From Enterobacter sp. kpr-6 (GTDB taxonomy: Bacteria; Pseudomonadota; Gammaproteobacteria; Enterobacterales; Enterobacteriaceae), in NCBI RefSeq assembly GCF_900116015.1, contig NZ_FOYH01000002.1:732365-796364 (forward strand): a DNA stretch of 64,000 bases. Direction: 5' to 3'. The translations under genes and the position numbers were made by a program. Positions 1 through 64,000 of the stretch are shown in pieces. Below the pieces are notes generated by a model that made no database searches, was not told where the DNA came from, and was given only the letters and a program-made list of their open reading frames with translations. The stretch's first letter is position 1. Every line of letters starts with the position of its first letter.

Positions 1-1657
1 TTTGCAGGGGCTGGTCACCGCCATCCGCGCCCTGACGGAAGAGATCAATCTTAATCGCCTGATCAACACCCTGATGATCATGCTGGTCGAGCGGGCCGGG
101 GCGCAGCAATGCCTGCTCATTCGCCTGGTTAACGGCACGATCCCGGAAATCGAAGCGCGGGCGATCACCACCGCCGATGGCATTAAAGTCAATATCGTCA
201 AAGAGACGCCGCTGGCGACGGATCTGCCGCTCTCGGTGCTGTCGGCGGTGATCCGCACCGGGCAGGAGATCCGCACCGGCAAGCCGGACACCTTCAGCCC
301 GTTCAGTCAGGATCACTATCTGGTCGCTTCCGGCGCGGCGGTGATGTGCGTGCCGATGTTTAAACAGGCGCAGATGGTCGGGGTGCTGTATCTGGAAAAC
401 CGCCTGCTGCCCGATATCTTCACCACCGAGCATTCGCGGATCGTCTCAATGCTGGCGGCGCAGGCGGCGGTGTCGCTGGAAACGGCGAGGCTGTATGCCG
501 AACTGCTGGACGAAAACATCCAGCGGCGCAAAATTGAAAAACAGCTTCGCGCCAGCCAGAAATCGCTGATGCTCGGTGAAAAAATCAGTCACACCGGAAC
601 CTGGCACTGGCATCTCGAGCAGGACATCATGCTGCTGTCGGAAGAGTACCGGCGGATCGTCGGCCTGCCGGAGCGCCAGGACAGCCTGTCGATGGCCGAT
701 TTTCTGACCCGCGTTCATCAGGACGACCGCCCCACGATCAGCGAACTGGTCACCACCAGCGTGCGTAACGGTCAGCCGATGCAGGCGGAATTTCGTATCA
801 TCCGCACCGACGGCGCGTGTCTCTGTATTAAAGGCATCGGCGAACCAGTGGAGAGCTGGCCTGAGGTGAAAGAGTATTTCGGCACCATTACCGATATTAC
901 TCTTCAGCGTAATTCTGAGGATGCGGTGCGCATCGCGCAGGCCGATCTGGCGCGGGTGGCGCGCGCCACCACCGTCGGTCAGCTTACCGCCTCTATTGCC
1001 CATGAGATCAACCAGCCGCTGATGTCGATTGTGGCGAATGCGGGTGCCGCGCTGCGCTGGCTGCGGCGCGATCCCCAGCATCTGGACCACGCCCTCAACA
1101 GCGTTCAGGAAGTGATCAACGAAGGCAAACGCGCGGGCGAGATCATCCGTGGATTGCAGGCGCTGACGCGTAATCACGAAGCTGAATTTGTCTATACGCG
1201 GCTGCACACGCTGGCGCGGGATATCCGCTCGCTGTCGCGGCTGGAGCTTGAACGGCGCTTCATCTCCCTTGAGTTAGCGCTACAGGCGGAGAACGACCAT
1301 ATTTTCTGCGAGAGCGTGCAGATCCAGCAGGTGTTGCTCAATCTGGTGATTAACGCCATGGATGCGATGTCGGAGAATGGCGGCACGCGGCGGCTGCGCC
1401 TCGCCTCCTTCAATCCTCAACCGGACCTGATCCAGTTTGAGGTGTCGGATAACGGAACCGGGCTGAGTGATGAGGTGATCGAGAAGATTTTTGATTCCTT
1501 CTTTACCACCAAAGCCGAAGGAATGGGGATGGGGCTGACCATCAGCGCTGAGATCATCAAGCGCCATGGCGGTAAGCTCAGCGCAACCAATAACGATGGC
1601 GGCGGGAGCGTATTCTGGTTCACCCTGCCGGTGGTGCAGGAGGCGGCTAACTCCTGA
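1..1657 (+). CDS. GAF-PAS sensor histidine kinase, 3' part
   Basis: The reading frame is open from the left edge, so the 5' end lies outside the window and about 551 residues are visible. In order they are a GAF domain (about 15-165), a short helical linker, a PAS domain (about 195-305), a HisKA dimerisation domain with the phospho-acceptor His334 in the context SIAHEINQPL, and a HATPase domain with the N box near 443 and a GMGMGL G box near 507. It should autophosphorylate and pass phosphate to a response regulator, probably the one encoded convergently just downstream (3' ends overlap by 11 bp). Kinases of this type often carry an N-terminal Ser/Thr kinase plus AAA ATPase region in enterobacteria; that part cannot be seen here. 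The signal sensed is unknown. Confidence 0.9.
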   Translation, partial: LQGLVTAIRALTEEINLNRLINTLMIMLVERAGAQQCLLIRLVNGTIPEIEARAITTADGIKVNIVKETPLATDLPLSVLSAVIRTGQEIRTGKPDTFSPFSQDHYLVASGAAVMCVPMFKQAQMVGVLYLENRLLPDIFTTEHSRIVSMLAAQAAVSLETARLYAELLDENIQRRKIEKQLRASQKSLMLGEKISHTGTWHWHLEQDIMLLSEEYRRIVGLPERQDSLSMADFLTRVHQDDRPTISELVTTSVRNGQPMQAEFRIIRTDGACLCIKGIGEPVESWPEVKEYFGTITDITLQRNSEDAVRIAQADLARVARATTVGQLTASIAHEINQPLMSIVANAGAALRWLRRDPQHLDHALNSVQEVINEGKRAGEIIRGLQALTRNHEAEFVYTRLHTLARDIRSLSRLELERRFISLELALQAENDHIFCESVQIQQVLLNLVINAMDAMSENGGTRRLRLASFNPQPDLIQFEVSDNGTGLSDEVIEKIFDSFFTTKAEGMGMGLTISAEIIKRHGGKLSATNNDGGGSVFWFTLPVVQEAANS

Positions 1658-2264
1658 CTTTGCTGAGATTAAGCTTTTCGGTGGCTTTGACCAGATCGGA
1701 GAGCGTGCGGACTTTCATTTTTTCCATCACCCGCCGCCGGTGCACTTTGGCGGTGATTTCACTGATGCCCATTTCAGCGGCAATCTGCTTGTTCAAAAGC
1801 CCGGTGACCACCAGTTGCATCACCTCCGTCTCGCGCAGCGTCAGTGTCCGGGTGCGCTCAATAAGTTCCCGCTTTTCTTCCGAGGCTGACATTTCGGCTT
1901 CGGAAACCGCCATCGCCTCGGCTACTGCCAGCAGCAGCGGATCGGGCAGCACGGGCTTGGTGAGAAATTCACAGGCCCCGGCTTTCATCGCCTGTACCGT
2001 CACCGGAATGGTGCCGTAGCCAGTGAGAAAAATCGACGGAATGGAGTAGCCCTGCTCGCGCAACGCCCGCGTCACATCAAGCCCGTTCACATCCGGCATG
2101 TTTAAATCCACGATCAAACAGCAGGGCGAGGGATAGTGCGGGTGAGACAAAAAAACCTGGGGCGAAGTGAAGGATGAAACAGCGTAACCTTCTGCGAGAA
2201 GAAGATTGCTTAACGCAGCGATGACAGACGGGTCATCATCAACCACATAAACAGTACGTTCCAT
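1647..2264 (-). CDS. LuxR/FixJ-family response regulator
   Basis: The protein has 205 residues. The N-terminal receiver domain shows the acidic cluster at D9-D11, phospho-acceptor Asp53 (context IVDLNMPDVNG), Thr81 and Lys103. The C-terminal LuxR-type helix-turn-helix spans about 137-200 and contains LTLRETEVMQLV and NKQIAAEMGISEITAKVHRRR. Length and layout match the NarL/FixJ class of two-component regulators. It is convergent with the kinase gene on the other strand and their last 11 bp overlap, so the pair is a likely cognate system, although head-on orientation means they are not co-transcribed. Target genes cannot be inferred. No homologue occupies this position next to ffs in E. coli K-12, where pdeB (ylaB) is found. 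Confidence 0.9.
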   Translation of the reverse strand: MERTVYVVDDDPSVIAALSNLLLAEGYAVSSFTSPQVFLSHPHYPSPCCLIVDLNMPDVNGLDVTRALREQGYSIPSIFLTGYGTIPVTVQAMKAGACEFLTKPVLPDPLLLAVAEAMAVSEAEMSASEEKRELIERTRTLTLRETEVMQLVVTGLLNKQIAAEMGISEITAKVHRRRVMEKMKVRTLSDLVKATEKLNLSKVRS

Positions 2265-3319
2265 AGCATAGCTCTTTCATTTATTTGCTCTGGCGAGCGG
2301 GACTGGCAAAATATTAATATACCTGTTCAAAAAATTCTTTCTATAAAAAGTGACGAGGCGGGTGAAATTAATCACCCCGACTGCATTGCTACGCTAAAAA
2401 TCGTTTTAAATGAGTACATTACGCACAATTAATATACACAACCGTTAATAATCAGGATGGGTGAGGAAGCGATGACCGATAAGGAAATCATATCACCCGG
2501 GTCCAGCATGGATACCCATGGATTATTTATGGACAAATGAAGTGCCGGATAAACCCCTTCTGAAAAACAGGGGCATTAAGAATTATCTCAGCATGAAAAA
2601 TATGCGAGACGCGGTGGGAAATAACACAGCGAACCCGCAGCGATCGAAGCAAATGTATATTCGCCTGGGTTTTGGATAGCCCGAAAATGATAAAGGCCCC
2701 AACTGGAATAGTCAGGGCCTTTAGGTTACTACTACACTTAGGTTTAACATTAAATAACTTAACTACAAGGTACTGCTTTTAGTACTGCTTAAAAATGTAC
2801 ACGTCAAATTTCACAACGGTACATTCCCCCTTCGCGATATATACTCTTTGATGCGTGGCTTTATTTCCGTTGCGCTTTAAACATCAACCCTCAATGTAAC
2901 GCAACACACAAAACACATGTGAAACATAGCCTTACATCATCGCGATACGTTCACACCCTGCGATTGTAGAAACTGACTACGTGGCCTTAAAGCATCATCG
3001 GGAGAGTCAGGAGCTTATTCTCTTCGCCGATGTTCCCAAACTACAAATACTTCGTGGCCTTTATCGCATTAATAAATCACAACTTCTTTAAAACACGTTC
3101 AATAATACTTCATTTAACGGATAGCAATGTTACCGCCGCCGTTAACCTTAAATCTAGCGCGTTTGTTAAATATGTCAACACTGTTTTTTAGCACATGTTT
3201 TTATTATCAGTATTCGCAGAAAAAAGTGTATTAAATGATGCGGATAGCCAGAAGCGTGCGAGCGGAGCGCGGCTGAAGCAAAGTTAACCGGAGAGATTGA
3301 GCGGGCGAATGCCAGAAAT
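2265..3319. other. Gene-poor AT-richer interval
   Basis: About 1 kb separates the response regulator start from ffs. I see no convincing protein gene. Two short overlapping reading frames exist: 2472-2540 (22 codons, preceded by GAGGA) and 2518-2679 (53 codons, no good ribosome site). Neither resembles a family I know. A hairpin lies at 2692-2722. A direct repeat GTACTGCTT occurs at 2770-2778 and 2782-2790. The rest is AT-rich and could hold promoters for the regulator gene or a small RNA, but nothing there can be named. Confidence 0.5.
2692..2722. terminator. Hairpin, possible terminator or sRNA 3' end
   Basis: Perfect 8-bp arms AAAGGCCC and GGGCCTTT enclose a 15-base loop. No protein gene ends nearby on either strand, and the tract after the stem is only three T residues. 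It could close a short unannotated transcript. This is inferred from the repeat alone. Confidence 0.35.
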
Positions 3320-3433
3320 GGGTGGGGGCCCTGCCAGCTACATCCCGGCACACACGTCATCTGCTCTGGCTGCTTCCTTCCGGATCTGACCTGGTAAACA
3401 GAGTAGCGTTGCGGGAGAACCAACAGAGCCCCC
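3320..3433 (-). ncRNA. ffs: 4.5S RNA of the signal recognition particle
   Basis: The minus strand gives a 114-nt sequence that begins GGGGGCUCUGUUGGUUCUCC and ends GGGCCCCCACCC, matching E. coli 4.5S RNA in length and nearly throughout. The two ends pair to form the long SRP hairpin, and the conserved apical region with GGAAGGAAGCAGCC, the Ffh-binding tetraloop area, is present at about 3369-3382. The RNA joins Ffh to target nascent inner-membrane proteins to FtsY and SecYEG. Position next to atl and ybaY matches E. coli. Confidence 0.97.
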
Positions 3434-3590
3434 ATTGAGAGCGTTGTTAACCAACGCGCCAGCGCATTATCCCTGTACGCCCCGGCAATTGCAAGCCGCG
3501 GCCTGTCGTATGCTGGTTTATTGCGCAAACGCCTCTTCACAGTCGGGAACAGGCTGTTTATCCTGAAGATTCATCACTCAGGATAATGCT

Positions 3591-3902
3591 ATGGACTCAC
3601 ACGACTCTTTCCCGCAGCGCGTCTGGCAAATCGTTGCTTCTATCCCGGAAGGTTACGTCACCACCTATGGCGACGTGGCGCGTCTGGCGGGTTCCCCAAG
3701 GGCGGCGCGTCAGGTGGGCGGCGTATTAAAGCGCTTACCGGAAGGCAGCACTCTGCCCTGGCATCGGGTGGTGAATCGCCATGGCACGATTTCGCTCACC
3801 GGGCCGGATCTTCAGCGTCAGCGGCAGGCATTACTGGCAGAAGGGATACAGGTGTCAGGCAGCGGCAAGATCGATATGCAGCGCTATCGGTGGGTGTATT
3901 AG
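3591..3902 (+). CDS. atl: Alkyltransferase-like DNA-binding protein
   Basis: This 103-residue protein corresponds to the O6-alkylguanine-DNA alkyltransferase C-terminal domain. The family's reactive cysteine motif PCHR is replaced by PWHR (context STLPWHRVVNR, about residues 56-59), the signature of Atl (YbaZ) proteins. Such proteins bind O6-alkylguanine lesions without repairing them and hand them to nucleotide excision repair. The ATG at 3591 follows an ATAATGCT context and leads straight into the domain. It is somewhat shorter than the E. coli entry (129 residues) because that protein has an N-terminal extension not seen here. It is convergent with ybaY. Confidence 0.93.
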   Translation: MDSHDSFPQRVWQIVASIPEGYVTTYGDVARLAGSPRAARQVGGVLKRLPEGSTLPWHRVVNRHGTISLTGPDLQRQRQALLAEGIQVSGSGKIDMQRYRWVY

Positions 3903-3911
3903 AGGGGAACC

Positions 3912-3938
3912 TGCCCGGCAGAAAAAGACTGCCGGGCA
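3912..3938. terminator. Bidirectional terminator, atl/ybaY
   Basis: Perfect 10-bp arms TGCCCGGCAG and CTGCCGGGCA enclose a 7-base loop directly between the convergent stop codons of atl (3902) and ybaY (3946). There is no long T tract on either side, so activity as a simple intrinsic terminator is likely but not certain. Confidence 0.7.
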
Positions 3939-3945
3939 AACAGAT

Positions 3946-4515
3946 TTACATCTGTGTCGGGGCCGGGGTTGATGCGGAAGGCACAACCTGAGTCGGAGAG
4001 GTCGACGGCACGGTCGTCGCCGAACCACCACTTTCCTGCATCGGGATCGCGGTTTGCTGCACCGGTACCAGGTTGAGGTCGATTTTGGTACCGCCCTCAT
4101 TGATCGCCGGTTTCACGGTATCGGTCACAAACGTCAGTTTGTCATCAATCGTGATCGCCGCACTCAACAGAATGCGCGCGTTAGGCTGTACGTCGGCCGG
4201 GTTAAACGGCAGCACGAAGCTGAACGGTGCCTGTTTACCCTCGGTACGCACGGCTTTCTGAGCAATGACTTTCGACGGAGAATCAGCCAGTGAGGCATCT
4301 GCCAGAGTCACGGTCAGGACCGCATCCGGTGGCAGCGCAACTTTCTGACGGATCCAGACAGTACCAGTCACATTAGGCTGCTGAATAGTTGACGCAGTTG
4401 CGTTAATAGAGGTGTTTGGGTTCGGTGCGGGAGTCTGGATATCTGCGCTTTTATCAGCACAGGCCGCCAGAGAAACAGCTACCGCTAAACCACTTAACAT
4501 GTGCACGAGTTTCAT
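3946..4515 (-). CDS. ybaY: YbaY-family lipoprotein
   Basis: The 189-residue precursor starts MKLVHMLSGLAVAVSLAAC, a type II signal peptide with lipobox LAAC and lipidated Cys near residue 19. A low-complexity Asn/Thr/Pro linker follows, then a beta-rich domain of the YbaY/YscW type (about 50-150, with VTGTVWIRQKVALPPDA), and a Thr/Ser/Pro-rich tail. It is predicted to sit in the outer membrane facing the periplasm. The E. coli homologue has no firmly assigned biochemical role. The gene lies between atl and tesB as in E. coli, divergent from tesB. Confidence 0.92.
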   Translation of the reverse strand: MKLVHMLSGLAVAVSLAACADKSADIQTPAPNPNTSINATASTIQQPNVTGTVWIRQKVALPPDAVLTVTLADASLADSPSKVIAQKAVRTEGKQAPFSFVLPFNPADVQPNARILLSAAITIDDKLTFVTDTVKPAINEGGTKIDLNLVPVQQTAIPMQESGGSATTVPSTSPTQVVPSASTPAPTQM

Positions 4516-4735
4516 TGAGTTCTCCTTATCATCAATGCACCAGCAGGCGTTGATTCCTGCCAGAAATCAGTGGTTAACACTTTGATAACGCCATTGAGTG
4601 TGGCACACATCACTGATTTCTGCCTGGAAAAACCTCTTTATTCAGATTATTGCACCCCTCCGACCAGCGCCGATTCTGCGTTATACTGGAGCCTGAGAGA
4701 CTGGTCAGATGACTTTTATTTTATTGAGGACACCT

Positions 4736-5596
4736 ATGAGTCAAGCCCTGAGCAATTTGCTGACATTACTGAATCTGGAAAAAATTGAAGAGGGTCTGTT
4801 TCGCGGTCAAAGCGAAGATTTGGGCCTTCGCCAGGTGTTTGGTGGTCAGGTCGTCGGCCAGGCGTTGTATGCCGCAAAAGAGACTGTACCGGCAGAGCGC
4901 CTTGTGCACTCATTCCACAGCTATTTTTTACGTCCGGGCGACAGCCAGAAACCGATTATTTACGATGTGGAAGTACTGCGCGACGGCAACAGTTTTAGCG
5001 CCCGACGCGTGGCGGCGATCCAGAACGGGAAGCCGATTTTTTATATGACCGCCTCGTTCCAGGCACCGGAGCCGGGCTATGAGCATCAAAAAACGATGCC
5101 TGCTGCCCCGGCCCCGGACGATCTGCCGTCGGAAACTGACATCGCCCGCTCGCTGGCGCACCTGCTGCCCCCGCAGGTGAAAGAGAAGTTTCTCTGTGAC
5201 AAGCCGCTGGAGATCCGCCCGGTCGAATTCCATAACCCGATGAAAGGTCACGTTGCAGAGCCCGCTCGTCAGGTGTGGATCCGCGCCAACGGCCCGGTGC
5301 CGGAAGACACGCGCGTGCATCAGTATCTGCTGGGTTATGCCTCTGACTTCAACTTCCTGCCAGTGGCGCTCCAGCCCCACGGCGTCGGTTTTCTGGAACG
5401 CGGAATGCAGGTGGCGACCATCGACCATTCGATGTGGTTCCACCGCCCGTTCAATATGAATGAGTGGCTGCTGTACAGCGTGGAAAGCACCTCGGCGTCC
5501 AGCGCGCGCGGCTTTGTACGCGGCGAGTTTTACACCCAGGACGGTGTGCTGGTGGCGTCAACGGTGCAGGAAGGGGTAATGCGGAACCGTAATTGA
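4736..5596 (+). CDS. tesB: Acyl-CoA thioesterase II
   Basis: TesB is a cytosolic thioesterase hydrolysing medium- to long-chain acyl-CoA. The 286 residues match E. coli TesB in length and almost throughout, with a double hot-dog fold: residues 1-110 ([20 protein letters not shown]) and about 180-286 (the conserved [10 protein letters not shown] and [11 protein letters not shown] segments hold the catalytic Asp and neighbours). The ATG at 4736 is chosen because it gives the family N terminus MSQAL and follows TTGAGGACACCT. A start nine codons upstream is possible but would disturb the Shine-Dalgarno spacing. It is followed by a palindrome array and the convergent amtB. Confidence 0.97.
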
Positions 5597-5601
5597 TTTT
5601 T

Positions 5602-5749
5602 CACCCTCACCCTAACCCTCTCCCTGAGGGAGAGGGGACGAAAACCTCCCGGACCCGCTCTTCTCCCTCTCCCTAAGGGAGAGGGGATAAAAACCCCCCG
5701 TACCCGCCCTTCCCCCCTCTCCCTCAGGGAGAGGGCCGGGGTGAGGGTG
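5602..5749. repeat. Palindromic repeat array 1, tesB/amtB
   Basis: Three 21-bp palindromes built as CCCTCTCCCTNAGGGAGAGGG lie at 5616-5636, 5665-5685 and 5715-5735, about 50 bp apart. The array is bounded by CACCCTCACCCTAA on the left and its inverted equivalent CCGGGGTGAGGGTG on the right. It starts five bases after the tesB stop and lies between convergent genes. The same design recurs at 20796-20974 and 55858-55990, so this is a dispersed REP/BIME-like element. It may act as a transcription barrier or mRNA stabiliser. Confidence 0.85.
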
Positions 5750-5765
5750 TAAGCCGCAAAAACCA

Positions 5766-5789
5766 AAAAGCCCCCTTCGCAGGGGGCTT
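5766..5789 (-). terminator. amtB terminator
   Basis: Stem AAAGCCCCC / GGGGGCTTT with a 6-base loop. On the minus strand it is followed by TTTGG, giving a U-rich tail after glnK-amtB. Confidence 0.8.
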
Positions 5790-5813
5790 TCTTGCTTATG
5801 GAGATACTCACTA

Positions 5814-7100
5814 TCAGGCGTTGTACGCGTTCTCGCCGTGGCTGTTGACGTCCAGACCTTCGCGTTCCTGGTCTTCCGGTACGCGCAGCCCAACGGTCAT
5901 GTCTGCCACTTTGTAGCCGAGGAAGGCCACTACACCCGACCACACCACGGTAATCGCGATGCTTTCAAGCTGGACCAGCACCTGATGGCCCATGGTCACG
6001 CCCTCGGCGAAGCCCACGCCGCCCAGCGCTGAGGAGGCGAAGATACCGGTCAGCACGCAGCCTACGATACCGCACACGCCGTGCACACCGAACACATCGC
6101 ACGGGTCGTCCACGCGCAGCCAGCGTTTAAGCATGGTCACACCCCACAGACCCGCCAGGCCGGCAGCCAGACCGACGATCATCGCGCCGCCGACACCGAT
6201 GTAACCACAGGCAGGCGTCACGCCGACCAGACCAGCGATAGCACCGGAACAGGCACCCAGCAGAGACGGTTTACCGCGCAGCGCCCACTCGCCGAACACC
6301 CAGGCCAGAATCGCTGCGGCTGTCGCTACCACGGTATTAACGAACGCCAGCGCTGCGATTTCGTTCGCCGCACTGGCTGAACCGGCGTTAAAGCCGAACC
6401 AGCCGACATACAGGATCGCAGTACCGATAAACACCATCGGCAGGTTGTGCGGTTTGAACGCTTCTTTGCCGAAGCCCACGCGTTTGCCAATCAGGTAAGC
6501 CCCCACCAGGCCCGCTACCGCGGCGTTGATGTGTACAACGGTGCCGCCCGCGAAGTCCAGCGCGCCGTGCGAGGCCAGCAGGCCGCCGCCCCAGACCATG
6601 TGTGCAATCGGCACATAGGAGAGGGTCATCCACACCACCACAAAAATCAGCACGGCGGAGAAGCGAATACGCTCAGCCAGCGCGCCCACAATCAGGCCAA
6701 CGGTGATGCAGGCGAAAGAGCCCTGGAACGCCACATGAATGTACTGATAGAAGCTGCCCATCACAGCGGTCAGTTCGATGTTTTTCAGCATCGCCCAGTT
6801 GAAGCTGCCGAAGAAGTTGTTGCCCTCGCCAAACGCCAGCGAGTAGCCATACACCACCCACAGAATGCAGACCAGCGCGAAGGTCACGGTGACCTGAGTG
6901 AGCATCGACAGCACGTTTTTACCGCGGATCAGGCCGCCGTAAAACAGCGCAATGCCGGGAATGGTCATAAACAGCACCAGCGCGGTGCAGATCATCATAA
7001 AGGCGTTGTCGGCTTTATCAGCGACTGCCGGTGCAGCCAGCGCGAGGCCCGGCAGTAATGCGAGGGCGGCGAGCGCAATGTTTAAGGTTGTTTTCTTCAT
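5814..7100 (-). CDS. amtB: Ammonium transporter AmtB
   Basis: AmtB is a trimeric inner-membrane channel for ammonium. From ATG 7100 the product is 428 residues, equal to E. coli AmtB, with a cleavable signal peptide (MKKTTLNIALAALALLPGLALAA as two hydrophobic stretches) and eleven membrane segments. The twin-His pore residues lie in AHMVWGGG and DVFGVHGVCG. An alternative ATG three codons upstream exists; I prefer the one that gives the family length. It follows glnK by 29 bp in the same transcript, so it is controlled by the sigma-54/NtrC promoter and its activity by GlnK binding to the cytoplasmic face. Confidence 0.97.
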   Translation of the reverse strand: MKKTTLNIALAALALLPGLALAAPAVADKADNAFMMICTALVLFMTIPGIALFYGGLIRGKNVLSMLTQVTVTFALVCILWVVYGYSLAFGEGNNFFGSFNWAMLKNIELTAVMGSFYQYIHVAFQGSFACITVGLIVGALAERIRFSAVLIFVVVWMTLSYVPIAHMVWGGGLLASHGALDFAGGTVVHINAAVAGLVGAYLIGKRVGFGKEAFKPHNLPMVFIGTAILYVGWFGFNAGSASAANEIAALAFVNTVVATAAAILAWVFGEWALRGKPSLLGACSGAIAGLVGVTPACGYIGVGGAMIVGLAAGLAGLWGVTMLKRWLRVDDPCDVFGVHGVCGIVGCVLTGIFASSALGGVGFAEGVTMGHQVLVQLESIAITVVWSGVVAFLGYKVADMTVGLRVPEDQEREGLDVNSHGENAYNA

Positions 7101-7129
7101 TTTTCCCATCCCTATTACTGAATGCAGGC

Positions 7130-7468
7130 TTAAAGCGCCGCTTCGTCGGCTTCGCCAGTACGAATACGAATGACGCGTTGCAACTCGGCAACGAAAATTT
7201 TGCCGTCGCCAATTTTTCCGGTGTAGGCCGCTTTGCTGATCACGTCGATGACTTCATCGAGCTGATCGTCAGCAATTGCCACGTCGATCTTCACTTTTGG
7301 CAGGAAGTTAACGCTGTACTCCGCACCACGATACAGCTCAGCGTGACCTTTCTGACGCCCGAAGCCTTTCACTTCAGTAACGGTCAGCCCCTGAATACCA
7401 ATGGAAGAGAGCGCTTCACGCACGTCTTCGAGTTTAAAAGGCTTAATGACCACGGTAACCAGCTTCAT
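7130..7468 (-). CDS. glnK: Nitrogen regulatory PII protein GlnK
   Basis: GlnK is a trimeric PII signal protein that plugs AmtB under nitrogen sufficiency and is uridylylated by GlnD when nitrogen is scarce. The 112 residues match the family exactly: N-terminal MKLVTVVIKPFKLEDVREAL, the T-loop GRQKGHAELYRGAEYSVNFLPK with the uridylylated Tyr51, and the C-terminal nucleotide-binding segment GKIFVAELQRVIRIRTGE. The ATG has a strong upstream site (GGAGG in CTGGAGGAAATTT). It is the first gene of glnK-amtB, with a sigma-54 promoter about 60 bp upstream. Confidence 0.98.
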   Translation of the reverse strand: MKLVTVVIKPFKLEDVREALSSIGIQGLTVTEVKGFGRQKGHAELYRGAEYSVNFLPKVKIDVAIADDQLDEVIDVISKAAYTGKIGDGKIFVAELQRVIRIRTGEADEAAL

Positions 7469-7523
7469 AAATTTCCTCCAGGCAGAATTCGGTAAGAGCC
7501 GCAGCGAACACGTAACGGGTATT

Positions 7524-7538
7524 GCAAGCGGTGTGCCA
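7524..7538 (-). promoter_or_regulatory. Sigma-54 promoter of glnK-amtB
   Basis: The minus strand reads TGGCAC, five bases, TTGC: an exact match to the -24/-12 consensus, about 56 bp before the glnK start codon. It implies transcription only when NtrC is phosphorylated. Confidence 0.92.
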
Positions 7539-7644
7539 GAAATGAAAAGAAGGAAATTTTCAGTCGTTTAACGGCGTCCGATAAGGGACGTTTACAGAAT
7601 GGAAAAGTGTGATCGGGATTAAGATTGTTCCTGGAAAAGAAAAA

Positions 7645-7694
7645 CGCACCATGGCGGTGCACGGTGCGTTATCAAATTGCACCAACTGAGGTGC
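7645..7694. promoter_or_regulatory. Two NtrC-like enhancer sites
   Basis: Two near matches to TGCACY-N5-RGTGCA occur upstream of the sigma-54 promoter: CGCACC-ATGGC-GGTGCA at 7645-7661 and TGCACC-AACTG-AGGTGC at 7678-7694. Their centres are about 33 bp apart, three helical turns, and 110-150 bp from the promoter, as expected for NtrC enhancers. The rest of the 255-bp gap between glnK and mdlB holds no gene. Confidence 0.8.
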
Positions 7695-7723
7695 CTGTCA
7701 GTAGAGTGCCTGCTTATGGTGCA

Positions 7724-9502
7724 TCAGGCGATAAGCGATTCTTCTTTTGCGCTCGCCGCCAGTTCCTCACCCGCAAGCTGGAGCTGGTACATCTGCCAGT
7801 AGCGCCCCTGTGCACTCAGGAGTTGCTGATGGGTTCCGCGCTCCACCGCCTGCCCGCGATGCAGCACCAGAATGGTATCCGCCTCGACAATGGTGGAGAG
7901 CCGGTGCGCGATCACTACAAGCGTAGTGTGCTCGCGTACCGCCGCCAGCGCCTGCTGAATCGCCTGCTCGGTGCCGGAGTCGATATTCGCCGTCGCTTCA
8001 TCCAGAATCAGGATTTGCGGGGTATCGACCAGCACCCGCGCCAGCGCCAGAAGCTGCTTCTGGCCGACGGAGAGATTATTGCCCTGCTCGCCCAGTCGGG
8101 TGTGAATGCCTTCGCGCATCCCCCGTGCCAGATCCGCCAGTTGCACCGTTTCCAGCGCCTGCCAGACCTGCTCCTCGCTAATGTCACGCCCGAGCGTGAC
8201 GTTGGCAAAGAAGGAGTCAGCCATCACCACCGGGTCCTGCTGGACCATGGCCACACCCTTGCGCAGCGTGCTGTGACTTAACGTTGAAAGCGGTCGCCCG
8301 TCGAGGCGAATTTCGCCTTTGGTCAGCGGGTAATAGCCCATCATCAGCGACGCGAGGGTGCTTTTCCCGCTGCCGGTATGCCCGACCAGCGCGACAAAAC
8401 TGCGTGACGGAATGGTCAGGCTGATGTCCTGTAACACCAGTCGATCGTCGCGGTAAGCAAATGACAGATCGCGAATATCAATTTCACCGCTTTTCAGCGG
8501 GGCGATGTCCTCGCCGTAGGTCTGGCGCGGTCGGTCCATCAGCTCAAACACCCGCTCACCGGCTACCACCGCCTGCTGAAGCATCGACTGCTGGGTCGTC
8601 AGTTCGATCAGCGGTTCGTTGAGGCGACCCAGATAGCTGATAAAAGCATACAGGACGCCGACTTCAATGGTCCCTACGGAGGTAAAACCGAACAGCATCA
8701 GCAGGCCGCACAGCACCAGCGCGGAGAAGAGGCTCAACAGCGGGCGCAGTAAAAAACCGTCCAGACGCAACGTCTGCATTCGCGCCATATAGTGCGAACG
8801 GCTGGCGTCACTCATCCGCTCACCGAAGCGCGCTTGCTGGCGAAACTGCTGGATCACGCCCATGCCGTTGATCACTTCGTTAAAGCCGTCGTTGATGTCT
8901 GCGAGATAGGTGCGCACGCGGCGCACAATCGGCGTGCTGTAGCGCTGGTAAATCGCCATCACAATCAGCACCGCCGGGAAAATGGTGATCGCCACCAGCG
9001 CCATTCGCCAGTCGAGGGTAAACATCGCCACCAGCATTGCGCCAACCAGCGCCGCACTGCGCAGGACGGTGGCAACAACGGTAACGTAAAGGTCGCGGAT
9101 CACCTCGGTGTCGTTGGTCACGCGGGAGATCAACTGCCCGACGGGTTGGGTGTCAAATGCGTTAAGCGGCTGGCGCAGCGCGGCGTCCATCACGTCGGTG
9201 CGCAGCTTTTGCACCACGCCTACCGCCGCCTCGTTAAACAGCAGCGATTGCGCATAGTGCAGCCAGGCCGCCAGCAGTTGCAGGCCGATGTAGACCGCCG
9301 CCATCCCCGCCAGTAACCCCAGCGGTAAATAGCTTTTGGCGACCATGTTATCGATGAAATAGCTGATCAGCGCCGGGCCGGAGACTTCGGCAATCGCCGC
9401 GATCCACAGCATCACTACCGCCCTCGTCAGCGGTTTACGCCAGGGTTTGCCGTACACCAGCAGGCGTTTTAACGTCGGCCAGAGCTGCCCAAAACTACGC
9501 AT
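7724..9502 (-). CDS. mdlB: ABC exporter subunit MdlB
   Basis: This is a half-size ABC exporter: six membrane helices in residues 1-310, then an ATPase domain with Walker [10 protein letters not shown], signature [15 protein letters not shown], Walker B ILILDEA and an H-loop in VVIAHRLST. At 592 residues it matches E. coli MdlB (593). The ATG at 9502 gives the family N terminus MRSFGQLWP and overlaps the mdlA stop by 8 bp, so the two are translationally coupled and likely form a heterodimer. The longer upstream frame into mdlA is rejected. The natural substrate is not established; the family is called multidrug-resistance-like. Confidence 0.95.
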
Positions 9503-11267
9503 TGGCAAGATCCTCTTTCTCTTCCGGCGCGTCATCCAGCGCCGCTTCCAGTTGCTGATAGCGATACATGTCCCGATACCAGCCGGGCTGTTGCGAGAGT
9601 TGTTCATGATGGCCGCGCTGGACGATATGCCCGTGCTGCATCACCAGAATTTCGCTGGCTTCGGTCAGCGCCGACAGGCGGTGGGCGCTGATGATCACCG
9701 TGCGCCCTTCTCCCCACTGGCGCAGGTTGTGCAGAATGTCGTGCTCGGTGCGCCCGTCAACGGCGGAGAGCGCGTCGTCCATGATCAGGATTTCCGCGTT
9801 AAGCAGCAGCGCGCGGGCGATAGAAATACGCTGTTTTTGCCCGCCAGAGAGCATCACCCCGCGCTCGCCCACTTCGGTATCGTAACCCTGCGGCAGCCGG
9901 AGAATGTCATCATGGACGCTCGCCAGCCGGGCGACATGTTCAATTTCTTGTTGCGTCGCACCGGGATTACCCAGCGCAATGTTATTCGCCACGGTGTCGG
10001 AGAATAAAAACGGCGTCTGATTGACCACCGCCAGACGGCTGCGCCACGCGTCGAGCTTCAGGCGCGGCAGTGCGATGCCGTGGAAGCAAATCTCTCCCTG
10101 CTCCACATCAAAATGGCGCTGGATCAGCGTCAGCAGCGTGCTTTTCCCGGCCCCGGTCGGGCCGCAGACACCGAGCATCTGGCCCGGTTTAAGGGTGAAA
10201 TTTACCCCGCACAGGGAGGGCTTTTCAGTTTGCGGGTAGCGGAATTCACGGATCGCCACGCTAAGATCGCCCCGCCCTTCCGGCACCGGTTCGCTGCCGT
10301 CATTCACCACCGGCGCTTCCGCCAGCATATCGCGGATACGGCTGTAAGCGGCGCTGCCGCGCTCGACGATATTGAACATCCATGCCAGCGCCAGCATCGG
10401 CCAGATCATCAGGCCCAGATACATGGTAAAACTGGTCAACTGGCCGAGGGTCAGCGAACCGTTCACCACCATCCAGCTACCGCCGCCAATCGCCAGCAGG
10501 TTTGCCATGCCGATGGCGATATAAATCGTGGGATCAAAGCGGGCATCGACGCGGGCAACCTTCATGTTTTTGCGCCCGGTGTCGGCCGCGTCCTCGGCAA
10601 ACAGCGCCGACTGGCGATCTTCCAGACCAAAGGCTTTGATCATGCGGATGCTGGTCATGCTCTCTTGCGTGCGGTCGTTCAGTGACGAAAACGCCGCCTG
10701 CGCCAGCTTAAAACGGCTGTGGAGCTGATCGCCGTAGCGTTTAATGACGATGGCCATGATCGGCATCGGCAGCAGCGCCAGCAGCGTCAACTGCCAGCTA
10801 ATCTGGGTGGACATCACTATCAGCACCACGCAGCCCATCACCAGCGAATCCACCAGCGTCAGCACGCCCTCGCCTGCGGCAAACACCACGCGGTCAACGT
10901 CGTTAGTGGCGCGCGCCATTAAGTCGCCGGTACGGTGGCGCAGATAAAATTCCGGGTGCTGGCGGCTTAACTGGCGGTAGAAGTCTTCGCGCAGTTCGAC
11001 GGCGAGCTGATAGGACGCGCCGAACAGCAGCACGCGCCAGACGTAGCGCAGTAAATAGATCACGATGGCGACCAGCACCAGCGTGCCGATCCACATCAGC
11101 ACATGGGTAGTGGTGTAGTGTTCTTTGGTCACGCCATCCACCACATAGCCCACCACTTTCGGCGGGATCAACTGCAAAATGGCAATGATGATAAGCAGGG
11201 CTACGGCACCGAGATAGCGTCGCCATTCCCGGCGAAAGTACCAGCTTAATTGAGCAAATAATCGCAC
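9495..11267 (-). CDS. mdlA: ABC exporter subunit MdlA
   Basis: A half-size ABC exporter of 590 residues, the same as E. coli MdlA. The membrane domain occupies residues 1-310. The ATPase domain shows Walker [10 protein letters not shown], signature [15 protein letters not shown], Walker [13 protein letters not shown] and switch His in IISAHRLS. The Walker B region has Asp-Asp rather than the usual Asp-Glu (MDDA), so its catalytic glutamate is replaced, while MdlB keeps LDEA. That fits a heterodimer with one weak ATP site. It precedes mdlB with an 8-bp overlap and lies 51 bp downstream of... the decR-proximal region on the same strand (decR ends at 11319), as in E. coli. Confidence 0.95.
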
Positions 11268-11318
11268 GCGGTCGCTTCCTGAACGTGGTTTTCCGGCGGG
11301 TGTTGCGGGCCGGGGGAG

Positions 11319-11777
11319 TTATTCAACGGGTAATGCCGTGGTGTATTTAATCTGTTCCATGGCGAAACTTGAGGTGACATCCGACAGCCCAGGCACGCTG
11401 TTCACCAGTCGCTTGTAGAAATCATCATAGCGCTTCATGTCAGCCACCTGTACACGTAACAGGTAATCGTATTCGCCCGCCATACGCCAGAATCCTAAAA
11501 CTTCCGGCATGGCATCCACGACGGAGACAAAGCGGCAGTACCAGTCGCTGCTGTGATGCTGGGTTTTGATCAGCACAAACGCCGTCAGACCGAGCCCAAG
11601 TTTTTCGGCATCCAGTAGCGCCACGCGGCCCACCAGCACGCCGTCATCTTCCAGCCGTTTAAGGCGCTTCCAGCAGGGTGTGGTGGTCAGATTAACGGCA
11701 TCCGCCAGCGCCTGCAAAGAGAGGGTGCAGTCGGTTTGCAGCAGCGCGAGCAACTTTCTGTCAATTTTATCTAACAT
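11319..11777 (-). CDS. decR: Lrp/AsnC-family cysteine-responsive activator DecR
   Basis: A 152-residue Lrp-family regulator: N-terminal helix-turn-helix (residues 5-60, [27 protein letters not shown]) and C-terminal RAM ligand domain (about 70-145, [15 protein letters not shown]). Length equals E. coli DecR (YbaO), which activates a cysteine-detoxification gene in response to L-cysteine. The ATG at 11777 gives the family start; the frame extends upstream without a good ribosome site. Here it is divergent from a cysteine-desulfhydrase-like gene 115 bp away, as in the Pantoea ccdR-ccdA pair, so that gene is its likely direct target. Confidence 0.95.
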
Positions 11778-11892
11778 CGCCCCCTCCGGGAGAATAACTT
11801 TCTCCTTACAGTCTAATTCAAAGGTTAAATGGCAACAATTTTTTCCAGGCTTTAGGCTAATCTGGGCACAAAATGACAAACGGAAAGGCACC

Positions 11893-12936
11893 ATGAACAG
11901 CACCTGGGTGAAACACGCCATCAGCGAAATTAACGCCGACTATCAGCGTTCGGCGGACACACATCTTATTCGCCTGGCCCTGCCGGGGTTTCCGGGTATT
12001 GCGATCTATTTAAAAGATGAAAGCACCCACCCGACCGGTAGCCTGAAACACCGTCTGGCGCGGTCGCTGTTTTTGTATGGCCTGTGCAACGGCTGGATCA
12101 AAGAGGGCACGCCAATCATTGAGTCTTCATCCGGCTCGACGGCAGTATCAGAAGCCTATTTTGCCCGCCTGCTCGGGCTGCCGTTTATCGCCGTGATGCC
12201 CTCATGCACCGCGAAACGCAAAATTGAGCAGATTGAATTTTACGGCGGGCGCTGTCACTTCGTGGAAAGCGCCTGCGAAATCTACGCCGCCTCGGAAATG
12301 CTGGCGCGGGAATTGCGCGGGCACTATATGGATCAGTTCACCTTTGCCGAACGCGCGACTGACTGGCGCGGCAATAACAATATTGCTGACAGCATTTTCC
12401 GCCAGATGGAGCGCGAACCGCACCCGGTGCCGGAATGGATTGTGATGAGCGCTGGCACGGGCGGCACCTCGGCGACGATCGGGCGCTATCTGCGCTGCCA
12501 GGGTTATGACACCCGGCTGATGGTGGTCGATCCGCAGAACTCGGTGTTCCTTGATTACTGGCAGTCCCGCGACGCCAGCCTGCAAAGCCCGGTCGGGAGC
12601 AAGATTGAAGGGATTGGCCGCCCGCGCGTGGAACCGTCGTTTATCCCGGACGTGGTGGATGAGATGCTGCGCGTGCCGGATGCTGCCAGCGTTGCTACCG
12701 CGCAGTGGCTTGAAACCCAGCTCGGGCGCAAAGTGGGCGCGTCCACCGGGACGAACATGTGGGGGGCGCTGCACCTGGCGGCAAGAATGCGCGACGCAGA
12801 CGAGACGGGATCGATTGTCACCCTGCTGTGCGACAGCGGCGAGCGCTATCTCGACACCTATTACAATCCGCAGTGGGTCGCCGCTAACATCGGTGATATC
12901 GCGCCGTTTCAGGCGGAAATTGCCCGGCTGGTGTGA
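11893..12936 (+). CDS. PLP-dependent cysteine desulfhydrase-like enzyme
   Basis: The 347-residue protein is a fold-type II PLP enzyme of the cysteine synthase/cysteine desulfhydrase group. Lys52 in PTGSLKHR is the predicted Schiff-base lysine, [17 protein letters not shown] is the substrate-binding loop, and [17 protein letters not shown] is the phosphate-binding glycine loop. Divergence from decR argues for degrading cysteine to pyruvate, ammonia and sulfide (CcdA-like) rather than cysteine synthesis, but sequence alone does not settle this. The ATG at 11893 follows GGAAAGGCACC. The longer frame running back across decR is rejected. E. coli K-12 has no gene here. Confidence 0.85.
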
Positions 12937-12971
12937 TGAGTCCCCTTCCAGATTGACAGCCAGTTGCCTGT

Positions 12972-13003
12972 AAAACGCCTGATGAGCCTCATCGGGCGTT
13001 TTT
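12972..13003 (+). terminator. Terminator after the cysteine desulfhydrase-like gene
   Basis: Stem AACGCCTGATGAG / CTCATCGGGCGTT (one bulge or mismatch) followed by a T-rich run in GTTTTTATTT. Confidence 0.85.
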
Positions 13004-13242
13004 ATTTCAGGATATGGTTGAAATATTCCCTTCCTTTCTGTGTTCATTTGAACCCCATCACAAAACAACAAATACCCACAAAAGCAATAAATCTAAAATC
13101 CCCTTTAAATTCATATCACTAAATGTAAATACCATAATAAACTCTTTTTATGACGCGCCTTTAATGTTGATTTGTATTGTTTTACTTGGCATTGTGATTT
13201 CACTACAACACAGATAACCCTTACCCGACCTTTGAGGCCGCT
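13004..13242 (+). promoter_or_regulatory. Promoter region of the unknown PTS-like operon
   Basis: About 240 bp of AT-rich DNA precede the operon. A small inverted repeat GTTCA-TT-TGAAC lies at 13042-13053. A TGTGATTTCACTACA stretch near 13193 resembles half of a CRP site. Neither is a strong match to a known operator. A 67-codon open frame spans the region (13014-13217) but lacks a ribosome site and looks like chance. Confidence 0.4.
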
Positions 13243-14829
13243 ATGAAAAAAATTGCGATTATTGGAAGCAGTGGAGGCAACCTCTACAACCTGGGTGGCG
13301 CAGAGCCAGAGAAGTTACTCCAGGAGATTTATCAGCAATGTGAAGCCGCAGGCGTCGAAGTTGCCGCCGTACAGTTTATCGCAGCGGAAGCTTCGATGGA
13401 CGTCGCCAAACCCGATACTCCGGCATCCGTGTATGCGTTAACCACAGAAAACCAACTAAAACCACAACGTATATTTCAGGGCAAGCTTTCAGAGGTGAAC
13501 ACTTCAGTGGTTGAAAGCGATCGCCAGATTGCTCAGATGATCCGCAACGGTGAGATCGACGGGATCGTCGTCATGAGCGCCGATCCGGGAAAAGCTAATC
13601 ACGATGTCTTTACCGCTGCCGTTGAGATGAAAACACCGATCGTCGGCACCGGAGGGACTTCAATGGCGCTGGTGGCCGCAAAAGGGGCGAATATTGTCGC
13701 CACTTCAGGGACAACGGGCACCACCAGCCGTACCCGCGCCGTCTCCTTTGTCGCCTCCTTGTGTAAACATTGGGGTATCAAGTACAAGCCGCAGTTGGGT
13801 AGCTCTTCCCCCTCCCAGGGCGGCTCCGGAAGAAGTCTGCTCAAACGCTTTAATATTCGCAGCATCATGATCCCCGCGCTGCCCGGCTTTATCGCCATGG
13901 CGATTGTGCTCGCCCTAAGCCACATTCCGGGGCTGGAAAAACTTAATGATATCTTTGAAATCCTGCTGAAAGGCTTGCCGGTGTTAGTGGCGGTGCTGGC
14001 GGCAAAACAGATTTCCGAACTGGATGAAGTCTCTATTGTTGCCGGGGTCGTCGCCGGGGTGCTCTCCGTTGAGGGCGGTCTGATCGGCGGAATTATCGGC
14101 GGTTTAATGGCCGGTATTTTCGTTCGCTGGTTCTTCGAGCTGTGCCTGAACTGGCGCTTCCCAATGACCACCGTAAACATTGTTGCGGGCGGAGTCTCAG
14201 GCCTTGCCGCCGGGTTGATTATGCACTATCTGCTAAGTCCTCTGGCGCTGTCGGCGGGCAATTACATTAAGCTGGCTATCGAAAGTACGCTGGCATTTAG
14301 CCCTGTTCTTGCCGGACTGCTGGCGGGGCTGGTTATTTGGCCCGCCATTCTGGGCGGCGTCTATCACGCGGTTATCCTGCCGCTAGTCCTGCTGGAGATG
14401 GAGAAATCCGGTGTCAGTTTCCTTGGCGCAGTCGATATGGTGGGTCTGGTGATGGTCGCCGCAGGGATTAATCTTGCTAACGTCATCGCTCCGCGTGAAA
14501 AAAGCGAAGCCGCCGTCGCCACGCCGGGTCTGCTCATCAACCTCGGCTTCGGCACCTTCGTTGAATCCGCCTACCCCTTCATGTTCGCCAACAAAATTGT
14601 CTTTGGCTCCGCCATTTTCTGGGCCGGAATGGGCGGCATGATGCTGGGCTTCTTTAATGTTAAAGGTGTGGCCTATGTTCCTGCTTTCGCCTCACCGTTC
14701 TTATCCAGTAATGCACTTCAGATGGCCATCGTGATGGTAACTGTAATGGCGATGACCTGCATTACCACCATTATTGCAAACCGATTTAAGGCTGTCGTAC
14801 AGAGTGAACCTGCCGCGTCAGCCCGTTAA
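13243..14829 (+). CDS. PTS EIIC-like permease fused to an unknown N-terminal domain
   Basis: This 528-residue protein has two parts. Residues 1-175 are soluble and unrecognised, beginning MKKIAIIGSSGGNLYNLGG, with a Rossmann-like strand-loop pattern and glycine/threonine-rich segments GTGGTSMALVAAKGANIV and SGTTGTTSRTR. A Ser/Gly/Gln linker (about 178-200) joins about ten hydrophobic segments from 207 on. These resemble the glucose-superfamily PTS EIIC: GGVYHAVILPLVLLE with His375, then GTFVESAYPFMFANK with Glu441 where the family has its ITEP glutamate, then a Gly-rich segment. No EIIB phospho-cysteine or EIIA phospho-histidine motif is visible and no such gene lies nearby. It is first of four same-strand genes. 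The substrate is unknown, and a transporter or sensor role is inference. Confidence 0.75.
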   Translation: MKKIAIIGSSGGNLYNLGGAEPEKLLQEIYQQCEAAGVEVAAVQFIAAEASMDVAKPDTPASVYALTTENQLKPQRIFQGKLSEVNTSVVESDRQIAQMIRNGEIDGIVVMSADPGKANHDVFTAAVEMKTPIVGTGGTSMALVAAKGANIVATSGTTGTTSRTRAVSFVASLCKHWGIKYKPQLGSSSPSQGGSGRSLLKRFNIRSIMIPALPGFIAMAIVLALSHIPGLEKLNDIFEILLKGLPVLVAVLAAKQISELDEVSIVAGVVAGVLSVEGGLIGGIIGGLMAGIFVRWFFELCLNWRFPMTTVNIVAGGVSGLAAGLIMHYLLSPLALSAGNYIKLAIESTLAFSPVLAGLLAGLVIWPAILGGVYHAVILPLVLLEMEKSGVSFLGAVDMVGLVMVAAGINLANVIAPREKSEAAVATPGLLINLGFGTFVESAYPFMFANKIVFGSAIFWAGMGGMMLGFFNVKGVAYVPAFASPFLSSNALQMAIVMVTVMAMTCITTIIANRFKAVVQSEPAASAR

Positions 14830-14856
14830 TAAATACACCAACACCAGAGGTAAACC

Positions 14857-15696
14857 ATGTTTAAAGGCGATATGAATAAAAAACGCGCCAAAGCGTTACA
14901 GAAAGTGAAAGATGCCATTGCGCTTCACGGCGGGCAAACCATCCTCAGCACAGGGATCACCGGTGACGATGCGCGTCTGGCGAAAGCAGTGTGCGAGGCG
15001 GGCGTTAAGCTACTGGAACCAAATCATCCTGCACTGGCGCTGGCACGTGGACATAAAGGCGTGAGCAACATGCATGCGGCGGAGCAGATCCGTCATGAGA
15101 TCACCAACGACCAGATGGCTGAAGCGGTACAGGGTGTGCGTAACGTGGTGCCTGACGATATTTTCATTACGGTGGGTATCGCGGGTGGCTTTACTGAAAC
15201 GTTGCCAGTACCGCTCAGCGAAACGGAGATGCTGGAGATTGCACGCGCCGGGGCGGATGGTTTACACACTCACAAATCCGATTGGGACGATCTGCAGGAT
15301 ATCGTTAATCTCGCCCATCAATACGGCTTGACCGTTGACGCGTATATTGGTCATCCGGACGATCTGCATACCTTCGGTATCCCTGCCCGTACGCCAGAAG
15401 AAGTGGCCAGCGTGGCGAAGCGGATGCAGGAAATTGGCGTCGATATGATCGGCCTGATGACCGGTATGAGCTATGAAGGCGTAGCAGCAGGCGACATTCC
15501 GCAGGCCATTAAAGATCGCCTGCGGGCGCTGGTTGGCGCAGTAGATGTACCGACGCTGGCAGAAGGCGGTATTAACCTCGCCAACGCCAAAGCGTTTAAA
15601 GATACCGGAGTCAATATTCTCGTCGTCGGTACGGCGATCGACAATATGGTCTGCAACGCCGCCAAAGAGGCCGTCACACCATTTATCACGCGTTAA
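14857..15696 (+). CDS. Phosphate-binding TIM-barrel enzyme of unknown reaction
   Basis: I do not recognise the exact family. The 279 residues read as alternating beta strands and helices of a (beta/alpha)8 barrel. The C-terminal part carries a standard phosphate-binding signature: LAEGGINLANAKAF (about 234-247) and ILVVGTAIDN (about 253-262), as in HisA/HisF, epimerases and aldolases. Possible acid-base residues include His and Asp in ADGLHTHKSDWDD and DAYIGHPDDLHTFG. It is probably an aldolase, epimerase or isomerase acting on a phosphorylated sugar delivered by the preceding permease. The ATG at 14857 has an AGAGG site at the right distance; another lies at 14872. It sits 27 bp after the permease gene. 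Confidence 0.65.
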   Translation: MFKGDMNKKRAKALQKVKDAIALHGGQTILSTGITGDDARLAKAVCEAGVKLLEPNHPALALARGHKGVSNMHAAEQIRHEITNDQMAEAVQGVRNVVPDDIFITVGIAGGFTETLPVPLSETEMLEIARAGADGLHTHKSDWDDLQDIVNLAHQYGLTVDAYIGHPDDLHTFGIPARTPEEVASVAKRMQEIGVDMIGLMTGMSYEGVAAGDIPQAIKDRLRALVGAVDVPTLAEGGINLANAKAFKDTGVNILVVGTAIDNMVCNAAKEAVTPFITR

Positions 15697-15713
15697 TACC
15701 GGGGGAAAGAGAG

Positions 15714-16577
15714 ATGTTACTGGTTACCGATCTGGATGGAACGTTACTGACATCGCAGAAGATAATTAGCCCGCGCACACGTCAGGCGCTGGCTGAGTTC
15801 CGTCAGCGTGGCGGTCTGCTGGCAGCCTGTTCCGCCAGGCCGGTTTCCTCCATGGTGCGCCTGTTACAGCAGCAGCAGGTTGATATGTTGTTTGGCTGGT
15901 GCGCCGGTTTTAATGGCGGGCAAATTCTGGAGATGACACCGCAACGTATTATTCATACTGCCGCGCTCTCCTGCATGGATCTCCGGAATATTGATCGGCA
16001 TATTTCTCTCTCCCGTTATCATCATCATTTTTTTAGCGCGCAGGCGATTTACCATCGTAACGATCGACTTATTGCCCCCTGGACGACCTATGAGGCCAGT
16101 TTATTTGAGTTACCGCTTGTTACCGCCGAACAAGGAAGGATATTTAATCGCGAGGACATTTATAAAATAACGCTGGTTGCCGAAAAAAATAAAACAGAAG
16201 CCCTTTGCATCGAGGTGAATAATAAGCTGCCTGACGGCTATGTTGCGACTACCACCGGAGAGAATTATATCGATATCCAAAGAACAGAAATAAATAAAGG
16301 CTATGCTGTTAATGAAATAATTCATCAATTCAATATTCCCTCTGAAAAAGTTGCGGCGATTGGCGACCAGCAGAACGATATCAGTATGTTTGCCGCAGCC
16401 GGAATCGGCATCGCTATGGGTAACGCGCCGGATGCAATAAAACAACAGGCCGCGTATGTAACCACGACGAATGATGATGAAGGTATCGTCTGCGCGCTGG
16501 AGTGGTTGCGTTGCTCTGCGCATCCAGTTAACATGCGCCAAAGCTCGACCCTGGCGGAAAATAATGAACCCGATTAA
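15714..16577 (+). CDS. Cof-type HAD-IIB sugar phosphatase
   Basis: The 287-residue protein has all four HAD motifs: LVTDLDGTLL near residue 7 (nucleophile and acid Asp), Ser in CSARP (motif II), Lys in INKGYAV (motif III), and AIGDQQNDISMF (motif IV). A C2B-type cap domain lies between motifs II and III. Such enzymes usually dephosphorylate small phospho-sugars or cofactors. Its place in the operon 17 bp after the TIM-barrel gene suggests it acts on a product or toxic phospho-intermediate of that pathway. The C-terminal extension (about 265-287) is not typical. Base composition becomes AT-richer in its second half than in flanking core genes. Confidence 0.85.
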   Translation: MLLVTDLDGTLLTSQKIISPRTRQALAEFRQRGGLLAACSARPVSSMVRLLQQQQVDMLFGWCAGFNGGQILEMTPQRIIHTAALSCMDLRNIDRHISLSRYHHHFFSAQAIYHRNDRLIAPWTTYEASLFELPLVTAEQGRIFNREDIYKITLVAEKNKTEALCIEVNNKLPDGYVATTTGENYIDIQRTEINKGYAVNEIIHQFNIPSEKVAAIGDQQNDISMFAAAGIGIAMGNAPDAIKQQAAYVTTTNDDEGIVCALEWLRCSAHPVNMRQSSTLAENNEPD

Positions 16578-17322
16578 AAGAAGAAAACATATTCTTGATG
16601 AATTAAACAAATTCGGTGAAGTGACCGTTATTAAGTTATCGGAAACGCTCAAAGTTACCTCAGAAACCATCCGCCGCGATCTCTCTTTACTGGAATCTGA
16701 AGGGCAAATCACCAAAATCCATGGCGGCGCGGTTAAAAAACAGGTAGTCCAGGAAGATGCATTTGGCGCGAGAATTGAAGCGCATCGCGAAGAGAAAATG
16801 GCGATTGGCAAACTTGCTGCCAGTATGGTTAGCGAACGCGACACGCTGTTTATTGACTCTTGCACGACTAATCTCATTCTGGCTGAAAAATTACCTCCAC
16901 TTGCCTTCTCCGTTATTACCAACTCCGCATTAATTGCCGATAAAATTAAAGAGCACAACATTGAGGCTCGCGTGTATATATTAGGCGGGGAGTATGATTA
17001 CCATTTTCGCGCCAATCTTGGTGTCTCGGTTTGCCAGCAAATAAATACGATTCACGCCGATATCTGCTTTATCGGTGCGGGCGGTATTTCTCCGCAACAC
17101 GGCGTGCTGGTGAAAAGTTTTGAGGAAGCGTATGTTGCCAGGGCCATGATTGCCATGAGTAAAAAATCAGTGATTCTCGCCGACCATACAAAGTTTGGTC
17201 AGGACGGGGTGATGTGCATCGCAACCTTAAATGAGATTGATCACATCATCACAGATAAAGGCTTTAAAACAACGGGCTATACACCGCAGGATTTCACCGG
17301 AAAGGTGCGTATTGCTGACTAA
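16564..17322 (+). CDS. DeoR-family transcriptional regulator
   Basis: The ATG at 16564 overlaps the HAD gene by 14 bp and gives 252 residues starting MNPIKRRKHILDELNKFG. Residues 5-58 are a DeoR helix-turn-helix (VTVIKLSETLKVTSETIRRDLSLLESEGQ as two helices), with KIHGGAV following as is typical. The C-terminal domain (about 75-235) is the DeoR sensor, related to ribose-5-phosphate isomerase folds, with DSCTTNLILAEKL and FIGAGGISPQHG. Such proteins usually repress a sugar catabolic operon and are released by a phosphorylated sugar. It is probably the local repressor of the four-gene unit. A longer frame into the HAD gene is rejected. Confidence 0.9.
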   Translation: MNPIKRRKHILDELNKFGEVTVIKLSETLKVTSETIRRDLSLLESEGQITKIHGGAVKKQVVQEDAFGARIEAHREEKMAIGKLAASMVSERDTLFIDSCTTNLILAEKLPPLAFSVITNSALIADKIKEHNIEARVYILGGEYDYHFRANLGVSVCQQINTIHADICFIGAGGISPQHGVLVKSFEEAYVARAMIAMSKKSVILADHTKFGQDGVMCIATLNEIDHIITDKGFKTTGYTPQDFTGKVRIAD

Positions 17323-17363
17323 GCGTCCGGCCTCCTGTTCGGAACGTGTCAGTGAAATAAAAA

Positions 17364-17384
17364 AAGCCGGGATTAACCCGGCTT
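17364..17384. terminator. Bidirectional terminator between deoR-type gene and cof
   Basis: Stem AAGCCGGG / CCCGGCTT with a 5-base loop, with an A7 tract on its left side giving a U run for cof transcripts. It separates the convergent regulator gene and cof. Confidence 0.85.
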
Positions 17385-17398
17385 GCTGACAAAGCTCG

Positions 17399-18217
17399 TT
17401 ATTCGGGGGAATAAGGAAGAGTTGGATCGGTCAGCCAATGAGTCAAATAATGCGACACCGCCTGATTCTGGCAATGTCCGATAACCGGTAAGTGGGGAAG
17501 CGCGGCGATAAGTTGTGGCATGGCGTTGCCCATAATCATCCCGCGTCCGACGGCGGCGAGCATTTCATGGTCATTCATCGCATCGCCAAAGGCCATGCAC
17601 TCCTGCATCGTAATGCCCAGTTGCCCGCTTAAAATCGTCAGCGCCGAACCTTTGTTACAGCCCACGGGCAGCACTTCAAGGCAGTTAAACGCTGAAAAAC
17701 AGATGTGCGCCCGCTCGCCCAGCGCCTCATTTAACTGCACGCGCAGGCGGTTGAGATCCTCGTGTTCGCCGCAGAAACAGATTTTGGTCACGTCGTGAGC
17801 GCTCAGGCGCTTGAGATCGACCACCTGATAGCGAAACCCGCTGTAGCTGTGAAACGCCAGAATGCGGGGATCGTCGTAATCAGTCAGCCAGCCGCTGTCG
17901 TTAAATACGTGCACGCTGGCGTCGGTATCCCATTTGCTGTGCAGCACCTGATGAGCCACATCCGGGCTGAGATCCTGGCTGTGCAACAGATCCCCTTCAA
18001 GGGAGTGGATCCGCGTGCCGTTGCCGGTGATCAGAAACGCATCCAGCGTCAGCAGGCCCAGCAGATGGCGCATCTCCAGCGCATGACGGCCGGTGGCAAA
18101 CGCCAGCGTGATGTCGCGATCGCGTAATTGCCGCAGCGTCGCAACAGTTTGCTCACCCAAACGGTGGTCGGGCATCAGCAAAGTGCCGTCCATATCAAAT
18201 GCAGCCAGTCGCGCCAT
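17399..18217 (-). CDS. cof: HMP-PP phosphatase Cof
   Basis: Cof is a HAD-IIB hydrolase known to cleave 4-amino-2-methyl-5-hydroxymethylpyrimidine pyrophosphate, a thiamine intermediate. The 272 residues match E. coli Cof in length and sequence, with motif [13 protein letters not shown] at the N terminus, motif [10 protein letters not shown], motif III Lys in NKGSALTIL and motif [15 protein letters not shown]2 cap lies between. It is divergent from ybaE, as in E. coli. In this genome a second Cof-type gene lies about 0.8 kb away in the preceding accessory operon; the two are clearly different proteins. Confidence 0.95.
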
Positions 18218-18315
18218 GATTCTCTCTGTTCTGTGATGTGGTTAACTTGTGCTCCAGTATTGCCTGAGATATACGGAAGTAATAGTGAATACTTCAGGAT
18301 TATTGTTCCGGGTTT

Positions 18316-20016
18316 ATGCGCCAGTTAAATCGTCTTAATCAATATCAGCGCCTGTGGCAGCTTTCCGAAGGCGCGCCGGTGCAGACCTGCGTGGCGGATC
18401 TGGCTGAACGCTGCTTTTGCAGCGACCGGCATATGCGTACTCTTTTGCGCCAGATGGAAACCGCCGGGTGGATCGGCTGGCAGGCGAAGTCCGGGCGCGG
18501 TAAACGCGGCGAGCTACGCTTTCACGTCACGCCCGACTCCGTGCGCAATGCGATGCTGGAAGATGCGCTCAGCGAAGGGCATCAGCACAGCGCCCTCGCG
18601 CTGGCGCAACTGCCGCCCGACGCGCTGCGCACGCTGTTGCATCCTTTTCTCGGCGGGCAGTGGCAAAACGATACGCCGACGCTGCGCATTCCGTATTACC
18701 GCCCGCTGGAACCGCTCCAGCCCGGTTTTCTGCCGGGGCGGGCCGAACAGCATCTGGCCGGGCAGATCTTTTCCGGGTTAACGCGCTTTATCACCGACAA
18801 CCGCCTGCCGCAAAGCGATCTGGCGCACCACTGGGACGTTTCCCCGGACGGTTTACGCTGGCGTTTTCATCTGCGCGCCACGCTGCACTGGCACAATGGC
18901 GACGCGGTGGACGCCTGCCAGCTTCAGGCGCGGCTGTTACAGCTTCTCGCCCTGCCGGATCTGCGCAAGTTGCTAAACAGCGTGCAGGAGGTCGCGGTGA
19001 CCCATGCGCAGTGCCTGACCTTTACCCTGCATCAGCCGGATTACTGGCTGGCGCACCGCCTCGCCAGCTACGGCAGCCGTCTGGCCCATCCCCAGGATCC
19101 GCTGGTAGGAACCGGGCCGTTTCGACTGGCTGCGTTTAGCCCGGAACTGGTTCGCCTCGAAAGTCACGACTATTACCATCTCAGCCACCCGCTGCTTAAA
19201 GCGGTGGAGTACTGGATCACGCCGCAGCTTTTCGAGCAGGATCTCGGCACCAGTTGTCGCCACCCGGTGCAAATTGCGATTGGCGAGCCGGAAGAACTCA
19301 CTCATCTGCGTCAGGTGAGTAACAGCATCAGCCTGGGATTTTGCTATATGGCGCTGCGCACGGGCGAAACGCTAAGCCGGGCACAGGCCCGTCGGCTGGT
19401 GCAGATCATTCACCACAGCGGTCTTTTGCAGACGCTGCCGCTTGATGAAAATCTGATCACCCCAAGCCGGGAACTGCTCCCCGGCTGGGCGATGCCGCAC
19501 TGGGTTGAGGAGGAAACGGTCGCGCTGCCTGCGCGGTTAACGCTGCTCTACCATCTTCCCCTTGAACTGCACACCATGGCCGAACAGCTTCAACGCCATC
19601 TCGCCACGCTGGGCTGTGAACTGACGCTGATTTTTCACGATGCCAAAAACTGGGAAGGCTGCGACGCGCTGGCAACGGCGGATGTGATGATGGGGGATCG
19701 GTTGATTGGCGAAGCGCCGGAGTACACTCTTGAACAGTGGCTGCGCTGTGATGCGCTGTGGCCAAATTTACTTCGCGCGCCGCAATTTGCGCATCTACAG
19801 GCGACGCTCGACGCAGTGCAGCGCCAGCCGGATGAGCAATCCCGCTGCACCGGTTTGCAGGATGTCTTCAGCGCGCTGATGGAAGACGCGGTGCTGACGC
19901 CGCTGTTTAATTATCACTATCAGATCAGCGCCCCGCCGGGCGTGCAGGGGATCCGTCTGAACACCCGCGGCTGGTTTGATTTCAGCGAAGCCTGGTTGCC
20001 CGCCCCGGAGGCGTGA
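18316..20016 (+). CDS. ybaE: SgrR-family regulator YbaE
   Basis: The product has 566 residues, matching E. coli YbaE. An N-terminal winged-helix DNA-binding domain (about 1-110, with VADLAERCFCSDRHMRTLLRQ) is fused to a periplasmic-binding-protein-type domain of the SBP_bac_5 family (about 160-400, LAHHWDVSPDGLRWRFHLR) as in SgrR, the sugar-phosphate stress activator. There is no signal peptide, so it is cytoplasmic. The ligand and targets of YbaE are not established. It is divergent from cof across about 100 bp and precedes queC by 65 bp. Confidence 0.93.
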   Translation: MRQLNRLNQYQRLWQLSEGAPVQTCVADLAERCFCSDRHMRTLLRQMETAGWIGWQAKSGRGKRGELRFHVTPDSVRNAMLEDALSEGHQHSALALAQLPPDALRTLLHPFLGGQWQNDTPTLRIPYYRPLEPLQPGFLPGRAEQHLAGQIFSGLTRFITDNRLPQSDLAHHWDVSPDGLRWRFHLRATLHWHNGDAVDACQLQARLLQLLALPDLRKLLNSVQEVAVTHAQCLTFTLHQPDYWLAHRLASYGSRLAHPQDPLVGTGPFRLAAFSPELVRLESHDYYHLSHPLLKAVEYWITPQLFEQDLGTSCRHPVQIAIGEPEELTHLRQVSNSISLGFCYMALRTGETLSRAQARRLVQIIHHSGLLQTLPLDENLITPSRELLPGWAMPHWVEEETVALPARLTLLYHLPLELHTMAEQLQRHLATLGCELTLIFHDAKNWEGCDALATADVMMGDRLIGEAPEYTLEQWLRCDALWPNLLRAPQFAHLQATLDAVQRQPDEQSRCTGLQDVFSALMEDAVLTPLFNYHYQISAPPGVQGIRLNTRGWFDFSEAWLPAPEA

Positions 20017-20081
20017 AGGAGCTGGTCGCGTAAGCCGTCAGACGCTACCATAGCGTTTTTACTGAAATCGCAGGAAGAATT

Positions 20082-20774
20082 ATGAAACGTGCCGTCGTCG
20101 TCTTTAGCGGAGGCCAGGACTCCACCACCTGTCTGGTGCAGGCATTACAGCAGTATGACGAAGTGCACTGCGTCACCTTCGATTACGGTCAACGCCACCG
20201 TGCGGAAATTGACGTAGCGCGCGAGCTGGCGCACAAACTCGGCGCGCGTGCGCACAAGGTGCTGGACGTTACCCTGCTTAACGAACTGGCCGTTAGCAGC
20301 CTGACCCGCGACAGCATCCCGGTGCCGGATTATGAACCTGACGCCTCCGGCATTCCGAACACCTTCGTGCCGGGGCGCAATATTCTGTTTTTAACCCTGA
20401 CCGCTATTTACGCGTATCAGGTGCAGGCCGAGGCGATCATTACCGGCGTGTGCGAAACCGATTTTTCCGGCTATCCGGATTGCCGGGATGAGTTTGTCAA
20501 AGCGCTGCATCATGCGGTGAGTCTGGGCATGGCGAAGGATATCCGCTTCGAAACGCCGCTGATGTGGCTGGATAAAGCCGAAACCTGGGCGCTGGCGGAT
20601 CACTGGGGGCAACTGGAACTGGTGCGTAACGAGACGCTCACCTGCTACAACGGGATTAAGGGCGATGGCTGCGGGCAATGCGCCGCGTGTAATCTGCGTG
20701 CGAACGGGCTGAATCACTATCTGGCGGATAAGGTTGGGGTGATGGCGGCGATGAAGAAGAAGACCGGGCTTTAA
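20082..20774 (+). CDS. queC: 7-cyano-7-deazaguanine synthase
   Basis: QueC converts 7-carboxy-7-deazaguanine to preQ0 with ATP and ammonia in queuosine synthesis. The 230 residues carry the PP-loop [12 protein letters not shown] near the N terminus and the C-terminal zinc site with Cys residues in [18 protein letters not shown]. Length matches E. coli QueC (231). The ATG at 20082 follows GCAGGAAGAATT. No preQ1 riboswitch was seen in the 65-bp leader. A palindrome array starts 21 bp after its stop codon. Confidence 0.97.
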
Positions 20775-20795
20775 TATTATCTTCGTGCACCTTTC

Positions 20796-20974
20796 CACCC
20801 TCACCCCGGCCCTCTCCCTGAGGGAGAGGGGGAAAAGCGGGACGGCTCCTCTCAAGGGAGCGGGGAAAAGCGGGAATGTACCCGGACTGGCCCTCTCCAT
20901 CAGGGAGAGGGGGAAAACCGGGGCTGTACTCGGGCTATCCCCTCTCCCATGGGGGAGAGGGTTAGGGTGAGGGG
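20796..20974. repeat. Palindromic repeat array 2, queC/fadM
   Basis: This array uses the same element as arrays 1 and 3. Clear palindromes of the CCCTCTCC...GGAGAGGG type lie at 20810-20830, 20891-20911 and 20940-20961, with a degenerate copy near 20848-20864. The boundaries CACCCTCACCCCGG on the left and GTTAGGGTGAGGGG on the right are inverted copies of each other. It fills the space between the convergent stops of queC and fadM. Confidence 0.85.
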
Positions 20975-20978
20975 AAAT

Positions 20979-21377
20979 TTACTCCACCATCGCGTCCAGC
21001 TTTTCGCGCAACTCCCCTTCCAGCGGCAGCGCTTTCTGGGTTTTCAGATCGATGCAAACAAAGGTTATCAGCGCGTCAGCCACCACTTCACCTTCTGGCT
21101 CCAGGGTCACCACCTGACTGAGCACTCCGCTTTTACCGTTAAGCTGTGAGAGCTTGCTGGTTACCGTCAGCAGATCGCCAAGCACCGCCGGGCGGCGGTA
21201 GTTGATATTAATGTTCACCACCACAAAAGCGATGTTGTGCTCCGTCATCCACTGAAAGCTGTCGCTATTCTCCAGCCCGTCCCAGCGCGCCTCTTCGAGA
21301 AATTCGAGATAGCGGGCGTTATTAACGTGTTGATAAACATCGAGATGAAAACCCCGAACTTTGATTTGAGTCTGCAT
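20979..21377 (-). CDS. fadM: Long-chain acyl-CoA thioesterase FadM
   Basis: FadM (YbaW) is a single hot-dog thioesterase cleaving long-chain acyl-CoA, including 3,5-tetradecadienoyl-CoA, a side product of oleate breakdown. The 132 residues match E. coli in length. The 4-hydroxybenzoyl-CoA thioesterase-type active-site segment is HLDVYQHVNNARYLEFLEEAR with the catalytic Asp/His region at about residues 13-18. FadR is known to repress fadM, and a FadR-like motif lies about 40 bp upstream of this start codon. It is convergent with queC. Confidence 0.95.
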   Translation of the reverse strand: MQTQIKVRGFHLDVYQHVNNARYLEFLEEARWDGLENSDSFQWMTEHNIAFVVVNININYRRPAVLGDLLTVTSKLSQLNGKSGVLSQVVTLEPEGEVVADALITFVCIDLKTQKALPLEGELREKLDAMVE

Positions 21378-21409
21378 AGCGCGGTAACCTTTATTATGTT
21401 TTAGGAACA

Positions 21410-21432
21410 GAGGTCATAACTGGTATGACCTC
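21410..21432. promoter_or_regulatory. FadR-like site inside a perfect inverted repeat
   Basis: Perfect 9-bp arms GAGGTCATA and TATGACCTC flank ACTGG. Within it, AACTGGTATGACCTC resembles FadR operators (TGGTnnGACC core). It lies 33-55 bp upstream of the fadM start, where an operator would overlap a promoter. It is also 41 bp downstream of the ybaV stop, but no U run supports a terminator role. Confidence 0.6.
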
Positions 21433-21472
21433 ATTATCCTGGCAAAATTTAGCTACTGCGCAAGTGCAAACG

Positions 21473-21919
<447 letters not shown>

Positions 21920-21930
21920 TCAGAAATGGA

Positions 21931-21952
21931 AAAGGCCGCGAAAGCGGCCTTT
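21931..21952 (-). terminator. ppiD terminator
   Basis: Stem AAAGGCCGC / GCGGCCTTT with a GAAA-complement tetraloop; on the minus strand TTTCC follows. It lies between ppiD and ybaV. Confidence 0.8.
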
Positions 21953-21992
21953 GAATATTGCATCGGGTTACAAAAATGTGCGAGACGCCTCG

Positions 21993-23864
21993 TTATTGCT
22001 GAGGATCGATGATGTCGCCCGTTTTGATTTTGGCTTCTTTACGCAGGTTGTTCATCAGCGCTTCGAAGGTGATTTGTGCATTATTTTGTGTAATGCCCTG
22101 CACCATCGCTTTCTTCTGATCGTCCGGCATCGTACCCGCTTTCACTTCATCAAGCGCCAGCAGCACGACGTTGCCCTGCGCATCGTTGGCAACCCCGTAA
22201 ACCGGCTTGTCTTTGGCAGGCAGCGCCAGCGCAAAGGTCGCCTGAGTCAGTGGGTCCTGAGCGGTACGCGTCAGCGTTTTAGCTTCACCGAAGCTCAGAC
22301 CTGCCGCTTTGAACGCGTCGTCTTTGCCGGCTTTCAGTTCGGCCAGCATTTTGTCAGCATCCAGTTTAGCCTGCTGTTGCGCTTTGTTGTGCTTCACGAT
22401 ATCGGTCACCTGCGCTTTGACCGCGTCCAGCGGCTTCACCGCTTCCGGTTTATGCTCGCTGACACGGACCACAAAGGCACGATCGCCATCGACGGTGATA
22501 ATGTCAGAGTTGCTGCCAGGCGTGCCGTTCTCGCCAATCAGCCCACCGTTGAAGATGGCATCAGAAACCGGTTTAAAGTTCAGCTCTTCCGGCAGATTGT
22601 CACGGCCAAACCAGCCCGTCTCAACCGCTTTCACGCCTGCTGCCTGCTCTGCACCCACCAGCGAGACGTTATCGTTGCTGGCCGCTTCGCTGACTTTCTG
22701 TTGCAGGGCGTAGTAGGCATCCAGCGCTTTCTCCTGCTTCACTTTCGCGGCCAGATCGTCACGGACTTCTGCCAGCGGTTTAACTTTAGCAGGCTCTATG
22801 TCCGTCAGGCGCGCGACCAAAAAGCCTACGCTTGATGTGATCACGCCAGAAAGTTGACCTTTCTCTTTCAGACCGGCGTTTTTCAGCTCTTCCGGGGTGG
22901 TGCTCTCTTCCAGCCAGCCCATATCGCCGCCGTTACGGGCAGAAATAATGTCGGATGATTTCTCTTTTGCCAGCACGGCAAAATCGCCGCCTTTATTCAG
23001 GGCGTCGAGAACGGCTTTCGCTTCCGCTTCGGTTTTAGTCTGAATGACGCTGTAGCGGTTACGCTGCGGCTGAGTGAACTGATCCTGATGCTGATCGTAG
23101 TACGCCTGGATTTCAGCGTCGCTTGCATCCTGCTGCATGCTGGCTGCATCCAGTTTGATGTAGCTTACGCGGAACTGTTCCGGCGACATGAACTGGGATT
23201 TATTCTGCTCGTAGTAGCTGGTAATTTCCTGATCGCTCACGGTCTGCTTCGCCGCCAGCGCATTCACATCAATGGTCGCGGCGCGCACAACACGCTGCTG
23301 AGCGACCATCGCTGCCAGTTCGTCGGTTTCACCTTTGAGCATGAAGTCGGTGCCGGCAACGGCGTTGATCAGTTGTTGCGTGGTGAGCTGATTGCGTAAC
23401 GCCTGCGCGTACTGGTCGGCCGTCATCCCCATCTGGTTGACGAGGGCGTTATAACGGGTGTTATCAAACTTGCCGTTATTCTGGAAAGCCGGGGTCGCAA
23501 AAATCGCTTTTTTAACCTGCTCATCGCTGATGCCGAGGTTCAGTTTTCTGGCGTACTGATCCAACAGCGCTTCGTCGATCAGACGATTCAGCACCTGCTG
23601 GCGCATCGTCTTAATGTAATTTTCATTCGCTGCAAGTTCAGAGAACTGATCGCCCAGTTGCTGCTGCATGCGGTTGCGCTCACTGGCGACAGCATTTTCA
23701 AATTGCCCGCGACCGATTTCCTTGTCATTTACCTTTGCGGCGTAGTTGGAGTTACCGCCAATCAGGTAGCCGCTCACGCCCGTCAGAATGAACGACACGA
23801 TAATGATACCGAAAATGATTTTGAGCACGACGCTATTGGCTGCCGTGCGTAAATTGTCCATCAT
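21993..23864 (-). CDS. ppiD: Periplasmic chaperone PpiD
   Basis: PpiD is an inner-membrane-anchored periplasmic folding factor at the SecYEG exit. The 623 residues match E. coli. The single N-terminal membrane segment is VVLKIIFGIIIVSFILTGV (about 12-32), followed by a SurA-like chaperone domain (SurA_N-type, 40-170), a parvulin domain (about 265-360, with GGDMGWLEE), and a C-terminal region. The E. coli protein is described as a chaperone with little or no isomerase activity. The gene follows hupB as in E. coli, with its own promoter space of about 200 bp. Confidence 0.96.
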   Translation of the reverse strand: MMDNLRTAANSVVLKIIFGIIIVSFILTGVSGYLIGGNSNYAAKVNDKEIGRGQFENAVASERNRMQQQLGDQFSELAANENYIKTMRQQVLNRLIDEALLDQYARKLNLGISDEQVKKAIFATPAFQNNGKFDNTRYNALVNQMGMTADQYAQALRNQLTTQQLINAVAGTDFMLKGETDELAAMVAQQRVVRAATIDVNALAAKQTVSDQEITSYYEQNKSQFMSPEQFRVSYIKLDAASMQQDASDAEIQAYYDQHQDQFTQPQRNRYSVIQTKTEAEAKAVLDALNKGGDFAVLAKEKSSDIISARNGGDMGWLEESTTPEELKNAGLKEKGQLSGVITSSVGFLVARLTDIEPAKVKPLAEVRDDLAAKVKQEKALDAYYALQQKVSEAASNDNVSLVGAEQAAGVKAVETGWFGRDNLPEELNFKPVSDAIFNGGLIGENGTPGSNSDIITVDGDRAFVVRVSEHKPEAVKPLDAVKAQVTDIVKHNKAQQQAKLDADKMLAELKAGKDDAFKAAGLSFGEAKTLTRTAQDPLTQATFALALPAKDKPVYGVANDAQGNVVLLALDEVKAGTMPDDQKKAMVQGITQNNAQITFEALMNNLRKEAKIKTGDIIDPQQ

Positions 23865-24006
23865 GGTGTAACAACACTCCGCTGTAGGAAACTTGTGGTC
23901 TTACGCAACACTGCACTTCCTGCTGCTGCGCGCGAGTCCGTATTGTGACAAGAAACCGGGGCAATTGTCAGCCCACGAGGTCTATAAATTCAGGTATCAC
24001 AAATAA

Positions 24007-24032
24007 AAAAGGCACATCTGATGATGCGCCCT
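24007..24032 (-). terminator. hupB terminator
   Basis: On the minus strand AAGGGCGCATC-ATCA-GATGTGCCTT is followed by TTTTTTATTT. The stem contains one G-U pair. It sits 34 bp past the hupB stop. Confidence 0.8.
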
Positions 24033-24065
24033 TGTACTTTGTCACATTCCTTAAGAGGAAAGCGA

Positions 24066-24338
24066 TCAGTTTACCGCGTCTTTCAGCGCTTTACCTGCGC
24101 GGAAACCCGGAACTTTTGCAGCAGCAATGGTGATCTCTTTACCTGTTTGCGGGTTGCGACCAGTACGGGCAGCACGCTCTTTAACAGCAAAAGTACCAAA
24201 ACCTACCAGCGCTACGTCGTCCCCGGCTTGCAGAGATTCAGTTACAGAAGCAATTAATGCATCTAACGCACGTCCAGCCGCAGCTTTAGAGATATCAGCC
24301 CCTGCAGCAATTTTGTCTATCAGTTGAGATTTATTCAC
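24066..24338 (-). CDS. hupB: DNA-binding protein HU-beta
   Basis: HU-beta is the small histone-like nucleoid protein, working as a homodimer or with HU-alpha. The 90 residues match E. coli HupB, with [22 protein letters not shown] at the N terminus (split helices), the DNA-binding arm region [23 protein letters not shown] near 45-68 and Pro63 at the arm tip. The start codon follows AGAGAGGAAGAGAG. It lies immediately downstream of lon with a terminator between. Confidence 0.98.
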
Positions 24339-24484
24339 TCTTCTCTTCCTCTCTTTATAATTTATATCGCGCCTGAATCCTTCACGACGCGACCGCGCAG
24401 CAGTTATATCAGGCCTGTCATGCCCTTACAACACCAGTTGATGATGACACAACCCGCCAGCAATCTAAATTAGCTATACAAAAA

Positions 24485-24518
24485 AAGGCTGGCAAGCCCG
24501 AAATGGCCTGCCAGCCTT
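24485..24518 (-). terminator. lon terminator
   Basis: Perfect 10-bp arms AAGGCTGGCA / TGCCAGCCTT; on the minus strand a TTTTTTT run follows. It lies 31 bp after the lon stop. Confidence 0.9.
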
Positions 24519-24548
24519 ATTTTTATTGATGCACTTTGCGCGAGGTCA

Positions 24549-26903
24549 CTATTTTGCGCTCACGACCTGCATCCCTGAGGGTTCATTTTGCAGAGCAAGA
24601 GTCAGAACTTCCTCAATCCGTTTCACCGGATGGATCGTCAGATCGGCAATCACGTTATCCGGGATCTCTTCCAGATCGCGTTTGTTCTCGTCCGGGATCA
24701 GGACCGTTTTGATGCCGCCACGATGCGCTGCCAGCAGTTTTTCTTTCAAACCACCAATCGGTAATACCAGCCCACGCAGGGTGATCTCACCGGTCATCGC
24801 AACGTCTGCACGCACCGGGTTACCGGTCAGGCAGGACACCAGCGCGGTACACATGGCGATACCTGCACTCGGACCGTCTTTCGGCGTCGCCCCTTCCGGA
24901 ACGTGAACGTGAATGTCGCGTTTTTCGTAGAAATCGGCGTTAATGCCCAGTTTCTCCGCACGCGCGCGCACCACGGTCAGCGCAGCCTGGATGGATTCCT
25001 GCATCACTTCACCGAGCGAGCCGGTATAGGTCAGCTTACCTTTACCCGGCACACAGGCGGTTTCAATGGTCAGCAGATCGCCGCCCACTTCCGTCCATGC
25101 CAGACCGGTCACCTGCCCTACGCGGTTTTCATCATCCGCACGGCCGTAATCGAAGCGCTGCACGCCGAGGAACTCATTCAGGTTTTCACCATTAATGGTG
25201 ATGTGCTTGAGTTCTTTATCCAGCAGCAGTTGCTTGACCGCTTTACGGCACAGTTTCGAGATTTCACGCTCAAGGCTACGCACGCCCGCTTCACGGGTGT
25301 AATAACGGATGATGCCAATAATTGCGCTGTCATCAACCGAGATTTCGCCTTTTTTCAGGGCGTTACGCTCGATCTGCTTCGGCAGCAGGTGGCGCTTAGC
25401 GATGTTCAGTTTTTCGTCTTCGGTGTAACCGGACAGACGGATCACTTCCATACGATCCAGCAATGGAGCCGGAATGTTCATCGAGTTCGAGGTCGCAACA
25501 AACATGACGTCGCTGAGATCGTAATCGACTTCCAGATAGTGATCGCTGAACGCCACGTTCTGTTCTGGATCCAGCACTTCCAGCAGAGCAGAAGCCGGAT
25601 CGCCGCGCATGTCAGACGACATTTTGTCGATTTCATCCAACAGGAACAGCGGGTTTTTCACGCCCACTTTCGCCATCTTCTGAATCAGTTTGCCCGGCAT
25701 AGAACCGATATAGGTACGGCGGTGACCGCGAATTTCCGCTTCGTCACGCACGCCGCCCAGCGCCATACGCACGTATTTACGTCCGGTGGCTTGTGCAATG
25801 GACTGCCCCAGAGAGGTTTTACCCACCCCCGGCGGCCCTACCAAGCACAGAATCGGCCCTTTGAGTTTGTTAACGCGGCTCTGAACCGCGAGGTACTCAA
25901 GGATGCGGTCTTTGACGCGCTCCAGACCGTAATGGTCGGTATCGAGAATTTCCTGCGCCTGACGCAGATCTTTCTTCACTTTGCTGCGTGCGTTCCACGG
26001 TACCTGGATCATCCATTCGATGTAACCACGCACTACGGTTGCTTCTGCCGACATCGGAGACATCATTTTCAGCTTCTGCAATTCTGCTTCGGCTTTCTCT
26101 TTGGCCTCTTTCGGCATTTTTGCCGCGTCGATTTTACGCTTCAGCGCTTCGTTTTCGTCCGGCGCATCGTCCATCTCGCCGAGCTCTTTCTGAATGGCTT
26201 TCATTTGCTCGTTCAGATAGTACTCGCGCTGGGATTTTTCCATCTGCTTTTTGACACGGTTGCGAATGCGCTTCTCAACCTGGAGCAGATCGATTTCAGA
26301 TTCCATCATCGCCATCAGATATTCCAGACGCTCGTTAACGTCGGACATCTCTAAAACGGACTGCTTATCGGACAGCTTCAGCGGCATGTGCGCAGCGATG
26401 GTGTCAGCCAGACGTGCAGGATCGTCGATGCTGTTAAGCGACGTCAGAACTTCCGGTGGGATTTTTTTGTTGAGCTTGATATAGCCTTCAAACTGGCTAA
26501 TCGCGGTGCGCACCAGCACTTCCTGCTCGCGTTCATCAATTGCCGGTGATTCCAGATACTCCGCCTTCGCAGAGAAATGTTCACCATTGTCTGACAGTGC
26601 AGAAATGCGCGCGCGCTGTAAGCCTTCGACCAGCACTTTAACTGTGCCGTCCGGCAGTTTGAGCATCTGTAAAATAGAGGCCACGGTACCGACAGTGAAA
26701 AGATCATTTACACCCGGCTCATCCGTTGATGCTTCTTTCTGCGCCACAAGCATGATTTTTTTATCATGATCCATAGCGGCTTCAAGGCAACGGATAGATT
26801 TTTCCCGCCCTACAAATAAGGGTATGACCATGTGCGGATAAACCACCACATCGCGCAATGGCAATACGGGGATTTCAATGCGTTCAGAACGCTCAGGATT
26901 CAT
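24549..26903 (-). CDS. lon: ATP-dependent protease Lon
   Basis: Lon is the hexameric AAA+ serine protease that removes misfolded and regulatory proteins. ATG 26903 gives 784 residues, the same as E. coli. In order: N-terminal substrate domain (about 1-310), AAA+ module with Walker [10 protein letters not shown] near 356 and Walker [10 protein letters not shown], and the C-terminal peptidase domain with catalytic Ser in [11 protein letters not shown] (Ser679 in E. coli numbering) and Lys in LKEKLLAA (Lys722). The open frame extends 15 codons upstream, but the conserved [16 protein letters not shown] start is used. A sigma-32-like promoter lies upstream. Confidence 0.98.
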
Positions 26904-26984
26904 AGAGCTCTCTCTTAGTTTAGTGTCCGCCAGGTAATCCGGTGGCATGACTGTGCTTCACGCAACCAATAACATGTAAGTCAG

Positions 26985-27016
26985 TATATGGGGATGTTTC
27001 CCACACATTCAACGCC
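26985..27016 (-). promoter_or_regulatory. Heat-shock (sigma-32) promoter of lon
   Basis: On the minus strand a -35 GGCGTTGAA (27008-27016) and a -10 CCCCATATA (26985-26993) are separated by 14 bp. This is essentially the known E. coli lon heat-shock promoter and matches the sigma-32 consensus. The start codon is about 80 bp further on. Confidence 0.85.
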
Positions 27017-27034
27017 GTGTTTACGCAAAAAACA

Positions 27035-27061
27035 AAAGGGGAGATAAAATCCCCCCTTTTT
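27035..27061 (-). terminator. clpX terminator
   Basis: On the minus strand AAAAGGGG-GGATTTTATC-TCCCCTTTT is followed by GTTTTTT. It lies just past the clpX stop. Confidence 0.8.
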
Positions 27062-27088
27062 CATTAACTGATTGTATGAATTGGCTAA

Positions 27089-28363
27089 TTATTCGCCAGA
27101 AGCCTGCTGAGCTTCCGGTTTGCCATAGATCAGCAGAGGTTTGGTTTGACCGGCGATAACGGCCTCGTCGATAACCACTTTTTCGACTTCTTCCATGGAC
27201 GGTAAATCGTACATGGTGTCGAGTAGTGCGGCTTCAACGATAGAACGCAGACCACGAGCACCGGTTTTACGGGCCATCGCTTTTTTAGCGATAGCGTCCA
27301 GCGCTTCGTCACGGAACTCCAGATCCACACCTTCGAGGTTGAACAACGCCTGATACTGCTTGGTCAGGGCATTTTTCGGCTCTTTCAGGATCTGAATCAG
27401 CGCGTCTTCGCTCAGTTCATTGAGCGTAGCAACAACCGGCAGACGACCGATGAACTCAGGGATCAGACCAAATTTGATCAAATCTTCCGGTTCAACTTGC
27501 GCCAGCAGTTCGCCTTCCTGCGGTTTTTCAGACTTCGCTTTTACCGTTGCGCCAAAACCGATGCCGGAACCGGTTTCTACACGGTGGGAGATCACTTTAT
27601 CGAGGCCGGCAAACGCACCGCCACAGATAAAGAGGATCTTGGAGGTATCAACCTGCAAGAATTCCTGCTGCGGATGCTTACGTCCACCTTGCGGCGGAAC
27701 GGCAGCGACCGTGCCTTCAATCAGCTTCAGCAGGGCCTGCTGAACACCTTCACCAGAAACGTCACGGGTGATCGACGGGTTATCGGATTTACGTGAAATC
27801 TTGTCGATTTCATCGATATAAACGATACCACGCTGCGCCTTCTGCACATCGTAATCACATTTTTGCAGCAGTTTCTGGATGATGTTTTCAACGTCTTCAC
27901 CGACGTAACCCGCTTCGGTCAGGGTAGTCGCATCCGCCATGGTGAACGGCACATCCAGCAGGCGTGCCAGCGTTTCAGCCAGCAACGTTTTACCGGAACC
28001 GGTCGGCCCAATCAGCAGAATGTTACTTTTGCCTAACTCGACGCCATTACTGCTATCGCCGTTACGCAGACGTTTGTAGTGGTTGTAAACCGCAACCGCC
28101 AGCACTTTTTTGGCCTGTTCCTGACCAATGACATAATCATCCAGGTGATGGCGAATTTCATGCGGCGTCGGGAGTGCGCTGCGCTCGCGGTGCGGCGCAA
28201 CTTCTTTAATCTCTTCGCGAATGATGTCATTACACAAATCAACACATTCGTCGCAGATATACACGGACGGCCCGGCAATGAGCTTACGCACTTCATGCTG
28301 GCTTTTGCCGCAGAAAGAGCAGTACAACAGTTTGCCCGAACCATCTTTGCGTTTATCTGTCAT
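27089..28363 (-). CDS. clpX: ClpXP unfoldase subunit ClpX
   Basis: ClpX is the hexameric AAA+ unfoldase that feeds ClpP and also acts alone as a chaperone. The 424 residues match E. coli. The N-terminal zinc domain has Cys15, Cys18 and two more in ICDECVDLC. The AAA+ module has Walker A GPTGSGKT near 120 and Walker B VYIDEIDK. The ClpP-docking IGF loop is present in [10 protein letters not shown]. It lies 125 bp after clpP on the same strand and is likely transcribed both from the clpP heat-shock promoter and from its own. Confidence 0.98.
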
Positions 28364-28488
28364 GAGTCAAAACCTCTTTTCTGTTCTTTGTGCCGCACAC
28401 GACGACGCAAATGCCATTCCAGGCGCAAAACGCTAACAAGCGTAGTGCCGCTCGTACATATTATAGCGGGACTCGTCCGGCCTGAGCA

Positions 28489-29112
28489 TTAATTACGATG
28501 GGTCAAAATTGAGTCAACCAGACCGTACTCCACCGCCTCAGCAGCAGAGAGGAAACGGTCACGCTCGGTATCGCGTTCAATTTGTTCTAAAGATTGACCC
28601 GTATGGTGCGCCATAAGTTCATTCATGCGCCCTTTCACTTTCAGGATTTCACGCGCGTGAATTTCGATATCCGTCGCCTGGCCCTGATAGCCACCCAACG
28701 GCTGGTGAATCATAACGCGCGAGTTCGGCAAGCAGAAACGCTTACCTTTAGCGCCAGCGGTCAACAGGAATGCGCCCATTGAGCACGCCTGCCCCATACA
28801 AATGGTGCTGACGTCAGGTTTGATAAACTGCATGGTGTCGTAAATGGACATCCCGGCAGTGATCACGCCGCCTGGCGAGTTAATATACAGGTAAATGTCT
28901 TTTTCCGGGTTTTCCGCTTCCAGAAACAGCATCTGCGCCACGATCAGGTTTGCCATGTGGTCTTCGACCTGACCGGTCATGAAAATGACGCGTTCCTTGA
29001 GAAGACGGGAATAGATATCAAATGAGCGCTCACCACGTGAGGTCTGTTCAATAACCATTGGCACCAGGGCCATATGGGGTGCAAAGTTATCTCGTTCGCC
29101 GCTGTATGACAT
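28489..29112 (-). CDS. clpP: ClpP protease subunit
   Basis: ClpP is the tetradecameric serine peptidase chamber of ClpXP and ClpAP. The 207-residue precursor matches E. coli, including the 14-residue propeptide [14 protein letters not shown] cleaved before ALVPM. The catalytic triad appears as Ser in [11 protein letters not shown], His in MIHQPLGG and Asp in ERDRFLSA (Ser111, His136, Asp185 in precursor numbering). Upstream lies a sigma-32-like promoter; downstream lies clpX. Confidence 0.98.
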
Positions 29113-29233
29113 GTCCGTCTCCTGGATAAAAATTAAAAAACCTGCTGTACCGATTCTACTTTAGTATGACTGGTCTGACTACGACCACCAGGACTGAAGA
29201 TCAGTAAGGGGCATTTCTGTTAGTTACCCCCAG

Positions 29234-29262
29234 TAATGGGGATGGCTTCGCCTTATTTCAAG
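29234..29262 (-). promoter_or_regulatory. Heat-shock (sigma-32) promoter of clpP-clpX
   Basis: On the minus strand CTTGAAAT (29255-29262) and CCCCATTA (29234-29241) are 13 bp apart, a close match to the sigma-32 consensus. It lies about 120 bp before the clpP start codon in a 286-bp gap that otherwise contains only the tig terminator. Confidence 0.85.
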
Positions 29263-29334
29263 CATAACAACCTTTTGGCTTAACGCTAACACTGAAACGC
29301 GCTTTTAGCACTCTTCTGATAGCGACAAGGCCAT

Positions 29335-29367
29335 AAAAAAAGCCCGCCACCGAAAGGTGACGGGCTT
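29335..29367 (-). terminator. tig terminator
   Basis: On the minus strand AGCCCGTCACC-TTTC-GGTGGCGGGCT is followed by TTTTTT. It lies 32 bp after the tig stop. Confidence 0.9.
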
Positions 29368-29398
29368 GACGGTTACGCTTGATACGTAGAAGTGAAAC

Positions 29399-31031
<1,633 letters not shown>

Positions 31032-31349
31032 TTATGCGATGGTGCCTGCACCCCGGCACGGCGGTGAAGCAAAAATCGTGTCCTGCAGCCCTTCCCATTC
31101 TTTAATGGTATAGGTATGCAGCGCCAGCGCGTGCACCGTGGTTGAGAGTTCGTTGGTTAAAGTACTGTAAATCATACGATGACGATTCAAAAAACGTTCG
31201 CCAGCGAAGCGATCGCTTACCAGTACGACTTTAAAATGGCTTTCTGACCCAGCGGGAACATTGTGACGATAACTTTCATCGGTCACTTCGAGAAACACGG
31301 GTTCAAACGCTGCCCTTAATTTTGATTCGATTTGATCGCGCATCATCAT
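31032..31349 (-). CDS. bolA: Morphology and stress regulator BolA
   Basis: BolA is a small class II KH-fold protein that binds DNA and, with the monothiol glutaredoxin Grx4, iron-sulfur clusters; it affects cell shape under stress. The 105 residues match E. coli. The conserved BolA core contains [19 protein letters not shown]-type residues ([14 protein letters not shown]) and HALALHTYT, with Cys in SPPCRGAG near the end. An ATG at 31349 has AGGAAGAATTTC before it; the next two codons are also ATG. It is divergent from yajG. Confidence 0.96.
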
Positions 31350-31655
31350 GAAATTCTTCCTCCGACAACGTTCAGGGCTGCCCCATCCCTTTAAATGTTA
31401 GCCGCTTTTACCGTCTCCATAACACGAAGACAACAAATATTTAGCTTTCGTCTCTCTTTCTCATTCAAAGGTGTGAACCTCACACGCATACTGATCACGC
31501 AACAACGGCAAACGCGACAAAATAAGGATCATGCGCGCAAAAAAAAGACAAGGCGATGAATTTACATGCATTGCCGGGTTGTACGGGCCAATGGCAATGT
31601 TATGATGGCGAGAATTATTCTCTATATCCGCTTAAGATCTTTTGAGAGCCTCCAC
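31350..31655. promoter_or_regulatory. bolA/yajG divergent promoter region
   Basis: The 306-bp intergenic region contains no gene. A perfect palindrome GTGTGA-ACC-TCACAC lies at 31471-31485, roughly midway between the two start codons; its arms resemble CRP half-sites but the 3-bp spacer is too short for a standard CRP site. On the minus strand AGCGGCTAACA near 31396-31406 loosely resembles a gearbox -10. The bolA promoter of E. coli is of that type, but the match here is weak. Confidence 0.45.
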
Positions 31656-32234
31656 ATGTTAAAAAAACTGTTTTTCCCGCTGGTAGCCCTGTTTATGCTG
31701 GCAGGTTGTGCCACACCGCCGACAACTATTGATGTATCTCCGCAAATGACTTTACCGCAGCAGGATCCGAGCCTGATGGGTGTCACCGTAAGCATTAACG
31801 GTGCCGATCAGCGTCAGGATCAGGCGCTGGCAAAAGTGACCCGTGACAACCAGCTCGTGACGCTGACCGCCTCCCGCGATCTGCGTTTCCTTCTGCAAGA
31901 AGTACTGGAAAAACAGATGACCGCACGCGGTTACATGGTTGGCCCGAACGGTGTGGTTAACCTGCAAATCATCGTTAATCAACTGTACGCGGACGTGTCC
32001 CAGGGCAACGTGCGCTACAACATTGCCACCAAAGCCGATATCGCTATCATCGCCACCGCTGCAAACGGTAACAAGATGACCAAAAACTATCGCGCAAGCT
32101 ACTCCGTTGAAGGCGCATTACAGGCGTCCAACAAAAATATCGCTAACGCAGTTAACAGCGTGTTGACCGATACCATCGCGGATATGTCTCAGGACGTCAG
32201 TATTCACGAATTTATCAAGCAAAACGCGCGTTAA
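31656..32234 (+). CDS. yajG: YajG lipoprotein
   Basis: The 192-residue precursor starts MLKKLFFPLVALFMLAGC, a lipoprotein signal with lipobox LAGC and lipid-bearing Cys18. The mature protein is a YajG-family domain (about 25-190, PQQDPSLMGVTVSINGADQR). Its function is unknown. The E. coli protein has the same length. The ATG at 31656 is chosen because the signal peptide starts there; a frame open 30 codons upstream is unlikely. It precedes ampG by 41 bp in an apparent operon. Confidence 0.95.
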   Translation: MLKKLFFPLVALFMLAGCATPPTTIDVSPQMTLPQQDPSLMGVTVSINGADQRQDQALAKVTRDNQLVTLTASRDLRFLLQEVLEKQMTARGYMVGPNGVVNLQIIVNQLYADVSQGNVRYNIATKADIAIIATAANGNKMTKNYRASYSVEGALQASNKNIANAVNSVLTDTIADMSQDVSIHEFIKQNAR

Positions 32235-32243
32235 TGCCTGTCT

Positions 32244-32267
32244 GCTGGCCCGTTTAACCGGGCCAGC
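32244..32267 (+). terminator. Hairpin between yajG and ampG
   Basis: Perfect 9-bp arms GCTGGCCCG / CGGGCCAGC enclose a 6-base loop, 9 bp after the yajG stop and 8 bp before the ampG ATG. There is no U run, so it may be an RNA-stability element or a translation-modulating hairpin rather than a terminator. Confidence 0.5.
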
Positions 32268-32275
32268 GCACTATC

Positions 32276-33751
32276 ATGTCAAACCACTACCTGCGCATTT
32301 TTCAGCAACCTAAATCGGCTATCCTGCTGATTCTGGGTTTCGCCTCCGGTTTACCTCTGGCACTCACCTCCGGCACGCTTCAGGCGTGGATGACCGTTGA
32401 AAACATCGATCTGAAAACCATCGGCTTCTTTTCGCTGGTCGGTCAGGCGTATGTTTTTAAGTTTTTATGGTCGCCGGTGATGGACCGCTACACCCCGCCG
32501 TTTTTAGGTCGTCGCCGCGGCTGGCTGCTGGCTACCCAGTGCTTATTGCTGCTCGCCATTGCCGGTATGGGCTTTCTGGAGCCGGGGAGTCAGTTACGCT
32601 GGATGGCGGCGCTGGCGGTGGTGATCGCCTTCTGTTCGGCCTCGCAGGATATTGTCTTCGACGCCTGGAAAACCGATGTGCTGTCTGCCGAAGAGCGCGG
32701 TGCGGGCGCAGCGATCAGTGTTCTCGGCTATCGCCTGGGGATGCTGGTATCCGGCGGGCTGGCGCTGTGGCTGGCCGACCGGTGGCTGGGCTGGCAGGGC
32801 ATGTACTGGCTGATGGCGGCGTTTCTTATCCCCTGTATTATCGCCACTCTGCTGGCACCTGAACCGACCGATGCGATCCCGGTGCCGAAGTCGCTTGAAC
32901 AGGCGGTCGCCGCCCCCCTGCGCGATTTCTTTGGGCGCAATAATGCCTGGCTTATCCTGCTGCTCATCGTCCTTTATAAGCTCGGTGATGCCTTTGCCAT
33001 GACGCTGACCACCACCTTCCTGATCCGTGGCGTAGGTTTTGACGCTGGCGATGTCGGCGTGGTGAATAAATCGCTGGGGCTTATCGCCACTATTATTGGC
33101 GCGCTGTATGGCGGCGTGCTGATGCAGCGCCTGACGCTGTTTCGCGCCCTGCTGATTTTCGGCGTGCTGCAGGCTGTTTCCAACGCCGGTTACTGGTGGC
33201 TGTCGGTAACGGATAAAAGCATCTACAGCATGGCGGCGGCGGTCTTTTTCGAGAACCTGTGCGGCGGGATGGGCACGGCGGCGTTCGTCGCCCTGCTGAT
33301 GACGCTGTGTAATAAATCTTTTTCTGCCACCCAGTTTGCGCTGCTCTCCGCCCTCTCCGCCGTCGGACGTGTTTACGTCGGGCCGCTGGCAGGCTGGTTT
33401 GTGGAAACCTGGGGCTGGTCAACCTTCTATCTTTTCTCGGTGTTTGCCGGACTTCCCGGCCTGGTGTTGTTACTGGTCTGCAAACAGACGCTGGAATTTA
33501 CTCAGCAGACCGATCGCTTTATCCCACGTACCGAGTTTGCCCCGGCGTACCGGCTGGCCCTGCGCGTGCTGGCGGTGGGCTGCGCGTTGATCGCCGCATG
33601 GCTGGTGATTCTGATCCTGAATGCCACCGGCCTCACCGCCTGGGCTTTCGGCCTGCAACTACTGGAATGGGGCGCACTACTTGCGCTTGTCGGCATTGTT
33701 TATGGCGGTGTGCTTGATTACCTGGCACTGCGAAAAACCCGCCTGGTGTAG
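32276..33751 (+). CDS. ampG: Muropeptide permease AmpG
   Basis: AmpG is an inner-membrane major facilitator permease that imports GlcNAc-anhydromuropeptides for cell-wall recycling. In species with inducible ampC it supplies the signal for beta-lactamase induction. The 491 residues match E. coli, with about fourteen hydrophobic segments and the family N terminus FQQPKSAILLILGFASGLPLALTSGTLQAW. Asp/Arg-rich motifs in the loops (PVMDRYTPPFLGRRRGW) are MFS-like. It is probably co-transcribed with yajG. Whether this strain has ampC cannot be told from the window. Confidence 0.96.
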   Translation: MSNHYLRIFQQPKSAILLILGFASGLPLALTSGTLQAWMTVENIDLKTIGFFSLVGQAYVFKFLWSPVMDRYTPPFLGRRRGWLLATQCLLLLAIAGMGFLEPGSQLRWMAALAVVIAFCSASQDIVFDAWKTDVLSAEERGAGAAISVLGYRLGMLVSGGLALWLADRWLGWQGMYWLMAAFLIPCIIATLLAPEPTDAIPVPKSLEQAVAAPLRDFFGRNNAWLILLLIVLYKLGDAFAMTLTTTFLIRGVGFDAGDVGVVNKSLGLIATIIGALYGGVLMQRLTLFRALLIFGVLQAVSNAGYWWLSVTDKSIYSMAAAVFFENLCGGMGTAAFVALLMTLCNKSFSATQFALLSALSAVGRVYVGPLAGWFVETWGWSTFYLFSVFAGLPGLVLLLVCKQTLEFTQQTDRFIPRTEFAPAYRLALRVLAVGCALIAAWLVILILNATGLTAWAFGLQLLEWGALLALVGIVYGGVLDYLALRKTRLV

Positions 33752-33765
33752 GCGGGTGAATGTTT

Positions 33766-35088
33766 TTACTCAACGTAGTACGCCATCTGAATTAACAGCG
33801 CCATCAGGATCGGGGTGAAAAAGAGGCCGAAAAATTTCACCACCATGTTTTGCTCACGAATAAGCCGGATTGGCAGCATAAAGACGTTGCGCACCACATT
33901 ACCCGGCCTGACCAGCCAGTTGTGGCCCTGCACCTTCATCGTCCAGTAAAGCGGATACGCCAGAATCGCGATCGCCATGCACACCCGCGCCGGGCCTTTT
34001 TCGATGGGCTGCACATGGTGCGCCAGACTTAACAGATGCCAGATGGGCACGGCGATAATGGCCCACGCCAGCGGCCATAAACCTGCCAGGGCGAATTTCG
34101 CCATTTTCCCCCCGTCGTCAGCCCGTTCGACTAAACGTGGATAAACACAGAGATAAAAAGCGATTACCGCGACCAACAGCAACGACTGCGCCGCCATGGT
34201 GAGCGACTCCTGCCCCGCAATCCAGGCGGAATATCCCCAGAACCAGAGCCCAATCAGCAACGTCCAGCTCAGCGCCCATGTCTGACCGAAGGCGGCGTTA
34301 ACCAGCGCCGGATTCACGCGGTCCAAAAGCTGCGGATAGCGCCAGCGCAGGGTGATCACTTCATTTTTTAGCGTCATCAGCAAGTCGGGCACCAGTCGTG
34401 TCCACCAGGGTAGCGCCGCATCGTTACCGCTTAACAGCCGCCATTTCAGTTGCGCATAGCGGCCTTCCTGCCCCTGCAAAGCGAGCGTCTGCCAGTAATG
34501 CTCTGCAAAAGTGGTATCAATCTGCGCTTCCAGCGCATCAATAATCCACGCCGGTAACTGCGGAGTGTGGATGGAATCCAGCTCCCAGTTCATCAGCGCC
34601 GAGACGTTGTTTACCAGACTGCGTCCAAGGCCAGGCTGCTCGCTGAGCGCTTCCGCCAGCGCCACGCTATAAATGCGCCGGGCCTCAAGCGCGTCCGGTA
34701 GCTCATGATCCAGATAGCGCTCAATCGCCTTAAGCGCCACCACTTCATTTTCCATCAGCGCCTGGGCGTGAGCGTACGCATCGTGACGCAGGCCGTCATA
34801 GTTCCAGAGCGGTTCATTTAACACGGCATCAGGCTGCAAGCCCTCCGGCTCGCGGAATGGCTGCGCGACGTCTGTTTCCGGCACGTAAGAAAACGTCACG
34901 CTCACCTCGTGAGGCGTCTCTTCTTCAGCGTGGTATGCGGCATAGCGGCGGGCTTCATCGAAGGCCTCCCGCAGTTGCTGATAGCCCTGCGGATCTTTAT
35001 CCGGGCGATGAAGTTTCAACTCACGGGCGTAAGCCTTACGGATCGCGCCCTCGTCCGTCGTCGGTTCAATACCAAGGATTTCCCACAT
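33766..35088 (-). CDS. Membrane-anchored J-domain protein, HscC partner
   Basis: The 440-residue protein begins with a J domain (about 1-55, MWEILGIEPTTDEGAIRKAYA). The HPD tripeptide is altered: helix II ends in H27-R28-P29-D30 (LKLHRPDKDP), as in the divergent DjlB/DjlC-type proteins that work with HscC. A long hydrophilic middle (60-260) is followed by about five membrane segments (for example WALSWTLLIGLWFWGYSAW near 265-285 and a hydrophobic C terminus). It starts 11 bp after the Hsp70 gene, so the two form an operon. It should recruit the Hsp70 to the inner membrane. E. coli K-12 has no gene here. Confidence 0.85.
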   Translation of the reverse strand: MWEILGIEPTTDEGAIRKAYARELKLHRPDKDPQGYQQLREAFDEARRYAAYHAEEETPHEVSVTFSYVPETDVAQPFREPEGLQPDAVLNEPLWNYDGLRHDAYAHAQALMENEVVALKAIERYLDHELPDALEARRIYSVALAEALSEQPGLGRSLVNNVSALMNWELDSIHTPQLPAWIIDALEAQIDTTFAEHYWQTLALQGQEGRYAQLKWRLLSGNDAALPWWTRLVPDLLMTLKNEVITLRWRYPQLLDRVNPALVNAAFGQTWALSWTLLIGLWFWGYSAWIAGQESLTMAAQSLLLVAVIAFYLCVYPRLVERADDGGKMAKFALAGLWPLAWAIIAVPIWHLLSLAHHVQPIEKGPARVCMAIAILAYPLYWTMKVQGHNWLVRPGNVVRNVFMLPIRLIREQNMVVKFFGLFFTPILMALLIQMAYYVE

Positions 35089-35099
35089 CGTGTTATCCC

Positions 35100-36800
35100 T
35101 TACATCCCATCGTCAAACTGGTTGAGTAGCTGGCTTAGCCCATCGCGCGCAGCGGCAATCTGGCGCAGATCCTGCGACTCCAGCGCGCGCTCGAACTGGC
35201 TGACGTAGTGATCGATAAGCTGACGCCGTTCGCCGAGGGTTTGCTCGTAACGTGCGGAGGCCTGTGCCAGCAGCAGACGGTTCGCAGGCACATCGCGCGG
35301 GTGCTGCTTCAGTTCATTTAGCTGGGAAAGGCGCACGGCGATCTCCTCTTCACTCAGCGAACCGGGCGCTTTTTCGATAATCAGCGTCGAGGCCGTATTC
35401 TCACCCTGAATTTTGCACTCCACTTCGAGAATGCCGTCGAGGGTATAGGTGAAACGCACGTCGAGATTCACCTCTCCGGCCTTGCGTGGCGGGATATCAA
35501 TTTTGATGCTGTCGAGCAGTAAGTTATCGCTCACCCGGCGGGCTTCGCCCTGAAACACCGAGATATCAAGCTGACGCTGGTTGTCTTGCAGGGTGCTGAC
35601 GGTGCGCACCACACTCACCGGCACAAAGGCGTTACGCTCAATAAGCGGTAAGAAATACCCCTCATCGATGCGATTACCGTCGCGCCGGGCCACTTCCACA
35701 CCCAGCGAATAGGGCATCACGTCCGTCAGCACAATGTCTTCCAGCGCGTGATCGTCAGCAATCAGCCCGGCCTGCACGCCCGCGCCCAGCGCCACGACTT
35801 CATCGGGATTCAGTTCATTACGGGGAAAACGGCTGAACATGCGGGTCGCCAGTTGGCGCACGATGGGCATCCGCGTCGCGCCGCCCACCAGAATCACGTG
35901 ATCGAGCAATCCTACATCAAACTGCGCATCCTGAAGCGCCTGCACCACCGGCTTTTTCAGCCGGGATAACAGACCGGCGGCAAGCTCACCAAAAGTCTCT
36001 TCGTTCAGTTCCCAGTGAAGCTCCTCGCCCTGGTGCATCATCTGCGCACGGGCCACATCCTGCTGGCTTAACTGATGTTTCAGCGCCTCGGCAAGCTGGG
36101 TTAAACGCGCCTGCTGTTCGGGAGGGCTGTCGCTCAGAACCGGGTGAATGCTGAGCATCCATTGACGCAGTGCATGGGTAAAATCATCGCCGCCGAGCCA
36201 GGCGTCACCGCTGCTGGCCCGCACTTCGATCACGCCTTCGAACATATCGACAATCGACACGTCAAAGGTGCCGCCGCCCAGATCGAAAATCAGGAATTTT
36301 TGCTCGCGGTTATCCGCGAGGCCATAAGCCAGCGCCGCCGCAGTCGGCTCGTTAAGCAGGCGTTCAACCTGTAAACCCGCCAGCTGACCAGCCGCTTTCA
36401 CCGCTTTACGCTGCACATCGTTGAAATAAGCCGGGACGGTGATCACCGCGCGGGTGACCTCATGACCAAACGCCACTTCCGCATCGGCTTTCAGTTTACG
36501 CAGCACCAGCGCGGAAAGTTCTTCGGCGCGAAAGCGGCGGGTGCCGAGCGTCCAGGTTTTGTCGGTGCCCATGTAACGCTTAAAGCTGGCCACCGTCAGA
36601 TGCGGATGACTGACCAGTCGCGCTTTAGCCGCCGCGCCGACCAGAATATGCCCGTCATCGTCCAGACCCACGACTGACGGGGTCAGTCTTTCACCTTCAG
36701 CGCCAGCGATAAGCTGCGATTCGCCATCATGAAACCAGGCCAGCGCGCTGTTAGAAGTTCCTAAATCTATACCAATAAGAGGGGTAATATTTCCTGTCAT
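35100..36800 (-). CDS. hscC: Hsp70-family chaperone, HscC-like
   Basis: The 566-residue protein has the Hsp70 ATPase domain (about 1-375) with phosphate-1 GIDLGTSNSALAWF, phosphate-2 FDLGGGTFDVSIVD and the adenosine motif GGATRMPIVRQL, then a short substrate-binding domain (about 385-500) with a reduced lid. This length is typical of HscC (556 in E. coli) and shorter than DnaK (638). Lacking the long DnaK lid, it is expected to be a specialised chaperone. It is followed by its J protein. In E. coli hscC is at another locus, so the genomic position is different here. Confidence 0.88.
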   Translation of the reverse strand: MTGNITPLIGIDLGTSNSALAWFHDGESQLIAGAEGERLTPSVVGLDDDGHILVGAAAKARLVSHPHLTVASFKRYMGTDKTWTLGTRRFRAEELSALVLRKLKADAEVAFGHEVTRAVITVPAYFNDVQRKAVKAAGQLAGLQVERLLNEPTAAALAYGLADNREQKFLIFDLGGGTFDVSIVDMFEGVIEVRASSGDAWLGGDDFTHALRQWMLSIHPVLSDSPPEQQARLTQLAEALKHQLSQQDVARAQMMHQGEELHWELNEETFGELAAGLLSRLKKPVVQALQDAQFDVGLLDHVILVGGATRMPIVRQLATRMFSRFPRNELNPDEVVALGAGVQAGLIADDHALEDIVLTDVMPYSLGVEVARRDGNRIDEGYFLPLIERNAFVPVSVVRTVSTLQDNQRQLDISVFQGEARRVSDNLLLDSIKIDIPPRKAGEVNLDVRFTYTLDGILEVECKIQGENTASTLIIEKAPGSLSEEEIAVRLSQLNELKQHPRDVPANRLLLAQASARYEQTLGERRQLIDHYVSQFERALESQDLRQIAAARDGLSQLLNQFDDGM

Positions 36801-37329
36801 AACCTAATCATTCCATCGTTTGGGTAAACTGCTCAGTGTCATTTGCGACTGAATTATCAAACCGTTAAGGGTAAAAAAACAGCAATGTAATTACTCACAG
36901 TGATTATTTTGCTGAAATAATAAGCACGCTGTTCTATTTCTTATTCATCGCATCAATCTTAATTTTCTTTAATTATTTTGTGCGGTATAAATTACTGACT
37001 ACTCTTAAACGATTCAGCACAGTTATCAATTATTTATTTCCGGTAATGTTCAATAATTGCTGAATTAATGTTAATCAAATGTTTTATTGCTGAATGGTTA
37101 TACCAATTAACCACCTCTATTTTCTGAATTGTGGTTTTTTGTTCTAACCCAGGCTTTACTTAGGCGATCGCGAATTTTTACAGATTGTTGCATTCTGTGT
37201 GACATGTTCGGCAGAACCCGGCAACAGCCCGCTGACAATGCGCCGTTCATGTTTACAGTAATGTAACCTTCCCGTAAAATGCCCGCACACTTTAAACGCC
37301 ACCTGATCCCGTGGAATTGAGGTCGTTAA
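36801..37329 (+). promoter_or_regulatory. cyo regulatory region
   Basis: This 529-bp divergent gap lies between hscC and cyoA. It is AT-rich (especially 36850-37140) with no credible gene. A promoter candidate is given separately. ArcA, Fnr and Fur are known to regulate cyo in E. coli; I could not place their sites confidently by eye. Confidence 0.55.
37252..37280 (+). promoter_or_regulatory. Sigma-70 promoter candidate of cyoABCDE
   Basis: -35 TTTACA (37252-37257) and -10 TAAAAT (37275-37280) are spaced by exactly 17 bp, about 50 bp before the cyoA ATG at 37330. Confidence 0.65.
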
Positions 37330-40892
<3,563 letters not shown>

Positions 40893-40893
<1 letters not shown>

Positions 40894-41222
40894 TGAGTCA
40901 TTCAACCGATCATAACGGCGCTTCTCACGGTAGCGTAAAAACGTACATGACAGGATTTATCCTGTCGATCATCCTGACGGTGATTCCGTTCTGGATGGTG
41001 ATGAACGGCTCGGCTTCCCATGCCACGCTGCTTGGCGTTGTGCTGGTGATGGCGGTCGTACAGATTCTGGTTCACCTGGTGTGCTTCCTGCACATGAACA
41101 CCTCTTCTGAAGAGCGCTGGAACCTGGTGGCCTTTATCTTTACGGTGCTGATTATTGCCATTCTGGTTGTCGGTTCAATCTGGATTATGTGGAACCTGAA
41201 CTACAACATGATGGTTCACTAA
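40893..41222 (+). CDS. cyoD: Cytochrome bo3 oxidase subunit IV
   Basis: CyoD is a 109-residue protein with three membrane helices ([38 protein letters not shown] and [20 protein letters not shown]). It assists assembly of the oxidase. The ATG at 40893 overlaps the cyoC stop as TAATG. The longer frame upstream belongs to the cyoC region and is rejected. Confidence 0.97.
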
Positions 41223-41233
41223 GAGCGGCGAGT

Positions 41234-42121
41234 ATGATTAAGCAATACCTGCAAGTAACGAAACCAGGCATCATTTTCGGTAATCTGATCTCCGTGATCG
41301 GGGGGTTCCTGCTGGCCTCTAAGGGCAGCATCGACTATCCCCTGTTCGTCTGTACGCTGATTGGCGTGTCGCTGGTGGTGGCATCGGGTTGTGTATTTAA
41401 CAACTTCATCGACCGCGATATTGACCGCAAAATGGAGCGTACGAAGAACCGGGTACTGGTCAAGGGCCTGATTTCGCCGAAAATGTCGCTGGTGTACGCC
41501 ACCTTGTTGGGTATTGCTGGCTTTATGCTGCTGTGGTTTGGGGCTAACCCGCTGGCGTGCTGGCTGGGGGTGATGGGCTTTGTGGTTTATGTTGGCATTT
41601 ACAGCCTGTACATGAAACGCCACTCGGTCTATGGCACCCTGATTGGCTCCCTGTCGGGTGCCGCACCGCCGGTGATTGGCTACTGCGCGGTAACCGGTAA
41701 TTTCGACAGCGGTGCGCTCATCCTGCTGGCTATTTTTAGCCTGTGGCAGATGCCGCACTCCTACGCCATCGCGATTTTCCGCTTTAAAGATTATCAGGCG
41801 GCGAACATCCCGGTCCTGCCGGTGGTGAAAGGCATTTCAGTGGCGAAAAACCACATCACGCTCTACATCATCGCGTTTGCGGTGGCGACGCTGATGCTGA
41901 CGCTTGGCGGTTACGCCGGGTACAAGTATCTGATCGTTGCCGCGGCCGTGAGCGTCTGGTGGCTGGGTATGGCGCTGCGGGGCTACAAAGTCGAAGATGA
42001 TAAAATCTGGGCGCGCAAGCTGTTCGGTTTTTCCATCATCGCGATCACCGCCCTCTCCGTCATGATGTCGGTCGATTTTATGGTGCCCGATTCGCACAGT
42101 CTGCTGACTTACGTCTGGTAA
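41234..42121 (+). CDS. cyoE: Protoheme IX farnesyltransferase
   Basis: CyoE is a polytopic UbiA-family enzyme that attaches a farnesyl group to heme b to make heme o for the oxidase. From ATG 41234 there are 295 residues. The prenyl-diphosphate and magnesium site is [18 protein letters not shown] (first Asp-rich motif) and the second is about 180-200. ATG follows AAGAGCGGCGAGT, 11 bp after cyoD. E. coli CyoE has 296 residues. Confidence 0.97.
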
Positions 42122-42136
42122 GCCAGCCACGCTTTA

Positions 42137-42161
42137 AAGGGGTGCTTCGGCACCCTTTTTT
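42137..42161 (+). terminator. cyo operon terminator
   Basis: Stem AAGGGGTGC / GCACCCTT with a TTCG tetraloop followed by TTTTTATTT. Confidence 0.92.
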
Positions 42162-42223
42162 ATTTGGTTCACCCCGCCCTGCCCCCGCACTATACTATGC
42201 CCGGCTTTCAGACAGAGGTACCA

Positions 42224-43588
42224 ATGAACGACTATAAAATGACGCCAGGCGAGTTGCGCGCCACCTGGGGTTTAGGGACTGTTTTCTCGCTGCGTATGCT
42301 TGGCATGTTTATGGTTCTGCCCGTTCTGACCACCTATGGCATGGCGTTGCAGGGCGCAAGCGAGGCGCTGATTGGCTTTGCCATCGGCATTTACGGTCTG
42401 GCCCAGGCGATCTTCCAGATCCCCTTTGGCTTACTTTCTGACCGGATTGGTCGCAAGCCGCTGATTGTCGGCGGGCTGGCGATTTTTGTGCTGGGTAGCG
42501 TTATCGCCGCACTCTCAGACTCCATCTGGGGCATTATTTTGGGCCGTGCCCTGCAAGGCTCCGGCGCGATCGCCGCCGCCGTGATGGCACTGCTCTCTGA
42601 CTTAACCCGCGAACAGAACCGCACCAAAGCGATGGCTTTTATCGGCGTCAGTTTTGGCGTGACCTTTGCCATCGCGATGGTGCTTGGTCCGATCATTACG
42701 CATCAGCTTGGCCTGCATGCGCTGTTCTGGATGATTGCTGCGCTGGCGACCGCAGGCATTGCATTAACCCTTTGGGTGGTGCCGGACAGCAAAAACCACG
42801 TGTTGAACCGTGAGTCGGGGATGGTAAAAGGCTGCTTTAGCCAGGTCATCGCCCGTCCGAAACTGCTCAAGCTCAATTTCGGCATTATGTGCCTGCACAT
42901 TTTGCTGATGTCCACCTTCGTGGCCCTGCCGGGTCAGCTTGAAGCCGCCGGATTTGCCGCCGCCGATCACTGGAAAATCTATCTCGCCACGATGCTGATT
43001 TCGTTTGTTTCCGTGGTGCCCTTTATCATTTATGCCGAAGTGAAGCGCCGCATGAAGCGCGTGTTTGTCTTCTGCGTGGCGCTGCTGCTGGTGGCTGAGA
43101 TTATCCTGTGGAGTGCGGGCCCGCACTTCTGGGAACAGGTGCTCGGCGTGCAGATATTCTTTATCGCCTTTAATTTGATGGAAGCCCTGCTGCCATCGCT
43201 GATCAGTAAAGAAGCGCCAGCCGGTTTTAAAGGCACGGCAATGGGGATTTACTCCACCAGCCAGTTTCTCGGCGTGGCAATTGGCGGCTCGCTGGGCGGC
43301 TGGGTTGACGGCCTGTTTGATTCACAAACGGTGTTTCTTGCCGGGGCGCTACTGGCCATGCTGTGGCTGCTGGTCGCCAGCACGATGCAGGAACCGCCTT
43401 ACGTTAGCAGTCTGCGCATTGAAATCCCGGACGGCGTGCCGGTTGATGAGGTGCTCACCCAACGCCTGCGTGAAACGCCGGGGGTCAGCGAAGCGATGGT
43501 GGTGGTTGAAGAACGCAGCGCTTACGTGAAAATCGACAGTAAAGTGACGAATCGTTTTGAGGTTGAGCAGGCGATTAAAGCCGGGTAG
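42224..43588 (+). CDS. yajR: MFS transporter YajR
   Basis: The 454-residue inner-membrane protein has twelve membrane helices of the major facilitator superfamily, with motif A GLLSDRIGRKPLIVGG between helices 2 and 3. A C-terminal soluble ferredoxin-like YAM domain (about 390-454, LRIEIPDGVPVDEVLTQRL) is the mark of YajR. The transported substrate is not established. The start at ATG 42224 gives the family N terminus MNDYKMTPGE after GACAGAGGTACC; the longer frame is rejected. It is convergent with yajQ. Confidence 0.95.
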   Translation: MNDYKMTPGELRATWGLGTVFSLRMLGMFMVLPVLTTYGMALQGASEALIGFAIGIYGLAQAIFQIPFGLLSDRIGRKPLIVGGLAIFVLGSVIAALSDSIWGIILGRALQGSGAIAAAVMALLSDLTREQNRTKAMAFIGVSFGVTFAIAMVLGPIITHQLGLHALFWMIAALATAGIALTLWVVPDSKNHVLNRESGMVKGCFSQVIARPKLLKLNFGIMCLHILLMSTFVALPGQLEAAGFAAADHWKIYLATMLISFVSVVPFIIYAEVKRRMKRVFVFCVALLLVAEIILWSAGPHFWEQVLGVQIFFIAFNLMEALLPSLISKEAPAGFKGTAMGIYSTSQFLGVAIGGSLGGWVDGLFDSQTVFLAGALLAMLWLLVASTMQEPPYVSSLRIEIPDGVPVDEVLTQRLRETPGVSEAMVVVEERSAYVKIDSKVTNRFEVEQAIKAG

Positions 43589-43593
43589 AAAAG

Positions 43594-43624
43594 CTGTGCC
43601 GGGTGCGCGTGTCACCCGGCACAG
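43594..43624. terminator. Bidirectional terminator, yajR/yajQ
   Basis: Perfect 12-bp arms CTGTGCCGGGTG / CACCCGGCACAG around a 7-base loop between convergent genes. Confidence 0.8.
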
Positions 43625-43628
43625 AGAA

Positions 43629-44120
43629 TTAATCGCGGAAGTTCTTAAACTGGAACGGCTGGCCCAGATTGCCGCCGCGCACCAGCGCCATCACCGCCTG
43701 TAAATCATCGCGGGCTTTGCCGGTCACACGGATTTCTTCACCCTGAATCTGCGACTGCACTTTCAGCTTGCTGTCTTTAATCAGCTTCACGATTTTCTTC
43801 TGTGTCGCGCTTTCAATCCCTTGCTTCAGTTTGGCTTCCACAAACCAGGTTTTGCCGCTGTGCACGAAGGTTTCCGGAACGTCCAGCGACGTGCCTTCAA
43901 TCCCGCGTTTTAACAGCTTCGCGCGTAAAATATCGAGTAACTGATTGACCTGAAAATCAGACTCGCTCAGCACTTTAATGGTTTTATTTGCCTCATTGAG
44001 CTCAAACGAGGCCTCAACGTTACGAAAATCAAATCGAGACTCCACTTCGCGGCTGGCGTTATCGACCGCGTTACGGACTTCCTGAAGATCAACTTCAGAA
44101 ACAATATCGAAAGATGGCAT
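43629..44120 (-). CDS. yajQ: Nucleotide-binding protein YajQ
   Basis: YajQ is a 163-residue protein of the DUF520 family with a double ferredoxin-like fold. It binds nucleotides, and related proteins in other bacteria bind cyclic di-GMP. Conserved segments: [15 protein letters not shown] at the start, [10 protein letters not shown], and [19 protein letters not shown] 44120 follows AGAAGAAAAG on the minus strand; an upstream extension of 33 codons is rejected because the family starts at MPSFD. It is divergent from panE. Confidence 0.96.
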
Positions 44121-44297
44121 CTTTTCTTCTCCTTCTACATATATTGCGATGCATAATACCTGCAAAGAAGCATAACTCAACTTGTTAAGCCCGGAAGTTT
44201 TACCGCATGAGTTTAGCACCGCAGCGTTCAGAACCTGAGTTCACGGCGCTATACTTGAAGCACAAACGCCTGGTGCAGTAGCAGGTGAGGAGGAACA

Positions 44298-45209
44298 ATG
44301 AAAATAACCGTACTCGGATGCGGAGCATTAGGTCAGTTATGGCTCACCGCGCTGTGCAAACAGGGGCATGAGGTGCAGGGCTGGCTCCGCGTACCGCAAC
44401 CTTTTTGCAGCGTTAACCTGATTGACGAAGACGGCACTATTTTTAACGAGTCCCTGACGGCGAACGATCCCGATTTCTTAGCACAAAGCGACCTGCTGCT
44501 GGTGACCTTAAAAGCCTGGCAGGTTTACGAGGCGGTAAAAAGCCTCTCCGGTATTCTGCCTCCCACTACGCCCATCCTTTTGATCCACAACGGAATGGGT
44601 ACGGTTGATGAGCTCAAAAACATTCCGCAGCCGCTGCTGATGGGCATCACCACCCATGCGGCCCGTCGTGACGGTAACGTGATCATCCACGTCGCCAGCG
44701 GCACCACCCACATCGGCCCGGCGCGCGTGCATGACGGCGATTACAGCTACCTTGCGGATACCCTGCAGGAAGTGCTGCCGGATGTCGCCTGGCATAACCG
44801 CATTCGCCCGGAACTCTGGCGTAAGCTTGCGGTGAACTGCGTCATTAACCCGCTTACCGCGCTGTGGGATTGTCCTAATGGTCAGTTGCGCACGCAGCCG
44901 GAGCTGATCAACAGCATCTGTAATGAAGTCGCGGCGGTCATGGAGCGTGAAGGCCACCACACCTCCGTGGAGGATTTACTGCACTACGTGCATCAGGTCA
45001 TTGAAAGTACGCAGGATAATATCTCGTCGATGCTCCAGGACGTGCGCGCCCTGCGCCACACGGAAATAGATTACATCACCGGGTATCTGCTCAGGCGCGC
45101 CCGCGCGCACGGTATCTCCGTACCGGAAAACACCCGTCTGTACGAACTGATTAAGCGTAAGGAAAGTGAATATGAGCCGATCAGCACTGATATGCCTCGC
45201 CCCTGGTAG
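44298..45209 (+). CDS. panE: 2-dehydropantoate 2-reductase
   Basis: PanE reduces ketopantoate to pantoate with NADPH in pantothenate synthesis. The 303 residues match E. coli. The N-terminal Rossmann dinucleotide site is [11 protein letters not shown] (residues 4-14). The catalytic Lys lies in [15 protein letters not shown] (about 176) and the acid Glu in [13 protein letters not shown] (about 256). ATG 44298 has AGGTGAGGAGG before it. Its end overlaps yajL by 38 bp. Confidence 0.97.
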
Positions 45210-45771
45210 CGAAGAAACCGAAGCGGTCACCACCATCGATCTGCTGGTGCGCGCGGGGATCAGCGTCACCACGGCTAGCGTCGCGGGCGATGGCGATAAA
45301 GTGATCGTCTGCTCACGCGGCGTAAAACTGCTGGCGGATGCGCCGCTGGTAGAAGTCGCCGACGGCGATTTTGATGTGATTGTGCTGCCCGGCGGCGTGA
45401 AGGGCGCGGAGTGCTTCCGTGACAGTCCGCTGCTGGTGGAAACGGTCAGGCAGTTTCATCGCTCCGGGCGCATCGTGGCGGCAATTTGCGCCGCCGCAGG
45501 CACGGTGCTGGTGCCGCATAACCTGTTCCCCATCGGCAATATGACCGGCTTCCCGGCGCTGAAAGACCGCATCCCCGATGAGCAGTGGCAGGATAAACGG
45601 GTGGTCTGGGACCCGCGCGTCAATCTGCTGACCAGCCAGGGACCGGGCACCTCCATTGATTTCGCCCTGAAGATTATTGACCTGCTGGTCGGGCGCGAAA
45701 AAGCCCATGAAGTCGCGTCACAACTGGTGGTCGCCGCCGGGATCTACAGCTATCGGGATTATATCGACTAA
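45172..45771 (+). CDS. yajL: DJ-1-family chaperone/deglycase YajL
   Basis: YajL (ThiJ) is a DJ-1/PfpI-fold protein described as a redox-sensitive chaperone and a deglycase. The 199 residues from ATG 45172 include [14 protein letters not shown], with the conserved Glu and the nucleophile elbow Cys in [12 protein letters not shown] (near residue 106). The proline usually after CAA is replaced by Ala-Gly here. The start lies inside panE after AAGGAAAGTGAAT, so translation is probably coupled. In E. coli thiI follows; here a sugar operon is inserted. Confidence 0.94.
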
Positions 45772-45781
45772 TCCCACTCCA

Positions 45782-45809
45782 GCCCGGTGCACGCTGCGCC
45801 GGGCTTTTT
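45782..45809 (+). terminator. panE-yajL terminator
   Basis: Stem GCCCGG / CCGGGC with an 11-base loop followed by TTTTTCTTT. Confidence 0.85.
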
Positions 45810-45970
45810 CTTTGTGCTTCTTATCACATCCTGCATTTAAATCTCCCCGTATTTCTGTGAACCGGCGCAGCCCGCTTTCATAAACATCATTTTAAATCAA
45901 ATAAATACGTGCATGCATGGGTGAAATCGCCTGCCTTGACGGGCTGACGTTGCCGTGAAAAACTTCAATA

Positions 45971-45986
45971 ACTGGTATATACCAGT
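45971..45986. promoter_or_regulatory. Palindromic operator over an extended -10
   Basis: Perfect 16-bp palindrome ACTGGTATATACCAGT, 29 bp before the permease start. Its core TGGTATATACCA resembles operators of the HutC/NagR-type GntR regulators, and a UTRA-domain GntR regulator is encoded at the other end of this operon. Inside it TGGTATATA fits an extended -10 box. The remaining part of the gap (45810-45970) is AT-rich with no gene. Confidence 0.75.
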
Positions 45987-46015
45987 ACAAAGCGACTTCA
46001 TGCGGAGGAGTTAAG

Positions 46016-47284
46016 GTGATCCAGTTTATTGAAGGCAAGGTCGTCCCGATCCTTATTCAGGTAGGCGAAAATAAAATGCTGGTGGCGGTGCGTAACGGGA
46101 TTGCGCTGACGCTGCCGTTTACGATTACCGGCAGTCTGTTTCTGATCGTGGCGAATCTGCCCATTCCCGGCTGGGCGGAATTTTTAGGCCCGGCGGCGAA
46201 TAAACTCAGCGCCCCGGTCGCCGTCACCTTCGGCGCGATTGGTTTGATCTCGGCTATCGGCATCAGCTACAACCTGGCGAAAGAGTACCAGCTTAACGCC
46301 CTCACCTGCAGCGCCGTGGCGATGGTGGTGTTTCTGCTCGCCCAGCTTAACGAGAATTATCAACTTAACGTCGATAACCTTGGCGCGGCGGGCCTGTTCT
46401 CGGCAATTATTCTCGCCATCGCCACCGTGCAGATCATGCGCTTTTTTGTGGTGAGAAACATCGTCATTAAACTGCCGGACGGCGTGCCGCCCGCCGTCGC
46501 GCAATCATTTGTCAGCCTGATCCCGGCGGCGGCGATCATCACGCTGGTGTGGCTGGTGCGGGTGATGCTGAACTTCGATATCAACAGCTTCTTTACCTGG
46601 CTGGTCAGCCCGCTGGTGAGCGGTTTAGGCTCGCTGCCGGGCATGCTGGTATTAATCTTCCTGATTTCTCTGCTCTGGTGCTGCGGTATCCACGGCGACA
46701 ACATTCTCTCTGGCATCACCAGCCCCATCTTCCTGAAATATATCGCTGAAAACACCCAGGCATATCTCAATCATCAGCCCATCCCGCACATCACCGCCGA
46801 TGGCTTTTACATCGTCTTTATGTGCCTCGGCGGAACTGGCGCGACGCTGGGCCTGGTGCTGGCGATGCTGCGCTCCCGAAGCAAAATGTATAAATCGGTC
46901 GGCAAGCTCTCGCTGCCCTCGGCGATTTTCTGCATCAACGAACCGGTCATTTTTGGCTGCCCGATCGTCTTTAACCCTTTACTGATGATCCCTTTCACCT
47001 TAACGCCGATGATTTTATGCACCGCAACCTACAGCCTGATGTATTTCGACATTATCGGACGCCCGGTGCTGCAAATTCCGTGGACCATGCCGCCGATATT
47101 TGCCGCCTGGTTCGTGACGGGCGGCAATATTCCGGCGGTGATCTGGTCGGTCTGCACCATCGTTATTTCGGCGCTGGTTTACCTGCCCTTTTTCAAAATT
47201 GCCGAACGCCGGCAAATGGAAAAAGAAGCGGCCGCCCAGGATGCAGAAAACGCCAGCACCACCGTCTCTGATTCAGCACTGTAA
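46016..47284 (+). CDS. PTS EIIC permease, Lac/Cel family
   Basis: This 422-residue protein has about ten hydrophobic segments and belongs to the lactose/cellobiose EIIC group (CelB/ChbC). Landmarks are IHGDNILSG, and INEPVIFGCPIVFNP near residue 321, the conserved substrate-binding glutamate motif. It starts at a GTG (46016) with GGAGGAG 5 bases upstream. It should import a phosphorylated beta-disaccharide. No EIIA or EIIB gene lies in the cluster, so it must share them with another system. Downstream genes suggest an amino-sugar-containing beta-glucoside such as chitobiose. That is inference. Confidence 0.88.
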   Translation: MIQFIEGKVVPILIQVGENKMLVAVRNGIALTLPFTITGSLFLIVANLPIPGWAEFLGPAANKLSAPVAVTFGAIGLISAIGISYNLAKEYQLNALTCSAVAMVVFLLAQLNENYQLNVDNLGAAGLFSAIILAIATVQIMRFFVVRNIVIKLPDGVPPAVAQSFVSLIPAAAIITLVWLVRVMLNFDINSFFTWLVSPLVSGLGSLPGMLVLIFLISLLWCCGIHGDNILSGITSPIFLKYIAENTQAYLNHQPIPHITADGFYIVFMCLGGTGATLGLVLAMLRSRSKMYKSVGKLSLPSAIFCINEPVIFGCPIVFNPLLMIPFTLTPMILCTATYSLMYFDIIGRPVLQIPWTMPPIFAAWFVTGGNIPAVIWSVCTIVISALVYLPFFKIAERRQMEKEAAAQDAENASTTVSDSAL

Positions 47285-47295
47285 AAGGACACCTT

Positions 47296-48624
47296 ATGAA
47301 AAAGCTTAAAATCGTTACCATCGGCGGCGGGTCCAGCTATACGCCGGAACTCATCGACGGCTTTATCAAACGCTACGCTGAATTACCGGTCAGCGACTAT
47401 TACCTGCTGGATATTGAAGAGGGGCGTGAAAAGCTGGAAATCGTTGGCAAACTGGCAAAAAGAATGGTGGAAAAAGCCGGTATTCCGATGACGATCCATT
47501 TAACGCTGGATCGGGAAGAAGCATTAAAAGACGCGGATTTCGTCACCACTCAATTGCGCGTCGGGTTTCTTGATGCGCGCATTAATGATGAAAAAATCCC
47601 GCTTAAATATGGCGTGCTCGGCCAGGAAACCACCGGCCCCGGCGGATTTATGAAAGCGCAGCGTACCATTCCGGTGCTGCTGGATATTTGCCGCGACATG
47701 GAAAAATATTGCCCCAACGCGTGGCTGATTAATTTCACCAACCCGGCAGGCATTGTTACCGAAGCCATTGCCCGTCATTCTTCCATCAAATCGCTGGGTA
47801 TTTGCAGCGGCGCAAACAGTATGCTGATGGATATTGCCAAAGCCTATGACGTGGAAAAATCGCAGGTCTACGCGCGGATCATGGGATTAAATCATCTGAT
47901 CTTTGCCGATCGCATTTATATCGACGGCGCAGACGTCACGGATGATTTTATTGAAAAACTGGCACAGGGGAGCGCGACAAACGCCCTAAAAAATATCCCG
48001 GATATTGGCTTTTCCGCGCGCTTTGCGAAGGCGCTGCGTATGTACCCCATCTCCTATCTGAAATACTTTTTCCTCACCCGCGAAATGGTGGACGCCGCCC
48101 TTGCCGATCAAAAAACCAAAGGCACCCGTGGGGAACAAACCCGGGAAATTGAGCGTAAATTATTTGAGCTGTATCAGGACGAAACCCTGACCGGCAAGCC
48201 GAAAGAGCTGGAGCAGCGCGGCGGGGCCTGGTACTCGGATACCGCTTGCTCGATTATCAGCGCCATCTATAACGATAAAAAAGAAATCCACGTGGTGAAT
48301 ACCACCAATCGCGGCGCAACGGGCGATCTGCCGGATCACGTCACCCTTGAAACCAACGCGGTGATCGACCGCCAGGGTGCTCACCCGCTGGCTTACGGCC
48401 CGCTGCCGGTGAAAATCCGTGGCCTGATCCAGAGCGTCAAAGCCTATGAAGAACTCACCGTCGAGGCGGCCATCACCGGTGATTACGACACCGCGCTGCT
48501 GGCGCTGACGATTAACCCGCTGGTGCCTTCCGCAAACGTCGCCGAGCAGATCCTCAACGAGTATCTGGAAGTGAACCAGCGCTATCTACCGCAATATTTC
48601 AACAACGCTAAGGAGCAGCAATGA
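47296..48624 (+). CDS. GH4 6-phospho-beta-glucosidase
   Basis: A 442-residue glycoside hydrolase family 4 enzyme of the CelF/LicH/ChbF type, which uses NAD+ and a metal ion in a redox elimination mechanism. The N-terminal NAD-binding loop is VTIGGGSSYTPELIDG. Metal ligands are Cys in LGICSGANSML and His in IMGLNHLIF, and the Asn-Pro site is in INFTNPAGIVT. It should hydrolyse the 6-phosphorylated disaccharide made by the preceding permease. It starts 11 bp after that gene and overlaps the next by 4 bp (ATGA). Confidence 0.92.
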   Translation: MKKLKIVTIGGGSSYTPELIDGFIKRYAELPVSDYYLLDIEEGREKLEIVGKLAKRMVEKAGIPMTIHLTLDREEALKDADFVTTQLRVGFLDARINDEKIPLKYGVLGQETTGPGGFMKAQRTIPVLLDICRDMEKYCPNAWLINFTNPAGIVTEAIARHSSIKSLGICSGANSMLMDIAKAYDVEKSQVYARIMGLNHLIFADRIYIDGADVTDDFIEKLAQGSATNALKNIPDIGFSARFAKALRMYPISYLKYFFLTREMVDAALADQKTKGTRGEQTREIERKLFELYQDETLTGKPKELEQRGGAWYSDTACSIISAIYNDKKEIHVVNTTNRGATGDLPDHVTLETNAVIDRQGAHPLAYGPLPVKIRGLIQSVKAYEELTVEAAITGDYDTALLALTINPLVPSANVAEQILNEYLEVNQRYLPQYFNNAKEQQ

Positions 48625-49343
48625 ACATAGATATCAAACAGGATTACCCGGAACTGTGCGCCGCTGTTGCACAGCAGGTCATCGACTGCGTGGCGGCCAA
48701 ACCCGACGCGCTGATTTGCATCGCAGGCGGCGACACGCCGCTCGGCGTCTTTGCGGCACTGGTGGAGGCCAGCAATGATGGACGGGTGGATTTCAGCCGG
48801 GCGTTTTTTCTGGGCCTCGACGAATGGCTTGGCCTGGGCCGGGACGATAAAGGCAGTTGCCGGGAAATGGTCTGGCACCATTTTTTCGACAAACTGCCGC
48901 TGCGGGATGAGCAGATTTGCTTTTTTGACGGCCTGACAAACGATCCGGCGGCGGAATGCCAGCGCGTTGACGCGTTTATTGCCGCCCACCAGCAGATCGA
49001 CATTGTGGTATTAGGCATCGGCATGAACGGGCATATAGGCTTTAACGAACCGGGCGTGTCAGCGGAAAATACCTGCCACGTTGTCGATCTCGATCCTGTG
49101 ACTCAGGCGGTATCGGTGAAATATTTCGGCGAACCGCGCGACGTTAAGCAGGGAATATCGCTGGGGATTAAAACGCTTCGCGCGGCGAAGCGCATGATCC
49201 TGATGGCCAGCGGCGAGAAAAAAAGCGCCATCGTGGCCAAAACCGTGCAGACAGAAAGTAGCAGTGATATTCCGTCCACCCTGGTTAAGGATCACCCTAA
49301 CGTAACGTTAATGGTGGATCGGGCGGCGGGCGGTCAGCTTTAA
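48621..49343 (+). CDS. Glucosamine-6-phosphate deaminase-like protein
   Basis: This 240-residue NagB/AgaI-family protein is shorter than E. coli NagB (266) and nearer in length to the compact Gram-positive forms. The catalytic Asp67 is in FLGLDEWLGL (NagB Asp72). The second motif is GIGMNGHIGFNEPG with His138 and Glu143; the position of NagB Asp141 is Asn136, which is common in the compact group. It should convert glucosamine-6-phosphate, or a related amino sugar phosphate, to fructose-6-phosphate. Its presence suggests the disaccharide contains glucosamine or its N-acetyl form, although no deacetylase (NagA) is present here. Confidence 0.85.
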   Translation: MNIDIKQDYPELCAAVAQQVIDCVAAKPDALICIAGGDTPLGVFAALVEASNDGRVDFSRAFFLGLDEWLGLGRDDKGSCREMVWHHFFDKLPLRDEQICFFDGLTNDPAAECQRVDAFIAAHQQIDIVVLGIGMNGHIGFNEPGVSAENTCHVVDLDPVTQAVSVKYFGEPRDVKQGISLGIKTLRAAKRMILMASGEKKSAIVAKTVQTESSSDIPSTLVKDHPNVTLMVDRAAGGQL

Positions 49344-49344
49344 T

Positions 49345-50079
49345 TCAGCGCTCAATGCGCATGTTTTTCACCCGGAAAATATCGGCGCGGTTGAAACTGA
49401 GCGAAAAGTTAAACACAGTTTTGTTATCCAGCCGCGTGACTTCGGTGATTTTCAGCATGGGCAGACCGGGGGCAATATTCAGTAAACCCGCCATTTCTTC
49501 ATCAAACAATGCCGCTTCGATAATCGAATCGGCATCTTTAATTTTGCGTTGGGTAAACTCTTCGATATAGCGATACAGCGATCCCTGCCGTAATACCTCT
49601 TCCGGGATCTCAGGGATCACGCTAAGGGGGATATTACTCTCTTCGATCAGTACCGGAATATCATCCAGCAGGCGGATACGGCGGATAAAATAGATCTTCT
49701 CGCCGGGCGTAATATCCAGATGGCGGGCAACGTTACGGTCGGCGTCGATGACGTCAAAAGCCAGTAACTGGCTGCTGACTTTCACCTGCCCCTGAAATTC
49801 GCGGGAAAAACCTAAAATGCTGTCGCTTTTTTCATTGTTGAGAATATAGATGCTGGTGTCGGTGTTCTTCAGGACAAACATCCCTTTGCCGTGGATGCGC
49901 TCGATAAAACCATCCTGCACCAGACTGGCCATCGCTTTTTGCACCGTGACACGGGTGACCTGATATTCACGGGCGATGTCGCGCTCGGAGGGAATGCTCT
50001 CACCAACAAGATATTTGTGAGCGAGAATATCGTGCTTAAGTTTTTCCTTAATCTCCAGATATTTATGCTGCTTTTCCAA
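49345..50079 (-). CDS. GntR-family regulator with UTRA domain
   Basis: The TTG at 50079 is chosen because it follows GGAGGTGCTT. It gives 244 residues, typical of HutC-subfamily GntR proteins. An N-terminal winged helix (about 8-75, IPSERDIAREYQVTRVTVQKAMASL) is followed by a UTRA effector domain (about 95-240, GEKIYFIRRIRLLDDIPVLIEES). The 3' end is two bases from the deaminase gene's stop. It probably represses the convergent sugar operon through the palindrome at 45971-45986 and is relieved by a sugar phosphate. An alternative TTG at 50142 overlaps the end of thiI. The upstream hairpin suggests possible read-through from thiI. Confidence 0.88.
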   Translation of the reverse strand: MEKQHKYLEIKEKLKHDILAHKYLVGESIPSERDIAREYQVTRVTVQKAMASLVQDGFIERIHGKGMFVLKNTDTSIYILNNEKSDSILGFSREFQGQVKVSSQLLAFDVIDADRNVARHLDITPGEKIYFIRRIRLLDDIPVLIEESNIPLSVIPEIPEEVLRQGSLYRYIEEFTQRKIKDADSIIEAALFDEEMAGLLNIAPGLPMLKITEVTRLDNKTVFNFSLSFNRADIFRVKNMRIER

Positions 50080-50106
50080 AAGCACCTCCGATCGGTCCAG
50101 AATCTG

Positions 50107-50133
50107 TGCCCGGTAACCTTGCGCTACCGGGCA
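50107..50133 (-). terminator. Hairpin after thiI
   Basis: Perfect 9-bp arms TGCCCGGTA / TACCGGGCA, 10 bp past the thiI stop and inside the leader of the GntR gene. No U run follows on the minus strand, so it may be an attenuator rather than a full terminator. Confidence 0.5.
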
Positions 50134-50142
50134 TTCGGGCAA

Positions 50143-51591
50143 TTACGGGCGATACACTTTCACGTTGTTAAAGCCCTGCTCGCGCAGATAGAGCGCCTGC
50201 AGGCGGCTCATCACACCGCGTTCGCACCACAGCAGCCAGGTTTTGCTCTGATCGAGATCGCCAAACTTCGTGCTGAGTTTGTAGAACGGCAGCGACACCA
50301 CTTCAACGCCTTCCACGTTTAACGGCTTGTCGTCCTGCTCGTCAATGGAGCGGATATCCAGAATCGCCTCGTTCGGGCCAAAACCGGTGACGGTTTCCAC
50401 TTCCACCACGTCCTGCTCGGTCTGGGTGGCGATTTCGCGGATGTCGATATTGCTCGCCGCTGCGACCACTTCATCGAGAATAGCAAAGTTGAAGTTTTCT
50501 TCTTCCGCTTCGATCTTTCCTTTAACGGCTTTCACGGTCGGGCTTTTCGAAATCACGCCGCAGTATTCCGGCATGGTACGGGCAAAATCAGCGGTGCCGA
50601 TTTCGCGCGCCAGATCGATGATGTGCTCTTTATCGTGAGAGATCAGCGGACGCAGGATCAAGGTGTCAGAAACGTTGTCGATAAGGCGCAGGTTGGTCAG
50701 CGTCTGGCTGGACACCTGGCCCAGCGCTTCGCCGGTGACCAGCGCCTGCACGCCGTAGCGTTCTGCTACCTGCGATGCCGCGCGGACCATCATGCGTTTG
50801 AGTACCACGCCCATCTGCCCGTCTTCGACTTTTTCGAGGATCTCGCCGACAACCGGTTCAAAATTGATGGCCACAAAACGCACGCGGTGCGAACTGCCAA
50901 AGCGGTTCCACAGATAATGCGCGACCTGGCGGACGCCGATTTCATGCGCCGCGCCGCCCAGATTAAAGAAGCAATAATGCACGCGGCAGCCGCGACGCAT
51001 TAGCATGTAGCTGGACACACCAGAGTCAAATCCGCCGGAAATCAGCGACAGCACATCTTCCTGGGTACCGATCGGATAGCCGCCGATGCCTTCATAGCGG
51101 CCTTTGACCAGCAGCAGGCGATCGTTTTCGATTTCCAGATGAACGGTGACGTCCGGCTGGGTCAGCTTCACGCGCGCCGATTCGATATGCTGATTTAATC
51201 CGCCGCCGACATAGCGTTCGACTTCAATCGAACTAAACTCATGTTTACCGCGGCGTTTTGCGCGTACGCAGAAGGATTTTCCTTCCAGCTGGTCGCGGAA
51301 CTGGACCAGCGCTTTCTCAAAGATGTCGTGCAGGGAGGTGAAAGGGACATCTTCCACTTCCAGAATATGGTGGATCCCCGGAATGCGGGTCAGGGCATCA
51401 CGAATCGCCAGACGTTCGTTCTCGTCTTTGGCGCGGACTTCGATATGATCCCAGTGGCGAACAATAGCAATGGTTTCGGCGTACTGCTTAAGGACGTTAC
51501 GAATATTTCCGGTCAGCATCTTAATAAAGCGCAAACGCACAGATTGGCTTTTGATGGTGATTTCCGGGAACAATTTAATGATAAACTTCAT
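50143..51591 (-). CDS. thiI: tRNA 4-thiouridine synthase ThiI
   Basis: ThiI makes 4-thiouridine in tRNA and transfers sulfur for the thiamine thiazole. The 482 residues match E. coli: N-terminal ferredoxin-like and THUMP domains (1-165), a PP-loop ATPase with [15 protein letters not shown] near 180, and a C-terminal rhodanese domain with the active Cys in [12 protein letters not shown] (about 456). ATG 51591 gives the family start [10 protein letters not shown]; a 40-codon upstream extension is rejected. It is divergent from xseB. Confidence 0.97.
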
Positions 51592-51787
51592 GGCGGCAAT
51601 GGTTCTTTGGCAAGTCGACAGACTGACTTGTGAGGGGAAAAATACAGCAGCCCACACCTGCGGCTGCATCCAGGCGCAGAAGTATACCACCATCATGGGC
51701 AAGCTGTGCATATTCGCGTTATTTGCTTAGCTTCGCGACTCCGCTACCATAGCGGGGCCGAATAAATATGAGAGTCAGATATTCACT

Positions 51788-52030
51788 ATGCCAAAAAAAA
51801 ACGACGCACCGGCCAGTTTCGAAACGGCGCTTACTGAACTGGAACAGATCGTAACGCGTCTTGAAAGCGGCGATTTACCGCTCGAAGACGCACTCAATGA
51901 ATTCGAGCGCGGTGTTCAACTGGCGCGCCAGGGGCAAACCCGGCTGCAACAGGCGGAACAGCGCGTGCAGATCCTCCTTTCTGACAACGAAGATGCGCCT
52001 CTGACGCCTTTTACCCCGGACGCCGGTTAA
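51788..52030 (+). CDS. xseB: Exonuclease VII small subunit
   Basis: XseB is the 80-residue small subunit of exonuclease VII, which degrades single-stranded DNA with XseA. The family motifs [19 protein letters not shown] and [18 protein letters not shown] are present, forming two helices. Length matches E. coli. One base separates its stop from the ispA start, so the two are probably coupled. Confidence 0.96.
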
Positions 52031-52031
52031 C

Positions 52032-52931
52032 ATGGATTTTATTTCGCAACTCGATCTCTGCGTGGATCGCGCTAACAGTGCGCTGCGGCAGTTTATTGCG
52101 CCCCTGCCCTTTCAGAACACTCCTCTGGTTGAGGCCATGCAGTATGGCGCATTGTTAGGCGGTAAGCGGCTGCGACCTTTTCTGGTGTATGCCACCGGCG
52201 AGATGTTTGGCGTCAGCGTGCAAACGCTTGATGCGCCTGCGGCCGCGGTGGAATGCATCCACGCTTATTCGCTGATCCATGACGATCTCCCGGCGATGGA
52301 CGATGACGATCTGCGTCGTGGGCAGCCGACCTGCCACATTAAATTTGGTGAAGCGAATGCCATTCTTGCGGGCGATGCCCTTCAAACGCTGGCGTTTTCG
52401 ATTCTCACTGACGCGCCAATGCCGGAAGTGGCATTACGCGATCGCCTGGCGATGGTTTCCGAACTGGCGCAGGCCAGCGGCGTGGCGGGAATGTGCGGCG
52501 GTCAGGCGCTGGATCTGGAAGCCGAAGGCAAACAGGTCAATCTTGAAGCATTAGAGCGCATCCATCGGCATAAAACCGGTGCGTTGATCCGCGCAGCGGT
52601 CCGAATGGGTGCGTTAAGCGCGGGCGATAAAGGCCGCGAAGCGTTGCCGGTGCTCGACAGGTTTGCTGAGAGCGTCGGCCTGGCGTTCCAGGTTCAGGAT
52701 GACATTCTGGATGTGGTGGGTGATACTGCGACCCTTGGCAAACGCCAGGGTGCCGATCAGCAATTAGGTAAAAGTACCTACCCCGCACTGCTGGGCCTGG
52801 AGCAGGCCCGAACAAAAGCCCGTGACCTGATTGATGATGCCCGCCAGTCATTAGCACAACTGGCCGCACAATCACTGGATACCACGGCACTGGAAGCACT
52901 GGCGAATTACATAATCCAGCGTGATAAATAA
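52032..52931 (+). CDS. ispA: Farnesyl diphosphate synthase
   Basis: IspA condenses isopentenyl diphosphate with dimethylallyl and geranyl diphosphate to farnesyl diphosphate. The 299 residues match E. coli. The first Asp-rich motif is in IHDDLPAMDDDDLRRG (near 84), and the second is in FQVQDDILDVVGD (near 225). It lies between xseB and dxs in a tight operon; together with dxs it supplies the MEP isoprenoid pathway, which leads to undecaprenyl, quinone and heme o side chains (cyoE above). Confidence 0.97.
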   Translation: MDFISQLDLCVDRANSALRQFIAPLPFQNTPLVEAMQYGALLGGKRLRPFLVYATGEMFGVSVQTLDAPAAAVECIHAYSLIHDDLPAMDDDDLRRGQPTCHIKFGEANAILAGDALQTLAFSILTDAPMPEVALRDRLAMVSELAQASGVAGMCGGQALDLEAEGKQVNLEALERIHRHKTGALIRAAVRMGALSAGDKGREALPVLDRFAESVGLAFQVQDDILDVVGDTATLGKRQGADQQLGKSTYPALLGLEQARTKARDLIDDARQSLAQLAAQSLDTTALEALANYIIQRDK

Positions 52932-52955
52932 TGTTCAAATTCTATTGAGAACCTG

Positions 52956-54818
52956 ATGAGTTTTGATATTGCCAAATACCCGACTCTGGCGCTGGTAGAC
53001 TCCACTCAGGAGTTACGCCTGCTGCCGAAAGAGAGCCTGCCGAAACTGTGCGACGAGCTGCGCCGCTACTTGCTCGACAGCGTAAGCCGTTCCAGCGGCC
53101 ACTTCGCCTCCGGGCTTGGCACCATCGAGCTGACCGTGGCGCTGCATTACGTCTATAACACGCCCTTCGATCAGTTGATCTGGGACGTGGGCCACCAGGC
53201 TTATCCGCATAAAATCCTCACTGGTCGCCGTGACAAAATCGACACTATCCGTCAGAAAGGCGGCCTGCACCCGTTCCCGTGGCGCGGCGAAAGCGAGTAT
53301 GACGTATTAAGCGTTGGCCATTCGTCCACCTCCATCAGCGCCGGGATCGGCATTGCGGTGGCGGCGGCGAAAGAAGCCAAACAGCGCCGCACCGTCTGTG
53401 TAATTGGCGATGGCGCGATCACCGCGGGCATGGCTTTTGAAGCGATGAACCACGCGGGCGATATCAGACCTGACATGCTGGTGGTGCTGAACGACAACGA
53501 AATGTCGATCTCAGAAAACGTCGGCGCGCTGAATAACCATCTGGCGCAACTGCTCTCAGGCAAACTCTATTCCACGCTGCGCGAAGGCGGCAAAAAAGTG
53601 TTCTCCGGCGTGCCGCCAATTAAAGAGCTGCTCAAACGCACCGAAGAACACATCAAAGGCATGGTCGTGCCGGGCACGCTGTTTGAAGAACTGGGCTTTA
53701 ATTACATTGGCCCGGTTGACGGACACGATGTGCTGGGCCTCGTCACCACGCTTAAAAACATGCGCGATCTGAAAGGCCCGCAGTTTTTACATATCATGAC
53801 CAAAAAAGGTCGTGGCTATGAACCGGCAGAAAAAGACCCTATCACTTTCCACGCTGTGCCGAAGTTCGATCCCGCCAAAGGGACGTTGCCGAAAAGCAGC
53901 GGCGGTATGCCGTCTTATTCAAAAATCTTTGGCGACTGGCTGTGCGAAACCGCCGCCATCGACAGCAAACTGATGGCGGTCACGCCCGCCATGCGTGAAG
54001 GCTCCGGCATGGTGGAGTTTTCCCGTCAGTTCCCGGATCGCTATTTCGACGTGGCGATTGCCGAACAGCATGCGGTCACCTTCGCGGCAGGGCTGGCGAT
54101 TGGTGGCTACAAGCCGGTGGTGGCGATCTACTCCACCTTCTTGCAGCGCGCCTACGATCAGGTGATCCACGATGTGGCGATCCAGAAATTACCGGTGCTG
54201 TTCGCCATTGACCGTGCGGGCATCGTCGGCGCTGACGGGCAGACGCACCAGGGCGCGTTCGATATCTCTTACCTGCGCTGCATCCCGGACATGGTGATCA
54301 TGACGCCGAGCGATGAAAACGAATGCCGCCAGATGCTGTTCACCGGTTATCACTATAACGACGGCCCGGCTGCGGTGCGTTACCCACGCGGCAATGCGGT
54401 GGGCGTTGAACTCGCTCCGCTGGAAAAAATGCCGATCGGTAAAGGGGTGGTAAAACGTCGCGGTGAGAAGCTGGCGATCCTCAACTTCGGCACCCTGTTG
54501 CCGGAAGCGGCAGCGGTGGCGGAATCGCTTAACGCGACGCTTGTGGATATGCGTTTTGCCAAACCGCTGGATGAAGCGCTGATTCTGGAGATGGCGGCGC
54601 GTCATGAATCGCTGGTGACGCTGGAAGAAAACGCCATTATCGGCGGCGCGGGCAGCGGCGTGAATGAAGTGCTGATGGCGCATCGCAAACCGGTGCCGGT
54701 TCTTAACCTCGGCCTGCCTGACCACTTTATCCCGCAGGGCACGCAGGATGAAGCGCGCGCGGAGATTGGCCTGGACGCCGCAGGCATGGAATCACGCATC
54801 CGCTCCTGGCTGGCATAA
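52956..54818 (+). CDS. dxs: 1-deoxy-D-xylulose-5-phosphate synthase
   Basis: DXS joins pyruvate and glyceraldehyde-3-phosphate with thiamine diphosphate, the first step of the MEP pathway and a branch to thiamine and pyridoxal. The 620 residues match E. coli. The ThDP motif is [15 protein letters not shown](H) with metal ligands, with [10 protein letters not shown] before it. The second half has the transketolase-type pyrimidine domain with [13 protein letters not shown] and [12 protein letters not shown]. It lies 24 bp after ispA. Confidence 0.98.
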
Positions 54819-54882
54819 CTCCCCTCTTCCGCTCCTGCTATGCTTAAAGGTAATTTCTTACCCCAATAGCAGGAGTGGAACC

Positions 54883-55857
54883 ATGCAATACAACACGTTA
54901 GGAAAAACAGATCTCAAGGTTTCCCGTCTTTGTCTGGGCTGTATGACTTTTGGTGAACCAGACCGCGGGAATCACGCCTGGACCTTGCCCGAAGAGAGCA
55001 GCCGCCCGATCATCAAACACGCCCTTGAAGGCGGTATCAACTTTTTCGATACCGCGAACAGCTATTCCGATGGCAGCAGTGAAGAGATCGTTGGTCGCGC
55101 ACTGAAAGATTTTGCCCGCCGCGAAGAAGTGGTGGTCGCAACCAAAGTGTATTACCCGTCCGGCGATCTCACCGAAGGCCTTTCCCGCGCGCAAATCCTG
55201 CGCTCCATCGACGACAGCCTGCGTCGTCTGGGCATGGAGTATGTCGATCTGCTGCAAATCCACCGCTGGGATTACAACACGCCGATTGAAGAGACGCTGG
55301 AAGCGCTGGATGAAGTAGTGAAATCCGGCAAAGCGCGGTTTATCGGCGCATCGTCGATGCACAGCGAGCAGTTTGCTCAGGCGCTGGCGCTGCAAAAACA
55401 GCACGGCTGGGCCTCTTTTGCGACCATGCAGAACCATTACAACCTGATCTACCGCGAAGAAGAGCGGGAGATGCTGCCGCTATGCTATCAGGAAGGCATC
55501 GCCGTGATCCCCTGGAGTCCGCTGGCGCGTGGTCGCCTGACGCGTCCGTGGGGGGAAACCACCGCCCGCCTGGTCTCTGACGAAGTGGGGAAAAATTTGT
55601 ATAACGATGCAGATGCCAGCGACGCGCAAATCGCGGAACGACTGGCGGGCGTGGCGGAAGAGACGGGTGCAACGCGGGCGCAGGTGGCACTGGCATGGCT
55701 TCTGAGCAAACCGGGCGTGGTCGCGCCGATTATCGGTGCCTCGCGGGAGGAACAGCTTGAGGAGTTACTTCAGGCGGTGGATCTGACGCTGACTGAAGAG
55801 CAGATTGCCGAGCTGGAAACGCCGTATAAGCAGCATGCGGTGGTGGGGTTTAAGTAA
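54883..55857 (+). CDS. yajO: Aldo/keto reductase YajO
   Basis: A 324-residue aldo-keto reductase, matching E. coli YajO. The catalytic tetrad is visible as Asp in FDTANSYSDG (with Tyr two residues on), Lys in VVATKVYYP and His in LLQIHRWDYN. The E. coli enzyme has been linked to thiamine precursor metabolism, which is consistent with neighbours dxs and thiL. ATG 54883 follows AGCAGGAGTGGAACC and gives the family start MQYNTLGKTDLKVSRL; the longer frame into dxs is rejected. Confidence 0.95.
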   Translation: MQYNTLGKTDLKVSRLCLGCMTFGEPDRGNHAWTLPEESSRPIIKHALEGGINFFDTANSYSDGSSEEIVGRALKDFARREEVVVATKVYYPSGDLTEGLSRAQILRSIDDSLRRLGMEYVDLLQIHRWDYNTPIEETLEALDEVVKSGKARFIGASSMHSEQFAQALALQKQHGWASFATMQNHYNLIYREEEREMLPLCYQEGIAVIPWSPLARGRLTRPWGETTARLVSDEVGKNLYNDADASDAQIAERLAGVAEETGATRAQVALAWLLSKPGVVAPIIGASREEQLEELLQAVDLTLTEEQIAELETPYKQHAVVGFK

Positions 55858-55990
55858 CCCCTCACCCCGGCCCTCTCCCCAGGGGAGAGGGAGAAAGGCG
55901 GGCAACTCTCCCGGCTAAAGGGAGAGGGAGAAAGGCGAGTTCACGCACGGTTTGTCCCCTCTCCCTCAGGGAGAGGGTTAGGGTGAGGGT
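55858..55990. repeat. Palindromic repeat array 3, yajO/pgpA
   Basis: The same element as arrays 1 and 2. Clear palindromes lie at 55871-55891 and 55957-55977, with a degenerate copy near 55906-55928. The outer boundaries CCCTCACCCCGG and GTTAGGGTGAGGGT are inverted copies. The array abuts the yajO stop codon and ends 8 bp before the pgpA stop, so it fills the convergent intergenic space. Confidence 0.85.
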
Positions 55991-55997
55991 GGTGTTG

Positions 55998-56504
55998 TTA
56001 GATAATCCCAATCGGCCAGTGATGCCCGATATAGTACAAAATCCCCGCCGCCACGATCCCGGCAACGATATCATCCACGATAATCCCCATCCCACCATGC
56101 ACGTTGCGGTCAAACCAGCGGATCGGCCAGGGCTTCCACATATCAAAAATACGGAACAGCACAAATCCGGCGGCGACCCACTGCCAGTCGTTGGTGGGCA
56201 ACGCCATCAGGGTGATCCACATGCCGATAAATTCATCCCAGACAATGCTGCCGTGATCGTGCACGCCCATGTCTTTCGCGGTCTGGTGGCAAAGATACAC
56301 ACCGATGCTGATCGATAACATCACCACCATCGAGTAAAGCTGCCACGGCAGGAAGGTCATCAGATACCAGAAGGGAATGGCCGCCAGCGAGCCTGCGGTT
56401 CCTGGCATAATTGGGCTTAAGCCGCTGCCAAAACCAGTGGCCAGCAAATGCCAGGGATTGCGTAAATTAAGACGGCTTTTAGCGATATCTTTAGTGCGCT
56501 GCAA
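55998..56504 (-). CDS. pgpA: Phosphatidylglycerophosphatase A
   Basis: PgpA dephosphorylates phosphatidylglycerol phosphate in the inner membrane. The 168 residues (172 in E. coli) have four hydrophobic segments and the family motifs [19 protein letters not shown] and the metal-binding region VWDEFIGMW with [18 protein letters not shown]. The start at ATG 56504 overlaps the end of thiL by 14 bp, so the pair is coupled. It is convergent with yajO. Confidence 0.95.
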
Positions 56505-57468
56505 AGTGATCGTATCCTTTTAAATCAAATTTCACCGGCTGGCCCGCGCGGGTATAGCTGATGCCCTCGACATCTGCGCTCATCTGGCCCACGCAGGTGA
56601 ACTGCGTGCCAGTCTGCTTTAGCGCCACATCAAGCGCACCGCGATTGAGTTCCGGCACGGTAAAGCACAGCTCGTAATCTTCGCCGCCCGCCAGCGCCCA
56701 GTGCAGAGCCTGCTCAGGATCGACGTGTCGTTGCATCGCCTCGGACAACGGCATGGCGTCCATATCGATAAACGCCCCGCAGTCGCTGGCTTTCAGGATA
56801 TGCCCAAGATCGGAACTAAGACCGTCAGATAAATCGATAGCTGAACTCGCCAGCCCGCGTAACGCCTGCCCCTGCAGAATGCGCGGCGTCGGGCGCAGAT
56901 GGCGTTTTACCAGCCAGTCGGCGTCTTTCGCGTCTTCAACGCACAGGCGGTTTTGCAAAATCGCCAGCCCGGCGGCGCTGTCACCCGGCGTGCCGGTGAC
57001 GTAGATCCAGTCACCCGGTTTTGCGCCGGAACGTTTCAATGCGCGGCCCACGGGAACGTAGCCGTAAATACCCAACGTCATCGACAGCGGTCCACGCGTG
57101 GTGTCCCCGCCGATCAGTTGCATATCGTAGTAATTAATTTGCTCAAACAGGCTGTCGCTGAAGGCAGCAAGCCACGCTTCATCCACTTCGGGCAGCGTCA
57201 GTGCAAGGGTAAGCCAGGCCGGATCTGCGCCCATGGCAGCCAGATCGCTTAAGTTTGAGGCCAGTGCTTTATGCGCCAGATCGGCGGGAGAAATGTCCGG
57301 CAAAAAGTGATTGCCGCATACCAGCGTATCAGTGCTGATCGCCAGCGTTTGTTTTTCCGGGACGTTGAGCAGTGCGCAATCGTCACCAATGCCGGTTTCG
57401 ACATCCAGACGCGCACGTCTGACTCGGTCAAAATAACGGGCAATAAGGGAGAATTCGCCGCATGCCAT
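56491..57468 (-). CDS. thiL: Thiamine-monophosphate kinase
   Basis: ThiL phosphorylates thiamine monophosphate to the active diphosphate using ATP. The 325 residues match E. coli. Conserved AIR synthase-like motifs are [13 protein letters not shown] near residue 25 (Mg/ATP binding), [16 protein letters not shown] and [13 protein letters not shown]. It lies 81 bp after nusB and overlaps pgpA. Confidence 0.96.
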
Positions 57469-57549
57469 ACGTTATGCCTCAGCAGAAAAATAGACGGGAG
57501 CCTGGCGCGCAACGAAATGCCATCAGCACTTCGTTACGCAGACCAGAGA

Positions 57550-57969
57550 TTACTTTTTGTGGGGGCGGATCGCGGGTGCGGCTTTATCCAGCACGCCATT
57601 GACGAACTTGTGGCTGTCTTCAGCGCCAAAGGTCTTAGCCAGTTCGATGGCTTCGTTAATGGCCACTTTGTAAGGCACGTCAGCACGTTTTGACAGTTCA
57701 AACAGCGCAATGCGCAGCACCGCTTTCTCAACCTGGCCCAGCTCTTCGAGCAAACGGGACAGGTAAGGCTTCATCAGTCCGTCGAGATATGCGCTGTTAG
57801 TCGCCACCCCGGACAGCAGTTCGCGGAAATACGCGATGTCGACATCTTTGACATCCTGTTCAGACAGGAACTGGTATTCAACATCGGCGATGTCGTTCTG
57901 GGACAACTGCCAGGAGTAAAGCGCCTGAACGGCACACTCACGGGCGCGGCGACGAGCAGCAGGTTTCAC
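57550..57969 (-). CDS. nusB: Transcription antitermination factor NusB
   Basis: NusB with NusE (S10) binds boxA RNA for ribosomal RNA antitermination. The 139 residues match E. coli as an all-helical protein starting [23 protein letters not shown], with [20 protein letters not shown] and [22 protein letters not shown]. It lies 21 bp after ribE in the ribD-ribE-nusB-thiL-pgpA cluster. Confidence 0.97.
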
Positions 57970-57990
57970 GGAATTCCCCTTACAAAAAAA

Positions 57991-58461
57991 TCAGCCTTTA
58001 ATGGCCTTCAATACATTAATCATCTCAAGCGCGGTCAGTGCCGCTTCAGCACCTTTGTTACCCGCTTTGGTACCCGCGCGCTCGATGGCTTGTTCAATAC
58101 TTTCAGTGGTGAGTACACCAAAGGCTACCGGAATTTCGCTGCTTTCAGCGACATGCGCCAGACCATTGCTTGCACCGCCAGCCACATATTCAAAGTGAGC
58201 GGTACCGCCACGGATCACCGTGCCGAGCGCAATAATCGCATCATATTTAGCGGTCTTCGCCAGCGCACCCGCAGCCAGAGGCAGCTCATAGGCACCTGGA
58301 ACCCAAACCACGGTGATGTTTTCATCTTTAACCTGACCGATACGTTTTAACGCATCAATAGCGCCGTCCAGCAGGCTGTCGTTGATGAAGTTGTTGAAAC
58401 GCGCAATGGTGATGGCGACGCGAGCGTCCGGGGCAGCAACGGTAGCTTCAATAATGTTCAT
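57991..58461 (-). CDS. ribE: 6,7-dimethyl-8-ribityllumazine synthase
   Basis: Lumazine synthase (also called RibH) joins the ribityl-pyrimidine and the butanone phosphate to make 6,7-dimethyl-8-ribityllumazine, the substrate of riboflavin synthase. The 156 residues match E. coli and form the icosahedral-shell fold. Conserved: [20 protein letters not shown] near the N terminus (two segments), [11 protein letters not shown], and [14 protein letters not shown] with the catalytic His. It is 86 bp downstream of ribD. Confidence 0.97.
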
Positions 58462-58547
58462 ACTCTTCCTTTACGGGTTCATTTGCCCCACAAGGGGGGC
58501 GGATTTTATCATAATAATTCGCGCACTGCTTCCCTTTTACGAGGGCA

Positions 58548-59651
58548 TTACACGTTGGTCAGATGCAGGCAAATATCGCGCCCCACCTGTCGAATTTCAC
58601 TGAATGTAAACTGCGGCGCGTCGGCCAGTTTTTCAAGTCCTGGCAGAACGCAAAGGCCGCGCGCGTCGCTTCCGAGCAGCGTCGGCGCAAGGTAAACCAC
58701 CAGTTCATCCACCAGTCCCGCGCTTAACAGTGCACCGGCAAGGCTGGCACCGGCTTCAACCCAGATGCTGTTAATCTGCTCGCGACCGAGCAACATCATC
58801 ATGACCACCAGGTCAAGATGGCCGTTGTGTTCCGGCACAGTAATATGGCGTACGTTCTCCGGCCAGTTTTGTGCATCCGGCCGGGTGCGGGCAAACCAGG
58901 TTTCGCAGGGCTGATTCACCAGACGATGCGCAGGCGTGACGCGGTTCTGGCTGTCGATCACAATGCGCAACGGCTGACGCAGATCCTCTTTGGCGTACAG
59001 GTCCTGGGTGTCGGCTGAAAGCTCACCCCAGCGCACGTTAAGCAGAGGATCGTCGGCCAGCACCGTGGCGCTGCTGGTGAGAATAGCATGGCTCTGCGCA
59101 CGCAGGCGCTGCACGTCCCGGCGCGCTTCCGGGGAGGTGATCCACTGACTTTCACCGCTGGCCATCGCCGTGCGACCATCGAGGGACGCGCCCAGTTTCA
59201 GTTGCACATACGGAAAGCCGGTGCGCATCCGTTTCAAAAAGCCTTTGTTGAGGTTTTCCGCTTCACTCATCATCAGCCCGTGGCTGACTTCAATGCCTTC
59301 CTGTTGCAGACGGTACAGCCCTCGCCCGGCGACCTGCGGGTTAGGGTCCTGCATCGCCGCAACCACCCGGCTCACCCCGGCGGCAATCAGCGCTTCGCAG
59401 CAGGGCGGCGTGCGGCCGTGGTGGCTACAGGGTTCCAGCGTCACGTAAGCCGTGGCACCGCGCGCCTTCTCGCCTGCCATACGCAGGGCATGAACTTCGG
59501 CGTGGGGTTCGCCCGTGCGCTGGTGGAAACCTTCCCCGACAATCACGCCGTCTTTGACGATCACACAGCCGACGTTCGGATTGGGATGGGTGGTAAAACG
59601 CCCGCGCTGCGCCAGTTTCAGCGCACGCGCCATGTACATTTCGTCCTGCAT
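58548..59651 (-). CDS. ribD: Riboflavin biosynthesis deaminase/reductase
   Basis: RibD is a two-domain enzyme for the second and third steps of riboflavin synthesis. From ATG 59651 it has 367 residues, equal to E. coli. The N-terminal deaminase domain has the zinc site HAEVHALRMAG and PCSHHGRTPPC. The C-terminal pyrimidine reductase domain (about 150-367) carries LKLGASLDGRTAMASG and VEAGASLAGALLSAG. The frame continues 25 codons upstream into nrdR, but the family start MQDEMYMARAL is used. The gap after nrdR is four bases. Confidence 0.96.
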   Translation of the reverse strand: MQDEMYMARALKLAQRGRFTTHPNPNVGCVIVKDGVIVGEGFHQRTGEPHAEVHALRMAGEKARGATAYVTLEPCSHHGRTPPCCEALIAAGVSRVVAAMQDPNPQVAGRGLYRLQQEGIEVSHGLMMSEAENLNKGFLKRMRTGFPYVQLKLGASLDGRTAMASGESQWITSPEARRDVQRLRAQSHAILTSSATVLADDPLLNVRWGELSADTQDLYAKEDLRQPLRIVIDSQNRVTPAHRLVNQPCETWFARTRPDAQNWPENVRHITVPEHNGHLDLVVMMMLLGREQINSIWVEAGASLAGALLSAGLVDELVVYLAPTLLGSDARGLCVLPGLEKLADAPQFTFSEIRQVGRDICLHLTNV

Positions 59652-59655
59652 GAAC

Positions 59656-60141
<486 letters not shown>

Positions 60142-60259
60142 TTAACCCGAACTGGCACGACAACAAAGGCAAGACCGCTTTTGAGACAAAGGATCGATGC
60201 CAGCGCCGCGCCGCCGGACTACTATTAACAGCAATGCTATGTTGAAGGAAACCGACACA

Positions 60260-60802
60260 ATGACAAGACGTTACCTTAAATCGCTGCTCCTGATGAGCGC
60301 TTTTGCCCTCAGCGCCTGTGCACAGCAAAGCGAAGTGCGCCAGTTGCATCAAAGTGTAAGCACGCTTAACAAAGAGATGAGCAAGCTGAATCAGGAAACG
60401 GTGAAAATCACTCAGCAAAACTCACTGAATGCCAAATCCAGCAATGGCGTGTACTTGTTGCCGGGGGCCAATACCCCTGCCCGCCTGCACAGCCAGATTG
60501 GAATGCTGAAAATGTCGCTGAAGGATGTGGCACCCAATGCAGGCGGTACGCGTGTGACGCTGCGCATTCAGGGAGAATCTAACGATCCGCTCCCGGCGTT
60601 TAGCGGCACCGTCGAGTGGGGTCAAATTCAGGGCACCACAGAAAACTTCCAGGAAGTTAATGTGCAAAATCAGCTGATTAATGCGCCCGCCAGCACGCTT
60701 GCCCCGAGCGATGTGGATATTCCGTTGCAGCTTAACGGTATCACGCCTGAGCAGTTAGGCTTTGTGCGTATTCACGATATTCAGCCTGCCATCACGCAAT
60801 AA
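60260..60802 (+). CDS. yajI: YajI-family lipoprotein (DUF3251)
   Basis: The 180-residue precursor begins MTRRYLKSLLLMSAFALSAC, a lipoprotein signal with lipobox LSAC. A short heptad-like stretch follows (about 26-50, VRQLHQSVSTLNKEMSKLNQ) that could form a coiled coil, then a beta-rich DUF3251 domain (about 60-175). The function is unknown. ATG 60260 has GAAGGA ten bases upstream; an upstream ATG at 60239 is possible but gives no better signal peptide. It lies between nrdR and tsx, as in E. coli. Confidence 0.9.
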   Translation: MTRRYLKSLLLMSAFALSACAQQSEVRQLHQSVSTLNKEMSKLNQETVKITQQNSLNAKSSNGVYLLPGANTPARLHSQIGMLKMSLKDVAPNAGGTRVTLRIQGESNDPLPAFSGTVEWGQIQGTTENFQEVNVQNQLINAPASTLAPSDVDIPLQLNGITPEQLGFVRIHDIQPAITQ

Positions 60803-61071
60803 ATTCTTACAGGGCGGTGCCAGCCGCCCTTCTTCTTTGCGCCACTGATTTCCCATCAAATATTGGCAATGTGAATTATTGCCAGTACAATCGCGCCGTT
60901 TTATCTACGCAAACGTGAACGCAATCGATTACGCGTGTGACAGATCTGTGAAACAACACATATTTTTGTGAGCAAGGATACTTATAATAGCCCGCAGAAA
61001 TACAAAACATTTAGTAACGCAATTTGCGCGTCCTTTCGCTCCCGTAAGGGAACTCAATCAGTGGCTAAACT
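60803..61071 (+). promoter_or_regulatory. tsx promoter region
   Basis: The 269-bp gap upstream of tsx holds a 7-bp inverted repeat TGGCAAT-N7-ATTGCCA at 60864-60884 and a GTGTGACAGATCTGTGAAAC stretch near 60936-60955. E. coli tsx is controlled by CRP/CytR and DeoR, so these may be operators, but neither is a clean match to those consensus sites. No gene is seen in the gap. Confidence 0.45.
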
Positions 61072-61956
61072 ATGAAAAAAACTTTACTCGTCGCCGGTGC
61101 GGCACTGGCGCTCTCCTCCGCTTTCTCTGCTAACGCGGCTGAAAACGACAAACCGGAATTCGTCTCTGACTGGTGGCACCAGAGCGTAAACGTGGTGGGC
61201 AGCTATCACACCCGTTTTGGACCGCAGATCCGCAACGATACCTATCTGGAATATGAAGCGTTCGCGAAAAAAGACTGGTTTGATTTTTATGGCTATCTGG
61301 ATGCGCCGGTCTTCTTCGGCGGTAACACCGATGCGAAAGGGATCTGGAACCACGGTTCTCCGCTGTTTATGGAAATCGAACCGCGCTTCTCTATCGACAA
61401 ACTGACCGACACCAGCCTGGCGTTTGGCCCGTTCAAAGAGTGGTATTTCGCCAACAACTATATCTACGATATGGGTCGCAACGAATCTGGCCGTCAGAGC
61501 ACCTGGTACATGGGTCTGGGCACGGATATCGAAACCGGCCTGCCGATGAGCCTCTCTCTGAACGTCTATGCAAAATACCAGTGGCAGAACTACCTGGCAG
61601 AGAACGAAAATGAGTGGGACGGCTACCGTTTCAAAGTGAAATATTTCGTGCCGATCACCCAACTGTGGGGCGGCAACCTGAGCTACATCGGTTTCACTAA
61701 CTTTGACTGGGGTTCAGACCTTGGCGACAACGGCTTCCGCGATCTGAACGGTCGTAAAGCGCGTACCAACGACTCTATCGCCTCCAGCCACATCCTGTCT
61801 CTGAGCTACGATCACTGGCACTACTCGGTAGTTGCCCGTTACTGGCACAACGGCGGTCAGTGGAACGACGACGCGAGCCTGAACTTCGGCAACGGCAACT
61901 TCAGCGTGCGTTCTACCGGTTGGGGTGGTTACCTGGTGGCAGGTTACAACTTCTAA
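61072..61956 (+). CDS. tsx: Nucleoside-specific outer membrane channel Tsx
   Basis: Tsx is a 12-stranded beta-barrel that takes up nucleosides and serves as receptor for phage T6 and colicin K in E. coli. The 294-residue precursor has a cleavable signal peptide ending SANA before AENDKPEF, and conserved family strands ([19 protein letters not shown] in two runs, [22 protein letters not shown]). The C terminus ends with Phe in VAGYNF, the BAM recognition signal. Surface loops differ slightly from E. coli (for example RNESGRQS), where phage receptor sites lie. Confidence 0.97.
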
Positions 61957-61966
61957 TCGGCCTGAT

Positions 61967-61992
61967 AAGCCCGGCAAGCGCTGCCGGGCTTT
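61967..61992. terminator. tsx terminator
   Basis: Stem AAGCCCGGCA / TGCCGGGCTT with a 5-base loop and a TTTT run on the plus strand, just before the convergent M24 gene stop. Confidence 0.9.
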
Positions 61993-61993
61993 T

Positions 61994-63394
61994 TTAATTT
62001 TTACACACCAATGCCGACGACTTATCCAGCAGCCACGGGCGCAAATACCCCACCGTGTTGGAGAATGGCAGCACCTCTTCAGGCAGTTGAATATTCAGCG
62101 TGCTGGTGATGTACGCCCGCCGGTGCTGGACGCGCGCCCACAGATCCGGGTACTCACTCGCCAGTTGTTCCCGCAAGGCGGTATCCGCCAGCGCCACCGT
62201 GTCTTCAATACTCGCACCCGCATACCCCGCCCGTGACGGGATAATATCGATTTGCAGCAGCATGCCGCTTTTTAACGTTTGCGAAGAACCGGGCGCGATC
62301 GGCGAGCACAACCACTCTTCGTCGGCGACCAGATGCCCCGGATTCAGATGCCAGTGGTATTCCGCTTTCGGTAATACTGATTCTATCAGCGCGTAAATCT
62401 CACCGCCCGTCACCCCGACGCGCAGGTTTTCAAGCCAGGCGACTACCGCGCGGTAATAAGGGATCGCCACCACGTCCAGATAATTCGCCACCTCCGGCAT
62501 CAGTTCTGACGCATCATGGACCACATACGCCGCCCGGCTGCTTAAGCCGCCTTTGTAACTGGTGGTCAGGGAAAACTTATCGCCGAGGGTAATAATTTTA
62601 TCGCCCGGGTAAAGACCGGCGTTGGCGAAACGCTCGCCGGTGGCGGCAATGGAGATCACATTATGCGGCTGGCCCTGGGCTGCCAGACATGCGCCGATCT
62701 GCTTTTCGGTTTTACCCGGTTCAATGGCATTCAGCGCAGTGAGAATGGCCGTGGACGCCAGATTCGCGCCGTATTCGTAATGCGCCAGCTCGTTGGCGTT
62801 GTTAACCACGCGCGCGCCGGAATCGGGCGAGATAAACACCCCGGTGGCGTTGACCACCGCCGTTCCGGGTGTGACGGCCGCGTGGAGTGTCTGCATGATG
62901 AAGTACGGCACATCGAACATCTGCTCAGGAACATCCTGCGTACCGGTAAACAGCTTCCAGCCCGCCACGCCGACACGGAGTTTATCGGTCAGGCCTGCCT
63001 GCTGGAGTAATTCCGCCAGCGTGACGTCATGCGTCATCGGCTGATTGGGCAGCGAAAACCACGGCGCGTGCAGCACCCGGTTTTCGAGACGGGCATAACG
63101 CGCCAGCTTGAGATTCTCATTACCCAGCACCAGCACCGCCTCGCCCGACTGATGCAGTACCAGCAGCGCCTCTTCAAAGCGGGGAATAAATCCGGTCAGG
63201 TATTCAAAATTGCCGCCGTGCTCTTTATCGGCGTACACCACCAGCGCATCCAGCGCCAGCCGCTGCATCTGCGCAATCACCCGCGCTTTACGCGCTTTCA
63301 GGGTGGCATCGCTGAGCGTGACCGATGGCAGATTGTGCCAGCAGGTGGGTTGGGGTATGGACTGAAGGACAAACGAATGGGCGGGCCTGTTCAT
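61994..63394 (-). CDS. M24-fold peptidase-like protein with altered metal ligands
   Basis: A 466-residue protein with an N-terminal creatinase-like domain (about 1-200) and a C-terminal pita-bread domain (about 210-450) as in Xaa-Pro peptidases. The five-ligand set is not intact: Asp272 (LGDKF) may be the first ligand, but the second Asp position, 11 residues on, is Gly283 (YKGGLSSR instead of the YxxDxTR type). His354 is in NPGHLVADEEW, the first Glu is Asp383 (LLQIDIIP) and the last is Glu397 (ASIEDTVAL). Activity is therefore doubtful or altered. ATG 63394 is preceded by GGGAG; the 16-codon extension is rejected. E. coli has yajD here. Confidence 0.75.
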   Translation of the reverse strand: MNRPAHSFVLQSIPQPTCWHNLPSVTLSDATLKARKARVIAQMQRLALDALVVYADKEHGGNFEYLTGFIPRFEEALLVLHQSGEAVLVLGNENLKLARYARLENRVLHAPWFSLPNQPMTHDVTLAELLQQAGLTDKLRVGVAGWKLFTGTQDVPEQMFDVPYFIMQTLHAAVTPGTAVVNATGVFISPDSGARVVNNANELAHYEYGANLASTAILTALNAIEPGKTEKQIGACLAAQGQPHNVISIAATGERFANAGLYPGDKIITLGDKFSLTTSYKGGLSSRAAYVVHDASELMPEVANYLDVVAIPYYRAVVAWLENLRVGVTGGEIYALIESVLPKAEYHWHLNPGHLVADEEWLCSPIAPGSSQTLKSGMLLQIDIIPSRAGYAGASIEDTVALADTALREQLASEYPDLWARVQHRRAYITSTLNIQLPEEVLPFSNTVGYLRPWLLDKSSALVCKN

Positions 63395-63460
63395 TGCAAA
63401 GTGCTCCCTGTCATCTGGACGTGAACAGGCAGAGTAGCGCAAAAACGAATAGTCAGAATA

Positions 63461-63489
63461 AAAAAATCCCGGCCTGTTGACCGGGATCT
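63461..63489 (-). terminator. secDF terminator
   Basis: On the minus strand AGATCCCGG-TCAACAGG-CCGGGATTT with a run of seven T follows the secF stop. Confidence 0.88.
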
Positions 63490-63508
63490 TCTTTCAGCGG
63501 AGCAAAAG

Positions 63509-64000
63509 TTACGGAAGGATGGACGGTTGATCCGCGCCTTCTTTCTCGACTTTTTGCACCAGCAGATGCTCGCGCTTCATGCCCAGTTTCAACGCCAGCG
63601 CGGACGCGACGTAGATGGACGATGCCGTACCGATGGAAACACCGATAAGCATGGTCAGGGAGAAGCCCTGCAGCATTGCGCCACCGAACAGGTAGAGCAT
63701 CAGGATAACCACTAACGTGGTACCTGAGGTGATCAAGGTCCTGTGCAGCGTCTGGGTCAGCGACACGTTAAAGATTTCGTAAGGCGTTCCGCGGCGGATC
63801 TTGCGGAAATTCTCACGAATACGGTCGGAAACCACGATGCTGTCGTTAAGCGAGTAACCGATCACCGACATCAGCGATGCCACGATGGTCAGGTCAACTT
63901 CGATATGGAACAGCGACAGCACGCCCATGGTAATGATCACGTCGTGCGCCAGCGCAATAACCACACCGGCAGCCAGACGCCACTCAAAGCGGAAACCGAC
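63509..64000 (-). CDS. secF: Protein translocase subunit SecF, 3' part
   Basis: The gene runs off the right edge of the window. The visible 163 residues are the C-terminal half of SecF: the frame starts inside [21 protein letters not shown], and the RND-type membrane segments continue ([21 protein letters not shown] with the family Asp, and [14 protein letters not shown]), ending ADQPSILP as in E. coli. SecF with SecD uses the proton gradient to assist preprotein export. Codon 63964 is GTG and not a start; the coding region continues. Confidence 0.95.

Follow-up and report, generated by a model that had tools for sequence, protein, structure and literature searches.

The classical PTS EIIC protein moves sugars across the membrane and relies on EIIB for both its energy supply and its chemistry. 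In the sgc operon of Escherichia coli, an EIIC is encoded with the BtpA-type barrel SgcQ and the DeoR-type regulator SgcR, and the operon carries its own EIIA and EIIB. Here we describe an operon in Enterobacter sp. kpr-6 that resembles sgc in combining an EIIC-like protein, a TIM barrel and a DeoR regulator, in its genes A, B and D. In contrast to sgc, it has no EIIA or EIIB of its own, and of 19 B proteins one matched the BtpA profile (0.038). The operon lies in a stretch of 64,000 nucleotides, hereafter the window, and the features discussed are listed in Table 1.

Table 1. Features of the operon (13243-17322) and its surroundings, in window positions.
Feature	Position	Strand	Description
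Candidate paired operator of D (weak)	13062..13183		AAAACAACAAATACCCACA at 13062-13080 and inverted TGTTGATTTGTATTGTTTT at 13165-13183
decR-type regulator, upstream border	11319..11921	-	ORF and E. coli comparison
Gene A, transporter	13243..14829	+	528 aa ORF; predicted flavodoxin/Rossmann-like N-domain fused to EIIC-fold membrane domain
A residues 1-185, soluble N-domain	13243..13797	+	model pLDDT 91.8; conservation in 48 sequences
A residues 205-518, predicted EIIC-fold domain	13855..14796	+	VIA matches; H375; E441 in GTFVE(A/S)AYPF
Gene B, TIM barrel	14857..15696	+	279 aa; E 9.4e-121 to PDB 4ml9
Gene C, Cof-type HAD-IIB phosphatase	15714..16577	+	287 aa; TIGR00099 above cut-off
Gene D, DeoR/GlpR-type regulator	16564..17322	+	252 aa; PF08220 and PF00455 above cut-off
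cof, downstream border	17399..18217	-	neighbors decR in E. coli ER1709

The ORF coordinates reproduce exactly the layout described in an earlier note on this DNA, with a gap of 27 bp between A and B, a gap of 17 bp between B and C and an overlap of 14 bp between C and D. That note had placed the genes between a decR-type cysteine pair and cof. Indeed, decR and a PLP-dependent enzyme (PF00291) are located upstream and cof downstream. In E. coli ER1709, the sole E. coli region viewed for this border, cof is directly beside decR. The GC content confirms the AT-rich trend that the note saw towards the end of the operon: C and D are at 0.485 and 0.449, compared to 0.549 in the window and 0.544 and 0.546 in A and B.

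Structural comparison indicated that the membrane half of A has the fold of a Glc-superfamily PTS EIIC, as predicted by an AlphaFold2 model (pLDDT 82.5, pTM 0.65). It matches the integrative model PTTBC, which we take to be TreB (VIA Z 26.1 over 311 residues; Foldseek E 2.1e-9), a PtsG model (Z 21.9) and the MalT crystal structure (Z 18.6 over 305 residues, rmsd 3.7); these three best VIA matches cover 305-318 residues, and the top two targets are models themselves. The experimental PtsG structures fit less well (VIA Z 12.1 and 10.7, rmsd 8.4-8.7), and Foldseek gave an E of 1.9e-5 for a PtsG cryo-EM structure.

The assignment is carried by the fold and not by the sequence. The A protein matches no Pfam or NCBIfam family at E<=0.01 and is absent from the PF02378 matches of its own genome. 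The earlier note had proposed PF02378 as a check of the EIIC-like domain, and A does not reach its gathering cut-off; we consider this failure by sequence outweighed by the structural match. When 48 relatives of A were scanned singly (E<=10), PF02378 was found in seven, with a best E of 5.4e-7, and one of the relatives, L024, scored 19.7 bits against the gathering score of 30.7. By hhalign, A aligned poorly with 15 EIICs (probability 58.6, E 9.6e-5). Restricting the comparison to the membrane half weakened the local alignment further (E 0.0049, probability 7.2), and the global one gave nothing useful. Searching 45 ORFs with a profile of the membrane half, we found an EIIBC protein in L002 at 8.8e-14, which itself scores 113.8 bits with PF02378, and an EIIC protein in L112 at 2.3e-10. 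H375, the sole invariant Cys/His of A and present in 48/48 sequences, aligns with the GMHH motif in both proteins. A weaker match (2e-4) places E441 opposite the Glu of a FruA-type motif, ISEGAIPF, but in the two best EIIC alignments E441 misses the GITEP Glu by one residue. H375 may therefore be the retained EIIC substrate-site His, and E441 perhaps its Glu. A is similar to PtsG, TreB and MalT in its predicted membrane fold (Z 18.6-26.1) and in the invariant His on GMHH. Unlike them, it remains under the PF02378 gathering score and has an unrelated N-terminal domain in place of an EIIB domain.

This N-terminal domain was missed by the earlier note and is the unusual part of A. Its model has a flavodoxin/Rossmann-like fold. 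Four loops of Gly, Ser, Thr and Asp residues located at the strand ends are invariant in the 48 sequences (S9-S10-G11-G12, S112/D114, G135-T136-G137-G138 and S155-G156-T157-T158). No Cys or His in the domain is invariant across them, and it therefore differs from canonical EIIA and EIIB domains. An assignment as Lac/Cel-type EIIB was rejected, as there is no conserved Cys; this type does not appear among the 50 VIA matches listed for the domain, which is no proof of absence. The N-terminal domain of UPF0261/Tm-1 resembles the modelled fold (VIA Z 8.6 over 143 residues) with no sequence match seen, and flavoproteins and type II dehydroquinases match as well or better. Of the 28 Pfam families matched by the relatives of A, 25 were listed, and UPF0261 is absent from these. 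Across 398 genomes from the phylum to which G066 belongs, the domain gave three matches, each within an ORF of 532-549 aa.

B, C and D belong to families other than EIIA and EIIB. Residues 1-277 of B are homologous over the full length to 4ml9, an uncharacterized protein whose source organism is presumably Sebaldella termitidis. The title of 4ml9 gives no function, and no paper mentioning it was found in the literature searched. The ribulose-phosphate-binding barrels HxlA, NanE, ThiE and HisA resemble B at the C-terminal end of the barrel, around residues 180-263, in partial matches under the curated cut-offs. The conserved B motifs GITGDDAR, EPNHP and HTHK were matched to none of them. DUF7916 barrels, which are linked to EIIC/EIIB operons, compare with B as TIM barrel-like proteins tied to PTS genes, a linkage seen in G012 (Pfam-checked) and in G002 (by eye). 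DUF7916 was not accepted as the family of B (hhalign probability 15.5%, E 0.0017). Two of the 19 B proteins gave a PF25509 match, the better one at 3e-5. C is a Cof-type HAD (TIGR00099, 165.9 bits, cut-off 137) with the motifs DLDGT and GDQQND, and its counterparts in Yersinia and Morganella are only 25-33% identical to it. D contains both DeoR/GlpR domains (PF08220, 57.2 bits; PF00455, 151.8 bits, cut-off 31.8). The earlier note matched no known pathway to the set, and this holds for A and B, neither of which is tied to a named pathway in Pfam, NCBIfam or PDB titles. No title or abstract on the A-B-C-D operon was found in the literature searched, nor any paper mentioning Saro_1862.

The A transporter family is widespread, spanning five phyla, and is nameless in the family libraries searched. 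Among 80 A loci, 19 contain ABCD, 10 AB and 6 AC, and in the other 45 A was the only one of the four detected. A strong B match was found in 0/28 genomes that have A but no adjacent B. Together, these counts indicate that A does not need B-D. The four-gene order recognized in the earlier note recurs in other genomes, but it is not an obligate unit. A and B occur together in 29/80 loci, where B is always located just 3' of A, and they overlap by 4 bp in four (L068, L071, L073 and L076). A DeoR or UTRA-GntR regulator accompanies the ABCD loci and 6/10 AB loci.

The operon is accessory and apparently horizontally acquired. It is missing from 3/3 congeners and present in 3/5,426 E. coli. The patchy presence, the differing insertion sites and an empty site support the acquisition suggested by the earlier note more strongly than base composition does. 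A was found in 0/72,556 plasmid records, and B in no viral contig, none of 52 pattern matches being confirmed. A occurs in one record of the phage collection, which is a contig of a Salmonella chromosome. Genes beside A include alanine racemase and aminotransferase in L011, CNNM in Paenibacillus, FMN-dependent dehydrogenase in Morganella and GH53 galactanase in L028. We regard these neighbors as local context because they are not shared across hosts, and a substrate derived from them was rejected. No gene neighbor naming a sugar was found in the A loci scanned.

A paired operator of D upstream of A is kept as a weak candidate, because 78/200 shuffles gave a pair as good as that in the window. 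It rests on similar pairs in L003, L008, L012 and L014, for which 14, 0, 3 and 2 of 200 shuffles were as good, respectively. In five Bacillota genomes, a 24-base pattern (<=3 mismatches) occurs once per genome, about 48-76 bp upstream of A; as a single copy at this position, it points to no other gene. A riboswitch controlling stand-alone A in Bacillota was rejected, Rfam showing no same-strand family just upstream in 8 loci. In L056, a c-di-GMP-I aptamer (7327-7413) lies on the opposite strand and reads away from A.

We propose, giving it an even chance, that the genes form an accessory catabolic operon, in which the EIIC-fold protein A imports a sugar or sugar-like compound, its N-domain occupies the place of EIIB, and phosphosugar chemistry follows. 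Import would proceed through the EIIC-fold domain with H375 and perhaps E441. The N-domain, which sits where some EIIBC proteins carry EIIB, may bind a small, probably phosphorylated, ligand and gate or complete transport. The compound would be, or become, a phosphosugar inside the cell. B, as a phosphate-binding type of TIM barrel, may isomerize or cleave it, C would dephosphorylate it or a by-product, and D would act as a repressor that a phosphosugar inducer releases. It counts against the proposal that its phosphosugar enzymes are not general, no B, C or D having been found in 45/80 loci.

As the earlier note observed, no phosphotransfer partner is linked to A: no EIIA or EIIB was found among the four genes by Pfam, NCBIfam and PDB matches. 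The operon lacks the EIIA expected of a PTS enzyme II complex, and neither A nor the operon contains an EIIB with phospho-Cys/His. It is conceivable, but rather unlikely, that A is a conventional group-translocating PTS EIIC, supplied in trans with EIIB (and EIIA) by other PTS transporters, and that its N-domain is purely regulatory. H375 is conserved and E441 aligns with the FruA-type Glu, consistent with this, and the window's own genome has 35 EIIC (PF02378) and 21 Glc-type EIIB (PF00367) matches. However, all 21 PF00367 matches, the one family covered by the search for EIIB in trans, are within ORFs of 459-686 aa and none is free-standing. Nor is there an EIIA or EIIB among 27 different neighbor proteins, a part of all neighbors, scanned in the relatives of A. 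Enzyme I, also expected for such an EIIC, was above cut-off in 26/29 A-bearing genomes tested, consistent with both this reading and the one proposed above; the three that fell short are assemblies of 1.4-1.7 Mb. This co-occurrence says little, because Enzyme I is also found in 72/201 genomes of Chloroflexota, the phylum of G775.

We assign a similarly low probability to A being a PTS-independent facilitator, through which free sugar diffuses and then becomes the substrate of a kinase or of the N-domain itself. The lack of EIIA and EIIB in the operon and of conserved Cys/His in the N-domain would agree with this, and a precedent is described in PMC10989795, where xylose transport by GalABC in a ptsI strain was deduced to occur without phosphorylation. 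However, the operon has no kinase gene, and A appears to retain the EIIC His. Export appears very unlikely. Here C would dephosphorylate a toxic phosphosugar and A would expel the free sugar, a form of phosphosugar detoxification that accords with L011, L016 and L019, where a C homologue with 41% identity lies 3' of A and no B is present. However, EIICs are importers as a rule. The remaining three AC loci rest on distant HADs with 23-38% identity, and no C homologue, the type of phosphatase covered by the search, was detected downstream of A in the 45 loci or in the 10 AB loci.

Returning to the catabolic operon with an N-domain in the place of EIIB, a specific version is that this domain substitutes functionally for EIIB in a new way: while lacking a phospho-Cys/His, it would feed phosphate to the sugar carried by its own EIIC or chemically trap it. 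We regard this version as speculative and improbable. If it is true, A would be a sugar translocator complete in itself, which would account both for the lack of a linked EIIA/EIIB and for the finding of A without B, C or D in more than half of its loci. The operon gives a biological setting to 4ml9, a solved structure without a function. A family spanning five phyla with a conserved domain of another kind in the place of EIIB could reveal a different way of energizing or controlling an EIIC.

The operon consists of four ORFs, A to D. C encodes a Cof-type HAD phosphatase, D a DeoR regulator. The gaps of 27 and 17 bp and the 14-bp overlap given in the earlier note are exact, and the AT-rich turn it described in the last two genes was also observed: GC content is 0.485 in C and 0.449 in D, compared to 0.544 in A and 0.546 in B (0.549 in the window). 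It is 0.382 over the 306 bp upstream of A. PDB entry 4ml9 represents the family of B, a TIM barrel. Its C-terminal third resembles phosphate-binding barrels (HxlA, NanE, ThiE) at scores under the curated cut-offs. The annotators' names, PTS sugar transporter and histidine biosynthesis protein, give no substrate or pathway, in line with the previous failure to match the operon to a known pathway.

Sequence searches with the A protein found no family in Pfam or NCBIfam at E≤0.01 and no PDB chain at E≤0.1. The proposed check of its membrane domain against PF02378 (PTS_EIIC) was thus negative by sequence at E≤0.01, and A is not among the 35 PF02378 matches in its own genome. PTS_EIIC was found in 7 of 48 A-family members scanned singly (best E 5.4e-7). 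Rescanning ten members at E≤0.05 found it in one, at locus L024, with 19.7 bits versus a cut-off of 30.7.

The EIIC assignment of the membrane half is carried by an AlphaFold2 model of A, built from 48 sequences (mean pLDDT 82.5, pTM 0.65). VIA-align matched this model to the integrative model PTTBC, which we take to be TreB-type (Z 26.1, 311 residues), a PtsG model (Z 21.9) and the MalT crystal structure (Z 18.6, 305 residues, rmsd 3.7). The next rows (Z 10.6-13.9) are MtlA, a second MalT entry, ChbC and cryo-EM PtsG structures, the last with rmsd of 8.4-8.7. The top non-EIIC row has a Z of 9.7. Foldseek agrees with the EIIC fold (best 2.1e-9; cryo-EM PtsG 1.9e-5). The predicted fold therefore supports the EIIC-like membrane domain that had been proposed for A.

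Alignments to EIICs by hhalign were weaker (E 9.6e-5 for whole A, 0.0049 for the membrane half). A membrane-half profile was scored against 45 ORFs, drawn from the PTS loci of this genome plus L002, an EIIB-EIIC protein (PF02378, 113.8 bits). It gave 8.8e-14 for L002, 2.3e-10 for the PF02378 match L112 and 2e-4 for a FruA-type protein, E values that are not comparable with those of library searches because the set is so small. H375, the sole Cys or His kept in all 48 A sequences (next best are C301 in 35 and H176 in 33), aligns with the second His of the GMHH motif of L002 and L112. E441 lines up with the ISEGAIPF Glu of the FruA-type protein and is off by one residue from GITEP in the L002 and L112 alignments.

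Residues 1-185 of A, the N-domain, gave a pLDDT of 91.8 when folded alone. The model matches flavodoxin/Rossmann-like folds of diverse functions, including a flavo di-iron protein (Z 10.4), type II dehydroquinase (9.5) and a UPF0261 protein (8.6 over 143 residues); Foldseek found nothing for this domain at E≤0.001. Its invariant residues are grouped in loops ending strands (3-9, 107-111, 132-136 and 150-155), where proteins of this fold usually bind a ligand. The absence of any conserved Cys or His rules out a canonical EIIA or EIIB. Across 398 genomes of the G066 phylum the domain was found three times, always within an ORF of 532-549 aa.

Inverted AAAACAAC-type pairs are located upstream of A in all five enteric regions looked at. 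A shuffle control supports the pairing at loci L008, L012 and L014 (0, 3 and 2 of 200 as good) and is less supportive for L003 (14/200). For the window's own pair, 78 of 200 shuffles did as well, giving the pairing no support, so this pair is a weakly proposed candidate operator.

We surveyed one genome per species across 84,980 species. The 121 pattern matches yielded 92 confirmed relatives, 80 of which were kept. B, C and D were sought by tblastn at 1e-8 on the same strand, ≤3.5 kb downstream of A. A stands without any of them at 45 loci, with all three at 19, with B at 10 and with C at 6. Some four-gene loci have a short or split C or D, and three of the A-C loci depend on distant HADs. C of Yersinia and Morganella is 25-33% identical to the window's C over most of its length. 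B was searched in 29 genomes. In 28 of them A lacks an adjacent B, and no strong match was found in any of these; three gave weak ones (4.6e-4 to 2.4e-6). Two of 299 G066-phylum genomes contain B, which is also present on a Nostoc plasmid with A not nearby.

Six of the ten A-B loci have a UTRA-GntR cluster member (two of the six were scanned). Three, all from Chloroflexota (L070, L077, L078), have a divergent 356-361 aa protein beside A-B, with no Pfam match for the L077 copy, and one locus stops at a contig edge. At L092 (genome G593) and L133 (G1069), A, B, a GntR-like gene and imidazoleglycerol-phosphate dehydratase are consecutive; the dehydratase call in L092 is based on PF00475. This gene may be either a pathway link or merely a scattered his gene. 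A near-identical 24-base site is found about 48-76 bp upstream of A in L050, L054, L056, L064 and L072, with one copy per genome in all five genomes searched.

In the 48-row A tree, the 12 enteric proteins group together as a single clade (100/100), which includes the enteric A-C and A-only rows and is nested in a larger set of Bacillota plus enterics (100/99). The closest Bacillota are unresolved (80/87). A single entry into enterics with later loss of B would fit this arbitrarily rooted tree.

A is absent from all three congeners, and has two matches among 60 relatives: the window's own genome and, at 5.3e-4, a distant EIIBC protein. In a search of 398 Pseudomonadota, B turned up only in the window itself. 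Among 5,426 E. coli genomes, 3 carry the operon (80.8% identity). All four genes adjoin yjbD and rluF in E. coli DSM 103246, and likewise in Salmonella Infantis SARB27. At L003 they adjoin a YjbD-family gene and a pseudouridine synthase (Pfam), and five further Citrobacter/Superficieibacter loci have the same flank by cluster membership. In the window, the operon is located between the decR/PLP enzyme pair and cof; decR and cof are neighbours in E. coli ER1709. The different insertion sites and the empty site speak for horizontal acquisition of the four-gene unit, bearing out the earlier note. AFYI01000007.1, an entry in a 'phages' collection, is a 501-kb contig of a Salmonella chromosome.

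The window also contains a second PTS locus. The PF02378 matches in this 4.48-Mb genome are many, a count for this genome alone. DUF7916 genes are found in L124, L126 and L127. In the window's genome, a DUF7916 gene adjoins a UTRA-GntR gene. Such a gene ends an EIIC-EIIB-EIIC/EIIB-oxidoreductase run in G012 (Pfam-checked) and, judged by eye, in G002.

Coordinates of the PTS-related loci in the window
Feature	Position	Content
Four-gene operon	13243-17322 (+)	A, B, C, D
Second PTS locus	46016-50142	EIIC (PF02378), family 4 glycosidase, glucosamine-6-phosphate isomerase-like protein, UTRA-GntR regulator

A true PTS route for A would require EIIA and EIIB from elsewhere. A search of the window's genome for EIIB by PF00367 only placed all 21 matches within ORFs of 459-686 aa. 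Of 29 A genomes tested, 26 have Enzyme I above cut-off, but so do 72 of 201 genomes in the G775 phylum, Chloroflexota. Carriage by a PTS permease without phosphorylation was deduced for GalABC (PMC10989795).

The unusual anatomy of the operon and of A is well supported. The membrane half of A shares its predicted fold with PTS EIIC proteins, and A differs from them in having another domain where EIIB would sit. The structural models indicate that the A family is a variant of EIIC, with this domain in the place of EIIB. Most likely, A would import its substrate, and the N-domain would serve as a ligand-binding control or chemistry module.
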